A stretch of 64,000 nt of DNA from Liolophura sinensis (lineage: Eukaryota; Mollusca; Polyplacophora; Chitonida; Chitonidae), in contig NC_088303.1 of assembly GCF_032854445.1 (NCBI RefSeq), forward strand, positions 25,709,265-25,773,264, given 5' to 3'. Position numbers and translations under genes: made by a program. The notes under the pieces are model-generated. The model had not been told where the DNA came from. It did no database searches and was given only the letters and a program-made list of their open reading frames with translations. Positions 1-64,000 of the stretch are shown here, piece by piece. Numbering within the stretch: the first letter of the stretch is position 1; each line of letters starts with the position of its first letter.

Positions 1-1208
1 AGAAGTATTCCAATGTGATTTGCGAATTTTAACTTTGATATATTTTACTTTATGTGAAAAGCGTTTGTTCACTGGTTGCTCTGATTTAGGATGGTATCAT
101 CGAAAGATAACTGTGATTCAGGATCATTCGTGTTATTGTACATAAGAAGCATTTTAATATGATTTCGAATTTTAACTATTTTTTTTATCTCAGCTGCTGT
201 GGAAAGCGTTCGTTTAGTTTCATTCCTTCTGCTCGCATCAGAATCGGTGCCTATACTTCATTGTATCTAAAATGTAAATACCTGGATGTAAAGTATTTTC
301 AGATAAAGGGTTTCAGTGGCCTGTCCCTTGATAATGACTTAAATGTTTAGTTTCTCTCGCGTCGTGTACATCACGTTATAGCCTGATGTTAACAAAATTA
401 CCCTGACGACTTTGCATCGCGTAAACAGCGACTGGATTCTAAAGGTCTGTGTATTTATTTATTCATAGACTTCTTTACTGAGTTAATCGGTAAACGGTAG
501 TGTGTTTTAGATACTTTGACAGCACCCTGTGAAAATCACGCGACCGAGTAGGGTTTCCACCAGATTCCGGATATAAAGGCTGCGGTGAGCCTTACATGAA
601 GGTCCGTTGACACATGCCATTTCATTGATTACTATTAGACATATGCAGATGTTTTGTTTTTGTATTGCATTAAACGTGTCACCGGTTTTACGACTGGTAC
701 ACAATGAATCAAGCCTATATTCTTTTGTTTATAGTAACGATTGAATGACCTAGGAATTTTCTTTATATACATTTAAAAGGTAAACTCGACCACAACAGAG
801 AATTTGTAACTTTACACTTAATTTATTTACGGGCGAAAAAAATGAAAATTTACCACAGTAAGAGAACATTCTTAAATGAATAAAACCAGAGCAAAGTGTA
901 TACATCTGTAAAAACAATAAGACGCAAGGATGTTGCAGGTAATCACACAGTCTGCATCAAACCTTGAGTGCAATATGTGCACATATTTTCGAGTTATCCA
1001 ACTTCTTCACATATTCCAACTGTGGAAAGCCTTTGTGCATCCCGTATTTCCCATAATTTGAGAACCCGTCATGCATTCACATATATAAGAACGATTAATG
1101 GCTATGTATAGTTTCAGAAGAACATTCCAGGCCCCTGTTGAGTTAGATGTTACCTAATGTGTGGAAAAGATCAAATAACAAATGTGGAATTCTCGTTATT
1201 TTGCTTAC
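1..1208. other. unassigned AT-rich DNA, probably intron 1 of the sodium-channel gene
   Basis: I see no coding exon here on either strand. Because a good donor site of the minus-strand channel exon opens at 1208, this stretch is most simply the start of its first intron, with later exons outside the window. No recognisable mobile element was found. Confidence 0.4.
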
Positions 1209-1447
1209 CTCCGTAGACGAAATGCTCCTGTCAACCAGATGTATCGGAAACCATGTAGTGTCGTGTCTTGAGTGAATTCATGCAAAGCCTTCTTCCAGCC
1301 CGTCTCACAACCTCCTTCGTCGCTCTTCTCCTTTGCGTCGTTCACTCTGCACATTCCTCTATATTCGCCTTTCTTCATCGGCGAGAAACTTGTCTCAAAC
1401 ATCACTTTGGGTATGTCGCCGTTGTCGACGACTCGGTTGCCTTCCAT
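1209..1447 (-). CDS. DEG/ENaC-family sodium channel, first coding exon (partial gene)
   Basis: This exon encodes about 79 residues of the cytoplasmic N-terminus of a degenerin/epithelial sodium channel. The diagnostic part is HEFTQDTTLHGFRYI near residues 56-70: the His-Gly pair (65-66) in this setting is the conserved gating motif that precedes the first transmembrane helix in the family. The exon ends in phase 2 at a clear donor (CGGAG/GTAAGC, GT at 1208-1207). I chose the ATG at 1447 because the longer open frame starts at a GTG. Family members are cation channels gated by peptides, acid or mechanical force at the plasma membrane; which type this is cannot be told from this exon. No membrane helix is present yet; it should lie in the next exon, outside the window or unrecognised in the first 1.2 kb. 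The family call rests on one motif and good splice context. Confidence 0.7.
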
Positions 1448-2099
1448 GTTGGTGCTGTCCACCTGCTGTCAGCGAAGGTATAAAATCATCCAACTATATT
1501 GGGGAACCATGCACCTGCAGTACCGAACGGCATATAATAGAATATATACCCCTTAACGCAAGACGATAAGGGTGAAATACCTGTCCATACAAGTCAGTTC
1601 CATTAAAATTACCACCAGCACCAAAGTGTTCCACTCTTAGTCATTCATATTGCGAGATAAATTATGTACCGTTATTTTACAGTATGCTGGTGCAATGCGC
1701 TTCCCAAACAATGATGACACTTTATGCTAGTACTAGGTTAATGAAGTACAGCGTCATACCGCAGCAGTGCAGAGCACATCAGATACACCAGATGGACTAT
1801 GTACACATTAGCACAGAACAACACAGTATGTATTATACATACACGTAACCGGTAGACAAATTCACGTCGCCAAATAATCTTAATTGGTGCAATTCTACAG
1901 CATAGCTTTCCCACGAGGTGCACCTATGAAAAGGCCATGCAACATCGGTGTGGCTGTTATATGTTCTGCTCTATACCCGAGTATGCTGGGTAGTGAAAGC
2001 GGGGTGGCGGAGGATGTGGTGAGGGAGGAGGCACAGTTTCACGTAACAGTTGCTATCTTCCTTACTCCCTGACCGGGGGCTCTGCATGTGGGGCGAATA
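1448..2099. other. 5' flank of the channel exon, nothing recognised
   Basis: Short open frames on both strands between 1268 and 1570 are shadows of the channel exon. No promoter element is clear enough to call. An unspliced 5' UTR or a non-coding first exon may lie here. Confidence 0.3.
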
Positions 2100-2332
2100 A
2101 AACACTGCAGGTAGCTCCATTAAACAAACACCGTCATATGTCACGTAACATACAGAGAACCAGACCAGATAAACAAAGTACAGATTGGTTAATAGGAGGC
2201 CGTGGTTTGGACATTTTTTTTATTAAAATGTGTGGGTTTGACTGCAGGTAACTCCGTCAGGCTAAAATCGTCAGATGTCATGTGACACATCGAGTACCGG
2301 GCCAAATAAACAAAGTGCAGATCGATTTAATT
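2100..2332. repeat. imperfect tandem duplication, about 140 bp apart
   Basis: The stretch around 2105-2192 (with CAGGTAGCTCC, GTCATATGTCACGTAACAT and GATAAACAAAGTACAGAT) recurs at 2245-2331 (CAGGTAACTCC, GTCAGATGTCATGTGACA, AATAAACAAAGTGCAGAT). Both copies are diverged. It does not encode anything I recognise. Confidence 0.7.
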
Positions 2333-2549
2333 TAATTGTTTAACAATACATTTTCCATTTTCATTGTTTTATACACCTCCCCGCCAGGTCACTTCACGCG
2401 TAGCACGAGAGGTAATACATATCACAGGTACTACAAAAACATGATAACAACGATAAAAAGAAAAACGAGCATAAATAATCCATTTAATCTGAGACCAGTA
2501 AAACTCCACGTTTTCACCAGAGATGTCAAATTAAACATAAATTTAGGGT

Positions 2550-3060
2550 ACCACAAAGAGTTTTAAACCTTTCATTAAACCCTTATTGTTTACCTGAAAT
2601 AGTTCCCTAGTTATAAATGCACTGGTTCTAGTAAAACTGTACTTTGGCAGGGATTTAAAACGAAATGAATTCAGTCTATTACATGTGAACAACAAGTGGA
2701 ATTCATCTCCAATACTGTTTGCCTGACGATGAGTGGGAAAACGCAGAAGGCAAGATACTTTGAGACACTTTCCGTTTATTTCTTCTTCAACAAGTTTATA
2801 CCACAACCATCCTCTCCATAGAGAAATCAATGAATGTACAGTACAATTTATGGTTGTGTTTGAAAACATATTCTATCACGTCGTATAGTACGAAATTATT
2901 ATTAGTTACGGAGTAACCTTTTCTAAAGCTAGTTTGGCATTCATTTATCTTATCATTCATTTTGCAATACGCGTTCAGTCTATAATCTATTACAGCTGTA
3001 AAGAGGTTCCCTAAACAGCTAATTATTGATCTGTATATCAGGGTCATGTATATCATCTTT
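2550..3060 (-). pseudogene. LINE (non-LTR retrotransposon) reverse-transcriptase fragment with C-terminal region
   Basis: Reading the minus strand from about 3055, the frame gives reverse-transcriptase-like sequence: LGNLFTAVIDYRLN, then FRKGYS followed by LYCTFIDFS, the finger/palm region of LINE polymerases. It then jumps to a region (ANSIGDEFHLLFTC, then LPKY) typical of the extreme C-terminus of CR1/jockey-type mollusc LINEs. The palm with the catalytic YADD box is missing, so the copy is internally deleted and shifts frame at about 2860. It is a dead fragment with no autonomous function. Confidence 0.75.
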
Positions 3061-3479
3061 CTTTTTATAAATGAGCTTAATTAATTCGACAGGCCAGCTT
3101 TCTGAAATGCAAAGCTACTTGATATATATACATGTGACATTGTACAATTACCAGAATTTAACAGAAGCAAAATTGTAAACACGTGTAAAAGATATGTGAA
3201 TATAACGTGAACAAAATTACACTTCATGACGGAAGAAACCTTGTGATAAACAGTGAGACAAAGACACATGGGGTTCCAAATTAAACCATTTTTAATGTCA
3301 CTATCAAAACATCTGCCCAACAAAGGCATGCTAATTTACCGCCTCAGCGCGAGTGAAGTCACCTCGTGTCTCAATGACTCGGATATCGTTAACTGCGACA
3401 CTTTGCCAGTCACGTCAGTAACGCGTGTAAAGCCCATATTGTTGAGGAAACCCTGAGTTATTCTGACAGTATGAGATTT

Positions 3480-3608
3480 TGCGTTGTCCAGCTGGAATTC
3501 AGTATCGACATTTATATCGTTTACAGATGTATAAAAAAGTAACGGCCCAAGAACTGATACCTGAGGTACACCAGAACATACAGTTTGAGAAGCTGAACTT
3601 AACACTAT
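3480..3608 (-). pseudogene. second LINE reverse-transcriptase fragment
   Basis: The minus strand encodes SGVPQVSVLGPLLF followed by SVNDIN, which is the conserved motif after the palm's first aspartate in LINE polymerases (usually SGVPQGS.LGPLLF..YINDL). It lies upstream, on the same strand, of the finger-domain fragment at 2550-3060, which is the wrong order for a single copy. The two are therefore separate insertions or a rearranged copy. The frame breaks before the YADD box. Confidence 0.7.
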
Positions 3609-4390
3609 TATGCAAACTATTTTTCCATTCTTTTAATATCTAGATTCCTGGGCAGTCTTGGTAAACTCCTAAATATGGCAGATTAATCTGCAAACTTCGC
3701 CAGTAACATGCGAAAGGTTTCGTTTGCCAAGGCCACCAAACTCCTAACAGCGCATGAGCCGCTCTCTACGCTCGCTTTAAATCATATCCATATTAGACAA
3801 GCTTGACCTATGTAGCTTGTACGACGCACAATATGCATGTTTGTGTTGGTTGGAATAATACTATGAATATTCGATAATGCGTATAAAATATTATTAGAAG
3901 CAAATGTGTTCAAGTTTTCTGGCATCACTTCCTGTATCAGAGAACTAAAAGGTCATACGACTGCTGTCAACCGCTTATTGCCCTCCTCCCTCCCCCCCCC
4001 CCCCCCCCCACCTCCTTCCGAAAGGTTGCTGGAGGGGGATTTCGGAATGGGAATGTATGTTCGAGTCTGAGGTGTGAACCAACATCTCGTTTCTCCTAGC
4101 CACTGAAAGACAAAGATGTTAACCATTCTACAAGCCCCACCGACAAAGCCCAACTGCATATACGAATGCACTCGTTGTATAGATCTTGAAATGATCCATT
4201 TGAAGGAAAATATACGAATGTGACGTAGGTGATACCCTCTGGGTCACTACAGACCACCGAAGATGTGGATGTTTTAAAACCATCGTACTAGGTAGAAAAA
4301 ATTCCAAAAAAAAAACATAAATCGAACTATTAGACAACTATAAGACAACCATAAACACACGAATTAATTGATTGAATTAATTAATTTAAT
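3609..4390. other. non-coding, with a poly-C run and a dispersed repeat
   Basis: A C homopolymer lies at about 3992-4009. The segment at about 4195-4310 (GTCACTACAGA, then TTTTAAAACCAT and AAAAATTCC) resembles 6500-6580, so both probably belong to an old dispersed repeat. No exon was recognised. Confidence 0.4.
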
Positions 4391-4394
4391 TGTT

Positions 4395-4500
4395 TTGTGG
4401 CCTTGCTAGCTCGCATGGATAAGGCGCTGACTCGATGCGACCATCAGGCGCTTGGCCAATGAGGTCGTATGTTCCAGTCAAGCTCTCACTGTTTAGTTCC
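4395..4500 (+). mobile_element. tRNA-headed SINE-like fragment
   Basis: The segment has a tRNA-like layout: an A-box-like TAGCTCGCATGGATAAGG and, about 45 bp later, a B-box-like GTTCCAGTCAAGC, then diverges. It will not fold as a functional tRNA. A similar B-box-like stretch (GCGAGTTCAATTCTAGC) is at about 5310-5335. These look like old members of one or more SINE families. Confidence 0.4.
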
Positions 4501-5854
4501 AGCTTTAAGTCAAGATTTTGTCAGGATTACGTAACGAAGATCACCTTTACGATATCAGCGGTTCTCTTTCAGTTACCTCCAGCAGGTCCCCCGACTGAAG
4601 TGAACGTTAAAAGTTAAGCGTTATTCGAAACTATTTGTAGAGCATCCAGTTGAATCTCTCAGCATATATGTCTTCAGTGGCATGTTGTTCCTAGAAATCC
4701 ATGTTGTACGACGGTGTGACGGATACTCAGATCGGCCACAACATCTCTTTCTCCCCAGCTCTTCATTGGTCGAAACATGTTACATGTATTTGAACTGAAC
4801 TCACATTTCACATCAAATATGAAAATGTCAACCCTGGAGAGATGGATGACCTCTGCTTTCGGCAGAATCGACGAAGGTCTATGGAGAACACGATCAATCA
4901 GTCAATCAATAATATTAGGCTAAATTTAACAGACTAGTTTTTTTTAGTGTATCCTTGGACCGCCATGTTCCAACTGCAGTCAAGTCGACCCCTTTGATTT
5001 CAATGAAACACTCCTGAGTGTCAGTCAGATAAATGACAAAATAATTTATCGCAACTTTAAATTTTTTCATCCTTTTACGAAAAGATCATTGCATTTGCAT
5101 GTCATTAAACAAACAAGCTGTTTACAAGAAATGTTTCAATTAAACATATACATGTATTACTTCTACCCCTCGTACGATCAGCTCTCCTTGACGTCATAAC
5201 TGACTAAGGATGGAAACGTTTGGTACCTAGAAACGTTCTTTACTTTCTTTTCTCTCCGCCCACTGGGGCCAATGCCTTCTATTCGAAGGTTACTTGCCTT
5301 TGACTAATGAGGTTGCGAGTTCAATTCTAGCTCTTACCGTTTAGACGGCTGTTTTTAGTTTTCTTCACTCTAGTTTTTACCTCTGATACATGTATATACA
5401 GCAACCCATAATGGTCGAAAAGCAGAAAAAATTGCACCCTACACCACTGCTTAACAATTTTTCAGTCATCTAACGACGTGGCATCATTAGCTATGTTTAC
5501 CCAAATTGTGACTTCGTGTGGAAGGTGGAGTCCACAGCTATATCAAGTCGAGGATACCAAGACGACACCCCACCCTGTCAAATTACATCGACACATGGTC
5601 AACCAGTTGTTTCCTTGCTCTTGCCTCTCAGTGATGATCACCAAGCGAGGCAGCAACAAGAACCAGTTTTGAAATACTCTGTAGCCTATGACCGGACCTT
5701 GGTTTGATCTATTGTCTCCTGAACTCGAGGCCATTAGGCCACAGAAGAGGTCGACTGAATTTGTACCTAAATATTTAGGTTAATCACTGTTGCGATAGGC
5801 AATCTTTAACCCTTTGACAGAATATAGACAAAAAAAAATCATTTAATCATTTAA
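4501..5854. other. non-coding, no gene recognised
   Basis: Only short frames without recognisable motifs occur. Fragments at about 5270-5345 and 5640-5760 have tRNA-like B-box or anticodon-arm resemblance and are probably relics of SINE heads. Nothing else is supportable. Confidence 0.35.
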
Positions 5855-6116
5855 TCATTTATTTATTTATTTATTTGATTGGTGTTTTACGCCGTACTCA
5901 AGAATATTTCACTTATACGACGGCGGCCAGCATTATGGTGGGTGGAAACCGGGCAGAGCACCGGGGGAAACCCACGACTATCCGCAGGTTGCTGGCAGAC
6001 CTTCCGACTTACGGCCGGAGAGGAAGCCAGCATGAGCTGGACTTGAACTCACAGCGGCCGCATTGGTGGGAGGCTCCTGGGTCATTACGCTGCGCTAGCG
6101 CGCTAACCAACAGAGA
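5855..6116 (-). mobile_element. full-length tRNA-headed SINE (reference copy)
   Basis: Read on the minus strand, the element begins with a tRNA-like head (A box around GCTAGCGCGCTAACCAA in plus orientation, B box around TTGAACTCACAGCG), continues through a conserved body (CCGGCCGTAAGTCGGAAGGT in minus orientation) and ends in a core with TATAAGTGAAATATTC, then an ATTT/AAAT tail. At least ten related copies or fragments lie in the window. SINEs carry no protein and depend on a LINE for movement; this copy is well preserved. Confidence 0.85.
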
Positions 6117-7175
6117 GAAAAAAAATCATCTTTGTGCATAGGACTCCACACACTTCTCCAAAACCATTTTAATAAGTACAGCTTTTAACAACAATAAGTA
6201 CAGTTTTTAACAACATTGTCATTTTTAATTTCTTTTCGCATATATCAAACGGAAAGAAACACAAACGTCAAGTATACGTCAGATGAAAGACCATTAATCA
6301 ATGTACATAAACTTAGTTCGATTTACTTTTCAGTATTTTTTCAACTTATTTAAATGTTTTGAATCTTTGGAGTCTACAGTGAGTCTTCTGACCATACTGG
6401 GACCAGTGACGTCACACCAGGGTTTTGTCAATTAACACACGAGTACTGTAAGATTTGATCATTCAATGCGCATACACATATAGATCTATGAATGTAAATA
6501 TGGGGGTGACGTCACTACAGATCACTATAGAATCTGACGTTTCAAAACCATTTTAAAAGCTTGGAAAAATTCTGGAAAAAAATCTGTTTTCCTGAGCACT
6601 GTTTAATGGTTTTTTATCTGGTGTATATACTTCATTTTAGTGTTTTCTTTGTCTTTACTAATATGAAGTCGTCTTCACTCTCAAGAATTTTGATTCAGTA
6701 TTTTATTACAGCCATCCATCTATTTCCACGATATTTGGTATGCTACCCATAAATACATGTAAACAGCATGTAACAACTGTTTAGAAAATTTCATGTGGAT
6801 AGATTCATCTGCAGGCCGGCACGATCACCCGATATTTAATCAAATTAAAAGACTGAATTAATAATAATATCAAATACTGCACACGCTAATTTTGGAAAAT
6901 TATCGTTTGGAAAGAGAAATATGTGGATAATATACTAAGCTAAAGAACAGCATCTGTTGTTGGGGATATTTAACTTTCTTCCAATAACAAAGGGATAGAA
7001 AAAAAGCCTTATTTATTAAATTTTACCTTGTTTTAGATCGTGTAAACAATTAAGAGTGTCAGCTTAGCTATACACATGATTTAATATCAGAATAAATTAC
7101 TTTTATTATGTTAAGCAGTTTACCTCGAATACCGAATATTTCAAAACTAGCAAACGGTATTCCCTGATGCTTCAT
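6117..7175. other. non-coding 3' flank of the cobalamin-binder gene
   Basis: AT-rich sequence with no recognised exon. The region 6480-6580 matches the dispersed repeat at 4195-4310. A polyadenylation signal for the minus-strand gene ending at 7176 may be TTTATT/AATAAA-like sequences near 7095 or 7015-7020, but I cannot choose one. Confidence 0.35.
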
Positions 7176-7270
7176 TTACACTCCGTGAAAGTCATCGGCA
7201 ACAATGCTTCCACCCTGGGTAAAGTCCAAAATAAGATGCTCTCCTGCAGAAGGCTGGTAATAGCTCACAC
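7176..7270 (-). CDS. cobalamin-binding (intrinsic factor/transcobalamin-like) protein, terminal exon
   Basis: The last exon encodes the final 30 residues plus TAA. Its phase (two bases completing a Gly codon) fits the preceding exon at 10249-10379. The sequence GVSYYQPSAGEHLILDFTQ matches the pattern closing the beta domain (DUF4430) of vertebrate intrinsic factor and transcobalamin, where a GV..Y.P...EH.....FT strand pair ends the protein. About ten residues follow, slightly longer than in vertebrate proteins. The acceptor AG at 7272-7271 lies inside the final copy of the 51 bp array, so the real 3' splice site and the array are one continuous structure. Family members bind vitamin B12 in the gut or extracellular fluid. 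Alternatively this exon extends leftward through the array to an acceptor at 8291. Confidence 0.7.
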
Positions 7271-8290
7271 CTGAAATATAAAAACGATGATCTCCCAGAG
7301 AAGGCCTGTAAGTACTCACACCTGAAATATTGAAACTGTGATCTCCCGGAGAAGGCCTGTAAGTGATCACACCTGAAATATTGAAACTGTGATCTCCCGG
7401 AGAAGGCCTGTAAGTACTCACACCTGAAATATTGAAACTGTGATCTCCCGGAGAAGGCCTGTAAGTGATCACACCTGAAATATTGAAACTGTGATCTCCC
7501 AGAGAAGGCCTGTAAGTACTCACACCTGAAATATTGAAACTGTGATCTCCCAGAGAAGGCCTGTAAGTGATCACACCTGAAATATTGAAACTGTGATCTC
7601 CCAGAGAAGGCCTGTAAGTACTCACACCTGAAATATTGAAACTGTGATCTCCCAGAGAAGGCCTGTAAGTACTCACACCTGAAATATTGAAACTGTGATC
7701 TCCCGGAGAAGGCCTGTAAGTGATCACACCTGCATTATAGAAACTGTTATCTCCCAGAGAAGGCCAGTAAGTGATCACACCTGAAATATTGAAACTGTGA
7801 TCTCCCAGAGAAGGCCTGTAAGTACTCACACCTGAAATATTGAAACTGTGATCTCCCGGAGAAGGCCTGTAAGTGATCACACCTGAAATATTGAAACTGT
7901 GATCTCCCGGAGAAGGCCTGTAAGTACTCACACCTGAAATATTGAAACTGTGATCTCCCAGAGAAGGCCTGTAAGTACTCACACCTGAAATATTGAAACT
8001 GTGATCTCCCGGAGAAGGCCTGTAAGTGATCACACCTGCATTATAGAAACTGTGATCTCCCGGAGAAGGCCTGTAAGTACTCACACCTGAAATATTGAAA
8101 CTGTGATCTCCCAGAGAAGGCCTGTAAGTACTCACACCTGAAATATTGAAACTGTGATCTCCCAGAGAAGGCCTGTAAGTACTCACACCTGAAATATTGA
8201 AACTGTGATCTCCCAGAGAAGGCCTGTAAGTACTCACACCTGAAATATTGAAACTGTGATCTCCCGGAGAAGGCCTGTAAGTGATCACAC
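7271..8290 (-). repeat. 20 x 51 bp tandem array derived from a 3' splice site and exon start
   Basis: Exactly 20 units of 51 bp abut the terminal exon. Each, on the minus strand, starts GTGTGAGTACTTACAGGCC or with a GATCAC variant and ends AATATTTCAG. The unit aligns with the first bases of the terminal exon (27 of 40 positions identical by hand count), and its end is the acceptor of that exon. Because 51 is a multiple of three and no unit has a stop, the frame is open throughout: GV(S/I)TYRPS(P/L)GDHSFNIS. Variants (S or I, P or L, and a FYNAG form in two units) are interspersed. Each plus strand unit also carries GTAAGT. It may be an intronic minisatellite, an array of alternative acceptors, or one long coding exon adding 17-residue beta-hairpin-like units. 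Confidence 0.9.
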
Positions 8291-8345
8291 CTGCAATATA
8301 GAAACTGTGATGTCTCGGAGAAGGCTCACACCTGAAATACAGAAA
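8291..8345 (-). promoter_or_regulatory. candidate outermost 3' splice sites of the array
   Basis: Two acceptors end the array. At 8292-8291 TATATTGCAG leads in phase into all 20 units. At 8333-8332 CCTTTCTGTATTTCAG has the best pyrimidine tract of the locus, but the unit after it is 41 bp (10 bp deleted), so using it shifts frame and soon meets a stop. This short unit may be the array's decaying edge. Confidence 0.5.
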
Positions 8346-10248
8346 GGCGAGCGGTCATGGGAATGGTGAGTTAGATTCACGGGAATAAAGACGCCAGGAC
8401 ATAGAGATATATACTATAATTCTGCAAACTTTTGGTATGTTTGCATGGTGTTTAATCAAGCATATTCTGAAGGCATTTTTCTGTGTTCACTGATAAAATT
8501 ATACATTTTGTAAAACCCTGAAATTGGCCAATCTAACCAATGTTGTTGTGAATTGCACTGGAAGCTGCTCTTTCATATGCGACAAGGTTGAGGAATAAGG
8601 GTTAACCTGAATTAGAAGCATTGATAAAGCTGGCAGTAGAAGTGAAAAGTCAGGATTCAGAAATCAGTTCTATTTCACTTTAATCCAACAGTCAACGGTG
8701 CATCAATAAAGGCATCACGACATCAGGGCCATTTTGGTCTCCTCAGTCATCGCAGCACACCCCGCTATGTAGATGATAAAATACTTTGTGGATCTTCCAA
8801 AACATAAATGAGACATTTGCTAACTCACGTGACTGAAGTGTCATCTTCATCGGCCCTGAAGGGCCGGTTGCATGTGGTTCACGGTTCACTGTTCACGTTG
8901 AAGTCAGACTGGGAAAGCAGATAACTGAAGATTTTACAAATAGCAAATTTCATGGACAATTTAAAAGGGATCACACTAATCCTTTATTTGACACTTTAAC
9001 AATATCAAATTGACGAATCTCTCATCTGGACACTCCAAATAACATTTAACCAATATTCCAATAATATAACAAAATGGCCGCTTTGTCTTGTGGACATGGT
9101 GCAGATTTGGAGTAATACCTACCATTCATTGTTCACACTTACTCACGCCAACCGCTACGTTAATTATCTGTGTTTGAGCCAGCAGCCACATAATTTGAGA
9201 TTAACATCAATTCTACACACGTAAAAGGAACGTTTTTGGAGACCTGTTCGGCTGTTATAGAGCAATGTACATCAAGAATATTTGTTATTCGCACATATTT
9301 CCTCCTGTACACTTTGGTGGCAACGTGAAGGATATTATCAATTCAATGACTCCATATTGAATGGTTAGGGAGAAATAGTATCGGATACTTCTTATAAGCT
9401 AACTGTGCCAGCTACTGTGATGCATTCTGTGTCGGACTTAGCAATGTGGGTGTGGTTATGTAGCCCGCGGGCAAGGTTTTCTCTCGGCTGCCGATTGGTC
9501 AAATCAAGCCCCGAGAACCAGACTTGACCAATGAGGTCGCGTCTTCCAATCCAGCTTTTGCTTCATTGGCTGTGGCATTAAGTGATGACATGGGGCAGGT
9601 ACCTGGTGATGGGCGGTGGTTTACACCAATAATTCCGCTTTGCCCCAGCCATAAAAAACCGACTGCCATCTTATAGGTGAAAAGTTTTGGGGTGCATGAA
9701 CCGAATAAATAAATGAAAATCATCTAGGGTATAGTCTGCACGATTTTTTCAGTCGCTAACTCTGCTGGGGATTTCTAAGAAGGTTTCTCTCAGGTGACCC
9801 TGGAAATGGACGAAATGTTCACTTCACCAAAACTCCGACGAAGAAAATATTATGTAGCAAATAAAGAAATAAAGAAAGAAAATTATTTGAACTCCAGGAA
9901 GGACTAGAGGTGACGACATGTCATCTATACCATCTGCAGGTTTAACTCAAGTTCAGCATACACACACCACAGGACAATCATTAAATTTTATGGTAAATGA
10001 CCTAAAACTTCGCCAAAAAAAAGGAGGCTGTAGAGGCAAATAAAACATATAAAATATTACTTTCAGCCAAATTTTTTCCATTATATCGTCTCTTTTTCAC
10101 ACACCTGGAAAAAACCTTTCTAAGGTCGACCAGACTCAGGCAAAATGTTCAAGTTAGTCATTAACAAAAATTTAGGTCATTTACTGCATTTGTGCTTAAG
10201 ATAGTTTGATAACAACTTTTCAACGCGGCCTCTCTTCCAGAAACTCAC
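8346..10248. other. intron of the cobalamin-binder gene, with a SINE-like insert
   Basis: This is intronic sequence between the 10249-10379 exon and the array. Around 9500-9722 is a second SINE-like element on the plus strand (B-box-like GGTCGCGTCTTCCAATCC, later GGGCGGTGGTTT, then AATAAATAAATGAAAATC tail). Apart from that I see no exon. CCGTGAACC-type short palindromes near 8870-8900 are unremarkable. Confidence 0.45.
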
Positions 10249-10379
10249 CCTTATCCAACAGGGTGTCCGGGGCCTGTAGAAATGACCACCATGTTCGGTC
10301 ACGTTCGTAGTCGGCTGTCAGATTGTTGATGGTCATGATCTGATAACCCAAATCCTCTCCACAGTAATACGCGGTGAAC
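10249..10379 (-). CDS. cobalamin-binding protein, beta-domain (DUF4430) exon
   Basis: A 131-base exon with acceptor TTATTCTCCAG at its upstream side and donor GATAAGG/GTGAGT at 10248. It encodes FTAYYCGEDLGYQIMTINN then DRTWWSFL and DTLLDKG. The pattern GY.I..INGL....DRTYW.FL....PLD.GV is characteristic of DUF4430, the C-terminal domain of intrinsic factor and transcobalamins, here with N in place of the usual G (INNL) and W for Y (RTWW). Phase is 2 in and 1 out, matching its neighbours on both sides. This exon is the strongest support for the family call. Confidence 0.75.
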
Positions 10380-10451
10380 CTGGAGAATAAGAAAAAATAA
10401 GTTGAAAAGTATACATGCTACGTTGTCACTGTTAGTAGCGGAAGCGTCGCC

Positions 10452-10529
10452 ATGATGGACGACTTTCTGTGTAAGGCTGTGCCAGACATTTTGGAGCTGC
10501 TTTTGGACGATGAGAAACCTTTACGGACG
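10452..10529 (+). CDS. possible isolated first coding exon on the plus strand
   Basis: Starting at ATGATGGACGAC, 26 codons run to a consensus donor (ACG/GTAAGT, GT at 10530). The peptide is acidic and helical-looking (DFLCKAVPDILELLLDDE). It lies 70 bp upstream, on the opposite strand, of the cobalamin-binder exon, inside that gene's intron. I do not recognise it and found no matching second exon; it could be a chance frame with a donor, a retained fragment of another gene, or a genuine small first exon. Confidence 0.25.
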
Positions 10530-11312
10530 GTAAGTGGTGTGATGGGTTCAGTTTTGCATCTTTTTACCTTATAAGTACATGTTAGCAGAAAATTGTTGAC
10601 CATACTGCGGCCTGTCTGAAATTTATTGCGACTAATACTTGTCTGTTTAGTACCAAAACAACGCCACAACTGTAATGCGTTGTGCATTCAGTCTTAGAAC
10701 ATGACTTTGGGTGATGAGTTTCAACAGTCAAACAATGGAAAACCATCGTGAATGTTTGGCCATCAAAATTACTGTTTTGTTTTGTCTACCAGATTCAGCG
10801 CTAAAAAGTGCCTAGCTGTAAAGAAGTGTCGACTTTGAAGTTGATTTGAAGTCTTGTAAGACTGTTGAAATAAAAGTATGGAAATTCACAGCGGAGGAAT
10901 CAGGGGTCGATTAAGTATCTGACTTAAGTCAATATTTAAAATCTCTTCACAATTCTTAGTTTTTGGCACTGGAAGTTGAAATTTTGGCCCGTATATCTTA
11001 AGACAACATTTATGAGGTGGTCAAACTTTCAGTTACTATGTCCTAAAAAAAAGCCTCTAAAATCATATTTAAAATTTTGAAACAGTCAGAAATGGCTTTG
11101 TGGAATCGGCATCTGGCATGGAAAGGGAGAATCATACAAGGAGCCCCCTTACAGATTCATGTGGTATACATTTAACCTTTTGCTGCGTATATTACCCCAT
11201 TCACTGATGTGGATCAGAGCTGGTTACCCACCTAGAAGACTTGCGTGCATACGTGTAAGTGTCGGCGTGAGCTTGTTGGATCACAAGTATATACATGCGG
11301 CTTGTACACTAC

Positions 11313-11459
11313 CTAAAGCGTGGATCCTCTGTAGCAGCCTTCTCCATGATTCTCTGGAAGACTTCTCCTTCCAGAAGGGGTACATTCTGTGTCAGCACAA
11401 ATTTTGGATTTTTCAACTGGTTTCTGACCGTGTATTTCACCATAGGGCCAGGGCTGGAA
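11313..11459 (-). CDS. cobalamin-binding protein, exon opening the beta domain
   Basis: A 147-base exon (phase 2 in, phase 2 out) with acceptor CAATTAAG at 11461-11460 and donor TTTAG/GTAGTG at 11312. It encodes PGPMVKYTVRNQLKNPKFVL, then NVPLLEGEVFQRIMEKAATE and DPRF. A V.YTVRN..... strand followed by V..G.....VMEKA...D..F is how the beta domain begins in intrinsic factor. The exon joins in phase to 10249-10379 (AG plus G gives Arg, then FTAYY). The reading frame used here differs from the longest open frame in this stretch, which I consider a shadow. Confidence 0.65.
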   Translation of the reverse strand, partial: FQPWPYGEIHGQKPVEKSKICADTECTPSGRRSLPENHGEGCYRGSTL

Positions 11460-11696
11460 CTTAATTGGAGATAAAACAAAATTAATACAAATACCTATGT
11501 TCATAATAATTTATATTTGTATTTTCATTATCTGCACAACTTTACGTTCTTCTGCATGGAGAAGCCATCTAAATATAATGCAATCTATGCATCAAAAAAG
11601 ACGGACGTCCCAGGTCAGTAATCACAAGGCCAATTCCCAAAACGACGTTTAACTTGACACAACTTACTAAAGAACTATAAGGAAGTATATGTATAC

Positions 11697-11856
11697 GGAA
11701 AACGAAATTGGGACTGAATCACACGGCTCTCCACAGTGCTTGAAACTCCTGCATGATGGGTTATTCTCAGGGGAATTCCAAGCGCAGCTAGGCAGGCGTT
11801 AGCAAAAGAATCGGGGGTCTGTCGTTTTAAGTTTGCTACTGCATTCCACCAGTTAC
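11697..11856 (-). CDS. cobalamin-binding protein, putative last alpha-barrel exon
   Basis: The minus strand encodes GNWWNAVANLKRQ then DSFANACLAALGIPL, which resembles a helix pair of the alpha6/alpha6 barrel (pattern ...L..QQ.DGSF.NA..TALA..AL). With acceptor GTGATAG at 11858-11857 and a weak donor TTTTCC/GTATAC at 11696, it joins in phase to 11313-11459. Resemblance is modest, the Gly of DGSF is absent, and the donor is poor, so this is tentative. Earlier exons of the gene were not found up to 20 kb. Confidence 0.4.
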
Positions 11857-12755
11857 CTATCACTGTCATTGTACAGTGAATTTGTGATATTCAAGGCAAT
11901 AAGTAACACTGGAAACCAGGAAACCATTCATGTCATATACTTTGTATGTCCGATCATTTAAGTCAGTTTAAAGAAAGTACAGAAAACATGGTTTTTGGGA
12001 AAAGGGGTAAGTAAATAACATCTGACTTTACACCCTACTTTACTTTATTCCGTTTATGACTCACAGAATTCATAGGGGTCCAGTTTAGACCCCATCGATA
12101 GGTTGCTAAATTCCAAAACTGAAAGAAACTCAATCCTGAAGCAACTTTTGAGCATAGCAGAAAATTCACTTCAGACCTAACGTAGTAGTTAGTTATTCAG
12201 GTGTCCTGGAAGAGCCACAAACTGAACTCATTCAGTGTATATCGTGATGTGGAAATGATGGCAAGCATGTCATATATCAAAATGTGTCTTATGCCACCTG
12301 CTTCATGATAATAAAAACTGCAATACAAATCACTGAGAATGCAGCTAATTACTTGTCAATAGGACAAGTGTTGTGACAGGTTTTTTTAACTACACTTGAA
12401 AAATGCTTGAACATAAGGCTAAAAACAAATACGGCAATAATGGGGACTTTTTGGAAACAAATCAAGATGTAATTGTCTTACATCACCCTGGATTTCATGA
12501 TGACTGTCCCCATGAACTAACACATTTCCAGATAATTGAACTGAACAGCTACATGTATGTCTTGAAAGTCAGTAGCCAGTATGTGTTGTGTTCCTTGATT
12601 GGTTCGTCAACCATCGTGTAACCAATCAGCACAAATGTTGTATTATTGTACAGCCTGGCGACAGGAACGACAGAAAAGAGGCGCGATTTGTGTGAATCAC
12701 TTCCTGAATTCCAACTAATTATTAGTAAAGTATTAACTCCGTCCTCCGCTACTAG
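11857..12755. other. non-coding, no gene recognised
   Basis: No exon with supported splice sites and family resemblance was found; missing alpha-barrel exons of the cobalamin binder would be expected in this direction. The plus frame at 12403-12621 has no recognisable motif. Confidence 0.35.
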
Positions 12756-13932
12756 TTTTTGAATAACTATGACGTCACCCGAGGTATTTGGTTCTTGCCG
12801 TCGAAACCGAACTTATGGACTTAATGAAGCATTATGAATAAGAAAAAGTATTCTAACTTCATTTTCCTAGCAAGAATATGAACTTCAAACATATCCCTGT
12901 GTAGAGCTTGCATGGGTTGTTAGGTGACACTGACTAAAGGCAATTCTGGTAGCGAGTATGACTGGTTTTACTGACAGCTGAATATAGGCGACTCTCTAGA
13001 AGAAATAGACTTTAAAACACAGTATATATACATTGTCGATAATACTATATATACATGTATCTCCGTTGAGCAGACGCACAGCACAGAGAGTAAAACCAGA
13101 GCACGCGACCGGTGAAATACTAATAAAGTAACCTGAGAAATACCGATACAAATAAAGTAACCTGTGAAATACGGTTACATATAAGCCATGTGCGTCTTTT
13201 AGAGCAATTATAAGTAGCAGCAGATTGCAGGCTTAACAGTGAAACACTGCCTTCTGAGAAAACAAAAATCTCCGCATTGGTAGATTTTTGTCCAGCGGAG
13301 ATAGCCGTACACAAAGCAATCAGTATCATTGTTCGATTTGGTCATAAGAATTTATACCTTTGTTATAGGCTTGCTGATTTATTTACCCCAGGCCGATTAT
13401 TAGCAGCTTCGGTAAGTTATTGACTAACTTTACCACATGTGATACACATCACATTGGAGGAAGACAAAATATCTTGAGCTAATTTTAGACTGCGCTAACA
13501 GCCACACCAGAGTCGTCGATCGCTTACTCTCACCAAGGCCCCACAAGCACTGATAGCAGGAGAATCTACAAACGTCCTGTCCATCCAAGGCGGGGTTTGA
13601 ACCCATATCTAGTAATGTGTGTCCTAGTAACTGTGAAGCAAGCGCCACCAGTGACTTTAGTCTGTTTCTTTAATCAGTCGACTATATTCAACTACCTGTC
13701 TAATCTGTTCAACTAATCTGTAAAATCCGTCATACTCGCTATCAAAATTGCCTTTAGTCAGTGACACTTAACAACATAATTTCTACACAAGAACATGTGG
13801 AAAATACATATTCTGGCTCAGAAAATGAAATTAGAGCACTTTTTTCTAATTCATAATTCCAAACTCCATCAGGTCAGTTTCAACGGCAAGAACTCATTGC
13901 CTCGGGTGTTGTCACAATTTTTAAAAGATAAT
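12756..13932. mobile_element. inverted-repeat element with arms of about 250 bp
   Basis: The left arm (12756 to about 13015) reads TTTTTGAATAACTATGACG, then TTCTTGCCGTCGAAACC, then GTGACACTGACTAAAGGCAA. The right arm (about 13660-13932) carries the reverse complement of the same landmarks in the same order. Between them is a spacer holding a SINE-like segment. No transposase is encoded, so it is non-autonomous or a foldback. The same arms recur in a different relative orientation at 45.7-46.5 kb. Confidence 0.7.
13430..13652 (-). mobile_element. tRNA-headed SINE-like element of a second family
   Basis: On the minus strand an excellent B box (GGGTTCAAACCCCGCC) lies about 50 bp downstream of an A-box-like TGGCGCTTGCTTCACAG. 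The 3' body (GATTCTCCTGC, TGTGGGGCCTTGG) differs from the abundant SINE of this window. It sits between the arms of the inverted-repeat element. Confidence 0.5.
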
Positions 13933-16900
13933 AGTGTACTTTGTAGTTCATTTTACAATACACATCCCAAGACTAGGTACATGTAGACTGCTTAAGTTCG
14001 TTATCATCATGGATTTCATTTCTGGCAGGTTATTTCTGCGAAATATTACAATCTAACCTTGTAAACATTCCTAAGAACATGTCCTGGCGCAAGAAACCTG
14101 TCCCATGAAACAGTGTACGTGTAGCGGATCGTAGGTAATTAGCAATGTTGTTCTAAGGGACATAACTCTTGGTTGTTACACAGGAGGGGAATCCCCAGCA
14201 TGTGGGTTGACGCTGAGTGAAACGATCGTTCTGATTGGTTGATCGGGAGGATGAGATTGGTTGTCCGCCATCTTCCATTAAAAGTCCTATGCCATCTAAA
14301 CAATTTGTCTCGTCTCGTCTGTGTTACAGGTAAGATTCAGAGGCCATCTGCCCCTCGGTAACACGCCATTTAGTTCTTGTTGTGTTGTAATTCCTAGCTG
14401 ATCAATAAAAACTGATATAATGCGGTTAGCTTTGAAGATATTTTTGGAAGAATAATTCCCAAGAGCGTTAAATCCTTGTTGGAATTAGTCTGAGATATAA
14501 TGCTACACTAGTATGGCAGAGTTCATAGTTTTTGATGCATTTGTATTCCATGATACAAGTAACCCAAAGAGCTCAGTGTAGTTACGTGTGTAACAATGTG
14601 ACTTTAATTTAGTCAATGTTCGAGCGGGTGTACATAAACCCGCTAGTGATTGTAGCGATTCAGGGGAGACAACTCTCAATGGCGTTTTAATTCAGGGAGA
14701 AATACTCTGTCCGGAAGTATGATGTGATATCATTGCATACGTTGTATTGAGATTGGTTGTCCGCCATCTTCCGTTAAAAGTCCTATGCCATCTAAATAAT
14801 TTGTCTCGTGTCGTCTGCGTTACGGCCCTACATTGCGCCAGATCATACGACATAATAAACAAATGCCAATGAACAGTATACATGTACAAATTACAGTAAC
14901 AAAGACATACTCTTAGCAATACATTAAGGCCTAGCCATGATACTGCATATCGATCGGCTATAGAACAGTCTTCTGCTCTAAGCACAGTTCTTATTTTTTT
15001 ATGCTGGCAACGTATAAAAACAGATTACTCTATCTGAAGTATAATGTTCAAGGGAAGAGCTATGGAACAACATTGTTTTAACATTTACGCGAGACCAAGG
15101 AAATGTTCTAACAAAATTACCAGTAGGGGTTTAGCTTTCTTTTAGTTTAGGTAAGTTTAGTATCAGGTTATGTAGGTAAAAAAATTGTTGAGCTTGTAAA
15201 GCAGGAGGAGGGTCGGAAGTCCTTCTCCTGCCCCCTGCCGTCAGCCCATGTCGGGAGCCACCGCTGGTTATAACTGTATCGTATTTGATGTGTTAACTTA
15301 ACTAAAAAGACAAACCCTACTGTTATATAATAAAACTTCCGCCACAGCCAAATGTAAAAAATTTCGCAGTTTAATCAGCATTTCTGTCCTATTAGTCGAT
15401 AGTGATAAACCCGTCCGGCTCTCCATCGAAACTGAAGGACAAGACCAACGAATTTCGACTGGGTTTCAGTTGTTTCTAGATGCTTTGTCATAAACATAAA
15501 ACCGGCGCCCAATTAAATCAGTTTTAACGAGTAATTACTTAACCCTAAAAGGGAAGTGACGCATGTGCTGCATATAGGCAGTATAACAACAACATAATAT
15601 ACTCATGCCAGCACAAAGTCTGGCGATAAGGCAGAGTTCTGTTGTAGTCATTTGCTAAAATATATATGCGTCTCACATAGCGAGCATGTACTTACAAGTA
15701 CGTCCATCAGTTGACTGACAGTTGATTAATTATTTACATAAACCTACCTGCCAAATTCACATCCTGTCCATAATATGTAACCGATCTGTACATAGGCCTA
15801 CAGGTAAAGAAAGCTACGATCTTGTACATTGTACTGTTTTATGACGGCTGATTATGTTGCACGCAGAAAACCTATATGATTTACGGTGCTCAATATATAG
15901 GCTACTAGACGCACAGCTTTTTTGTATGTCACTTGAAAAGGTACATGTAGGCACTTAGTATCGGTTATTTTAACAAACGGTATTTCAACGAAATATAGTT
16001 AACTCCTATTAAACCAAATCGCATGATATCTGCCAGTCGTATAGAAATTATCCAACATCAGTGAAGCTGTACACAGTCATACCTGATTTTCATCAGTTAC
16101 ACCATTATGTAAATTTGCTTTGACCTATAGATTACATCCTGCTCAAAAACATTTCACGTGTGTCGTATAGGGCTTACTATTACTACACATTTGCTTATTT
16201 AATGCAAACAAAGATCAACCAACCTGGCTTCACGTATACATGTTTTTGACTTTGGTGTATAGCAAACATTTACTTATTATGGATAAACCTTTTTGTTTTG
16301 GCACAAGTCTATATATTATTTTTAGTAAATTGGACATGCAGATGAATAAATGAACAAGCACTAGACCTATTATCTGACTATCTCCATAAAACAGTGATAT
16401 TTTGTCGATGTTCTATTATTGTTTTTTTTTTTTTTTTTTTTTTTTGAATGACTGATGCACGGGTAGTCTATTTGCTGAGATATTTTGTACTTAAATTATG
16501 AATTTCCCCACAATTCGGATCAGATGAAAAAATATAAAATTATAGGGCGCATGCAGTGGGAGCGAGATTTCCAAAAGGTGGGTGATAATATATATAAAAA
16601 CCTTTATATTTTACAAATGTATATATAAATTTCTAAATATCGTATAACATTTCCTACCATAAGTTCGAGTAGCTAAAATCAAGCTGTAACCACCCCATTC
16701 ACCACTACTGAAGCACAAACTTGAAAAAACTCTGGGCATGGGTTTGTCACTTCAGTTTACAAGATGACGAACGAATGCTCTCGCTGTGCATGTTAACGGA
16801 TAGACCTGAAACCGAAGTGTTGGCTTCCCACAGTAATGAAATACAGCCTAGCATAAAATACCGTGCCACAGACCAAAAGGTCTACAGTATGAATGTAAAC

Positions 16901-19854
16901 AGTCAGCAAGTCAAATGCTGCCTGACCCGTTGTTTCAAACCAATGTATGTCTAATAAAACTCATTTGAAGAGCCTCGATATCTATCCAACCGTTGGCAAA
17001 TAAACAATCAAAACACTACCAGGTTATAAATTATAAATTATATCACCAGACCGTGAATGCATGCCGACATCATAGTAATGTGTTGTTGTACTGCCTACAC
17101 GCACCACATGCGTCACTTCCATTTTAGGATTAAGTAATTAATCGCTTATACTGAAACCGATTTAAGTGGGCATTGGTGTTATGTTCATGAAACAACTGAA
17201 ACACAGTCGAAAGTCGATGGTCTTCTTCTTTAATGGAGTCCAACATGTACACAACACCCCAGCCAAATCCGTACAGCCTTGTTTTGAGTAAAGTCCCTGA
17301 CAGACTATAGTCAGACTTGTCTGTGTCCGCACTTTTGATTAGACTGATACTTATCGTATGTTATAAATGTTAGTGTAGCTGAAAGATTATACAAGCAAAG
17401 ACCGTGAAAGATTAACAGACAGGCAAAGACAAACAGACAGGCAAATAAACGTTAGCAAAACTTTAAGCTCCATGATGCAGGTAATTATTACCATTCCATT
17501 CTAGCTGAAAAAGACGCCATTTTCCGGAGGACGGTTGTTTGAAGGCCTAGTAAACTTCAGCTCCAGTACCCACTATTACCTCTTACTTTTAGATAATCTT
17601 ATACGTTGGATTACCTTTTCGAGACGCCACACCAAACGGCTCTTAGCTAATCCTACGATAAGACGTCAAATATACCACAGTTCCTTGTGTTGTTGACAAC
17701 GTGCTCTTCCTGGTTACCGCCATTAAAACTGCATAGATAAGGAAAGAATTTACACTTGCACAGACACATCCTTGCGATATAAACGCAAGTGTCAGAATGT
17801 CAACACTCTCTTTAAGTGTTAAGCTGATAAATCGTGTTAAATATTGTAAAATGTGATTGCCCACACCTTAAAACTATTAAATCCAGTAATGACTACATGG
17901 AAGGTACATAATGTTAGATTAAAAGACTTTAAACATAAAATGCCTTATATACACAAAAGAAGTGTTGTTTGACGTAAGATAATGGTACATTACTGCACTG
18001 TCTCCTTATATAAACTGTTAAATTTCTTAAACCGTAGAAGGCTTAACCTAGCATTCTGAATGTTTTCAAACCTCCACCACTGTCACCATGTTGGAATTAG
18101 CATGATTATATTTGTATAAAGTATTTCAAGTTAAGGAAAGTGTTCGGTTTAAAACCAAATCAATGTATCAGAGTGAGAGCAGGTTTGAATATTTTCTTAT
18201 AATGTAGTGCAGTATTCAACAAGAAACTCTTATCTCACAGCAACAGAAGTGAGCAGATGTGACACGGCTCAGCAATATGTAGTACTGCATGGTTCTAGAC
18301 TGCACTGCACCATACGGCGTCTACAAGTGCTGACATGAAACAGCCCACACGGCACTGAACACCATCATACAGATCCGAACCATCTGAATCAAAGATGTCC
18401 TGTCATTGCTGTGTAGTATATGGTTGATATTCTAGGGCGTGAAGAGAATGCAAATGTATGAATCTCTTTGCAGACTGATGATGATGATGGCTGTAGTTTT
18501 ATGGCGACGAGCTCCATTCTATTAAATGGGGTGCGCCAAGCCATTGGTGTATATGTTCAACAAATTATATCCATAATAGCTACACTAAATGTACCAACCC
18601 TGACGAAAACTTCAACGAAATATCTGTTTGTACATGTTCTTAACACTTTTGTATAAATAAAACTGGTCCAGTGGTACAGCTGGTACATCCAGACGATGAA
18701 AATAATTTGGTACGACCAATCAGTTGAGTTGTTACTTCCATTCCATGTATTTTCCATACACAAAGGCAGTCTTCTATTATAATACACAGGACTTACAAGT
18801 ATAAATGAAAACCATTAGGCTGACTCCACAATTCACCTGATGGATTATAATGATACATAATGCATCCCCATATACTATAACTACACTGATTGTGACCTAT
18901 ACCAAATTAGACTAAACCATTCAAAAGCAAAACAAGAAACAAAAAAACCCATAACCATGAAAATATCCGTCATTATGAATCTACAAAAGACACACGTACA
19001 TGGGCAGGGTATATAACTGGACCTAAGTAAAACATAATGTCTTCCATGCGAATAGGTGTATATCATGTGCATATTGGTATACCTTTATAAAGATACACCT
19101 TAATAAAGATGTACAACACTCATAACAATCTCACATACACAAGCATGACATGGGTAGATCTAAGCTTGGATAGAACTTAATTTTGGCCATCCATATAAGA
19201 CGTTCCAACGTTTAGATTGTTTCAGCACCTTGATAAATTAGTGTGGACCCATGGTACTAAAATTTCGGAAAGATCCTCCATGGAGATACATAAGAAAAGT
19301 GAACGGAATGCAGTTTACAGAACAAAACATTAGCATGGAAACGAGGCCAGAATGACAGACCGGCTAAGTATATAGACAGGATTTCACAGGAGTCGGATAC
19401 AAGGGGCGGGTAAACTGAACATACACTTTCATCATAAACTACTGCATGGACACCCATCAAGAACGCTTACTAAATAAATCGCGTCTCAAACTACTAAGAA
19501 ATGATAATGTACAATATCAGCTGTTTTTAGGTCATTGATTCGATATCAACGAGCTCACTGAAGAAGAACGCGACCGAGTTCGCTCAGCTCGGAGGTCGTA
19601 TTGTTCGAATTACGTGACCACAACGTCAAGCTGTGTCGGTAACCTACTGAAAATGGCCTTCGTGGCCAACGATTCCGGACTATTCAAGAAACAGACCTGA
19701 AATTATTTCTGCATGAGCCTATATATAGATAGAAATGGTTTTTCACATTAGTGAATGATAATTTACAAGAATTTCTGCCTTGCTGAAACTTACATACAGC
19801 CTGTCGACCATTGCGTCGTCACAACGGACCTAAGAGATCTATCGAGAAAGTTTA
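13933..19854. other. long gene-free stretch with minor repeats
   Basis: No exon was recognised in nearly 6 kb. A sequence of about 80 bp (GATTGGTTGTCCGCCATCTT, then ATGCCATCTAAACAATTTG) at 14252-14330 is repeated at 14750-14822. A T homopolymer of over 20 bases is at about 16423-16445. Several 60-100 codon frames exist here, none with motifs or supported splice sites. Confidence 0.4.
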
Positions 19855-20190
19855 CTATAGAGGCATTAACGTGTAAAGCTCGTTATCGAGAGAATTGCTA
19901 AGTTCATCCTCGGCATCCTGAAGAGGTGATCCTATTTCTTGCTCTTCTCCTACACCTTGAGAAGACTCCACGCCCTTGTCTGTTATTGGTTTGCTAGACG
20001 TGCGCAGATGGTGAAGCTCAGACACTATCTGCTGTTTGTAGCTCTCCACAATTTATTTTGACTGTGGATCAGTCAACCTTGGGCCGTTGACATACACGTC
20101 AACGGACACCTCGATGTTTTCTCGCGAAATCTGGATATCTTTGCAGAAGTGTATGACTTCGGAATTGCTGTCTTGGATGTTTTGCCTGCT
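19855..20190 (-). pseudogene. unrecognised gene relic, probable terminal exon with one stop
   Basis: From about 20190 the minus strand reads in one frame through SEVIHFCKDIQISRENIEVS and VDVYVNGPRLTDPQSK, meets a TAA at about 20049-20051, and continues in the same frame with IVESYKQQIVSELHHLR and an acidic, serine-rich tail to a TAG at 19855. Codon use looks coding-like across the stop and the tail has a sensible composition (GVGEEQEIGSPLQDAEDELS). A CAG acceptor-like site lies near 20190. I do not recognise the protein. It may be a pseudogene exon, a base error, or two unrelated frames. Confidence 0.35.
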
Positions 20191-22079
20191 GAGTCAGTAG
20201 ACTTCAGGAAAAAGAACTCTGAATAACATTAATACATCGCAGCGTACTTAATTAGGAGTAGACATTTTGCGAAGCTCTACATGTGATATTGTTTCTCACA
20301 AAAAAATACACAATCATAAGAACATAAATGTTAAATGTTTCATTTTAACTATACAACTGGTTTTCTATGAACTTTTGTTCTGATGTGAAGAGTAAGGTCA
20401 TCTGAAAGCTGATCGCCTCCCAGGATGCCGAACACCAGACCGGGTCACGGAGTTAACCTTCATCCTAGCGCAAATGTAAACAAGATTGAAATTTACGTTC
20501 AGTCCATGAGTGAACTCTTGTCATGAGATGAGATAAGTTGTTTTGCCCTCCGCCTTTCAGATCCCCATTATTTACTCATTACATGGTATGAACGTGTCAA
20601 ACTTCTTAATGATAGAAGCAGTAAACCAATTATGGCATCAAATTATACCACACAGTTTTAGCAATTTGTGTCTTATGTAGAATATCAATCTATTCCCGTT
20701 TTCCTTACAGAAATGGGAATGTTTGGTATCTGTTTCATATTATGGGAATAAGATATTACCTCGGCGCATTTCATTGACGTGACACAAGCATGGCCTCCAT
20801 GAATCGCAGAATTACGCTCACCCATGCACACCACTAGCATATGTTGAAATGTGTAGTATTTTGTGAACTTGGTGGCAGGGTGTTATTGTAATATGACGTA
20901 GCACACGACCTTGAAATATTCATTATTCATTTTATTACCCAAACGTAACACACTTTAAGATATGTCAAAATGAGATACGGTTTGTTCTCAATTTTCTCTA
21001 GTGCTGTGGGAATATAGTAATTGTTATAGTGGATGTAATATACACGTTATTAATACATATCTTCAGCAGATGTTAATTTTGTACTGCACAGCAAATTTTG
21101 ATGAGGTTGACAGGAAAAACTTTTCTTGTGTTTCTGGAAACTGCACAAACTATGATTTGATCTCTAGACCTCCGTTAGACCTTAAGCCGATTCGATTTTA
21201 CGCAACTTGCAGTCGATATCGAAGGGTTTGGAGATATATTTGTTACATTCAGCGTGTAAACTATAAGTTTAGCGGACATGTGTAGGAGAAACGACTGCAT
21301 AAATACATGATGTTCATTCAAACTTTTTAAAAAATATAACACGTGTTGCTTCAACATAGGTAACGTTCCTGCATGTAGACTATTTTGTATGAGGACCTAT
21401 TGTGTCTCATATATGTATGTACATCTGTTATGTTTGCTTTCATGAAAAACATATAGGTTCTGTGCTGTACTCCTCCCCTCAAAGTAAACTTTCACAAATG
21501 GATCTTTGATTTCTGGTTACTCTTATGGGTTTGATTGTAACGAACAATGCCATGTTAAATATTTTTCCTTGCAGTCTTTGGAAACACATGTACCTGTCAT
21601 TCGCGGCCTTTTTGTCTAGTTTTACGGTGAATTCAAGGTGTCTTGAGAAAAGGTCATTCGCTCGGAACCGGTCCGATATAGTTGTACTGGAAAATATCAT
21701 TGCGCACCATGCCATCCACATCAATCTCTCCTGCTAGCGTAAATCGAGGTAATATATTACGAATTCAACGGATGGATGAGGAGTAGCCTACACCGATAGT
21801 AGTTTAATCCGTTCAATATATTCTTTGCGTGGATGCTAATGTCTCGCGCTGTACACTACGCACGGGAGTAATTATTACGCCCCCGCGCGCTAGACTTGGC
21901 CCTAATTCGAATTGTCGTCCCGTGCCAGTCCGGTTCGTAATTCTTACGCTCCGGCTCTGAGTGATCGCGAGAAACGAGGGTTATAGCAAACTGCTTGCAC
22001 GTGGTAACAAGACAAGCAGTGATACTGTCACGGCAAAGTTCGCTTACATTAGATTTCCGCTCAGAAATGAGACGGTGTT
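20191..22079. other. non-coding, no gene recognised
   Basis: Short frames only. A minus frame at about 21660-21735 (EIDVDGMVRNDIFQYNYIG) looks protein-like for 30 residues but has no splice support. Nothing else is supportable. Confidence 0.35.
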
Positions 22080-24175
22080 AACAGTATACTTACACTATAC
22101 CTACAGTTTTTGCACTGATTATACATCGGAAACCTGCAATTAACGAAAACCAGAGTGTCAGACTAATGTTGTGAGATATATACGTATTACGTGTGCATTT
22201 GTATATCAAAATTAACTTTTCCGTTGCCAGTATATTTTCATGGCTGTATTTATTTATTTATTTGATGGGTGTTTTACGCCGTACTCAAGAATATTTCACT
22301 TATACCACAGCGGCCAGCATTATGATGGGACGATTCATGGTTGTATACAGCTAACGTGTCAGAGACATATACGATATAGTAGATGTATTCACAGGATGTG
22401 TTTTTTTCACCGCTACAAAAACCAATTTGGGTCCATGCAGCATGTTTAATATAGTTAAATAGTGCTCCAAATTCCCCCGAGATAATTTATACTATGCGCA
22501 AAACTGAGGGATTATGTTCACGGTATTTTAAGTCATCACATACACACAGAATATGGTATGATTTGTTTTACCAGCTGAAGACAGTGCTGGCCGCACAGGA
22601 ACAATGGGAGATTCCTTGGTATGTAGATTACGGGAGACCGATGTATAAAATGAGCCACTTTTTTACAAATTGTAATCAGAATTATACAATATTCCAACTG
22701 ATCAAATACAAATTATGCTGATTGAAGTGCATTTATCTATGCATGCATACGACATTATATCTTAAAAACTTGAATAGTTTTGTATCAGATCAAAAATATA
22801 AAAAAATATGTTGGCTTTGTGGATCAACTTACTCCGTGAATAGGGTGAGTTAATTGATCCATAGCGTGGGGTAAGTTCAGTCGTCACATACAAAAGCAAG
22901 TATCCTTTATCTATCAAAGTTTTATTTCAGTATTGTTATATTTAGTAAACTGCAGGTATTTCTGCTTGGTTCTTTCAATGTCAGACGTACACTGGAGTTT
23001 TCATTCTCGTCAAAATGACAGATAAGCAATATTGAAAAGAAAAATACCACGAAGGGCATTACAGAAAAATTAAATTACTCAGCACAACTTTACAAAGATT
23101 GGTTTAATAAAAACTAAGTGAAATAAGGTCGGCACATGTTTTTTGTAGGTCACAAATTTGGAGCCAAATGTTTCGATAAATGAGTGGTTATGAATGCTGA
23201 TATTTTCGGGGGGCAATCAAAGCTCGTCGTCTTACATAGCAGACTAATGGACTGTGTTACGTTTCCTCAATGATTTCTAAAACTATACTTAGTGAAATGT
23301 GTGCCTCGGCTCCAACCGTTTCACATATATCGATATCAGTGCGCATCTCATTTTTCATACTTGTCAACACAAACAGACGTGACCTCTCTATCAACCACCT
23401 AAATCCATTCAAAATAAACCATTGGATAAACAGGATATGCAATTCGTGACCTATTATATCAAATTTAGTAAACTCGTGATGCAATTTTCTTTGGTTCCTC
23501 GCCAAAGGTTCGCGAACAAATAAAAATTACACCACTCGTTTAATAAAACTGATATAATGGATCGATCATTGTATATCCTCTATTTATATATTCAAAGCCT
23601 TCTATTCGCACAATCGTGTTAAATATGACCGGTAGATTCTATTTCAACAAACAATGTTCAATGTTTGTATTTCAAATGAACATGAATTCTGTAACAAGCA
23701 ACCCGTCCGCCGTCGATCTACGGAAATTATATTATAATATATGCCCTTGAGACAAGTGGCCTTCTGCAATAATGTTCATTAATTCATTCATTCATTCATC
23801 TTAAAACATTATGGGATCTTCCTTTCTTCTTTACTCAGCAGCCACCAATTTTCAACACAAAGCCAGTACCGTACCCCACGCGCAACAGTAACACGGTCAG
23901 TGAGTAATCCCCCCTGACAGGCTTGTTGCAGACAAGGGTTTCGTTAGACTGCTAAGTTCGCAAGTACTAATACGTCTTTAGCAATAGGGAACCTTCTGAC
24001 CCAAGCTTCGCAGCCCGTTGTTCATTTCTGCCTGTGGGGTGAAGATTAGTGAGCAAAACGGCAGCGTGATATTTTTGCATTACGACAGAACGAGAACAAT
24101 TTCGGCTTGGACCTGAGTATTTAAACCGGTTCAGAAAATAGATACGTGTATGTAAAGGATTAATGTCCAGATTTA
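22080..24175. repeat. segmental duplication, copy A (partner at 32862-36318)
   Basis: From ACAGTATACTTACACTATACC to the stretch ATTAATGTCCAGATTTA, this copy is collinear with 32862-33913 plus 35309-36318, with scattered substitutions and small indels. It includes the same truncated SINE (22246-22330), so that insertion predates the duplication. No gene is inside; frames near 22494 and 23257 are open by chance or relics. Confidence 0.9.
22246..22330 (-). mobile_element. SINE 3' fragment
   Basis: Contains the tail and core (TTTATTTGATGGGTGTTTTA, then AATATTTCACTTATACCAC) of the abundant SINE and stops after GCCAGCATTATGATGGGA. The identical break is present in the duplicate at 33026-33105. Confidence 0.75.
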
Positions 24176-24396
24176 CCTACAGGTCCAAATTTAAAAAAAG
24201 AGTTTAAACATCATGTTACCAGGAGGGCTTCTGAGAAACGTAATGATGTCTTTAAATCCACCGAAAACAATAGATTTACTGACCTTTCACGATCTCCATA
24301 AGTTCGATGTCCTTTACAAGTGGTGCGGCTCAGCGGGGTGACGTCACAGATGGCCAACCAAAGTGTAGCTGGCCTAAATAAGCTTGGAATTTATAA
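24176..24396. other. non-coding spacer before the Gypsy element
   Basis: No homology to the partner duplication remains here. The sequence near 24158-24190 (AAAGGATTAATGTCCAGATT) resembles the ends of TTAA-flanked elements seen at 30.3, 45.2 and 63 kb. Confidence 0.35.
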
Positions 24397-24576
24397 TATC
24401 TTAATTTTTTGTGCATAGAGAAATAAAAAACAGTTTGTTTCGTGACAAACTTGACGGCTGTACTCAGGCTTCTTTACATGATGGCGGGACTCCCTGCTTG
24501 TTACCATGGAGACGGAATAGCTGATGCTACATAACCAGTAGGGGGTATTGATACGGCCTAAAACTTAGACATTACA
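24397..24576 (-). repeat. Gypsy 3' LTR
   Basis: About 180 bp, closely similar to 29406-29575 (shared GTTACCATGGAGACGGA and CAGTAGGGGGTATTGATACG). In minus orientation it begins TGTAATGTCTAAG; the inner TG end at 24397 is mutated to TA on the plus strand. Confidence 0.85.
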
Positions 24577-24968
24577 TCCCCTCATTTTTTTTGAATAACT
24601 GATTAATCCCAATTCCCTCGTTGAACTATTGTAAAATTTACGAAATCTTTTGGAACTTTGAAATTAAAAACCATGACCTTACAGTCCGGAATAGTGAATT
24701 CTCTGCCCATTAAAGAATTCAGTGCGTTGATAGCTCCCTTTAAAATAACTTAATACAATTAATTTAATTTCGCGAACAGTCAAAACAAACGCAATTGATC
24801 AAAACAGTTCACACTGAAACTGTCAGCATAAAACTCAATAATTAAAATATTTGAAAAGTTCAAATGAACTGATCCCACGCATTTAACTCGATGCAAATAA
24901 TTTTCACATGTCGATGTGGATCGTAAAAAAAAAATAAATTTTGCTAAGAAAGTTCACAATCCAACATA

Positions 24969-26200
24969 TCACACGTGGTCAGACAGATACACGGGCCGGA
25001 CGCGATTTCTCGATGGGAAGCGTCTAGGAATGTCCTGCTGGTTCGGTTCTGATGGAATGTTCAGATCATCGTTCCGATCGTTGACTTGCACTTCAGGTAG
25101 GTTGACTCTCGGGATTTTCTTCACATGAGAACAATTCCGTGCGTGCTGTGCACCGTTAGAACCTTGAACGATTACCATCGGTCCTTTTGTGGAGACCACT
25201 TTGAATGGGCGTTTGTCAAATTTAGTTGACAGTTTGTTTTCAAGTTTGGCTACTAGCAGGACGGTATCTCCTAGTTAAAGGTTGGAGACACGGGCACCAG
25301 ATTTCCGTCGGAACGAGCTTTCATTTTCAGCTTGGCTTGTGCATCACTTTGTTTTGCAGATTGATGTTTCTCGTTGCACGAAGAGCTTACAGGTTCTGGT
25401 AGTTTGGTCTTGATTGGCCGCGAAAAAGAGCAGCTCGGCCGGAGACACAGCTGTGGTTGAATGTGGTGTTGCTCGATAATTCAGCAGAAACTGGTTGAGA
25501 TCTCTCTTCCACTTCCCTTTTCAATGAAAGAGGGTCAAACAGCTTTTTTCTAAGGTCCGCATGAAGCGTTCTCACTCGCCGTTTGCTCTGGGCCAGTAAG
25601 GACTTTCTGTGTTTTTCTGTGTTTGAATCCTTGTATTTCCACAAATTTCGTGAACTCGTTATCAATGAATGGCGGCTTTAAGTAGTCAGTTTTAAGTACG
25701 TCAACACTGCCGTGTGTGGAGAAAGTTCTGTCAAATTTGGGAATCACATGGGCGGATGATGTCGATTTCACAACCTCAACTTCCGGGTAACGGGAATAAT
25801 CATCGATGCCAACCAGGAGGTGGTCACCGTTTGGGAAAGGCCCACAAAAATCGGCACTAACATGACTTCAGAGCTTTTCAGGCATTTTTGTCATATTCAG
25901 TGGCTCTGGTTTTGGAGATTGTCCGTTTGCTTGACATGGAATACACTGACTAATTAAAGTCTCTGTGTCCTCGTCGATACCTGGGTACCACACTTTTTCG
26001 CACAGCAACCGCTTTGTTTTCACGATGCCATGATGTCCTTCATGGGCAAGTTTAAGAATGTGTGATCTGAGCGCTTGTAGAATGATGATACGCGATCCGC
26101 GAAGAAGAATGTCACCAGACGGTGTCACACTCAGTTCATTTCTGCTTTTGTAGAACTGCTGTAGGCCTGCTTGTCCAATTTTCCAGATGAAAGAGCTGCC
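24969..26200 (-). pseudogene. Gypsy integrase region
   Basis: The frame at 26128-25868 has the zinc-binding region (HILKLAHEGHHGIVKTKRLL, then CIPCQ: H...H...C..C). The catalytic core follows at about 25870-25400 but is broken into several frames. The C-terminal, basic segment is at 25199-24969. The integrase would insert the cDNA copy; here it cannot be made as one protein. Confidence 0.85.
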
Positions 26201-26375
26201 GCGAGCTTTGTCATAACCTCGTCCTGTTTAGTTGCATTTTGAATATCAGTCTAAGTAAGTGACTTCGGCACAGCACTCTGGCGATGAAATTGACATATTC
26301 ATCGGCCTTGTTTCTGTCGGAGAAAGAAACTGTCGGCTGTTGAGACAGGAAATCTGCAGGGTTGTTTGCCCCTGG

Positions 26376-27075
26376 TTAGTAAACAACTTTCATGTGGTAT
26401 GGTTGTAAACGAAGCTGCCAACTCTTGATGCGGGCTGGGCACTGGAAGCGCGGCTTGTTGAACATCAACGGCTTGTGGTCAGTTATCACAGTGAATGACG
26501 GTCCAAACACATGTAGATGAAATTTATCGCAGGCCCAAACTATGGCCAGAGCCTCTCGTTCCGTTTGGGAATATCGGCGCTCCACGTCCGAGAGCGACCG
26601 ACCTTCATAGCAGATGACGCGGTGTTGTCCGTTTCCGTCCATCTGCTGTAAGGATCGCAGCAACACCGACCGGGCTGGCGTCAACCTAGATTGTGCTGTT
26701 TGGATCAAAGTACGACACCACTGACGTATATGACAGTGAGGATTTTAGACGATCGAAGGCGTCTTGGCGTTTCTCAGTCCAGTCAAATTTCACATTCTGT
26801 CTTGTCAGCCCACCGTTATTGTCGCGTAGCCGTGAATGAAGCGCGACACGTAGTTTGTCATCCCTAGGAAGCTTCGCACAGCTGATTCATCCTTTGGAAT
26901 TGGAGCGTTTTTCACTGCGTCCACTTTTGCCGGATCTAGGGATATTCTTTGCTTGGAAAGTACAAATCTGAAGAACTCCAGACTGGGTTTGTTTAAAACA
27001 CATTTTTTGCAGCGACTTGTCATGTTCAGTTTGTTTTCGACCAAACACGATGATGTCGTCTGACAGGTCTGTCAC
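26376..27075 (-). pseudogene. Gypsy reverse transcriptase C-terminus and RNase H
   Basis: Segments include SDDIIVFG (degenerate YxDD box region) near 27060, SFLGMTNYVSRFIHGYA near 26850 (thumb), and the RNase H part ERRYSQTEREALAIVWACDK and TDHKPL near 26600-26460. Frameshifts separate them; the first-strand synthesis enzyme is not intact. Confidence 0.85.
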
Positions 27076-28165
27076 TCAGTGTTTATTGAATCACGTACTG
27101 CAAAATTTCTGACGCTGACGGCAAACCAGACATCAGGCACTTGTATCGCAGCAGGCCTTTGTGTGGCAAATGTTGTCAGGTGTAGTTCGATCTGATGATA
27201 CCCTTGTCGCATGTCGAGTTTGGAGAATACTGTCGCTCCGTTTAGATCATGTATGATTTCGTCCATGGTGGGCGTTGGATGACGTTCGCGAAGGACAGCA
27301 GTATTTGGGGGTCTCATATCCGCACCGACACGGACACTTGATTTGTCCTTCTTCGGGACCACCACTACTGGCGATACCCATGGTGTAGGACCATCAACCT
27401 TCCCTATGATGTCTGCTTTTTCTAGATTTTCAAGTTCTAATTCTACCTGCTTTCTCATGTGAAATGGTAGGCGTCGTGGTGGTTGAGTAATAGGTTTAAC
27501 TGACGGATCTACATGTATTTTGAATTGGTAGTCCTTTAATTTGCCTACACCATCAACTGTGTCTGAGAATTCATATAGGAGTTCGTCAGCTAATGACAGA
27601 GGTTGTCCTGATGCGTGATTATTTTTCTTCATTGTCGGGACTTTATCAACTAATGGCAGAGGTTGTTGTGATGGGGAACTATTTTTGTTCTCTGTGAAGA
27701 GTTTACCCTGCTCGTTTATCACCGAATAGAGATTGAGGCATAAATTGTCTGCCACTGTGAGGAGTTCAAGCTGTGTAAATGTCTCAAAAGCTAACAATGA
27801 ACCTGAATTTTGATCCACCACATAAAAAACAGCTGAGCACGTTTTCTCTGATGTTTCTATGTTTGCCTCAAAAGTACCCATAACAGGCCGAGAGGTTTTG
27901 GAACCATAGACAAATATTTTTGATTTTGGCTTGCCGGGTGAGATTTTTTGTGTTTCATTATTTCTGTGTGATGAATCAGTGTTACTCATTTCTGCGTGTA
28001 TTTGATTAACAGGATTTTTGGTTCGATTTTGCGAGCTACGACACACGCTACCAAAATGGTTGAGTTTACCACAATTCCCACATGTTTTAGCAGTTGCTGG
28101 ACAACTTGTATTTCTATGTGGCCAAACACCTCCACAATTTCTACAATCATTATTTCTGTGTTGGT
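27072..28165 (-). pseudogene. Gypsy nucleocapsid zinc knuckles, protease-like region and RT N-terminus
   Basis: Reading down from 28165: two knuckles (CRNCGGVWPHRNTSC and CGNCGKLNHFGSVC), then a protease-region sequence (YGSKTSRPVMGTFEANIE) without an evident DTG in view, then RT motifs PWVSPVVVVPKKD and FSKLDMRQGYHQIEL. The 324-residue frame ends about 27072 through a frameshift within the palm. Confidence 0.85.
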
Positions 28166-28239
28166 TGTTTTGGGGTTTTTGAAAAGGTGTATGCTTTTTG
28201 CCGTAGTGTCTCAGTTTCCCTGCGGGGGTGGGGGTGGGG

Positions 28240-28505
28240 GGGCTCCGTGGCTCAGTTGGTTAGCGGGCTAGCGCAGCGTAATGACCCAGGAGCCTCTCAT
28301 CAATGCGGTCGCTGTGAGTTCAAGTCCAGCTCATGCTGGCTTCCTTTCCGGCCGTACGTGGGAAGGTCTGACAGCAACCTGCGGATGGTCATGGATTTCC
28401 CCCGGGCTGTGCCCGGTTTCCTCCCACCATAATGCTGGCCGCCGTCGTATAAGTGAAATATTCTTGAGTACGGCGTAAAACACCAATCAAATGAAATAAA
28501 TAAAT
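28240..28505 (+). mobile_element. full-length SINE inside Gypsy gag (first)
   Basis: Runs head to tail on the plus strand: A box TGGCTCAGTTGGTTAGCGG, B box GAGTTCAAGTCCAGC, core TATAAGTGAAATATTCTTG, then an AAATAAATAAATC tail. Preceded by a G-rich run. Short open frames here are shadows of the SINE. Confidence 0.85.
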
Positions 28506-28540
28506 CATTTTGCCTTGGGGCGGGGGGGGGGGGGGGGGAA

Positions 28541-28804
28541 GGGGTCTGTGGCTCACTTGGGTAGCGCGCTAGCGCAGTGTAATGACTCAGGAGCCTCTTA
28601 TCAATGCGGTCTCTGTGAGTTCAAGTCCAACTCATACTGGCTTCCTTTCCGACCGTACGTGGGAAGGTCTTCAGCAACCTGCGGATGGTCGTGGATTTCC
28701 CCCGGGCGCTGCCCTGTTTCCTTCCACCAAAATGCTGGCAGCCGTCGTATAAGTGAAATATTCTTGAGTACGATGTAAAACACCAATCAAATAAATAAAT
28801 AAAT
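28541..28804 (+). mobile_element. full-length SINE inside Gypsy gag (second, tandem)
   Basis: Same orientation and boundaries as the copy just upstream, separated by TTTTGCCTTGGGGC and a G homopolymer (about 28520-28538). The 3' flank, TTTGCCTGGCTTG, resembles the sequence between the two copies, which suggests one SINE insertion followed by tandem duplication, or two insertions at one target. Confidence 0.85.
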
Positions 28805-28859
28805 CAATTTGCCTGGCTTGTTTGAGAGATTGTTTACAGTGACTGGGGCTGGCTCTCAC

Positions 28860-29388
28860 TTTACTTCCATTTTCTGACTTTGGAGTTCAGATGTTTCTGT
28901 GGCTCGGGCAATGTCAAGAATTTTATCTAATGTCATATCAGATTCTCGCAACAGTCTGCGTTGGATCTGCACTTGTCCATCACTTGATCTGCGATGGCGT
29001 CGTCCGGGTCCGGGAATTCACAAGTTATTGCAATGGACCGGAGTCGCGTGACGAACTGTGCTATCGTTTCACCTGCCTGTTGATTTGCGTCCTTGAACCT
29101 GTACCGTTCGTAGCGCACATTTTTCTTCGATAAGAAATATTCATCAAGCTTTTCTGAAGCGGTTGCAAAGTCATCACCAGTGTATTTGAGTCCTCAGAAA
29201 ACGTCTTGAACAGACTTACCTGCCAGATGTAACAACAGCGCGCGTTTCTGTTTGTCTTTGTTGATACCAGCTGTACTTACGTACAGGTCAAATCTCTCAC
29301 GCCATTTTTTTCATCGTATGGGGAGCGACGACTGATCAGTGTCCGCTTGGAAGGGAGGAATTGCCGGTATGTTCAGCGCTTGAGCCAT
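28860..29388 (-). pseudogene. Gypsy gag (capsid region)
   Basis: Starts at ATG 29388 with MAQALNIPAIPPFQADTD, just downstream of the 5' LTR, and continues through a WRERFDLYV-type capsid motif and GETIAQFVTRLRSIAITCEF. At least two stops or frameshifts break it (near 29310 and 29195). It forms the particle core in intact relatives. Confidence 0.8.
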
Positions 29389-29405
29389 GTCGTCGCCAGA
29401 TATAA

Positions 29406-29575
29406 TGTCTTAATTATTTGTGCATAGACAAATAAAAACAGTTTGCTTGGTGACACAGTTGACGGCTGTATTCTTTACATGATTGCGGAATCTCTGCTTG
29501 TTACCATGGAGACGGACTGGCTCATGTTACATAACCAGTAGGGGGTATTGATACGGCCAAACCTTAGACATAACA
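29406..29575 (-). repeat. Gypsy 5' LTR
   Basis: About 170 bp; bounded TG...CA on the plus strand (TGTCTTAATTATTTG to TTAGACATAACA). The primer-binding region would begin at 29405 (minus TTATATCTGGCGACGACATG). Confidence 0.85.
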
Positions 29576-30320
29576 GAATTCATACCAAAACGATGTCATT
29601 TTGTCATTGTTATCCTGTGTAACACTGTACATTTGGTGTGTTCAGCTTAAGATATAATATTTATTTACTATTCTTTCTCCCGGTCCCACTTCACAATCAA
29701 TCTATTCCTCGAGGGATTCTGTAGTCATACCTATATTCCATGACGACCGGTATATGTCATTGTCGGCATTCCGAATAGCCTATGCCTATAGAGGTATATA
29801 ATCGCGTGCAAGTACATGTGGCATTTTATAATTACTGTCCGCAGGTGCTTTTGTGAAAACTCAGCCGTATTCCTCTCCTATAGCTTTCGACTGTAAAATG
29901 ACGAGAGCAGATACCGATGTTTTGGGTAGTTACAAAATCATTCCGTCTTGTGCAGTAAATCCACGCCTTCCTGAGGGTCAAATCTCCAGGATTCTTTGAC
30001 AACCTGTGTTAACAGCCATATGGAAAACAGCAAACCATTTCGTGGAGAAATGCGATATCTTGTGACTCAAGTCATGCAGCTTTTAAAACATTGGACTAAA
30101 TTGCGAAGCTCTGACAGCTCGTAATGGTTGGACTTGTATGGCTTCATTCGGCGGAGAGTACCGAGTGTTGGCGGGAAAAAAGAATATCAAGTGGTTTTAA
30201 CCGCCATATTATTCAAATTAAGATACCTTTTTCAATATCAATACAGTCAATTTAACAAATAAACAGGCTAGGTAATTCTGAATAAATAATAAATGTAGAC
30301 ACTAATCCTTTAAATAACAC
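29576..30320 (-). mobile_element. probable member of a TTAA-associated inverted-repeat family
   Basis: The right part (about 30080-30316) is, in reverse complement, similar to 62955-63170 in REV1 intron 7: shared blocks include an AACACTCGGTA (reverse) region, an AGCTCTGACAGCTC region and the end GACACTAATCCTTTAAA. The left end was not found; it may be cut off by the Gypsy element at 29575. Confidence 0.45.
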
Positions 30321-31265
30321 TAACGACCCATTATATGCATCAATGTGTGTTTGTGGTCATTTGGGGAAGTTTTAAGATGAAGTTGATGCACGTCGTAGAG
30401 CGCCATCAATGGGGAAACTCGTGCAGCTCTTTCCCCTCAAGACGATCCAGAGCTGTGTACTCATTTGTTCTTTCCTTTATTACGTTACAATTGTCGTGTA
30501 TGTGTGCTCATAACACATATAAGAAAACGATGTGTTCTTCTATTATTTGGGCCATCTAAAACAGTGGGCGATCCGGTGTCCTCCACCGACAAATGTGGTC
30601 GCCGTCAGATAAGTGAAAAATTGTTTAATACGGCGCTAAACACCAAAGCATCAATCATCCTATGAAAAGCGGGTGAGCTTAGGCAAGAAAAACATTAAGA
30701 AAGGCAGAAAGCGCGTGAGTTTTATTTATTTATTCACTCGTTTGAGATTTAAAACGAACGAATTTATCAATTATATGTGACGTCGAGCAGATTTTTGGAT
30801 GGTGTAAAACACCTCAAAGCAAAAAAAAAAAATCCTCACTGGCAAACGCAACCTATATACATGTATTACCAGTAGGAATCAGCGTGGTATAGGCGCGCAC
30901 ACGACCTAACTATTCTGTAAGGCCGCTGTGGTGAGGGGAATGTTTACACTAGAAGTTTCACTTTATTTATTCACTGCTTTGATCCCGAGGCCCTCATTGC
31001 CGCAGGTAAAAAACCAACTGTATCCAAACAGCAACGGAAGCGTCTTTGTCCCTCCTGGCGCTATAAAACATACACTAGTTGATCAGTAAAACATTGTAAG
31101 ATTTCATAAATACCACTTATAAATGCAACATAAAATAGATATATGTATATTCATGTATACGCTCGCACACTGTTAATTGAAACAAAGTTGAGAATAAAAA
31201 ACTTCTTTTTTAAGACTTTGCATGTTAAAAAACTGTTGTAATTAGTGTATACCTAAAAGTCCAAT
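30321..31265. other. non-coding; SINE fragment; 3' flank of fucosyltransferase
   Basis: A SINE tail fragment lies at about 30575-30662 (plus; GCCGTCAGATAAGTGAAAAA then GGCGCTAAACACCAAAGC). The 3' flank 31080-31260 is shared with the broken paralogue at 42.5-42.7 kb, and may contain the polyadenylation signal; TTTATT/AATAAA-like sites occur but none is decisive. Confidence 0.5.
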
Positions 31266-32603
31266 CTATATTTTGCATGTATCCTCATTGTACCAGCCTA
31301 TAAAATTACGGTACGTTTGGCTAGGTAATGACATGTCGTGTAACTTACGACAATATTCACACATATACCCATTGTTTGCCTTTTCCCAACTTTGCCGCCA
31401 TCTGTGATATTTTTCATACAGAGTTGGGTACTTGTCCAGAAGTAACAAATATTCCGCTAGTTCTTTGGGAGATCCAAATCCTGAGGTGTGGATATAGGAT
31501 CCGGGAGGAAGGAGATCCTCATAGTTCCCGGGATCCGCTCCTCCCATAACAACGGGAACAGCTTGCCATTCAAGCAAAGGCTGTGCCACTTTCTCGGTCA
31601 CGTAATCCCGGCAGTGGCTGTTCTCCATCGACAGGTAAAACTTGTGCCGGGCCAGTTTTTTCGTGCAATCCATTGACCCACGTGGACATCGTTGTTTGCC
31701 GCACCCTCCGTAGGTGTCTACGGGAATATAGTTGTTCAGTTCTCGAATGTATGAGAGTCTCTTGGTGTGCTTGGCCCAACAGTTACTGTTCATGTAAGCT
31801 ATCAGGGAACCGGATTTGGAAGATAGGATCTCCTCTACCAGTTGTTTATAAGCTATAGTAGTCATGTTTGTCTCTTTTCTCTGAACCCGGAAATAAGGCA
31901 CGTTTATGTCGGAATCTCTCCGGTAAGTTGCCGTCCAGTTGAAGATCCCATTAAAATTCCGTATATTTAACCCTGTGTGATAGGGAGATTCCATCACGAA
32001 GTAGACCCAGCGTTGGTGAGGTAACCTCTTACCAGGCAAGTCTCGAAGACTGTGCATATTTCTAGCATGCATTATCACAGAGTCACTATTTAGTAGCTCC
32101 CGTCTATCTGTCGTACTCACACAAGTAATATTGTCTCCACATTGTATGTTTGCCGGAACCCAATTGTTTTTATCAAAAAAGCCGGTCCATACTAAAATCT
32201 TTTTGGCTGATCGTGAAACATTCGGCGAAAGTTTTCTCACCGGCACACCATATTGTATATATTGCTTTGAAGATCCATACTGGTGTCCGCGAATGGCCGC
32301 CAATCGTTCTCGGTAACTCTTCTGTATTTGGAGATATCTTTGGTATACTTTCTCTGGAATGCGATCGGGCTGTTCTTTGAATGAATAGTCGGGTGTAGGA
32401 GAGACAGTTGTTGTTTTCATCGCAAATGACAAAAACCTTACGTCAGTGGCAAACTTTCTGGGCAAAGTCCGCATCATACTGGAGATGTTGACCGATAAAT
32501 CAGTGACTGTTAAGAAAACACAGGAGAGGACTATGAATGAGCATAATGTCACAAATAACCATTGTTTCCAGTTCTTAGAGCTTCCCAGCAAGGCGCCTGG
32601 CAT
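31266..32603 (-). CDS. alpha-(1,3)-fucosyltransferase, GT10 family, type II Golgi enzyme
   Basis: A complete single-exon frame of 445 residues. It should transfer fucose from GDP-fucose to N-glycans or other acceptors in the Golgi. A short cytoplasmic tail is followed by one membrane anchor (about residues 14-33, WLFVTLCSFIVLSCVFLTV), a stem, and the catalytic domain. GT10 motifs are intact: WVYFVMESPYHT, FNWTATYRRDSDINVPY, a SNCWAKH segment in place of the usual SNC..R, and the donor-binding KFYLSMENSHCRDYVTEK followed by VPVVMGG. Several NxS/T sites and paired C-terminal cysteines (MCEYC) fit a lumenal domain. Length is ordinary for invertebrate FucTs, which are often intronless and in clusters. 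A broken copy lies at 42.6-44.2 kb. Acceptor specificity (core or antenna) cannot be judged. The ATG at 32603 is the only in-frame Met before the anchor. Confidence 0.93.
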   Translation of the reverse strand: MPGALLGSSKNWKQWLFVTLCSFIVLSCVFLTVTDLSVNISSMMRTLPRKFATDVRFLSFAMKTTTVSPTPDYSFKEQPDRIPEKVYQRYLQIQKSYRERLAAIRGHQYGSSKQYIQYGVPVRKLSPNVSRSAKKILVWTGFFDKNNWVPANIQCGDNITCVSTTDRRELLNSDSVIMHARNMHSLRDLPGKRLPHQRWVYFVMESPYHTGLNIRNFNGIFNWTATYRRDSDINVPYFRVQRKETNMTTIAYKQLVEEILSSKSGSLIAYMNSNCWAKHTKRLSYIRELNNYIPVDTYGGCGKQRCPRGSMDCTKKLARHKFYLSMENSHCRDYVTEKVAQPLLEWQAVPVVMGGADPGNYEDLLPPGSYIHTSGFGSPKELAEYLLLLDKYPTLYEKYHRWRQSWEKANNGYMCEYCRKLHDMSLPSQTYRNFIGWYNEDTCKI

Positions 32604-32861
32604 TGTATAGAACTAGCTTCCGAAATGGTGCTTCAGTTAGACGAAATAGTTCAGTTTGATATATACAAACTGCTCTACCAGATTGGTCTTTGCTCCCTGG
32701 ACAAGTACACGACAATGCAAAATGGAGGATCCAGTTTTAGCTGTGGATTAGCACGCATATCCTTCCTGTCCAAGCTAAGGTTGACCCTCGAAAACAGCTT
32801 CAGGCGTGTGGAACGGCAGGAAACTGGAAAATATAACAGAAGCCCGCTGTTGTTATCACAG
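32604..32861. promoter_or_regulatory. 5' flank of the fucosyltransferase
   Basis: The first about 40 bases upstream of the ATG are shared with the broken paralogue (CATTGTAYAGAWCTAGYTTC), so 5' untranslated sequence is probably included. No TATA box or initiator is convincing. Confidence 0.4.
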
Positions 32862-33025
32862 TATACTTACACTATACCTACAGTTGTTGCACTGATTATA
32901 CATCTGAAGCCCGCAATTAACGAAAACCAGAGTGTCAGACTAATGTTGTGAGATATAAACGTATTACGTGTGCATTTGTATATCAAAAGTAACTTTGCCG
33001 TTGCTAGCATATTTTCATGGCTGTA

Positions 33026-33105
33026 TTTATTTATTTGATGGGTGTTTTACGCTGCACTCAAAAATATTTCACTTATACCACAGCGGCCAGCATTATGATG
33101 GGAGG
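33026..33105 (-). mobile_element. SINE 3' fragment (duplicate of 22246-22330)
   Basis: Same truncation point as in copy A (after CATTATGATGGGA), which dates this SINE before the segmental duplication. Confidence 0.75.
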
Positions 33106-33913
33106 ATTCATGGTTGTATACAGCTAACGCGTCAGACATATACGATATAATAGATGTATTCACAGGATGTGCTTTTTTTTCACCGCTACAAAAACCAATT
33201 TGGGTCCATGCCGCATGTTTAATATAGTTAAATAGTGCTCCAAATTCCCCCGAGATAATTTATACTAATCGCACAACTGAGGGATTATGTTCACAGTATT
33301 TTAAGTCATCACGTACACATAGAATATGATATGATTTGTTTTACCAGCTGAAGACAGTGCTGGCCGCACAGGAACAATGGGAGATTCCTGGTATGTAGAT
33401 TACGAGAGACCGATGTATAGGATGAGCCACTTTTTACAAATTGTAATCAGAAATACACAATATTCCAACTGATCAAATACAAATTATGCTGATTGAAGTG
33501 GCATTTATCTATGCATGTATACGACATTATATCTTAAAAACTTGAATGGTTTTGTATCAGATCAAAAATATTTTTAAAAAATGTTGGCTTTGTGGATCAA
33601 CTTACTCCGTGAATAGGGTGAGTTAATTGATCCATAGCGTGGGGTAAGTTCAGACGTCACATAAAAAAGCAAGTATCCTTTATCTATCAAAGTTTTATTC
33701 AGTATTGTTATATTTAGTAAACTGCAGGCATTTCTGCTTGGTTCTTTCAATGTCAGACTACACTGGAGTTTTCATTCTTGTCAAAATGACAGGTAAGCAA
33801 TAACTGAAAAGAAAATACCACGAAGAGCATTACAGAAATTCAAATTTCTCAGCACAACTTTTACAAGGATTGGTTTAATAAAAACTAAGTGAAATAGGTC
33901 GGCACATGTTTTT

Positions 33914-35308
33914 GACAATATATATGGTGCATTTGTTTTACGTTGCACATCCTCATGCTTTTTAAAGTAGGTGGCTCATCTTACAACTTGGCCCAACTTA
34001 CCCGGGTCTCCTCTATAGGGCCGCTGATTCGAAGATTATAACTGAAAGTGTAGGTGGACAGTTTGGCGATGCAACGGCGATGTCCATGCCTGTAAAATTT
34101 ACACGCCTGAAAAGATCATTAACGCCTACAAATCATTAAATCGTTAACTCTTCAGCACTAAATTCAGACTTGATATACTGTCACGATGAGGCCCCATGGA
34201 AATTAATGAAGCCTCCATCGAAGTAATCGGCATATATTTTTTAATTTTATTTATTCTACATCAATCACACCGGGCATAAAGTGCCAAATTGCAGGGTTAT
34301 GGGGTAAAGGTGCTGAATATGAATACATAAAGGTAAAAAATGGTTTTAAGCGGTCGAGCATGTGAGTTGAGTAAAACACTAAAATGTAAAGATGAAAACA
34401 TTATACGCCAGAAGCACAGTATTTATAAGGCGCACGCAAATGGTATATGTACTATATAAATGGGATATCATGCAATATAAAAGTTCTCGTGTGTCAGCAA
34501 CCTACGGATGGATGTAGGTTTTCCCCGTTCTCCGTGCGCTGTCCTCCCAACATAATGCTGACCGCCGTCGTTTTAGTGAAATATTCTCGACTACGGCGTA
34601 AGACACCAATTAAATAAATAAATAAATAAATAAACAAAAGGTCTGTACATTTCGACCAAATAATTGCTGAGAGGAAAACGTATCAACTTTAGCAAAACTT
34701 TAGAAGAACAAAAATGGACACTTGAGGTTTAAAAAGTTGTTTGAATCCAAGATTTCTGGGGAGGGGAGGGGACATAAAAGTCAACAGAATTTACCATTTG
34801 GGATGAGTTAAAACTAATGGTCAACAATATTCTAGTGTACTCCTGATATGTACAGGTCTTTTTATTACATGACCACTGCATGGAGAAAGAATGTGAGAAA
34901 CCTAATATTTTTGTATATTTATCTGTCTTAAATTATTTCGCTGGTAACATGACTTTAAATTCCGGATAACAACGCCAGGTGGAATTATTGATCAATACAC
35001 CATGCCAGAACGTGTAAATGTCGTATTTCCCAAGAGGGAATGAAAACACAATGGCTGCGGACACTACCCACAAAGATTATGGTTTTACGGGAAATGATTA
35101 TGAAAATAATAATGTCGTAAGAATTAATAAAAAAATCATCTTTGAGACATATTTTATATGACCTAATAATCTATTTTATGCATATTTTCCATCAGCGGTT
35201 CGTAAACACTGTTTTGTTGCATTCTCCAAGTTCCATGGTGGTTAGCTACACCAGCAAATAAGTTTTTACAGATAACTGTAATAAGATATTACAGATATGA
35301 CCGAGATG
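33914..35308. other. 1.4 kb present only in duplication copy B
   Basis: No coding frame is recognised. It holds a SINE 3' part on the plus strand (34495-34632: GTCAGCAACCTACGGATGG to the AAATAAATAAATAAAC tail). The stretch 34110-34235 resembles 44745-44865. Ends show no clear inverted repeats or target duplication, so insertion into B and deletion from A are both possible. Confidence 0.5.
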
Positions 35309-36316
35309 TAGGTCACAAATTTGGAGCCAAATCTTTAAATGAACAGTTATGCATGCTGATACTTGGTGGGGGGGGGGGGGGGGGGGGGGCCAAAACTCGC
35401 CGTCTTATCAGACACTAATGGACTGTGTTACGTTTCCTCAATGATTTCTAAAACTATGCTTAGTGAAATGTGTGATTGGGCTCCAACCGTTTCACATATA
35501 TCGATATCAGTGCGCATCTCATTTACATACTTGTCAACACAAACAGACGTGACCTCTCTATCAACCACCTAAATCCATTCAAAATAAACCATGGGATAAA
35601 CAGGATATGCAATTCGTGACCTATTATATCAAATTTAGTAAACTCGTGATGCAATTTTCCTTTGTTCCTCGCCAAAGGCTAGGAACAAATAAAAATTACA
35701 CCACTAGTTTAATAAAATTGATATAATGGATCGCTCATTGTATATCCTCTATTTATGTATTCAAAGCCTTCTGTTCGCACAATCGTGTTAATTATGACCG
35801 GTAGTTTTCTCCCAATGTTCAGTGTTTGTATTTCCAATGAACATGAGTGCTGTACAAACAACCCGCCCGCCATCGATCTATGGAAATTATATTATAATAC
35901 AATATATGCCCTTGAGACAAGTGGCCTTCTGCAATAATGTTCATTAATTCATTCTAAAACATTATGGGATATTCCTTTCTATTCACTCAGCTGCCACCAA
36001 TTTTCAACACAAAGCCGTACCCCTCCCGTAACAGAGTGACACGGTCAGTGAGTACCGGTAATCCTCCCTGACAGGCTTGTCGCAGACAAGACTGCTAAGT
36101 TCGCAAGTACTCATACGTCTTTAGCAATAGGGAACCTTCTGACCCAAGCTGCGCAGCCCGTTGTTCATTTCTGCCTGAGGGGTGAAGATTAGTGAGCAAA
36201 ACGGCAGCGTGATATTTTTGCATTACAACAGAACGAGAACAATTTCGGCTTGGACCCGAGTATTTAAACCGGTTCAGAAAATAGATACGTGTATTTAAAG
36301 GATTAAAGTCCAGATT

Positions 36317-36562
36317 TATTTATTTATCTATTTATTTGATTGATGTTTTAGGCCTTACTCAAGAATATTTCACTGATACGACGACGGTCAGCATTATGAT
36401 GAAAGGAAACCCATGACCATCCGCAGGCTGCTGGACGACCTTCCTACGTACAGCCGAGAGGATGCCAGCATGTGCTGGACTTTAACTCACAGCGACAACA
36501 TTGGTGAAAGGCTCCTAGGTCCCTGCGCCGCGATGACGTACTACCTCGGCCAGTGAGGCCCC
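36317..36562 (-). mobile_element. near full-length SINE
   Basis: Minus orientation; the plus strand reads tail to head, from TTATTTATCTATTTATTTGA to CGGCCAGTGAGGCCCC. It inserted exactly at the right edge of homology of duplication copy B, and is more diverged than the 5.9 kb copy. Confidence 0.8.
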
Positions 36563-38215
36563 AACATGTATGCTAAAGTCAGGTTTTTTATACTTGCAGG
36601 GTTCTGTTCCAAACAACATGTACTCGCCTGGTCACTGTCGTCTAGTTGTATTTTGTATCACTGTTGTATTTGCCAATAAATGTGTAAAACCCAGAAACAA
36701 TTTTTAGAGAAGTACATACACAAACAACTTGCTACCCCCCCCCCCCCCCACTCCCCTTCTCCTCGTAACACAAACTGTGAACTCTGGATGAGCAATTTGA
36801 CACTGCTGTTGTCAGGAATTTCCAAAAATGTGGTTAGGGTGCCCTAAAAGGATGCACAGGGCGTGTTTTGTGTCATAGTCCGTACTACTGAGTTTAAAAT
36901 TCAGCTAGTTTCTGTCCATGCAATTGTCTTAAAAGATATTGGCATGTAATCAGAAAGGATTTAGTTAGTGCATAACCTTGAAATAGTATGTATACTTTTT
37001 GTAGGCTGATGTGTATTTTGAAGAGTTGGTTGTTGTGTTGTATAAAATAGAGACAAAGATACAGTCAAATATAGATATGCATATTTTCTGACAAATGCCA
37101 CATCAGGATACCCGTTATGTTGTTTACGTCATGTGGCACAGGGAATGACGTCTATTATTTCCAACAATCTGCTTTCTCACACTGAGCATCTGGGAGCGGG
37201 TCAACAACTAGACGTAGACAGCAACATCAGCTTTATATAACCCGGGTTGGGCTCTTGGAAGTATATAGAATGCCAAAAAAGGCTAACCAAAAGTATATCC
37301 TGCAGACATAATCTTATACACTTCATAATTTACCTGTACGTCACTGGAAGAAAAATGTGTACGTACAACCCAACTAGCAGATCGCTGTTAAGAAAACGTT
37401 AAGGTATTTATCCACCCCAAGAATATGGACAAAAAACAGACAGCGCTTACCTGGAAAACATGCACTATAGTGGTGATCAGAAGCCAGGAAGAAAATGGCG
37501 TCGCCTCGTTCACAGTTACAGTCAGAGATCCATGCGAAACAAGCCCTTCCAAGCTCTGGGTGTGAGAGCTTTGAACGATTGGCCTATTACGCTCTGTGCT
37601 TTCTCATGCATGCCAATATAATGTGGTCATACAGGTCAGAAATCTCTTCCGCACATCACGGTCGATTGGTTGTGCCATATAAAACTGTTCTGGACCTGCC
37701 CGTTGACCGTCGGCGTTACTGTCCGGTGCTCCTTTTGTTTCTCTGCGTGCAGATTACCAGAACATGCAATCGAAATGTGGAGGAGTCACCCGCTGTGGGT
37801 ACGGGACTTGGTGAAGGCTTACAATAGCCACAATGCTTGAAAGCAAGCACAATGGATTCGTAACTGGTCAGGTGGTCAGGTATGGAAGACCAGTACGGCC
37901 ATCGCGCCTTTGAGATGCACGACCAACTGTCGGCACAACATAGTCCTCCGCCGCCTTTGAGATGCACGACCAACTGTCGGCACAACATAGTCCTCCGCCC
38001 CATAGTCCGTGAGTTGCACAATATGAACGCACCATTTTATAAATAAGACATCGTGGGGCCATATAATTCTTCAGGTTCTTAGATAGGCAGATAACTGCGT
38101 CAGTCTAATAATTCCACAATGTGGCAACTTGATTCAATTTTCAAAATAGCCGATTTTAATTAATTGCAATGGATGCTTTCATTTGTTCAAATAAGTGAGA
38201 TCATATACATATGAT
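36563..38215. other. non-coding, with a short tandem duplication
   Basis: A C run lies at about 36736-36749. At 37905-37998 a 47 bp unit (GCCTTTGAGATGCACGACCA...) is present twice with no mismatch I could see. The plus frame at 37495-37827 (110 residues) shows no motif or family resemblance and I do not call it a gene. Confidence 0.45.
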
Positions 38216-38412
38216 GTATTTTATTTATTTATTTGATCGGTGTTTTACGCCGTACTCAAAAACAGTTCACTTACACTTCGGCCAGCATTATGGTAAGATG
38301 AAACCGGTCAGAGCCCGGGGGGGAAACCCACGACCATCTGCAGATTGCTGGCAGACCTTCCCTCAAACGACCGGAGGGAAGTCGGCATGAGCTGGTCTTG
38401 AACCCATAGCGT
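38216..38412 (-). mobile_element. SINE, 5' truncated
   Basis: Minus orientation. Tail, core (GGTGTTTTACGCCGTACTCA) and body are present, but the tRNA-like head beyond the B box is missing. Confidence 0.8.
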
Positions 38413-39364
38413 TATGTATTTTTAAAATAACTGAAGAAAATGTGCTTTCGTCTCTCAGATACACACATATACAGAGGTTGGTGGCGTAGATTGTTATACA
38501 TACATATAATATAACAAAAATCATATAACCCAGTCACTCTTGTTACCTCTTGCTATAAAATTAGAAAGAAACATGGTGAACTCGAATGAATGAATGATCA
38601 TGGCTTAACACCACATATGCAATTGATTTTAAGGTAAGAAGGAATAAGCAAATGATGACAATAATACACAATTACTAGGGGATTATTACCCGACGTGTGT
38701 CCAGATGAGTAGACCGAAATTGATTAGAACACTGTTCACTGATTACCCATTTATGGGTCAGGCAAACCTTGGTGCTTTGCCCCTGGCTTGTCGCAGTACA
38801 AGTACGTCTGGTGCTTTGGTTTTCTGAATTGTTTGGCATGTTGTCACCACCACCCAACCTTCGTTGAATCCATTGTTGTTGTGGGTGGTGAACGAATTAG
38901 GCCCTCCTGTGGCATTACTGCCAATTATCACTGGAGGGTAGTGTTATCCCCTCTTCCTGTCTCTTTTCCTGTCTCTTGTTGTATAGTCCGAGGGTGACAC
39001 AGCATTAGAATGCAGTCAATACAGTAAAGAGTAGATATGGCCGGTTGAGTAAAACCTGATTACACTAAGGAATGCGTTTGCTTCGTTAGGTGTAACATTA
39101 TTACACAAGGAATTGTTATTGCAACACTTCATTAATCGTTATGCCATACACTTTTTGTGTTACATTTGAAGTTGCCACAAGCCACTCCCTTGGCCCGTTT
39201 CATGGAACTTCTGCAGCCATCTAAGGTCCGTTAGTCGGCTAAGGGTCATTTAGCCAACTACCGAAAGAAGGCTAAGAATTTAACAAAAAAAATGACTAGG
39301 TTGTTTCACAATAGTAAAAAATAGGAAGAAATCAACTTCTTTCAGAAAATGAAGGTCTTTTTAG
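38413..39364. other. non-coding, no gene recognised
   Basis: Short frames only; no splice-supported exon and no recognisable repeat. Confidence 0.35.
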
Positions 39365-39985
39365 GCCTTTTTTTTCAGGTGGAGAAAACATAGAAATGAC
39401 ATAAAGTTCAGATGAAAGAGCGCGAAATGTTATTCCTAAATGTGGTCTTCAATATTTTTTCCGATTTTTCCTTAAGGAGAAAAAAGACACTTGAAAATAA
39501 TTTTTGTATGGTGGGTATTTGGGACCACCTTTTGGTAGTTATAGTCTTTGTTTAATAATGTCATAAATGAGGATGTAACACAGGTTTAATAAATATTTTT
39601 GCACTAGAATTTGTTCTTTTCAGCTAACAAATCTATTAAACGTCAATTTGGATCGTATATAAATTTTTAATATGTTCATAAATATTATCATAATTTAGGT
39701 TAAATGCATATGTTTCCATATAAACAACAAATTTACATTCATATAAAGTTATTAGACAAGCATCACGTCCTTATTTAGAACATCATTATGCAACATCGAT
39801 AAATACCAAAAGTTGGTCCCAAATACCCACCACACAAAAAGTATTTTCAAATACCCTTTGCATTTAAAAAAAAAACTAAAAAAATATTAAAGATCATATT
39901 TGCAAATAAGTTTTGAAGCTCTTTCATCTGATTTTGGCAGCATTTTTATGTTTTCTTTTCCTTTAAAGCTCACAAACCACCAAAA
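39365..39985. repeat. long imperfect inverted repeat (foldback)
   Basis: The arms are about 39390-39600 and 39770-39960. Landmarks on the left (CAGATGAAAGAGC, GTGGGTATTTGGGACCA, CTTTTGGTA) occur in reverse complement in mirror order on the right (TACCAAAAGTTGGTCCCAAA, ACCCACCAC, GCTCTTTCATCTG). The loop is about 150-170 bp. No transposase; the RNA would fold into a long hairpin. Probably a MITE or foldback element. Confidence 0.8.
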
Positions 39986-42204
39986 AGCACGTGTTGTTGA
40001 TTTTACAATCTGCTTCAAACCTGACAAAATATACATCGCTGAAGAGAGAAAATCATTAGTAGTCGATCGTTTTGAGTCGATATTTATTGCCGTTTACCGG
40101 TATGCCAGACCAAATCTCCGACGGACTGATCGTCGCTTAGACCGGTTTTTACGACGACCATATGCATTGCATAGGGAACCAAAACAACGTTCCAAGTGAG
40201 ACTCAACCATTCCAACCCTTGGACTAGGACATTCACAGATATGTCATCGTTTGCCAAGAAACTAGATAAAAGTTTCACAGATACAAGATACAAGATACAA
40301 GACTGAGGCTGCAAGCCCTTTCTTAGTAAAGTTCAGTCTTGAAGTCTTTAACTACGATGGTACCCTGAATCAAGAGAGAAATTATTGGAAATAATGCATG
40401 GTTTTATTCGATGGGTATCGAATTTTGTGTCCAGACACTTTTTTGTCAAATCTGGATTTAACTGAATGCCAGTTTATTTCATATTTCGGTGTATGAGGGA
40501 CTACGATATATTCAACGCCTCGTCATTTGTCCAAAATGGTTAAAGACTGTAAAATTCCTTTTGACACCGTCATTATTCAACTTGAGGAAAATGATCTGTG
40601 TGAATATTCCTTTTTTTCCAGAACAGCTTACAAATAACTTGCTGTCACTGGCTTCATATTTGATTGAAAAGATGCAGTGTTAAATACATCATTATTTAGC
40701 AGTTAATGTATCGCACTAAATGTCCCATGTGGTAAAATGCAAAAGTCACTCATGCAAATGAACTGCAGTGCCATGCGGTCAGATATAAAACGAACATCTT
40801 TTTTGGAAACACAGAGCATTTTGGCCACATATCAGCCATATCGTGGCGCTTACGTGGGACAGTGCTGTTTACCAGAACTCGGTGTTCCATCAGACCACCT
40901 TGCAGTACATATTTACTGTACCTATATGCATGTAAATTAGATATAGCAGGCCTAATTAACAGCGCCATGTTGCTGTAACATCTTCAAATGACGTGACTGA
41001 TAAATATCAGCCAACTCTAATTTTAACTCTGAGTTGTTTTGTGATATTTATGGACATCCATATGTGCATCGAACTGCATTGACTGGATCATTTGTTACAA
41101 GCGCGCTTGGCAACTGTATGACTATTTTGTCTCAGCTTCTGCTGGACTTGATTCTAAAAGACCTGTGTGGATTTATTGCTTATTTAATTAAATTGGGTTA
41201 TGCAACGTCAATAGCTTATACCTTTTTTTCTGCTAATGTTATTTCCAGAAACTTAGCTGGTGTCTGAGACCGAGCCAGGCGTTCTTTGACAAACGTTTGT
41301 TAACAGGTATGAAGATCATAAACAGTCAAGCTGACACTCGTCTTCGGATAACATATGAGATTCTGTGTCGATTACTGAAATCATTGAAACACACAATTGG
41401 TAACGAGTTTCAATGGGCTTTGTTACGAGCTGTGTTTTTCTCTTGCGTTTAATTTTTAAGCATTACATTTTTAAGGCCGGGAGAGATGGTCGTTAACATT
41501 GCGGCTAGCGCTATTAACCACGTTCTACAAACAGTGGCGTTGTAATTGGCGACAACGGTACTTCATCTGGCCTTTCACAGCTATATAAACAGTAAAAGCC
41601 GTAAAGCCTTTCTCTCTCACGATTCCAGTTAAAACACGGCATACATCCTGTCCCGTTCGGACCGGTATGTCTTACCTGATGTGCCTTAGATTGAGCTGGA
41701 GTACAAACCATACATCTAAATGATTTAACTCATACATGGCTGGTATTAGTGAATATGTTTCGGAGCACTGTGGCATGTCAAAGGCGGTAGTTAAATCGCT
41801 AGCTTCTTTCAGTCGCTTATTCGAATCCAGCTTTCCTTGTTTCGGCTGCGGCTGAAATCAGAAGGAGTTTTCGGATATTGGAGTCCAGAGAGTAGAATCG
41901 GGCATTTCCATCCACCAATAAACCTGACCGTCGTTATATACAAATAAATACATCAATAAATAAATCGGTCACTCTGTTAGAAGCAGGTTGCTTAAAGCCA
42001 GATATGACATAAGGTGAAAACCGCAAAGAGTTTTATCTATTTATTCACTCATTTGAGGTTTATTGCTGTACTAAAGAATATGTCAATTATATGACAATTA
42101 TTGTGAAATGTTTCTGCAATAAATCTTCATCTAAATATTTACTTTATTTATTCGTTGCATTTGATCTGACTGGTGTACAGCCCTACTATTTGCTACAGGA
42201 ATTA
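39986..42204. other. non-coding; one SINE-like relic
   Basis: At about 41780-41965 a tRNA-like B box (CGCTTATTCGAATCCAGC) is followed by a tail with CCACCAATAAACCTGACCGT and AAATAAATACATC, probably an old SINE on the plus strand. No exon is recognised. Confidence 0.4.
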
Positions 42205-42455
42205 TATTTATCTGATTTATCTGATTGGTGTTTTACGCCGTACTCAAGAATATTTCACTTATACGACGGCGGCCAGCATTATGGTGGGTGGAAACCGGGC
42301 AGAGCCCACGACCATCCGCAGGCTGCTGACAGAACTTCCCATACGGCCGGAGAGGAAGCCAGCATGAGCTGGACTTGAACTCACAGCGACCGCATTGGTG
42401 AGAGGTTCTTGGGTCATTACGTTGCGCTAGCGCGCTAACCAACTGGGCGCTGCAG
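42205..42455 (-). mobile_element. near full-length SINE
   Basis: Minus orientation. Tail, core, body, B-box region and A-box region are all present; an internal deletion of about 15 bases removes the GGGGGAAACC part (GGGCAGAGCCCACGACC instead). Confidence 0.85.
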
Positions 42456-42589
42456 GAATTACCGATAGCTGTATTTAAATAGCACTAGAGGCATGTACGT
42501 CTGTCATGACTACAAACTCATGCAATAGTTGCTCAGTAAAACATTAGAACATTGATGACGCTACAAACTCATGCAAGAGTTGCCCAATA

Positions 42590-44215
42590 AAACATTTGCA
42601 GATTTCATAAATACCACGTATAAATGCAGCAAAAAATAAAGATATATACATACTCGCCCTTCATTGTTAAATGAAACAAAGCGGAGAATACAAAGCGTTG
42701 CTTTGTAGTCTAGGCTCAGCGTTAGACTCAGCGTCTGGTAACCTCTTACCAGACAGGTCTGGAAAATTGTGCGTATTTCTAGCATGCATTATCAGAGAGT
42801 CACTATTTAGTAGCTCCCGTCTATCCGTCGTACTCACACAAGTAATATTGTTTCCACATTGTATGTTTGCCGGAACCCAACTGGTTTTCTCAAAAAGCCG
42901 GTCCATACTAAAATCTTTTTGGCTGATCGTGAAACATTCGGCGAAAGTTTTCTCACCGACACACTGGTATAAAGTATATTTATACATAGTCTTTTCCTTT
43001 AAATGGTGTCTGCGAATGGCCGCCAATCACTCCCGATAACTTTCCTGTATTTGGAGATATCTTTGGTATACTTTCTCTGGAATGTTACCGGGTTGTTCTA
43101 TGAATGAATAGTCGGAGTTTTTTCTCATATGCCGCACGAAGAGCCGTGACCTGCTTTGCATTCAACTCCACAGAAACGCAACCGCTTCCCCTTACGTACG
43201 CGATTACTTCTTCGAACTCCTTTCATGCTGTCTGTCGTGGGCGCCGCCATGTTGAATAACGTTATATTCATTAGCTAATACTTGAGTGCATATAGTTCAT
43301 TTTTATTTTGGATGTTTCTCATCAATTCAGATACAGGAAGGTGCTTGATTTTTATACCACTGGAAGAGATTTAGACTCAAGGAATCTGAAAATACTTAAT
43401 AAATATCTGATACTCCTCTATCAACAATTATACCCAAATTTGGGGGGAAATCACTGCGCCCATATATACACGAGCTTTGTCTCTGTACCGTAGGATCACG
43501 TAGAAAGGCGCGTGTTCTCGAATGGGACGTAGACGAGACAGCTGTAGTAGTTTTATTGCAAATGACAAAAATCTAATCTCAGGGGCTAACATTGCGGAAT
43601 GTCCACATTATAGTGGTGACCAATAAATCAGTGTGCGTTAAAAAACACAAAAGAGGACTATGAATGAGCACAGCGACACAAATAACCTTCGCTTCCAGTT
43701 CTAAAGAACCGTCCAGACTATCCAACATCACTCAACTTTTGTAAACTTAATAAGTGTCAAGTTGATCCGTGTTGAGTAGTCTAGACGGCTTCTTCAACTT
43801 GGTTCTGCAACACTGAACATCATCCAACATTGTTGAATCGGAAATGTGCATGTGTATTTGTTGTCAACAAGTTCAGTGAAAGTAACCAATCAGCGGTCGT
43901 GTGGAAATAACGTAACCGTCATAAGGTACGTGACCTGAGCAAAATGGCGGCATCACAGGCGAAAGAGAGAAACTGGTCTGGCGATTAGACAGTTTCGTTG
44001 ATACAAAGACAGGGGCAAAAGAAAATCATTGTGTCTCATGCATTGGAGAGAAGATGGAATTTACCTCCAATTTACCTCAACAGCATTCATTTTGCTGTTG
44101 AGTCAACAGAAGTTGAATGATGTTGGATAGTCTGGACAGGGCTTTAGGGTTTCCGAGCAAGGCGTCTGGCATTGTACAGATCTAGTTTCCGAAATGGCGC
44201 TTCAATCGACGATCT
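42590..44215 (-). pseudogene. broken alpha-1,3-fucosyltransferase paralogue
   Basis: Homologous to 31080-32640 but non-functional. Recognisable pieces include NITCVSTTDRRELLNSDS and HARN (42780-42880), the stem region (43030-43110) with an in-frame TGA, and the anchor/5' region (43540-43700 and 44148-44190). Most of the catalytic half is deleted between the 3' flank and 42725. About 400 bp of unrelated DNA is inserted near 43120-43530, and an inverted-repeat element at 43701-44147. It shares 5' and 3' flanks with the intact gene, so it arose by DNA duplication rather than retroposition. Confidence 0.85.
43701..44147. mobile_element. 447 bp inverted-repeat element (MITE) inside the pseudogene
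   Basis: The left end reads CTAAAG, three bases, then GTCCAGACTATCCAACATCA; the reverse complement of the right end reads CTAAAG then TGTCCAGACTATCC and AACATCATTCAACTTCT. The terminal repeats are about 40 bp. It interrupts fucosyltransferase homology between CCAGTT and TTTCCGAG. No transposase. The target duplication is not clear. Confidence 0.8.
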
Positions 44216-45299
44216 GTCAGGAGCATTACTGTGCTATGATACCACCTGTGCTTGGAGAGTACTTCTCGTTTTCAAAGTGAGGGAACCACTTCGGGGTTTG
44301 ACACATGTGACACAACCATGACTACCCCAGGAAAATGTAATTCAGGCGGTTTGTTCTTCTTCAGGTATGGAAGAACTTCGAAAAAGAGAGATTTTGCGTA
44401 TCCTGTTAGCGAATCAACAATGTTCTCCAAACATGCGCTCCTTCAAACAGTTTGGCTTGAAGGAAATTAAATTCTACGTTTCCTGCTGGGTAATGACAGA
44501 TTTATTTATTTTCATTTTAAGGATAAATGTGAGGTCACGGGTGAATTAATCTGATAATGAGGGTACTGATAGCTGCACGCTGTCCGGCCACATCATTCAT
44601 TGTCAGCGAGGAATTCCGACATAGCCTTTGCGAATACTATCTTTTCAACTAGGATCTCATGAGAGATTTGCCAACAGCCAGAAAGAAAGCTACATCGAAA
44701 GCAATGACGGTGATGTGTATTTAACTCTACATGTCAATCGGATCAAGAGCCTGGACTAAAGCGCTTAACTGTAGCCGTAAATTGAGACTTAATACTGTTA
44801 CGGAAGTTCCCCAAGCCGACCAGAAATGATTAAGCCTCTGATGGAGTTATCCGTATACATGTAGCTGTCTCTAAGGGTGTATAAGACACTTATTTTTTAT
44901 TTCTTAATATTCAGTTTAGAATATGGCCGAACACATAGGAGTACAAAAAAGAATTATCAGGTGTTTTCTTGGTTGGCAAAAATGGCTTTCAACGAGTTTC
45001 CCAAGGTCCCAGTGGCCAGTCCCAGAAATTTAGTAGCGAAGTCGATGACAGCTATCAAAACAACTTTGTTGGTAGTTTTGGGAGCGCTAAGCTGGTCCCG
45101 AGTTTCATGTTTGTTTATCGATGACGTCATTTCCGAACATTCCTGAGTATTGACGGAAAATGTGCATAAAATTGAGGGGTTGTTAAAAGATTAGGGTCCA
45201 GATTTTGCTACAGGTGCTAATTATAAAAATCATAACCTGTTTATGAAGTATATTACTTCTGTATGGTAGCCGGATAATGTCGGCATCGTTCCAGCGTTC
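44216..45299. other. non-coding, no gene recognised
   Basis: 44745-44865 resembles 34110-34235, an old dispersed repeat. 45180-45215 (TTAAAAGATTAGGGTCCAGA) resembles ends of the TTAA family. The plus frame at 44877-45146 has no recognisable motif. Confidence 0.35.
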
Positions 45300-46830
45300 C
45301 ATCTCCTGGGAATGGTACAAACCGATGGCTCGATGATGCGGAGCGATGGCACGATGGCACCCTCCAATAGCTGATTGCCTAAGGGCAAAACCATTTCACC
45401 AGATATCGGTGAAAGAAAAGCAATTCACTAAGAAAACACTCAGGAGTATAACACACGATTCGATGGTACGATGGCACGAAGCGATGACACGATGCTAGCA
45501 TCGTACCATCCCTTTCTTGGCATCGTGTCATCGCTCCGTGTCACCGTGTCATCGCTTCGTACCTTCGTGCCATCGCCCTTCCATCAATGCTCACGTGACC
45601 AGGGCAGTACATTTATTTTCATTTTCCACTACTGACACGTCCAAAATTTTTTATACATACCCATTTGATTCGAGCGTTTATCCTTAAGCGTGTACACACA
45701 GGAAGCGGAACTATAGCCTATTTCTTTTCGCCAATCGACTATGTTCAGCTGTAAAATCATACTTGCTACCAAAATTGCTTTCAGTCAGTGACACGTAACA
45801 ACACAAGCTCTACACATAGACATGTTGGAAGTCCATATTCTTGCACAGAAAATACAGTTAGAACAATTTCCCTAATTCATAATGTTAAACTGTATGAGCT
45901 CTTTTTCGACGCCAAGAATTCATTGCCTCGGGGGACACCATAATTATTCAAAAAAAACTGTGGCATGCTGGATAATGGGCGGAGTTCAGTATGTTTAACG
46001 GGTTGTGACATGAGTTGCCTGAAGCCCTATCGATTTTAATCTAACCCTGTTTCTGGCACTGCATTGTTCGCATGCTTCAGTACAATATAACCTTCATAAA
46101 TGAGTGTTATTTATCTCATGTAGTATATGGTCTCACAGCAGTATGGTTTTAGAAATGGGTATCAGGAAATTTTTTATAAGAAAAAAGCAATGCAGTTTAT
46201 TCGCTTGGACAGTAGTGCATTTTGTGATACTGCATGGAGTTTGTTCTAATCGCACGTTGGTTCACCTATTTTAAAACAAATTTCTCACCGCGCCCATTGT
46301 CCAGCATGCCATTTGTTCTTGCATAGTTATGACGTCAACAGAGGGTTTTTGGTGTTGAAACCAGAATTATGGAGTTAACATTATGAATTAGAAAAATTAT
46401 TCTTACTGCATTTCCCGTGCAATAATATAAACGTACGACAAATCAATGCGTAGAGCTTGTGGCGTTATGTGTCACTAGCGAAAGGCCATTTTGGCCTTGA
46501 GTATGACTGATTTTACAGATAGCTGAATATAGGCGACTGCAGACTAAAATAAAGAATGTAGAAATAAAATGTACGCTCCACATACATCGTGTCCATCGCC
46601 CGGCAATGGCACGAAGCGATGGCACGATGATGCGAAGCGATGATACGATGGCACGAAGCGATGGTACGATGTCACGAAGCGATGGTATGATGTCACGAAA
46701 AGGCGACGAGATGGCACGAAGCCATGGCAAGATTTCACGAAGAGGTGACACGTTGGCACGAAGAAGTGACACGATGCCACGAAGAGGTTACACAGTGGCC
46801 CGAAGGGATGGTACTTTAAAGAAACAACAG
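45300..46830. repeat. large palindrome: 21 bp minisatellites, inverted arms and a short centre
   Basis: From outside in: GATGGCACGA-type repeats (45323-45360, 45457-45590), an arm (about 45725-45990), a centre of about 275 bp, the inverted arm (about 46265-46545), then the 21 bp minisatellite (46601-46815). Arm landmarks such as TGGCATGCTGGA, GGCAATGAATTC-like and GTCACTGACTG recur in reverse complement. The outer arm parts match the element at 12756-13932. Confidence 0.75.
46601..46815. repeat. 21 bp minisatellite, about ten units
   Basis: The unit is GCACGAAGCGATGGTACGATG, degrading to the right (AAGAGGTGACAC forms). Because 21 is divisible by three, both strands show artificial open frames. 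Similar units in the opposite sense lie at 45500-45590. Confidence 0.85.
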
Positions 46831-49609
46831 ATTAATACTTTTCTGTGTTGTCTGCTTTGTGTTCGTGTATAAAAGACGCCAATAAGTACATGGAGGCAGT
46901 TTGCTACATCAAGCTTGGCCTTTAGACTAATGAAAAAATCCAAGTATCTTTTTAAATAGGCTGAACGACAATATTAAAAGAAAAATGACCTAGTTCGCCG
47001 TGCATGTAAAACATGTCAAGTGTTTTCGTGGAAAATTTCTTTTAATCGGATAAATCGGCATCACCATCATAAATTGAAAAATTTTATCGAGTAGTTACGA
47101 GACGTTTTATTCGAAACGGTACAGATCTGCTCAAAAGCTTGTGTACAGTCTAGAGGGAAAACGGTGACGTTGTCTCCCAAAACCATGTAGTGTTACCCAT
47201 GTTATGTATTTTTTTGTTTATAACATTTTGTTTATACTTAGTTATATTAAGAAATTAAAACCATACATTTCTTGTAGCCTATACTTGATCGAAAGTCGGC
47301 ATTAGGCTAAATGTTTTCTACAGCTCGAAAGTCCTAAAACTTTCATCTTTCTCATCCATATGTTAAGATTGGACGGATAAGCTTATCAAAATGTTACACT
47401 TGTATATCAATAGATAACTGATATGTTTTCTAATATTACACTTTTAAATAATATACAAAGTGCTTCTTGCTATAATAAATAAGCATATAGTGATCGAAGA
47501 AATTCATTTTGACAATTTGTTTTTAATTTATTTAGGACCGTCCTTTAAATGCTTATTACCTACCATATTAACGATTAGCTGTTACCGTGAGGACGAAGCT
47601 GCCTATTAATGCCATTATACACTACACAGTGTAGCTTATACTTGTATAATTCATTCATCATTGTATATTGCCCAACTTGTTCAGCTGAATCTAGATAACC
47701 ACCGCATTTCCTGAGCTTATCTTTTGTTTTTTCCGGGAGCCTAATATGTATATAGGCCTATAGTTGTGGCGTGCCTTGCTATTAGTTCTTTCTTTTAAAG
47801 ATGACTTACATGAAGTCGAAATATTGAGATCGTCAAGATGAATTTTTACAGACTTACTTTGCTTATTTAGTTCAGTAGGATAAAACCACTTTTGCTGTTG
47901 TTGTTGTTGTTTTGCGTTCAGACAGAAAATTATTTTTCTCCTTAATTATGACTGTTTATCAACATTGTCTTTTACCGATGAAAAAAAAATTATTGGCATT
48001 TCCCTAGTAAGTGTCAGAAAATAAACGTACGAATGGCTATTATGCACACTGTGCACACTGGCCAACAGACCTCGCGAGCAAGTATTTAACGCTCTTCTGT
48101 ATTGAAGGACACAATGTAGCGCTATGCCAAATGGCGGGGAACAAAATTTACTGCCTTGCACAACTTTGGTTACCACCCATAACACTTGTCAGTGTAGTTG
48201 GCATTGATGTGTCAGTGAGGTGTCTTTGGAACTTTGTTAAACTGATCCATTTTTTCGCTTGTTAGATTGATAGATTTTAAGCTTCCCAGTTTGTTGCAGA
48301 CGTTGTTGTTGTTGTGAAAGCGCATACGAAGTTGTATAGACTAGGGTTGTCCATTAGTTTGTCGATGAACCCCTTTTCAGGTGTTCATTTAAAACGCTGG
48401 TAGTTCAGTGAATCTACGTAACTCTTCTACGTGATGGCAGCCTCAGCTATAAAATTCCTAGTCCGAATACCCGACACCAAGGACCACATATATTTCGTGT
48501 TGAGGTTGTCATTGCCGTCAGAACAAAAAGTGTCTGGCCGAAAAGTGTCAGTAACCTGCAACTGCTGAAGGTGTCAGTGGGTATTCCACTTCAGAGATAA
48601 AAATGAACATTTAATACCGACCAATCACGTTAAAACAAGCCTGATCATTTACCTAAATTATTTATCTGCGCCTCAAACAGAGTCTGACACTGAGTATGTC
48701 CATCGTTACCGGCAATGGAATTTCAAATTTGACATTCACTTCTTTCCATTGCCATATCTTGCGCCAGCTGTGATCTATTAGTAGGCATTACTGACCCTTA
48801 CCGCGCATCGTCAAATGTCAGAATAAACACTTGTGGCACTTCCGGCCAATTCTGTAGGTCAGGTCGAATGTTAAGGTCATGTGATCACCTTTTCATGTTG
48901 AAAACAAAATGGCCCCCCAGTGTTAAAGCATTAGGGAAAAGGCCACTTTTTACCTCTTCCCTACCGACCAGTAAGATCTACTTATGCAAAATAACATCAT
49001 GAAATCTACAGTCATTGTATGTTTAGTGATTTTTTAGTGTTTACTTCATGATCTTTTGATTGTATGGACCACACTACACTACATTTCCCAACAAAGGAAA
49101 AAAACAGTAGGAATTAAATCTAGACACCAAGAGAAGGATTTAAATATTTTGCTGTAATGCCTACTTGTAGATTCATTGGCCGGTGGTGAGTGACAGACAT
49201 GGTGTTAGACTGTGTATGCGTATGCTCCAAGATAAATTATTCAGCTATTTGATGAAGGTTGTTTTAAAATGGTTGGCTGATATTAAATGTTGTGTTTATC
49301 ACTTGAAGCGCACTGACACCATTAGGGTGGCAGCCAACTGCCACTTTTTGGCCAGAGTTGGTCCTGACGCCACTGACAACTCCCATCACGAAATATATGT
49401 TGTCCTTGGTGTCAGGTATTCAGACTATAAAATTCCCATCTACACCCCAAAGTATTGGTTGCAGAGGAGCTTGACGAGCTTGAAGAATTAGGATACGTAG
49501 ACATTTTTGTATGAAGACTGATTTCTCTGATGTAGTGTTAGCCCTAGTCTTATATAATATGGCAGTGTTTTTTGGTTCTGACGTAACACTAGTCATACCA
49601 CCATGAACC
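46831..49609. other. non-coding upstream region of REV1
   Basis: Contains (GTT)n-like runs at about 47896-47911 and 48300-48315. No exon is recognised. The REV1 promoter and a non-coding first exon may be in the right part or further right. Confidence 0.35.
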
Positions 49610-50040
49610 CTGCAGTCCACCAGAGTTACAAGATTAATAGTTCAATTTAATTAAGCGCTGAGGTCTATTTTCAACAATTTCTGCCTCAACGTTTAATCCT
49701 TGAATTCAAAAACAAGGTAGGTCCATTCCACAAGGCACTTTACGGAACGAAGTAGGCCCGTAAATCCACTTGAAAACAGCACCACTAGCCAAGTTCTGTT
49801 GAGCGTTGAAGAAAAAATGATGCTTTCAACCACTCATACATGTTTAAATTCATTTCAGACTAGTTATATGCTGAAAAACTGATAAAGTGTTGACTTTTCT
49901 CCCTTCAGAAGGGCCTTGAAAAATGGACCCACCACATTTTTGAATTCAACAATTAAATGTTGAGGCAGGTAAACATCAGAAATTGTTGAAAATAGACCTC
50001 AGCATTTAATTTAATTGAACTACGAGATCAAATGTGTTGT
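49610..50040. mobile_element. inverted-repeat element (MITE) of about 420 bp
   Basis: TAGTTCAATTTAATTAA then GCTGAGGTCTATTTTCAACA at the left is mirrored by TGTTGAAAATAGACCTCAGC and TTAATTTAATTGAACTA at the right, with arms of about 100 bp. Ends reading TAGTTC...GAACTA would fit a TA target, as for Tc1/mariner-type MITEs, but this is an inference from ends alone. Confidence 0.75.
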
Positions 50041-50644
50041 AGGATAATTTACATGGTCTGCCTGAAGGAGAGTTTATCTCTAACCTTGTACTTTGTCTCT
50101 CGACAGCTGCATTGCATGGGAGGCGGACAAAAAAAAGCAAAAAAAGTCTCTGCGACATGTAAATGGTAGAAAAGTGGAAATAAAGTCAAAATGCAAGCTT
50201 TTTGGTGGGATTTTTTATAACGGTAGATCATGAAATACAATGTACAACTAACCGTGACATTTGTTTTGCCATCATTTCACATGGTATCTCTTTTAGCACT
50301 CTGCCCATTAAATGAGAGTTACGTATTTGAAACTATATGTAATCCAATCCAAAATGAGGCTATTTGGCTGTATGGGTTTCTGTTGGAGAGGCACTTACCT
50401 CATCTGAAGCACAAAGTATTACTATAGCAGTATATGGAAGGTGTTAGCAGGTGTTTTTATCGAATGGTAGATCCTGTGTTCAATCCCGAATTGAGTCACA
50501 CCCAAGACTTCAATAACATCAGTAATATTGGTACTGCAGTAGCTTTCACACTCTGTAGCTGTCCATCCATCATCATGTAGAACAGGAGAACTGCAATACT
50601 GTATCTAATAGTAATAAATAAATAAATAGTTACAAGCTGTATTA

Positions 50645-50678
50645 ATATCCTTGCAGGTGACTGACGTAGGTAACTGTC
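50645..50678 (+). promoter_or_regulatory. candidate 3' splice site in the REV1 5' UTR
   Basis: TATTAATATCCTTGCAG followed by GTGACTGACG lies 20 bases before the REV1 ATG. It looks like a genuine acceptor, implying a non-coding first exon further upstream. An in-frame TAG at 50667-50669 excludes a longer protein start through this exon. Confidence 0.5.
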
Positions 50679-50819
50679 ATGTTTCCACAAGGAAACCAGA
50701 TGCCATCAGCAGCTGGCTCATGTAACAGTACATCAGTACATCAGGGCGTGCCAAAAGACAAATCTAGAGATAAGACAAAGAGGAGGGGCCATGACCTTGG
50801 TAATGGATTTGAGGAGTGG
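50679..50819 (+). CDS. REV1: REV1 exon 1 (coding)
   Basis: 47 codons, phase 0 out, donor GAGTGG/GTAAGC. The end, GNGFEEW, lines up with the start of exon 2 (GGYMNAKKQKL) as in other REV1 proteins, which have E.WGGYM at this point. The start is fixed by an upstream in-frame stop. Confidence 0.85.
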
Positions 50820-53800
50820 GTAAGCCAAAGAATACCAACCATTTCATTATATAACAAAAACTTTATGCAAAAGTAATATTGATTAAAATGCTATTTCCTC
50901 CTTTTCCTTTTTACACTGGTACAGTACATACAGTAAAATCGGATCCTAACCATCAATCCTACGCCCATTGTTGGTCGGATGGTCCCTGTATCGTACGCTT
51001 ACTAAATTCTGGCTCTTTGCCGGAGCCCTCAGCTTACCATCTGTGTAGGTTTGGCCCACAGACCGCCATGATCAGAGTATTCTTTTACGATATTGAGTCA
51101 CTTGCAAGTTGATGTGACAACATCGGACATACACTGTAGGCCTTGTATTATCAGCGCAATCAAGTTTCAAGCCGCAAATGCAAGACTCGTATCTGTACTG
51201 TTCAAATTTTTAGAATGATTCTAAAATAATAATGCGACTTGCTCTATAATTTTTTGGAACTTTAGTACCGATTTTGAACATAACATGTGCACAGCTGAGG
51301 TTGATGTTTCGTGAAAGGTAATTTTTCATGTTATTCTAAAGTAACAGTAAAAATTGAACTGGAATTGCTCTAAAAGATGTTTTTTTTGATTACCTATACC
51401 AGCAATCCCCGATTTTGATTTTTACTTTCTTGTACTTTTATACTTTATACATTGCCACAATTGGTGTAGTAATGATAGTGAGGATCCAGTTGTACTGTAT
51501 ATTGCAGTTATGTCTCTAGGTTACCACGCTAGTTGTTTTGCATGTGCAGGTTTATTTTTCAGTGGATACATAGATAGATAGATAGATAGCAACATTGACA
51601 TCTTTCCTATATCTACTTAGTACTATATAAATAGGATTATTGTTTTGCATGTGCAGGTTTATTTTTCAGTGGATACATAGATAGATAGATAGCAACATTG
51701 ACATCTTTCCTATATCTACTTAGTACTATATAAATAGGATTATTTTACGTCATGGGGTGATTCTCAATTTCCATTGGTCAAGAGCCAATCAGATGATATT
51801 CTGTAAAACATGATGTACAATGATCACGCGCCCAAGGAATGCAATGCCACACTCACAAAGTAATATCCCACGTTCACAAGGCAATAGCCAGCAATCTTGC
51901 GCTATTTATCCAACGATCACATGCATTTATTGCATTTCAGCTGTCTCCCTTTATGCGCTCTCTAAACGTCTGCGTGTTTGAAAAGTAAACAACTGGACTG
52001 GTTATTATGGCTACACTATCAGTGTACAAATTCGGTGATTTAAAGTACAGCTCGAAAAAGGTACAGCATAATAATAAAACATATGGCGCATGCTGTGGTA
52101 TGTGATATCAGGAATTGTTAGCTCTCGACAAGTAATATCACTTTTCTTGAACTGACAATTTCTGATATCCAATCACACACTATGCACTATCTGTATAATA
52201 TAATTCAAGGGGCATGTGTTGAGATTTCTTGTTATTGGTTTTTCAGTTTTTTTTCTTTATTGCCTTTTTTTATTTCTCTTTGCAGGGAGGTTACATGAAT
52301 GCCAAGAAACAGAAACTTGCAGATCAATTTAGCTGCAATCGGCCAAGGGACGAAACATCCTCTGATATATTCAAGGGCGTGTCAATCTACGTGAATGGAT
52401 ACACCAGCAAGTCATTTCCTTATTTATGTTAAAAACTAAATAGGGATTTTAAAACTGAATACTTCTGTGCATACCTGTAATTAAATAGAATGAATGCTCA
52501 CACTTTTAGATTTAGATTTAGAATGTACTGCAGCCCTGTTTTGGGATAGATTTGGAATTTGATGAGCATTCAAACTCGCCAGAGTTGAGTGACAGCTTGG
52601 TAATACTGTTACATGCTGGCATAGAAGAAACCCATGTTTTGGCAGGGGTGGGGCAGGGGGACTAACTTGTGTGAAACTTTGACATTTATTATTTATGCAA
52701 GAAAAAGGAAATTCTGACTAGTTTTGTAATTATGTTGTGCTATGGGATACACAGGCTATTGAAGCCATGCCTTGAAACCACTGGTTCAATCCCAGTCTTG
52801 GACATAGAATTTGTAGATTTCCTCTCTCATAAAGCTTAGCTGCAAAGTCTGGCAATAAGTTACTAATAAGATACGGTAAGTAATAAGTTACTTATTTGAT
52901 TTATTTAGCTGATTGGTGTTTTATACCATACTTAAAAATAGTTCGCTTAAACAACAGTGACCAGTGTTATGGTGGGAGGAAACCAGGCAAAGACCAGGCG
53001 ATATCATAAAATAAATGAACATTCTTGAGTATGGAATTATGAAATAACAATCAAATAAATAAATAAAGAAAACAGTATTACTGATTTACTGTGTAAAAAA
53101 CACACTAAGAAATATGAATAAAATTCCAAGGTTGTTTATTCCCAATTAGACCCATCCTCTGACAAGCTGAAGCACCTGATGAATATTCATGGCGGTAACT
53201 ATGAGCACTACCTGTCAAAGACACGAGTGACACATGTCATCGCTACCCGCTTACCCAACAGTAAGGTGAAGGAGCTGAAAGGAAAAGACAAAGTTGTCAA
53301 GCCCGAGTGGATACTAGACAGGTAAGAGACGAGTTTCTCCTTTTTGTAAAACACATATGGTTATTAAAATCCCTTTTCCAAAGGTCTTTTCTTTCTTTAT
53401 CAAACACATTTCTGCAAAATAAAAGTGCCCAAGGTGTAACTTTGACATCAAAATTTTCTTTTCACTTCAAGCCTTTGACAAAGTACTTGTAGGCTGCATC
53501 TATGACTATAGCTACAGAATGCTAGCCTGCATTTTTTGTGAAAAGGTGGGTCAGTTTATTTCTTCTGTAAAACCCAGTCTCTTTATAATATGATTGAAAT
53601 AGTTTTTGTACAGGTAATTTACAGATAAAATATTAGTTACAGCCTAATATGAAGGCTAGTCACATATATTTCCGTATCCTGTGATCAAGTAACCATGAAT
53701 GAATTTATCCTGCGAAAGACCAATCATTTCAGCTCAGAAGACAGATATATGGGCATAGCTCTTGTGCCTTGTATAATTTGCTTTCACAAGCTAACAAAGG

Positions 53801-56800
53801 GAGATAACCTTGTTAGTAGACACATATGATATTGCCTGCAGGATACATATCTGCGACCTCCATTGTTGTCCCGTGAAAAACAGAGGAGTATTTTGTGTAA
53901 CATGGGATAAATATGTGTTTATTGGCCTAGTTCATTGTTTGTAAGAGTTTGGTTTGTAGCAACCCTTCAGGACCGTGGATATTTAAGCTCCTTGTACATT
54001 CCCTCCCTGTTCTGTTGAGTAGTGAAGGAATGTGCTGATATGAGGCTTACAGACAACATGCATTTCTATATCCTCTCACTGATTGACTGTGTTGCAAACT
54101 ATCCTGCAAAAGACCAGCTAATCTAGCGCTCCAGCATCATTGTTTTCTCAGCAAAGGGAGATAATCTGGTCAATAGACTGGGTTGGTATGGGATACAGGA
54201 TTATACACGTCCCCAGGCGACTATTGCTGTCCAATGAAAACCACAGTATTTTGCCTTAATGCAGGATAAAGGAATACTTTTGATGTCTTTGCAGTATTCA
54301 GGCTGGGCGGCTGCTGTCGTATGAACCTTACCAGTTGTACACAGCCCAGTCTTCAGTTCAGAAAGGTATCTCAAAGTTTGCCACAGTGGTGACAAGTCCT
54401 GTTGCTGACTCATCTAGGGCCTCATCTCTGGCTACCGAGAGGCACCCATCAAGAGCTTCATCAGAAGGTATTGAGCAGTTAGACCGGGAACCAGAGCGAT
54501 ATGACAACCAAATTGAACTGGAAACATCTCCAACATTATTCTCGCCCAGTTTTGAAGAGCAGATAGAAAATCACAGTGATGAAGAGCATTCATATCATTC
54601 AGAGGTAGTTGTTTCTGACTTGACTGTGTCAGAATCAGCCCATAAAAGTTTTACATCAGACATCACACAGAGTGACAACCAGACAGTGGATTCAGAGAGA
54701 CACCTCACAAAGGGGGAGGCCATTAAAAAGTACGCCAAAGATGGCGTTAATTATCATGGGGCAACACGGACAATAGCCACTGCCGGTGATTCAACATTTG
54801 TTTCAGAGTTTTATCAGCATAGCAGGCTGCACCATTTGTCCACGTGGAAAGCAGAGTTTGCTGAGTATGTTAATCATTTACAAGTCTCTGGAAATGGCAC
54901 CTATCCTGGCCGAAAAAAACTTGTCACTTTGCAAGCAGAGAAATCCAGCAGGATGCTCCCAAGGGAAATAACTCTCCCTTCATCAAAGGGCAAACCACAG
55001 CGAGTCATCATGCACGTTGATATGGATTGTTTCTTTGTCTCAGTGGGTTTGCGAGAACGCCCAGAGTTGAAAGGTTTGTGCCTTGTGTTTTAACCTTTGT
55101 TTACATGCAAATAAAAAGTGACGTTTCTGAGCCAGTTCAAGGACAACAGGAAACATTTTCATAATATAAGAGGGTAAATTGATCTGTGGCCTTCGTTAGG
55201 AGACTAGTTGGCTGATGCAGCAATAACAAAATCTGAAGCTGAACATTTGTGGATATTAGACACTTAGACAATTTCAATATTAGCTCATATTGTTAAGTAT
55301 GTTACCTAAGACCTTGTGGTCAGGGGTTCACAGAAGTCATTTTTCCACATACCAACCACCACTTTCTGGGTGAAATTGAGTTTTTCAACTGAAATTTAGT
55401 GTTGTTGTTTTTTTTGTTTTGACTGACCATTAAATTAAGATACTAAAATTTTATTTTTTTAGATGTTACTATACTTTATTGATTTAAGTAATTATCACTG
55501 CATATATATAAACTCAAGCTGGCCTCCTAATTGATACTGCAAACTGATAAACAGCACCACATTGCAGTTGTTGTTACATGTATTTCAGGATACCGGTACT
55601 GTGAAGTGTAAGACCTGCTCAAAAAGCTTACAGCCCAGAGCATCATTCTAGATTGACTGAAACTCACATGAGCAGTTGGTCTTCACTTTTAAAAAATATT
55701 CAATAGTTGGAATCAAGACAAAATGGTCATGCATTAATGGCTTATGGAATTTGTCATTGTCACTTTTGTAAAAGGAATTTTCAAAAATGATCTAAAGAAA
55801 AAAAAACTCCTGAAAACAAAGGGAGGCAAACTGTGTGCATGCCTTGAAAGGAGCTGAAGATCTGTGGCTTTCGTCAGGGGAGAGGAAACCAGCCAGACTG
55901 TGCGCTAACATGCAGTCACTAATTTGGCAGAGACCAAAGATGCTAACTATGTGTCATGTTTGATTTCATACGCCTCTCCGCTTCCACAAATTGCCTTCTA
56001 AATCTAATAACGCTGAGGGTCATGATTTCCATAAAAGAGATATAACTTGTAACGCAAACAGGTTCCTTCGCAGAAGTTGGGATATGTACAGATTGAGTTT
56101 ATGTAAAATGTTGAACATTTCTTCCAAAAAACTTTAAGGTGGGACACTACCCTCTGATTTTAAAATTAAGGTAGGAAAGTCTTACTGGTATGTATTACAT
56201 GGGCCTAGGATAAATACCTAAAATACACAAAATTACATCCAGATATATAGCGGTTACCATGGAAACGGCGGCCATCTTGGATTTTCTATGAAAATCTACA
56301 TACGTTGGGAGGAAATCTATTAAATAGCTGTGTTACCTCAAATCAACCAAAATATGACAAAAATTGAAAGAGGAATACATTGCCCAGGGGGTAAGACCAA
56401 AATTAGATGAGAATTGTTGCATTTAGTAGGATTTAGGAATATTTCCGAAAAAGAATTTAATAATTGTCCAGGACAAGTGATAACTCTTAGCATCTACAGC
56501 CAAAAGTTTTTCATCTAGGTCCTTTTAAACTATCTTACCCCCTGTAGAACAGTATCAGGAACTTTCACTCAAAATTTCAGCCAATTCGGACAAGTAGTTC
56601 AGTTTTATTAGTTTTCCTAAGACGTGAATATAACCAAAAAACACGTTCTTAGATTTTTGCATTTAAAGCCATTGGTTTTATATTACAGTATGTTTACAAT
56701 GTAAACAAAGCGTTAAAACCAGAAACTTGCCTCTCTTAGACTTCAAAATAGTGTTAGCCCTGGTTCCTATCAGTTTATATTTTAGAAAGACCCTGCTGCA

Positions 56801-59800
56801 TATGTTGGGCCCTCAACAGCTTCCAATTGGTCAGTCTCTTTCGCCTTATCAAGCTTACGACGTTTCCACAGTAGAGTCGTGGCTCAACACCTGCATAACT
56901 AGCTTTAGATAGTCGCTTTCGTTTTTTCCTTTGCATTTGTTTTGCAGTGTGTTCCCCAGTCACTAGTTTTAATTTGTTCAGAACTGACTCAAATCCTTCT
57001 GGACCACTGTTAAAGTGAAGGACGGCCAATGCTACGGCTGTTTCGACCTTCATCTTCGAAGAACTGTCCACTTTAGGACATCTTTGCCAAACAGTACCAT
57101 TGAAACACTCATTTGTGTTCTGAGTTTTCATTCTGGAACATCTAGCTCACAGATGTTCATCTGTCAGTCTTTTGTACACTGGTAAAATAATTTCACCCAC
57201 ATCAACAGAAAAAGCTGGGGTATGTTTTCGCACTGCCTGTCCTGTTGCTACTGCACGGTTATAGTGGCACCAAGACTTGGGACCTTTTGGGCAAAATTTG
57301 TGATGGGGTTTGCTGTCAGTTGATAGCATGTGGAAATACCCTGCAAAAACATTGTTTTTCATAGTCTGCACATCTGGAGCACCACTTTTCAAGTTACTGG
57401 CATATGTGCTGCTACATTTCTTCATGGCAAACTTTGTCAATTTTCTGTTTAAACTTTCCCCTCTCGCCTTACTTCGTTGTTTCAATTTGTCAAGAGCAGT
57501 ATACATGCGCTTGGCAACGTGATTTACACATTCTTCTTTCTGAATGTCGTTGTCACCATACAACTTAAGATTACGGACATGATCATATGCTTTGGAATCT
57601 CCGTCTGTAAGGACCTGGTTGTACATGAGTCCTTTGTCTGTAGATCGCTTAAAAATAATATCAGTACATTCAACTTCCATAGCATTTGCTGATCCATGGA
57701 AATTTTTCTGACAGGAGTGTGTTTGTTTCCACTTCACTAAATCTACACCTTTCTTAGTTTTTCCAACAGTGGCACAGCCATGACAGTAATTAGAACATAC
57801 GTGAGTGTCCAGCACGACACCTGAATCCACATCTATGACACAGCCTAACCCATAATGGGAGCTATGTCCACGTTTCTGCCACGAGCCATCATAGCTGACT
57901 ACACGTGGAACCAGTCCATTTACTGCCTCATCTGAATCACGTTTTAGTGCCTCGGCAGCTGCATGCATGTTTTCCTTTGCTGCTTCAATTGAAACATCAT
58001 GAACTAACCTGTCAATCTTTTGCCAGGTCTTGATGTGCATAGGCTGAGGCAAATTCATGTCAGCAAAAAATTCACAAATCTTGTTATATCCTATGCCAGT
58101 ATTTTTGCACGCTGCTACAAAACGTTTGTTCACAAAATTAGACATCTCATTGCCAGATTCCATCCCCTTTTCAGATGTGTAGCCATGAAAAATAACATCT
58201 TCACAGTCTCTGCAAAATATTTCAAACTTAAAATTCAAACCCTGACCACCGCCAAATTTGCAGTTTGTTGAGTCATTTATTTGAAATAATTTTATATTTG
58301 CGGATCCACAAACCTTGCAACACACACTGTTAACAATCTGTGCTAAGAAGTCAGTATTTACCAGTCTGTAGCCATTCAATTTGTTTATTTCAACTTTTTT
58401 GGCAACTTCAGTCGGCGAATTTTCTCTGTCCGAGTTGGGCCCACTTTCCAAGTTCCCATGAAACATATCAAATTTTGACTGACTTGCCGTTTTGGCTAAC
58501 GATATTCCATTTTCTGAGATAGAATTGTAATCGCTTTCGGTTCTATTCACCAAGTCCGAGTTTAACCCGGAAGCAACTTTGGCGATCGACAAGGCGTGTT
58601 TTTTCGGCCTTCCGCCAGCTCGCCCGCGCATTTTGCGCCCCCGCTTTCGAGATCCGAACATTTCCTTTGTTTTGACCTTTTGTCGAACCATTTTGCCGCT
58701 TGACACACTTAAAAAACGAAAATGAACACCAAATGACTAGGCTTTTTCCCGATCAACTCAAATTTGGTCTGCCATATTGGATGTAGACACTGCGCATGTG
58801 CGGAAGTAAACGGAGATGAATGAGACGAATATAGACCAATCGGAAGCCGGTATACCCTTCATATGTCGCTGTTCTTACCTTATATGGAAATTTTCGTTGA
58901 AATTCCAGGAATTCTACACCGGACACTGAACGAAAAGTACCGGGAATTTCCTTATATAGATTATATGGCGAGACTCAGCATTGAGCGGCCTTTTGAACGA
59001 TATATAACATGTCTTATTACAACAACAACACTAGGGACACGCGAGGCAAATTTGAAGACAAAAACCAAGTGATTGTTACCGTCAAACCGTCAAAATCTTT
59101 GACCTTATCAGAAGCCACTACATCAAAACATCTTTATTTCTTCAAAAAACAGTCGTGTAGGGCATTAAAAATTTAAATGGCGTGTTTTTTGATAAATATG
59201 CTGTCGTTTGAAACACAAATTGGAAAATCGTTAGATGACGTGAAAATTGACATTCAGAGGGGCCGTGTCCCACCTTAAATGTAACCAGTTATTGAGTTTT
59301 TTATTCAACCAAAGGACCGAATACTGGCTCGTCCAGGTGACTTCTATGAACCCGTGTTGTATGAGTGGAAATTTGAACCTTTCAGGGAAACCAATAGCAG
59401 TGACTCATTCAAAAGGAAAGGGGACTAAACTCCAGCCTGGAGCTAATCGCCAGCTAGAAAAGGCCTTATGGGAACAAGGTAGATCCAAGAGAGCTAGAGG
59501 AAAGGCCAACAGCAAGGTTTCACTGCCAGAGCAGAGCTGTGAGGATGAGGGAACAGCACCAGCTGACTCAGCTGCTGCAAATGCAGATGTCCGGGCCATA
59601 TTGACAAGCTGTGCTGCATCCGAATCGTCTGAGGAGTTTTACTCCATGGCTGAGATTGCATCCTGCAGTTATGAAGCCAGACAGGTATATGTAATTGTCT
59701 TGCTAGGTGTCATTATATGTGGGATACCTCCTGATATGGATCTTCAGACACTCGAGAACGGCCACATCTTTACACTGTGTTGTCATAGTATTAGTGTATT

Positions 59801-62800
59801 GAACATTGTTTTCTTTCATTATAAAGTTACCGATTTTCCTTTGTTCAAGAAAATAGAAGTACTGAGTGTTTTTTTTTTTTTCGTGATCATTTGGTTGGGC
59901 TTCTGTGGCCAAGTGGTTTGCATGGTAGGGCCTCTCGCCAATACGGTCACTGTGAGTTCTAGCCCACCTCATCCTGGCTTGCTCTCCAGTCGTACATGGT
60001 AGATCTGCCAGATACAAAATTTTCCACAAGCGTTAATCAAAGTGTGATGTTTAAGGGCTGTGATCTCAGAAAGTGTTGAATATGTTCCTTTTCAGAGGCT
60101 ATATTCTGAAAGCCTGGGTAGGAAAACCCCAGTTTGTGAATTTCCAGATATCTAGTCTTCTTCAGTAGGAAATTACTGTCATCTAAGAATGCTTCCATGA
60201 CAAATAAGTGTTCCGAGACTGTTAAAAATGAACAGTACATGGCATTTCTAAAAGGGCATATCTCAAAAACCACTTAGAATTTAGAGTTGTAACTTTACAA
60301 ACCTTCCTCATATATGCTAAGGTGTGTTTAAGAATTTTTACAAAATAATCCAAGGGGGTCACTACAAAAAAAAAATTTGGGCTGATTTGACACAGAATGA
60401 CCCTTCTTTTCTTAGGTTAGAGTTCAGAACAGCATGTTGGTGGGAGGAGCAGCCTGACAGCTGTGTTTGTGGTTGTTTTCTGTTCTTAGGTTGGAATTAA
60501 GAATGACATGTTGATGGGAGGAGCACACAATCTGAGAGCTGTGTTTGTTGCTGTTTTCTGCTCTCAGGTGGGAGTTAAGAATGGCATGTTGGTGAAAGGA
60601 GTACCGAGCCTGACGGCTGTGTTTGTTGCTGTTTTCTGTTCTTTGGTTAGAGTTAAGAATGGCATGTTCGAGGTAGGAGCACATCATTACAGATGTGTTT
60701 GTTACTGTTTTCTGTTATTAGGTTAGAGTTAAGAATGGCATGTTTGTGCGAGGAGCATACAGCCTGACAGATGTGTTTGTTGCTGTTTTCTGTTCTTAGG
60801 TTAGAGTTAAGAATGGCATGTTGGTGGGAGGAGCATACAGCCTGACAGCTGTATTTGTTGCTGTTTTCTGTTCTTAGGTTATAGTTAAGAATAGCATGTT
60901 TGTGCGAGGAGCATACAGCCTGACAGATGTGTTTGTTGCTGTTTTCTGTTCTTAGGTTATAGTTAAGGATGGCATGTTGGTGGGAGGAGCATACAGCCTG
61001 ACAGCTGTATTTGTTGCTGTTTTCTGTTCTCAGACTGACATTTAGAATGACAGTGTTAGTGGGACAGGATCACAGTCAGCTGTATTTGTTGATGTTTTTT
61101 TGTTCTCAGGCTGGCGTTAAGAACGGCATGTTCATGGGAGGAGCAAAGAAGCTTTGTCCTGATTTAGTCACCATACCTTACGATTTTGACAAATACAATG
61201 AAGTCTCCAGACAGCTGTATGACATTGTGGCAAGGTATGGTGTGAATACTTCCCTACCAATAATTGCTGACACAGCGATAAATGTTTTATTGGCTGCCTT
61301 CAATTCTAATGATATGGTTAATTTCAAAAAGCTATTTCTGGCTCAAGTCAAAATTTAAAGTAAAGATAAAGCTGAATTAATTGATAAAGTAGTATTCCAG
61401 AAATGTTGTAAAAATATTTTTAAAATTCTACACCGCTTCTCAACAAAAGAAATAGCAAACAATCGTGAGTGTTGTAGCCACTCATTTGGTGTTGCCATGT
61501 TATAGCTAACACCCGATACCCAACCAAAGAGTATTAGCACAGTTCTGTGTTCAAAGGCCTGATGTATTGTTTAGTTTGGAGTCCTGCACGTCTTGGTCCT
61601 GCATGGCTGTAGACATTTGGCCCAGCTGACTACTGATTTCAAGGAATTTAACGAACATAGCAGGACCTTCTGATTAATGACAGACTTTTTCATTCAGATT
61701 TTGGAAAGATATTTTCATAATAAATCTGACTTTGCTAAGGACAAATATGGTGAAGTCAGAATATTTTTCTTAAAGCGATTGTCTTGCCTGCTCGCCCTGA
61801 CAAGTTACTGCAGTATCCTGTCCAACATGCACGCACTGTGACATGAGCAGCTGTTCTCAGATCGCTGCTCATAAATGTGTGGTCCAAAATGCATCAGTTT
61901 AACACTTAAACTAACCACAAAATCCAATTTATTGCATTGATATTGGTTTATCCACTATAAGAAACCACGCTGACAGTCAAAGGCTAATAGGTTCTCTGAG
62001 GTGACAGCCAGTTATCATGTGACGCTTTCAGTGCTAGTGACTGGCCAAGTTCAAAAGATCTTCTACAACATTGTTACTCGGAGTGAATTGTCTGTGAGTG
62101 CCACATTCCAAGAGCTGAGCTCCATCTTCTCGGCTTTCAAAACTTTAAAGAATTTTTTACATATTTTTCTGTGATAACGGTGTCCTATATCATTTTTTGT
62201 ATGAATATACAGTGGCGGACTTTATGTTCAATTTGAAACCTTATGACAATGCTTAGTTTGTGATACTGGCAGTTGCAATTTTGACACATTGGTCATAAGA
62301 TTCCTTTAAGACATCCATTTGGTGTCAAAATTTTAAAGATAAAAATCACCCTTCCGACTCCTATTTCAAAGTTTGACTTAAATCAGAAAATGGCTTTTTG
62401 GAATCAGTCCATGCAATATTAATTTTTTTTTTCCACTTGCTGCAAATGCAGCAAACAATAGAAATGTATTGAATATCTTAAATTGACAGATTAACTGCTT
62501 TAATGATGTGTTATCTTTTGCCTGTACTATGTTATCCAGCTACACCCATGATATTGAAGCTGTAAGTTGTGACGAGATGCTGGTGGACTGTACGGACCTT
62601 CTTGCGGATGTTGGAGTGTCTCCATTAGACTTTGCCTCAGCCTTGCGACAAGAGATTCAGGAGAAGACAGGCTGTTCTGCTTCTGTTGGAATGGGTACAA
62701 TTCTGTTGTCTTGTGTGGAAATAATGATAATGTAATAATACTAATAATAATCTTTATCAAATTCCTCTCCTTTCTGGTCGTACATGGGAAAGTCTGTCAG

Positions 62801-64000
62801 CAACCTGCAGATGGTCGTGTGTTTCCCCAAGGCTCTGGCCGTTTTCGTTATACCATATTGCTGGCTGCCATCGTATAAGTGAAATATTTTTGAGTATGGG
62901 CATAAAACTCCAATCAAATAAATATACAACTAAATACTAAACTGCTACCTTAAAGGATTAGTGTCATGATTAATTATATTATTCATAATTAGCCCTGTAT
63001 ATATTTTTCAGTTGAGTGTAAAAATAATATGAAGAATATGGCACATAAAATCACTAAATAATGAGGCTGGTTTTATGCATTTTTTCTGCCAACACTCGGT
63101 AGTCTTCACCGAGTTACATCCAACCTTTATGAACTCTCAGAGCTGTGCCATTTAGTCCTGTGTTAAAAAAGCTATAAGGGTGACAACAAGCATATCAAAT
63201 ATTTCTACACAAAATGTTTTGCTGTTCTGCATACATTTGTGAAATACACTGTTCATAACAAGTTATTATCTTCCTAATTACTGTAAATCTTTGACCTTTT
63301 TGACCTCTAAAGGACTATTTTCAGTGGAATTTATGCTTACAGTTGTTATGAAAATTATTATCAAAAATGTTTTGTTTGTGTCATGAAGGCTTCAGCTTCA
63401 TAAAACGGATTATTTCTCTACACAGAATAGTTCTGTCAGAATTCTTCAAAATATTGGTCACAGTGGTGGTTGAAAAGGTTAAAAGATTAGGGTAGGATCA
63501 ATAGCTAACTCTGGACACTAATCTTTTAAGGCTTATATTATGACCCTAGTCTTTGCAAATGTTGCAGCCAATCTGCCAGTTTTTGGCTGGTTTCACGAGT
63601 TGTGAATACTGCTACAGAAGAATTCTCTAAATGGCGTTGTAGAGTTCACTCTTCTGGCTATTCCAGAGCTTCAGGTTTAAAATACATTGTAAAAAGCAAA
63701 TGTTCAGTGCTACAACAGCTATCTCTTACGGATCAGACTGTTCACCTATCTCAAATTATTGTGTGCCATATTTTATAAGTTGCGTTGTGTCACAATTTGC
63801 ATTTAGATAACACAGAGAATGCCCTTAGCTTCATTTTGCTACAAAAATCAGATTGAACCTGAGTTTTGGATGTGTCTCTTGGTTGTTAGGTCCAAACATT
63901 TTACTGGCGAAAATGGCCACGAGGAATGCCAAACCAAATGGTCAGTTTTATCTGGGACCAGATCAGGTGACTGAGTTCATCGGCCCAAAATTGGTCAAAG
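50679..64000 (+). CDS. REV1: REV1 DNA repair protein (deoxycytidyl transferase), partial gene, eight exons
   Basis: Exons 50679-50819, 52286-52406, 53150-53321, 54295-55073, 59386-59684, 61110-61234, 62540-62694 and 63890-64000+ join in phase to about 634 residues and run off the window. REV1 is the translesion-synthesis polymerase that inserts dCMP opposite abasic or damaged guanine sites and scaffolds polymerase zeta and other Y-family enzymes in the nucleus. A basic N-terminus leads to a BRCT domain (about 75-165; IFKGVSIYVNGY, THVIATRLPNSKVKELKG, WILDS), a long acidic, serine-rich linker (about 170-370), then the Y-family palm: HVDMDCFFVSV (metal ligand D387), SYEARQAGVKNGM, and SCDEMLVD (D557/E558). 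Vertebrate REV1 is about 1,250 residues, so the rest of the catalytic core and the C-terminal interaction domain lie beyond 64000. Introns are rich in repeats. Confidence 0.95.
50820..52285 (+). other. REV1 intron 1
   Basis: Holds a tandem duplication of about 107 bp (51533-51639 and 51640-51742), including a GATA microsatellite that differs by one repeat, and a small palindrome (52097-52185: GTGATATCAGGAATTGT mirrored by ACAATTTCTGATATCC). Confidence 0.75.
52286..52406 (+). CDS. REV1: REV1 exon 2, ending at a GC donor
   Basis: Acceptor TTCTCTTTGCAG; 40 codons plus one base. To keep NGYT-N-PSSDKLK in frame with exon 3, the donor must be GGATACACCA/GCAAGT, a GC-AG intron (the nearest GT, two bases on at AA/GTCATT, gives a stop after joining). 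Confidence 0.85.
52407..53149 (+). other. REV1 intron 2 (GC-AG) with opposed SINE fragments
   Basis: A minus-orientation SINE 3' fragment (52890-52995) is followed directly by a short plus-orientation SINE tail (about 53018-53068), so the two tails point away from each other around ATAAAATAAATG. Confidence 0.6.
53150..53321 (+). CDS. REV1: REV1 exon 3 (BRCT core)
   Basis: Acceptor CCCAATTAG, donor GACAG/GTAAGA. Encodes the BRCT core (LMNIHGGNYEHYLSKT, THVIATRLPN, KPEWILD). The conserved Trp of the third BRCT helix is present. Confidence 0.9.
53322..54294 (+). other. REV1 intron 3 with an internal duplication
   Basis: A block at about 53705-53900 (CCTGCGAAAGACCA, CAAAGGGAGATAA, TTGTTGTCCCGTGAAAA) recurs at about 54098-54260 (CCTGCAAAAGACCA, CAAAGGGAGATAA, TTGCTGTCCAATGAAAA). 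The copies are diverged, about 390 bp apart. Confidence 0.7.
54295..55073 (+). CDS. REV1: REV1 exon 4 (BRCT end, acidic linker, palm start)
   Basis: The largest exon, 779 bases; acceptor TGATGTCTTTGCAG, donor TTGAAAG/GTTTGT (weak). It closes the BRCT domain (IQAGRLLSYEPYQLY), encodes a low-complexity acidic linker and ends in the polymerase motif HVDMDCFFVSV and RPELKG. Confidence 0.92.
55074..56137 (+). other. REV1 intron 4, left part
   Basis: No exon. Two short stretches (55177-55200 and 55855-55880) share GATCTGTGGC.TTCGT. A TTAA at 56134-56137 is the left target duplication of the transposon. Confidence 0.5.
56138..59274 (-). mobile_element. complete Kolobok/Mutator-like DNA transposon, TTAA target
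   Basis: The 3,137 bp element is bounded by terminal inverted repeats: left GGTGGGACACTACCCTCTGA, right (reverse complement) GGTGGGACACGGCCCCTCTG. TTAA flanks both ends (56134-56137 and 59275-59278). It encodes a transposase on the minus strand and sits antisense in REV1 intron 4. TTAA targets are typical of Kolobok and piggyBac; the transposase is not piggyBac-like. I call it Kolobok-like because of the target site and Mutator-like because the protein resembles the Mutator-like transposase domain annotated in many animals. Confidence 0.88.
56775..58706 (-). pseudogene. transposase with a single in-frame TGA
   Basis: One frame runs from ATG 58706 to the stop at 56775 (644 codons), broken only by TGA at 57149-57147 (codon 520). 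Features: a basic N-terminus (RKRGRKMRGRAGGRPKKH, about 21-38), a CxxC...CxxC zinc-binding-like pair (CCKVCGS near 130 and CRDC near 165), then the catalytic region. A plausible DDE set is D273 (SYDGSWQKRG), D368/D370 (LTDGDSKAYDHV) and E533 (TQNTNECFNGTVW), the last lying beyond the stop, so a truncated product would lack it. Cys/His-rich segments (CSNYCHGC, CPKGPKSWCHYN) are typical of this family. It would cut and paste the element; the TGA suggests recent loss or an allelic or sequencing difference. Codon spacing otherwise looks intact. Confidence 0.85.
59386..59684 (+). CDS. REV1: REV1 exon 5
   Basis: Acceptor AACCTTTCAG, donor AGACAG/GTATAT; 299 bases. Encodes KPIAVTHSKGKGTKLQPGAN, a variable insert rich in K, S and A, and EIASCSYEARQ. 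The Met-starting frame of 251 codons that surrounds it (59247-60002) is mostly intron read-through. Confidence 0.92.
59685..60411 (+). other. REV1 intron 5, left part, with SINE head
   Basis: A plus-orientation SINE head lies at about 59895-60010 (TGGCCAAGTGGTTTGCATGG as A box, GTGAGTTCTAGCCC as B box, then TGGCTTGCTCTCCAGTCGTA) without core or tail. The rest is unremarkable. Confidence 0.6.
60412..61105 (+). repeat. nine tandem decoy 3' splice sites copied from the exon 6 boundary
   Basis: Acceptor AGs follow at steps of about 74-78 bp (TTAG or its variants starting at 60412, 60486, 60564, 60642, 60718, 60796, 60874, 60952 and 61030; the real TCAG starts at 61106). Each unit has a pyrimidine tract (TTTGTTGCTGTTTTCTGTTC), AG (one copy has TG), and a mimic of exon 6 (GTTAAGAATGGCATGTTGGT, then GGAGGAGCA, coding VKNGM..GGA). 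Most units carry TAG in the exon 6 frame at the next junction, so using one would end translation. It is a degenerating tandem amplification of the exon 6 splice site. Confidence 0.9.
61110..61234 (+). CDS. REV1: REV1 exon 6
   Basis: Acceptor TTTTTTTGTTCTCAG, donor GCAAG/GTATGG. Encodes AGVKNGMFMGGAKKLCPDL, then VPYDF-like IPYDFDKYNEVSRQLYDIVA. It is the only one of ten similar boundaries that continues the conserved polymerase sequence after GGA. Confidence 0.92.
61235..62539 (+). other. REV1 intron 6
   Basis: No repeat or extra exon recognised in 1.3 kb. Confidence 0.6.
62540..62694 (+). CDS. REV1: REV1 exon 7 (catalytic SCDE)
   Basis: Acceptor ATGTTATCCAG, donor GAATGG/GTACAA. Encodes YTHDIEAVSCDEMLVD with the catalytic Asp-Glu pair, followed by LRQEIQEKTGCSASVGMG, the palm of the polymerase. 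Confidence 0.93.
62695..63889 (+). other. REV1 intron 7 with a SINE and an inverted-repeat element
   Basis: A plus SINE lacking its head lies at 62755-62930 (GTCAGCAACCTGCAGATGG to AAATAAATATAC). It is followed closely by the TTAA-associated element. The right third (63535-63880) shows nothing further. Confidence 0.65.
62951..63533. mobile_element. TTAA-associated inverted-repeat element (MITE), about 580 bp
   Basis: The left end is CCTTAAAGGATTAGTGTC; the right end in reverse complement is CCTTAAAAGATTAGTGTCC. TTAA lies at both ends. No coding capacity. The left part matches 30080-30316 in reverse. Inside the right end there is an extra inverted copy (GGTTAAAAGATTAGGGT at about 63478), making a small palindrome. 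Confidence 0.6.
63890..64000 (+). CDS. REV1: REV1 exon 8 (cut by window end)
   Basis: Acceptor TTGGTTGTTAG completes a Gly codon with exon 7. Encodes PNILLAKMATRNAKPNGQFY then VTEFIGPKLVK, the conserved NILLA.MATR.AKP.GQ segment of REV1. The final bases AAAG could be an exon end, but the next base is outside the window. Confidence 0.92.

Follow-up and report, generated by a model that had tools for sequence, protein, structure and literature searches.

The question raised by this locus is whether tandem copies of a splice acceptor and exon start, adjoining the last exon of a chiton gene, contribute to the protein or are removed with the last intron. A preliminary description of the DNA had proposed a length-variable exon, a set of alternative acceptors, or a minisatellite whose open frame is selected or accidental. 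We analyzed a window of 64,000 nucleotides (the whole stretch of DNA considered here, to which coordinates refer unless stated otherwise) from Liolophura sinensis, corresponding to C9:25709265-25773264 in the 609-Mb assembly, in which C9 is 37,343,639 bp long. The published genome of this species is described as ~609 Mb with a scaffold N50 of 37.34 Mb (PMC11068029), and a later correction changed its species name from L. japonica to L. sinensis (PMC12441733). The array belongs to a nuclear gene of the chiton, encoded on the minus strand.

The best protein match of the gene was NCBI 'uncharacterized protein LOC135475394 isoform X2 [Liolophura sinensis]' (118 aa; P0001). We placed three exons on the minus strand: a first beta-domain exon at 11313-11453, a second at 10249-10379 that lies upstream of the terminal exon and ends in phase 1 before a GTGAGT donor, and the terminal coding exon at 7176-7270 (VSYYQPSAGEHLILDFTQGGSIVADDFHGV, stop), whose acceptor at 7270 is the one used in the NCBI model. 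The gene product referred to below is these three exons joined, with residue numbers starting at the first exon placed (11453-11313). A candidate signal-peptide stretch was seen near 13330, also on the minus strand. The joined product matched the beta domain of human gastric intrinsic factor (3kq4, E 1.5e-10) over residues 7-112 of 124, and Pfam DUF4430 scored 13 bits, under its cut-off of 23.8. An AlphaFold single-sequence model of isoform X2 had a mean pLDDT of 36 and was set aside. By its match to intrinsic factor, the product carries a C-terminal beta domain, as in the eukaryotic cobalamin carriers intrinsic factor and transcobalamin.

The gene had been called a B12 binder, and the beta-domain half of that assignment stands. 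The alpha domain (PF01122) gave no match above cut-off anywhere in the genome (best E 0.0755) in a six-frame, exon-by-exon search that a very diverged copy could escape. Cobalamin binding by the gene product would thus be predicted from the beta domain, the only one found. Related beta-domain exons are present on C7 (10.35 Mb) and C9 (25.08 Mb), and there was a weak third match on C1 (E 0.27). There are at least three loci with beta-domain exons in a genome where PF01122 stays below cut-off, and the chiton genome possibly contains beta-domain-only relatives of intrinsic factor.

The array consists of 20 tandem 51-bp units at 7271-8290 on the minus strand and directly adjoins the terminal exon (7270-7176). 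Tandem Repeats Finder (TRF) reported the region 7248-8325 with a period of 51, 21.1 copies, 93% matches and 0% indels. The units start at 8290, 8239 and so on down to 7321, and each begins with GTGTGA and is preceded by CAG. With head-to-tail units of 51 bp, within the range of roughly 10-100 bp, the array is a minisatellite. The expected 20 copies abutting the last exon were all found, plus a 21st, damaged copy of 41 bp at the edge (8331-8291, minus strand), which is preceded by a strong acceptor (CATGACCGCTCGCCTTTCTGTATTTCAG). Eleven of the 51 columns vary between units; the inner copy at 7780 has seven differences, and most other inner copies are near-identical. It is scarcely credible that the copy number is an assembly artefact. 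HiFi coverage was just 14x according to the genome paper (PMC11068029), but the mean HiFi read of ~8 kb (calculated from the base and read totals in Table 1 of the same source) is much longer than the 1-kb array, and the units differ among themselves.

Each unit is made of ~36 nt of the start of the terminal exon and ~15 nt of its 3' splice site, in agreement with the origin first suggested for it. Compared with the terminal exon, the unit has 5 mismatches in the first 23 nt, 8 in 31 and 12 in 37. No other match to the unit as good as that of the terminal exon was found on either strand of the window outside the array region, and the likeness is therefore not due to chance. The last 15 nt of the unit (GTTTCAATATTTCAG) resemble both the acceptor at 8331 (CTTTCTGTATTTCAG) and the acceptor at 7270 (GTTTTTATATTTCAG). 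The array is thus a splice-site minisatellite, since each unit includes a copy of the 3' splice site of the adjoining exon. Each unit encodes 17 residues, which had been taken to copy a closing pair of beta strands, but the last few residues come from the acceptor and copy no strand.

When joined to the exon at 10379-10249, all 20 array acceptors gave stop-free products, ranging from 138 to 461 residues. Phase is therefore kept in 20 of 20 cases from the phase-1 upstream exon, with no stop in any unit, as had been predicted. The acceptor at 8331 causes a frameshift, with a stop after 105 residues. There is also a 392-residue stop-to-stop frame through the array and the terminal exon, for which Pfam gave sub-threshold matches only.

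A check for excess synonymous change between units, as a coding tandem-repeat protein would have, found none. There were 8 nonsynonymous and 3 synonymous variant alleles, against a neutral prediction of 8.3:2.7 derived from all possible non-stop changes in this frame (112 nonsynonymous and 36 synonymous), although weak selection could easily escape a test on eleven variant alleles. Among the three synonymous alleles, AGT to AGC is always accompanied by a nonsynonymous neighbour (AGT to ATC), which tilts the count by codon still further towards nonsynonymous change. Because the substitution ratio is neutral and the frame is broken at 8331, we rejected a selected repeat protein. More generally, we consider it highly improbable that the array is constitutively included in the last exon and encodes a repeat protein. 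The 392-residue frame does span both array and exon, but it is broken at 8331, the sole high-scoring acceptor upstream of the array, the NCBI isoform X2 is without the array, and the changes between units are neutral.

To compare the acceptors with one another, we scored them with a matrix made from 59 acceptors of the same genome, taken from 60 myosin exon rows, one of which had no clear acceptor. This is a small matrix with automatically chosen exon borders, some of which may be wrong, and a score is not a measurement of splicing. The acceptor at 7270 scored 13.0 (88th percentile of the 59 myosin acceptors). The 20 array acceptors scored 4.6-8.2 (8th-27th percentile), and each has another AG 14 nt upstream. 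The acceptor at 8331 scored 11.9 (76th percentile), with 82 nt separating it from the nearest AG upstream. The last unit has four differences from the consensus, all inside or just before the acceptor stretch, and together these account for the higher score of the acceptor at 7270. NCBI isoform X2 joins 10249 to 7270 and leaves out the array residues.

These scores bear on whether the array acts as a set of working alternative acceptors, yielding proteins in which 0 to 20 additional 17-residue units precede the last strand. Products in frame and without a stop result from all 20 acceptors, and their scores, while low, are inside the range of real acceptors. A far stronger acceptor at 7270 adjoins them, however, the substitution pattern is neutral, and arrays of like architecture at REV1 and myosin exons (below) have no open frame. 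In addition, no array-containing protein was found when the protein database was searched with the 20-unit product (region 1-100, against 12 candidates) or with the 10-unit product (against the 7991 candidates sharing most words). We therefore regard such use of the array as improbable.

The acceptor at 8331 is a somewhat better candidate. If it were used in some transcripts, the product would have a shortened C terminus (VSLLRDITVSILQV, stop) that replaces the last strands, and such use would be compatible with a neutral array. The score and the distance to the upstream AG correspond to the usual layout of a true acceptor, and the product stops after 105 residues. The protein cluster of isoform X2 has 2 members, and of isoforms X1 and X2 the comparison took in X2. 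On the other hand, isoform X2, the only isoform compared, takes the acceptor at 7270, and the alternative product would be left without the strands that close the domain. Use of 8331 thus seems unlikely, but partial use would be the most plausible route by which the array could affect the protein.

The array is absent from two related genes. The paralogues on C7 and at C9:25.08 Mb share this last intron, with a single strong acceptor in each (scores of 12.5 and 13.7; last exons recognized by eye), and TRF reported no array at the last acceptor of either. The last intron of the C7 paralogue has a minisatellite of its own (47 bp x 10.5; positions 1706-2198 of the minus strand of C7:10347402-10350551), which is located ~60 nt past the donor and has no splice site within its unit.

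A second, independent array of acceptor plus exon start is present in the same window. Nine copies of 74-78 bp occupy 60416-61109 on the plus strand (TRF 60404-61145) and adjoin an exon at 61110-61234 on the plus strand (AGVKNGMFMGGAKKLCPDLVTIPYDFDKYNEVSRQLYDIVA; its end was set by eye at AG/GTATGG) of a gene identified as REV1 (3gqc, E 8.2e-33). The unit comprises the acceptor of the exon and its first ~36 nt, with 7 mismatches to the exon over those 36 nt, and no match to the unit as good as that of the REV1 exon was found elsewhere in the window. One copy has no AG. The true acceptor is the strongest (97th percentile), and the nine copies fall between the 3rd and the 46th percentile. None of the nine copies reaches the exon in frame without a stop, and the REV1 array is thus a natural control, with a like architecture and a closed frame. 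Because REV1 and also myosin genes carry arrays of like kind, we rejected the idea that something special to B12 genes is involved.

The window contains several other repeated and mobile sequences. A 529-aa open frame at 57147-58736 (minus strand, opposite to REV1) matches a Mutator-like transposase (PF20700, E 6.8e-54) and is probably inside a REV1 intron, as judged by eye from its position between REV1-like frames. Retroelement remains are present at 24969-26227 (minus strand), with an integrase zinc-binding domain (PF17921, E 2.5e-13) at 25868-26227 (minus strand) and, by eye, retroelement-like frames downstream of it. Two tandem 301-bp copies at 28224-28814 look by eye like a tRNA-like SINE, and related sequence is found at about 6001-6110 and 59900-60010. 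ARAGORN found no tRNA in the window, including the SINE-like copies, and an Rfam scan of the window gave 0 matches. Two 21-bp arrays, at 45454-45576 and 46606-46810, have related units, some of them oppositely oriented by eye, and the second is open in one frame.

To estimate how common splice-site arrays are in the genome, we used the exons of one family, myosin, as a control, in the assembly of one individual. A search with the myosin head gave 76 exon matches, and the first 60 rows were examined for arrays, with at least 420 nt before the match and 420 nt after it. TRF flagged the arrays, and whether they spanned the splice site was judged by eye. Arrays of at least 3 copies spanned the acceptor in 2 of 60 matches and the donor in 2 of 60. 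The acceptor arrays were found in row 31 (95 bp x 3.1) and row 34 (32 bp x 13.3), and the donor arrays in row 18 (66 bp x 6.5) and row 45 (124 bp x 3.9). Row 50 has a further donor with a 2-copy duplication. In rows 31 and 42, for instance, no donor was evident at the end of the match in the stretch shown, and some other arrays do not reach the exon, such as those at the acceptor end of rows 24, 39 and 48. The extra sites of the four arrays gave no open product within the stretch fetched: the extra acceptors lead to a stop in 2 of 2 (row 31) and 12 of 12 cases (row 34), and the extra donors lie beyond a stop in 6 of 6 (row 18) and 3 of 3 cases (row 45).

Splice sites in arrays thus made up 4 of 120 myosin exon ends (3.3%, 95% interval 0.9-8.3%), with the denominators being upper bounds because some matches stop elsewhere than at an exon border. 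For comparison, 39 arrays (period of at least 20, at least 3 copies) covered 9.46% of bases in a random sample of 20 stretches of 10 kb each (200 kb). An enrichment of arrays at splice sites is not supported by this comparison; the sites are, if anything, depleted (binomial P 0.009, a rough value because the sites come in clusters from a few genes and not every row had its true splice site located), and perhaps arrays at splice sites are purged. A process that targets acceptors is not supported either: donors were hit as often as acceptors in the myosin sample. The numbers are small, and the two arrays of the window are both at acceptors. It appears that a genome-wide process catches splice sites, donors as often as acceptors in the myosin sample. 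In another chiton, Acanthochiton rubrolineatus, tandem repeats detected by TRF are listed as 9.21% of the genome (PMC11545220, Table 4), which is near our 9.46%, with different thresholds and in passages that are silent on splice sites.

How much luck does an open frame require? There were 21 arrays of at least 5 copies in the random stretches. The period was divisible by 3 in 8 of them, 7 had 0% indels, and 6 were at least 95% open in at least one of the six frames; of the eight that also exceeded 500 bp, two were at least 95% open. This control is loose, since some of the arrays may be coding, most are shorter, and six frames are allowed compared to the one fixed by the exon here. The part of the unit that derives from the exon has inherited its open frame, and an open array therefore needs little luck and no selection. 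Among the six splice-site arrays of this analysis, the LOC135475394 array alone is open throughout and in frame. If each array had a chance of 0.1 to 0.3 of being open, a range that we assumed, the probability of at least one open array among six is 0.47 to 0.88, so at such a rate chance easily gives this result. A point against a neutral array is that 20 of 20 units keep the frame without an indel, unlike the REV1 array, although 0% indels were also seen in 7 of the 21 random arrays above.

Very probably, then, the array is a neutral minisatellite that was born across an intron-exon border, is spliced out with the intron, and is open by chance. This explanation accommodates the anatomy and frame of the array, the low scores of the copies, the neutral substitutions, the absence from two paralogues and the recurrence of closed arrays elsewhere, all of which were observed. 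The array would have arisen by a tandem duplication across the border of the last intron and the last exon, and the duplicate may then have grown to ~20 copies by unequal exchange or slippage. The ancestral acceptor probably stayed upstream, at 8331, as a relic next to the damaged 5' edge copy. The acceptor copy adjacent to the exon, at 7270, would be the working 3' splice site, with the array removed together with the intron, and 8331 and the weak copies in between would be minor or error sites at most. Three features keep the frame open: the exon start from which the unit descends is itself open, the unit length happens to be a multiple of three, and the short acceptor stretch happens to contain no stop. 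Of the readings first proposed, the evidence favours the minisatellite with an accidental open frame. Given the weak copies, the neutral changes and the omission of the array from isoform X2, neither a length-variable exon nor a set of alternative acceptors is supported.

Repeats that multiply splice sites, or affect splicing, have been described in other systems. The closest precedent appears to be the minisatellite of human IFI6 (6-16, G1P3), whose downstream units are reported to act as donors and to give three mRNAs (Turri, Cuin and Porter 1995, Nucleic Acids Res 23:1854; PMC4526556). There, as in the chiton, the border of an exon and an intron holds a minisatellite whose units repeat the adjoining splice site. 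In IFI6, however, it is the donor that is repeated and units are reported to be used, whereas the chiton array repeats an acceptor and its copies have low scores and seem not to be used. Tandem duplication of AGGT-containing segments has been described as giving rise to introns (Rogers 1989; Hellsten 2011; both as cited in PMC4974935), and in fission yeast genes a 24-bp AGGT segment was multiplied according to the same source. Each chiton unit likewise has a CAGGT and is potentially both acceptor and donor, but the array duplicates the 3' end of an existing intron and no new intron is evident. An intronic VNTR of ABCA7 is said to affect splicing (PMC5954066); it is similar, by its description, as an intronic tandem repeat with a reported effect on splicing. 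In the open-licence literature, titles and the beginnings of abstracts yielded no paper on minisatellites that multiply splice acceptors.

A single locus of this kind would be a curiosity; as a class, these arrays describe a genome in which ~3% of sampled splice sites are tandemly multiplied. With several per cent of splice sites multiplied, and in the rare arrays whose unit length and frame permit it, low-level splicing to several of the copies could give a B12-binder-like protein a number of extra 17-residue units that varies between individuals with array length, although we think this improbable. The arrays also call for caution, because in such genomes an open frame through an exon-adjacent minisatellite is weak evidence for coding. 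At the same time, the two arrays in the window and those at four of 120 myosin exon ends are natural series of near-identical acceptors or donors. They would allow one to ask, with ordinary RNA-seq as the readout, how the spliceosome picks among a number of similar sites, whether by strength, by distance or by the first AG.
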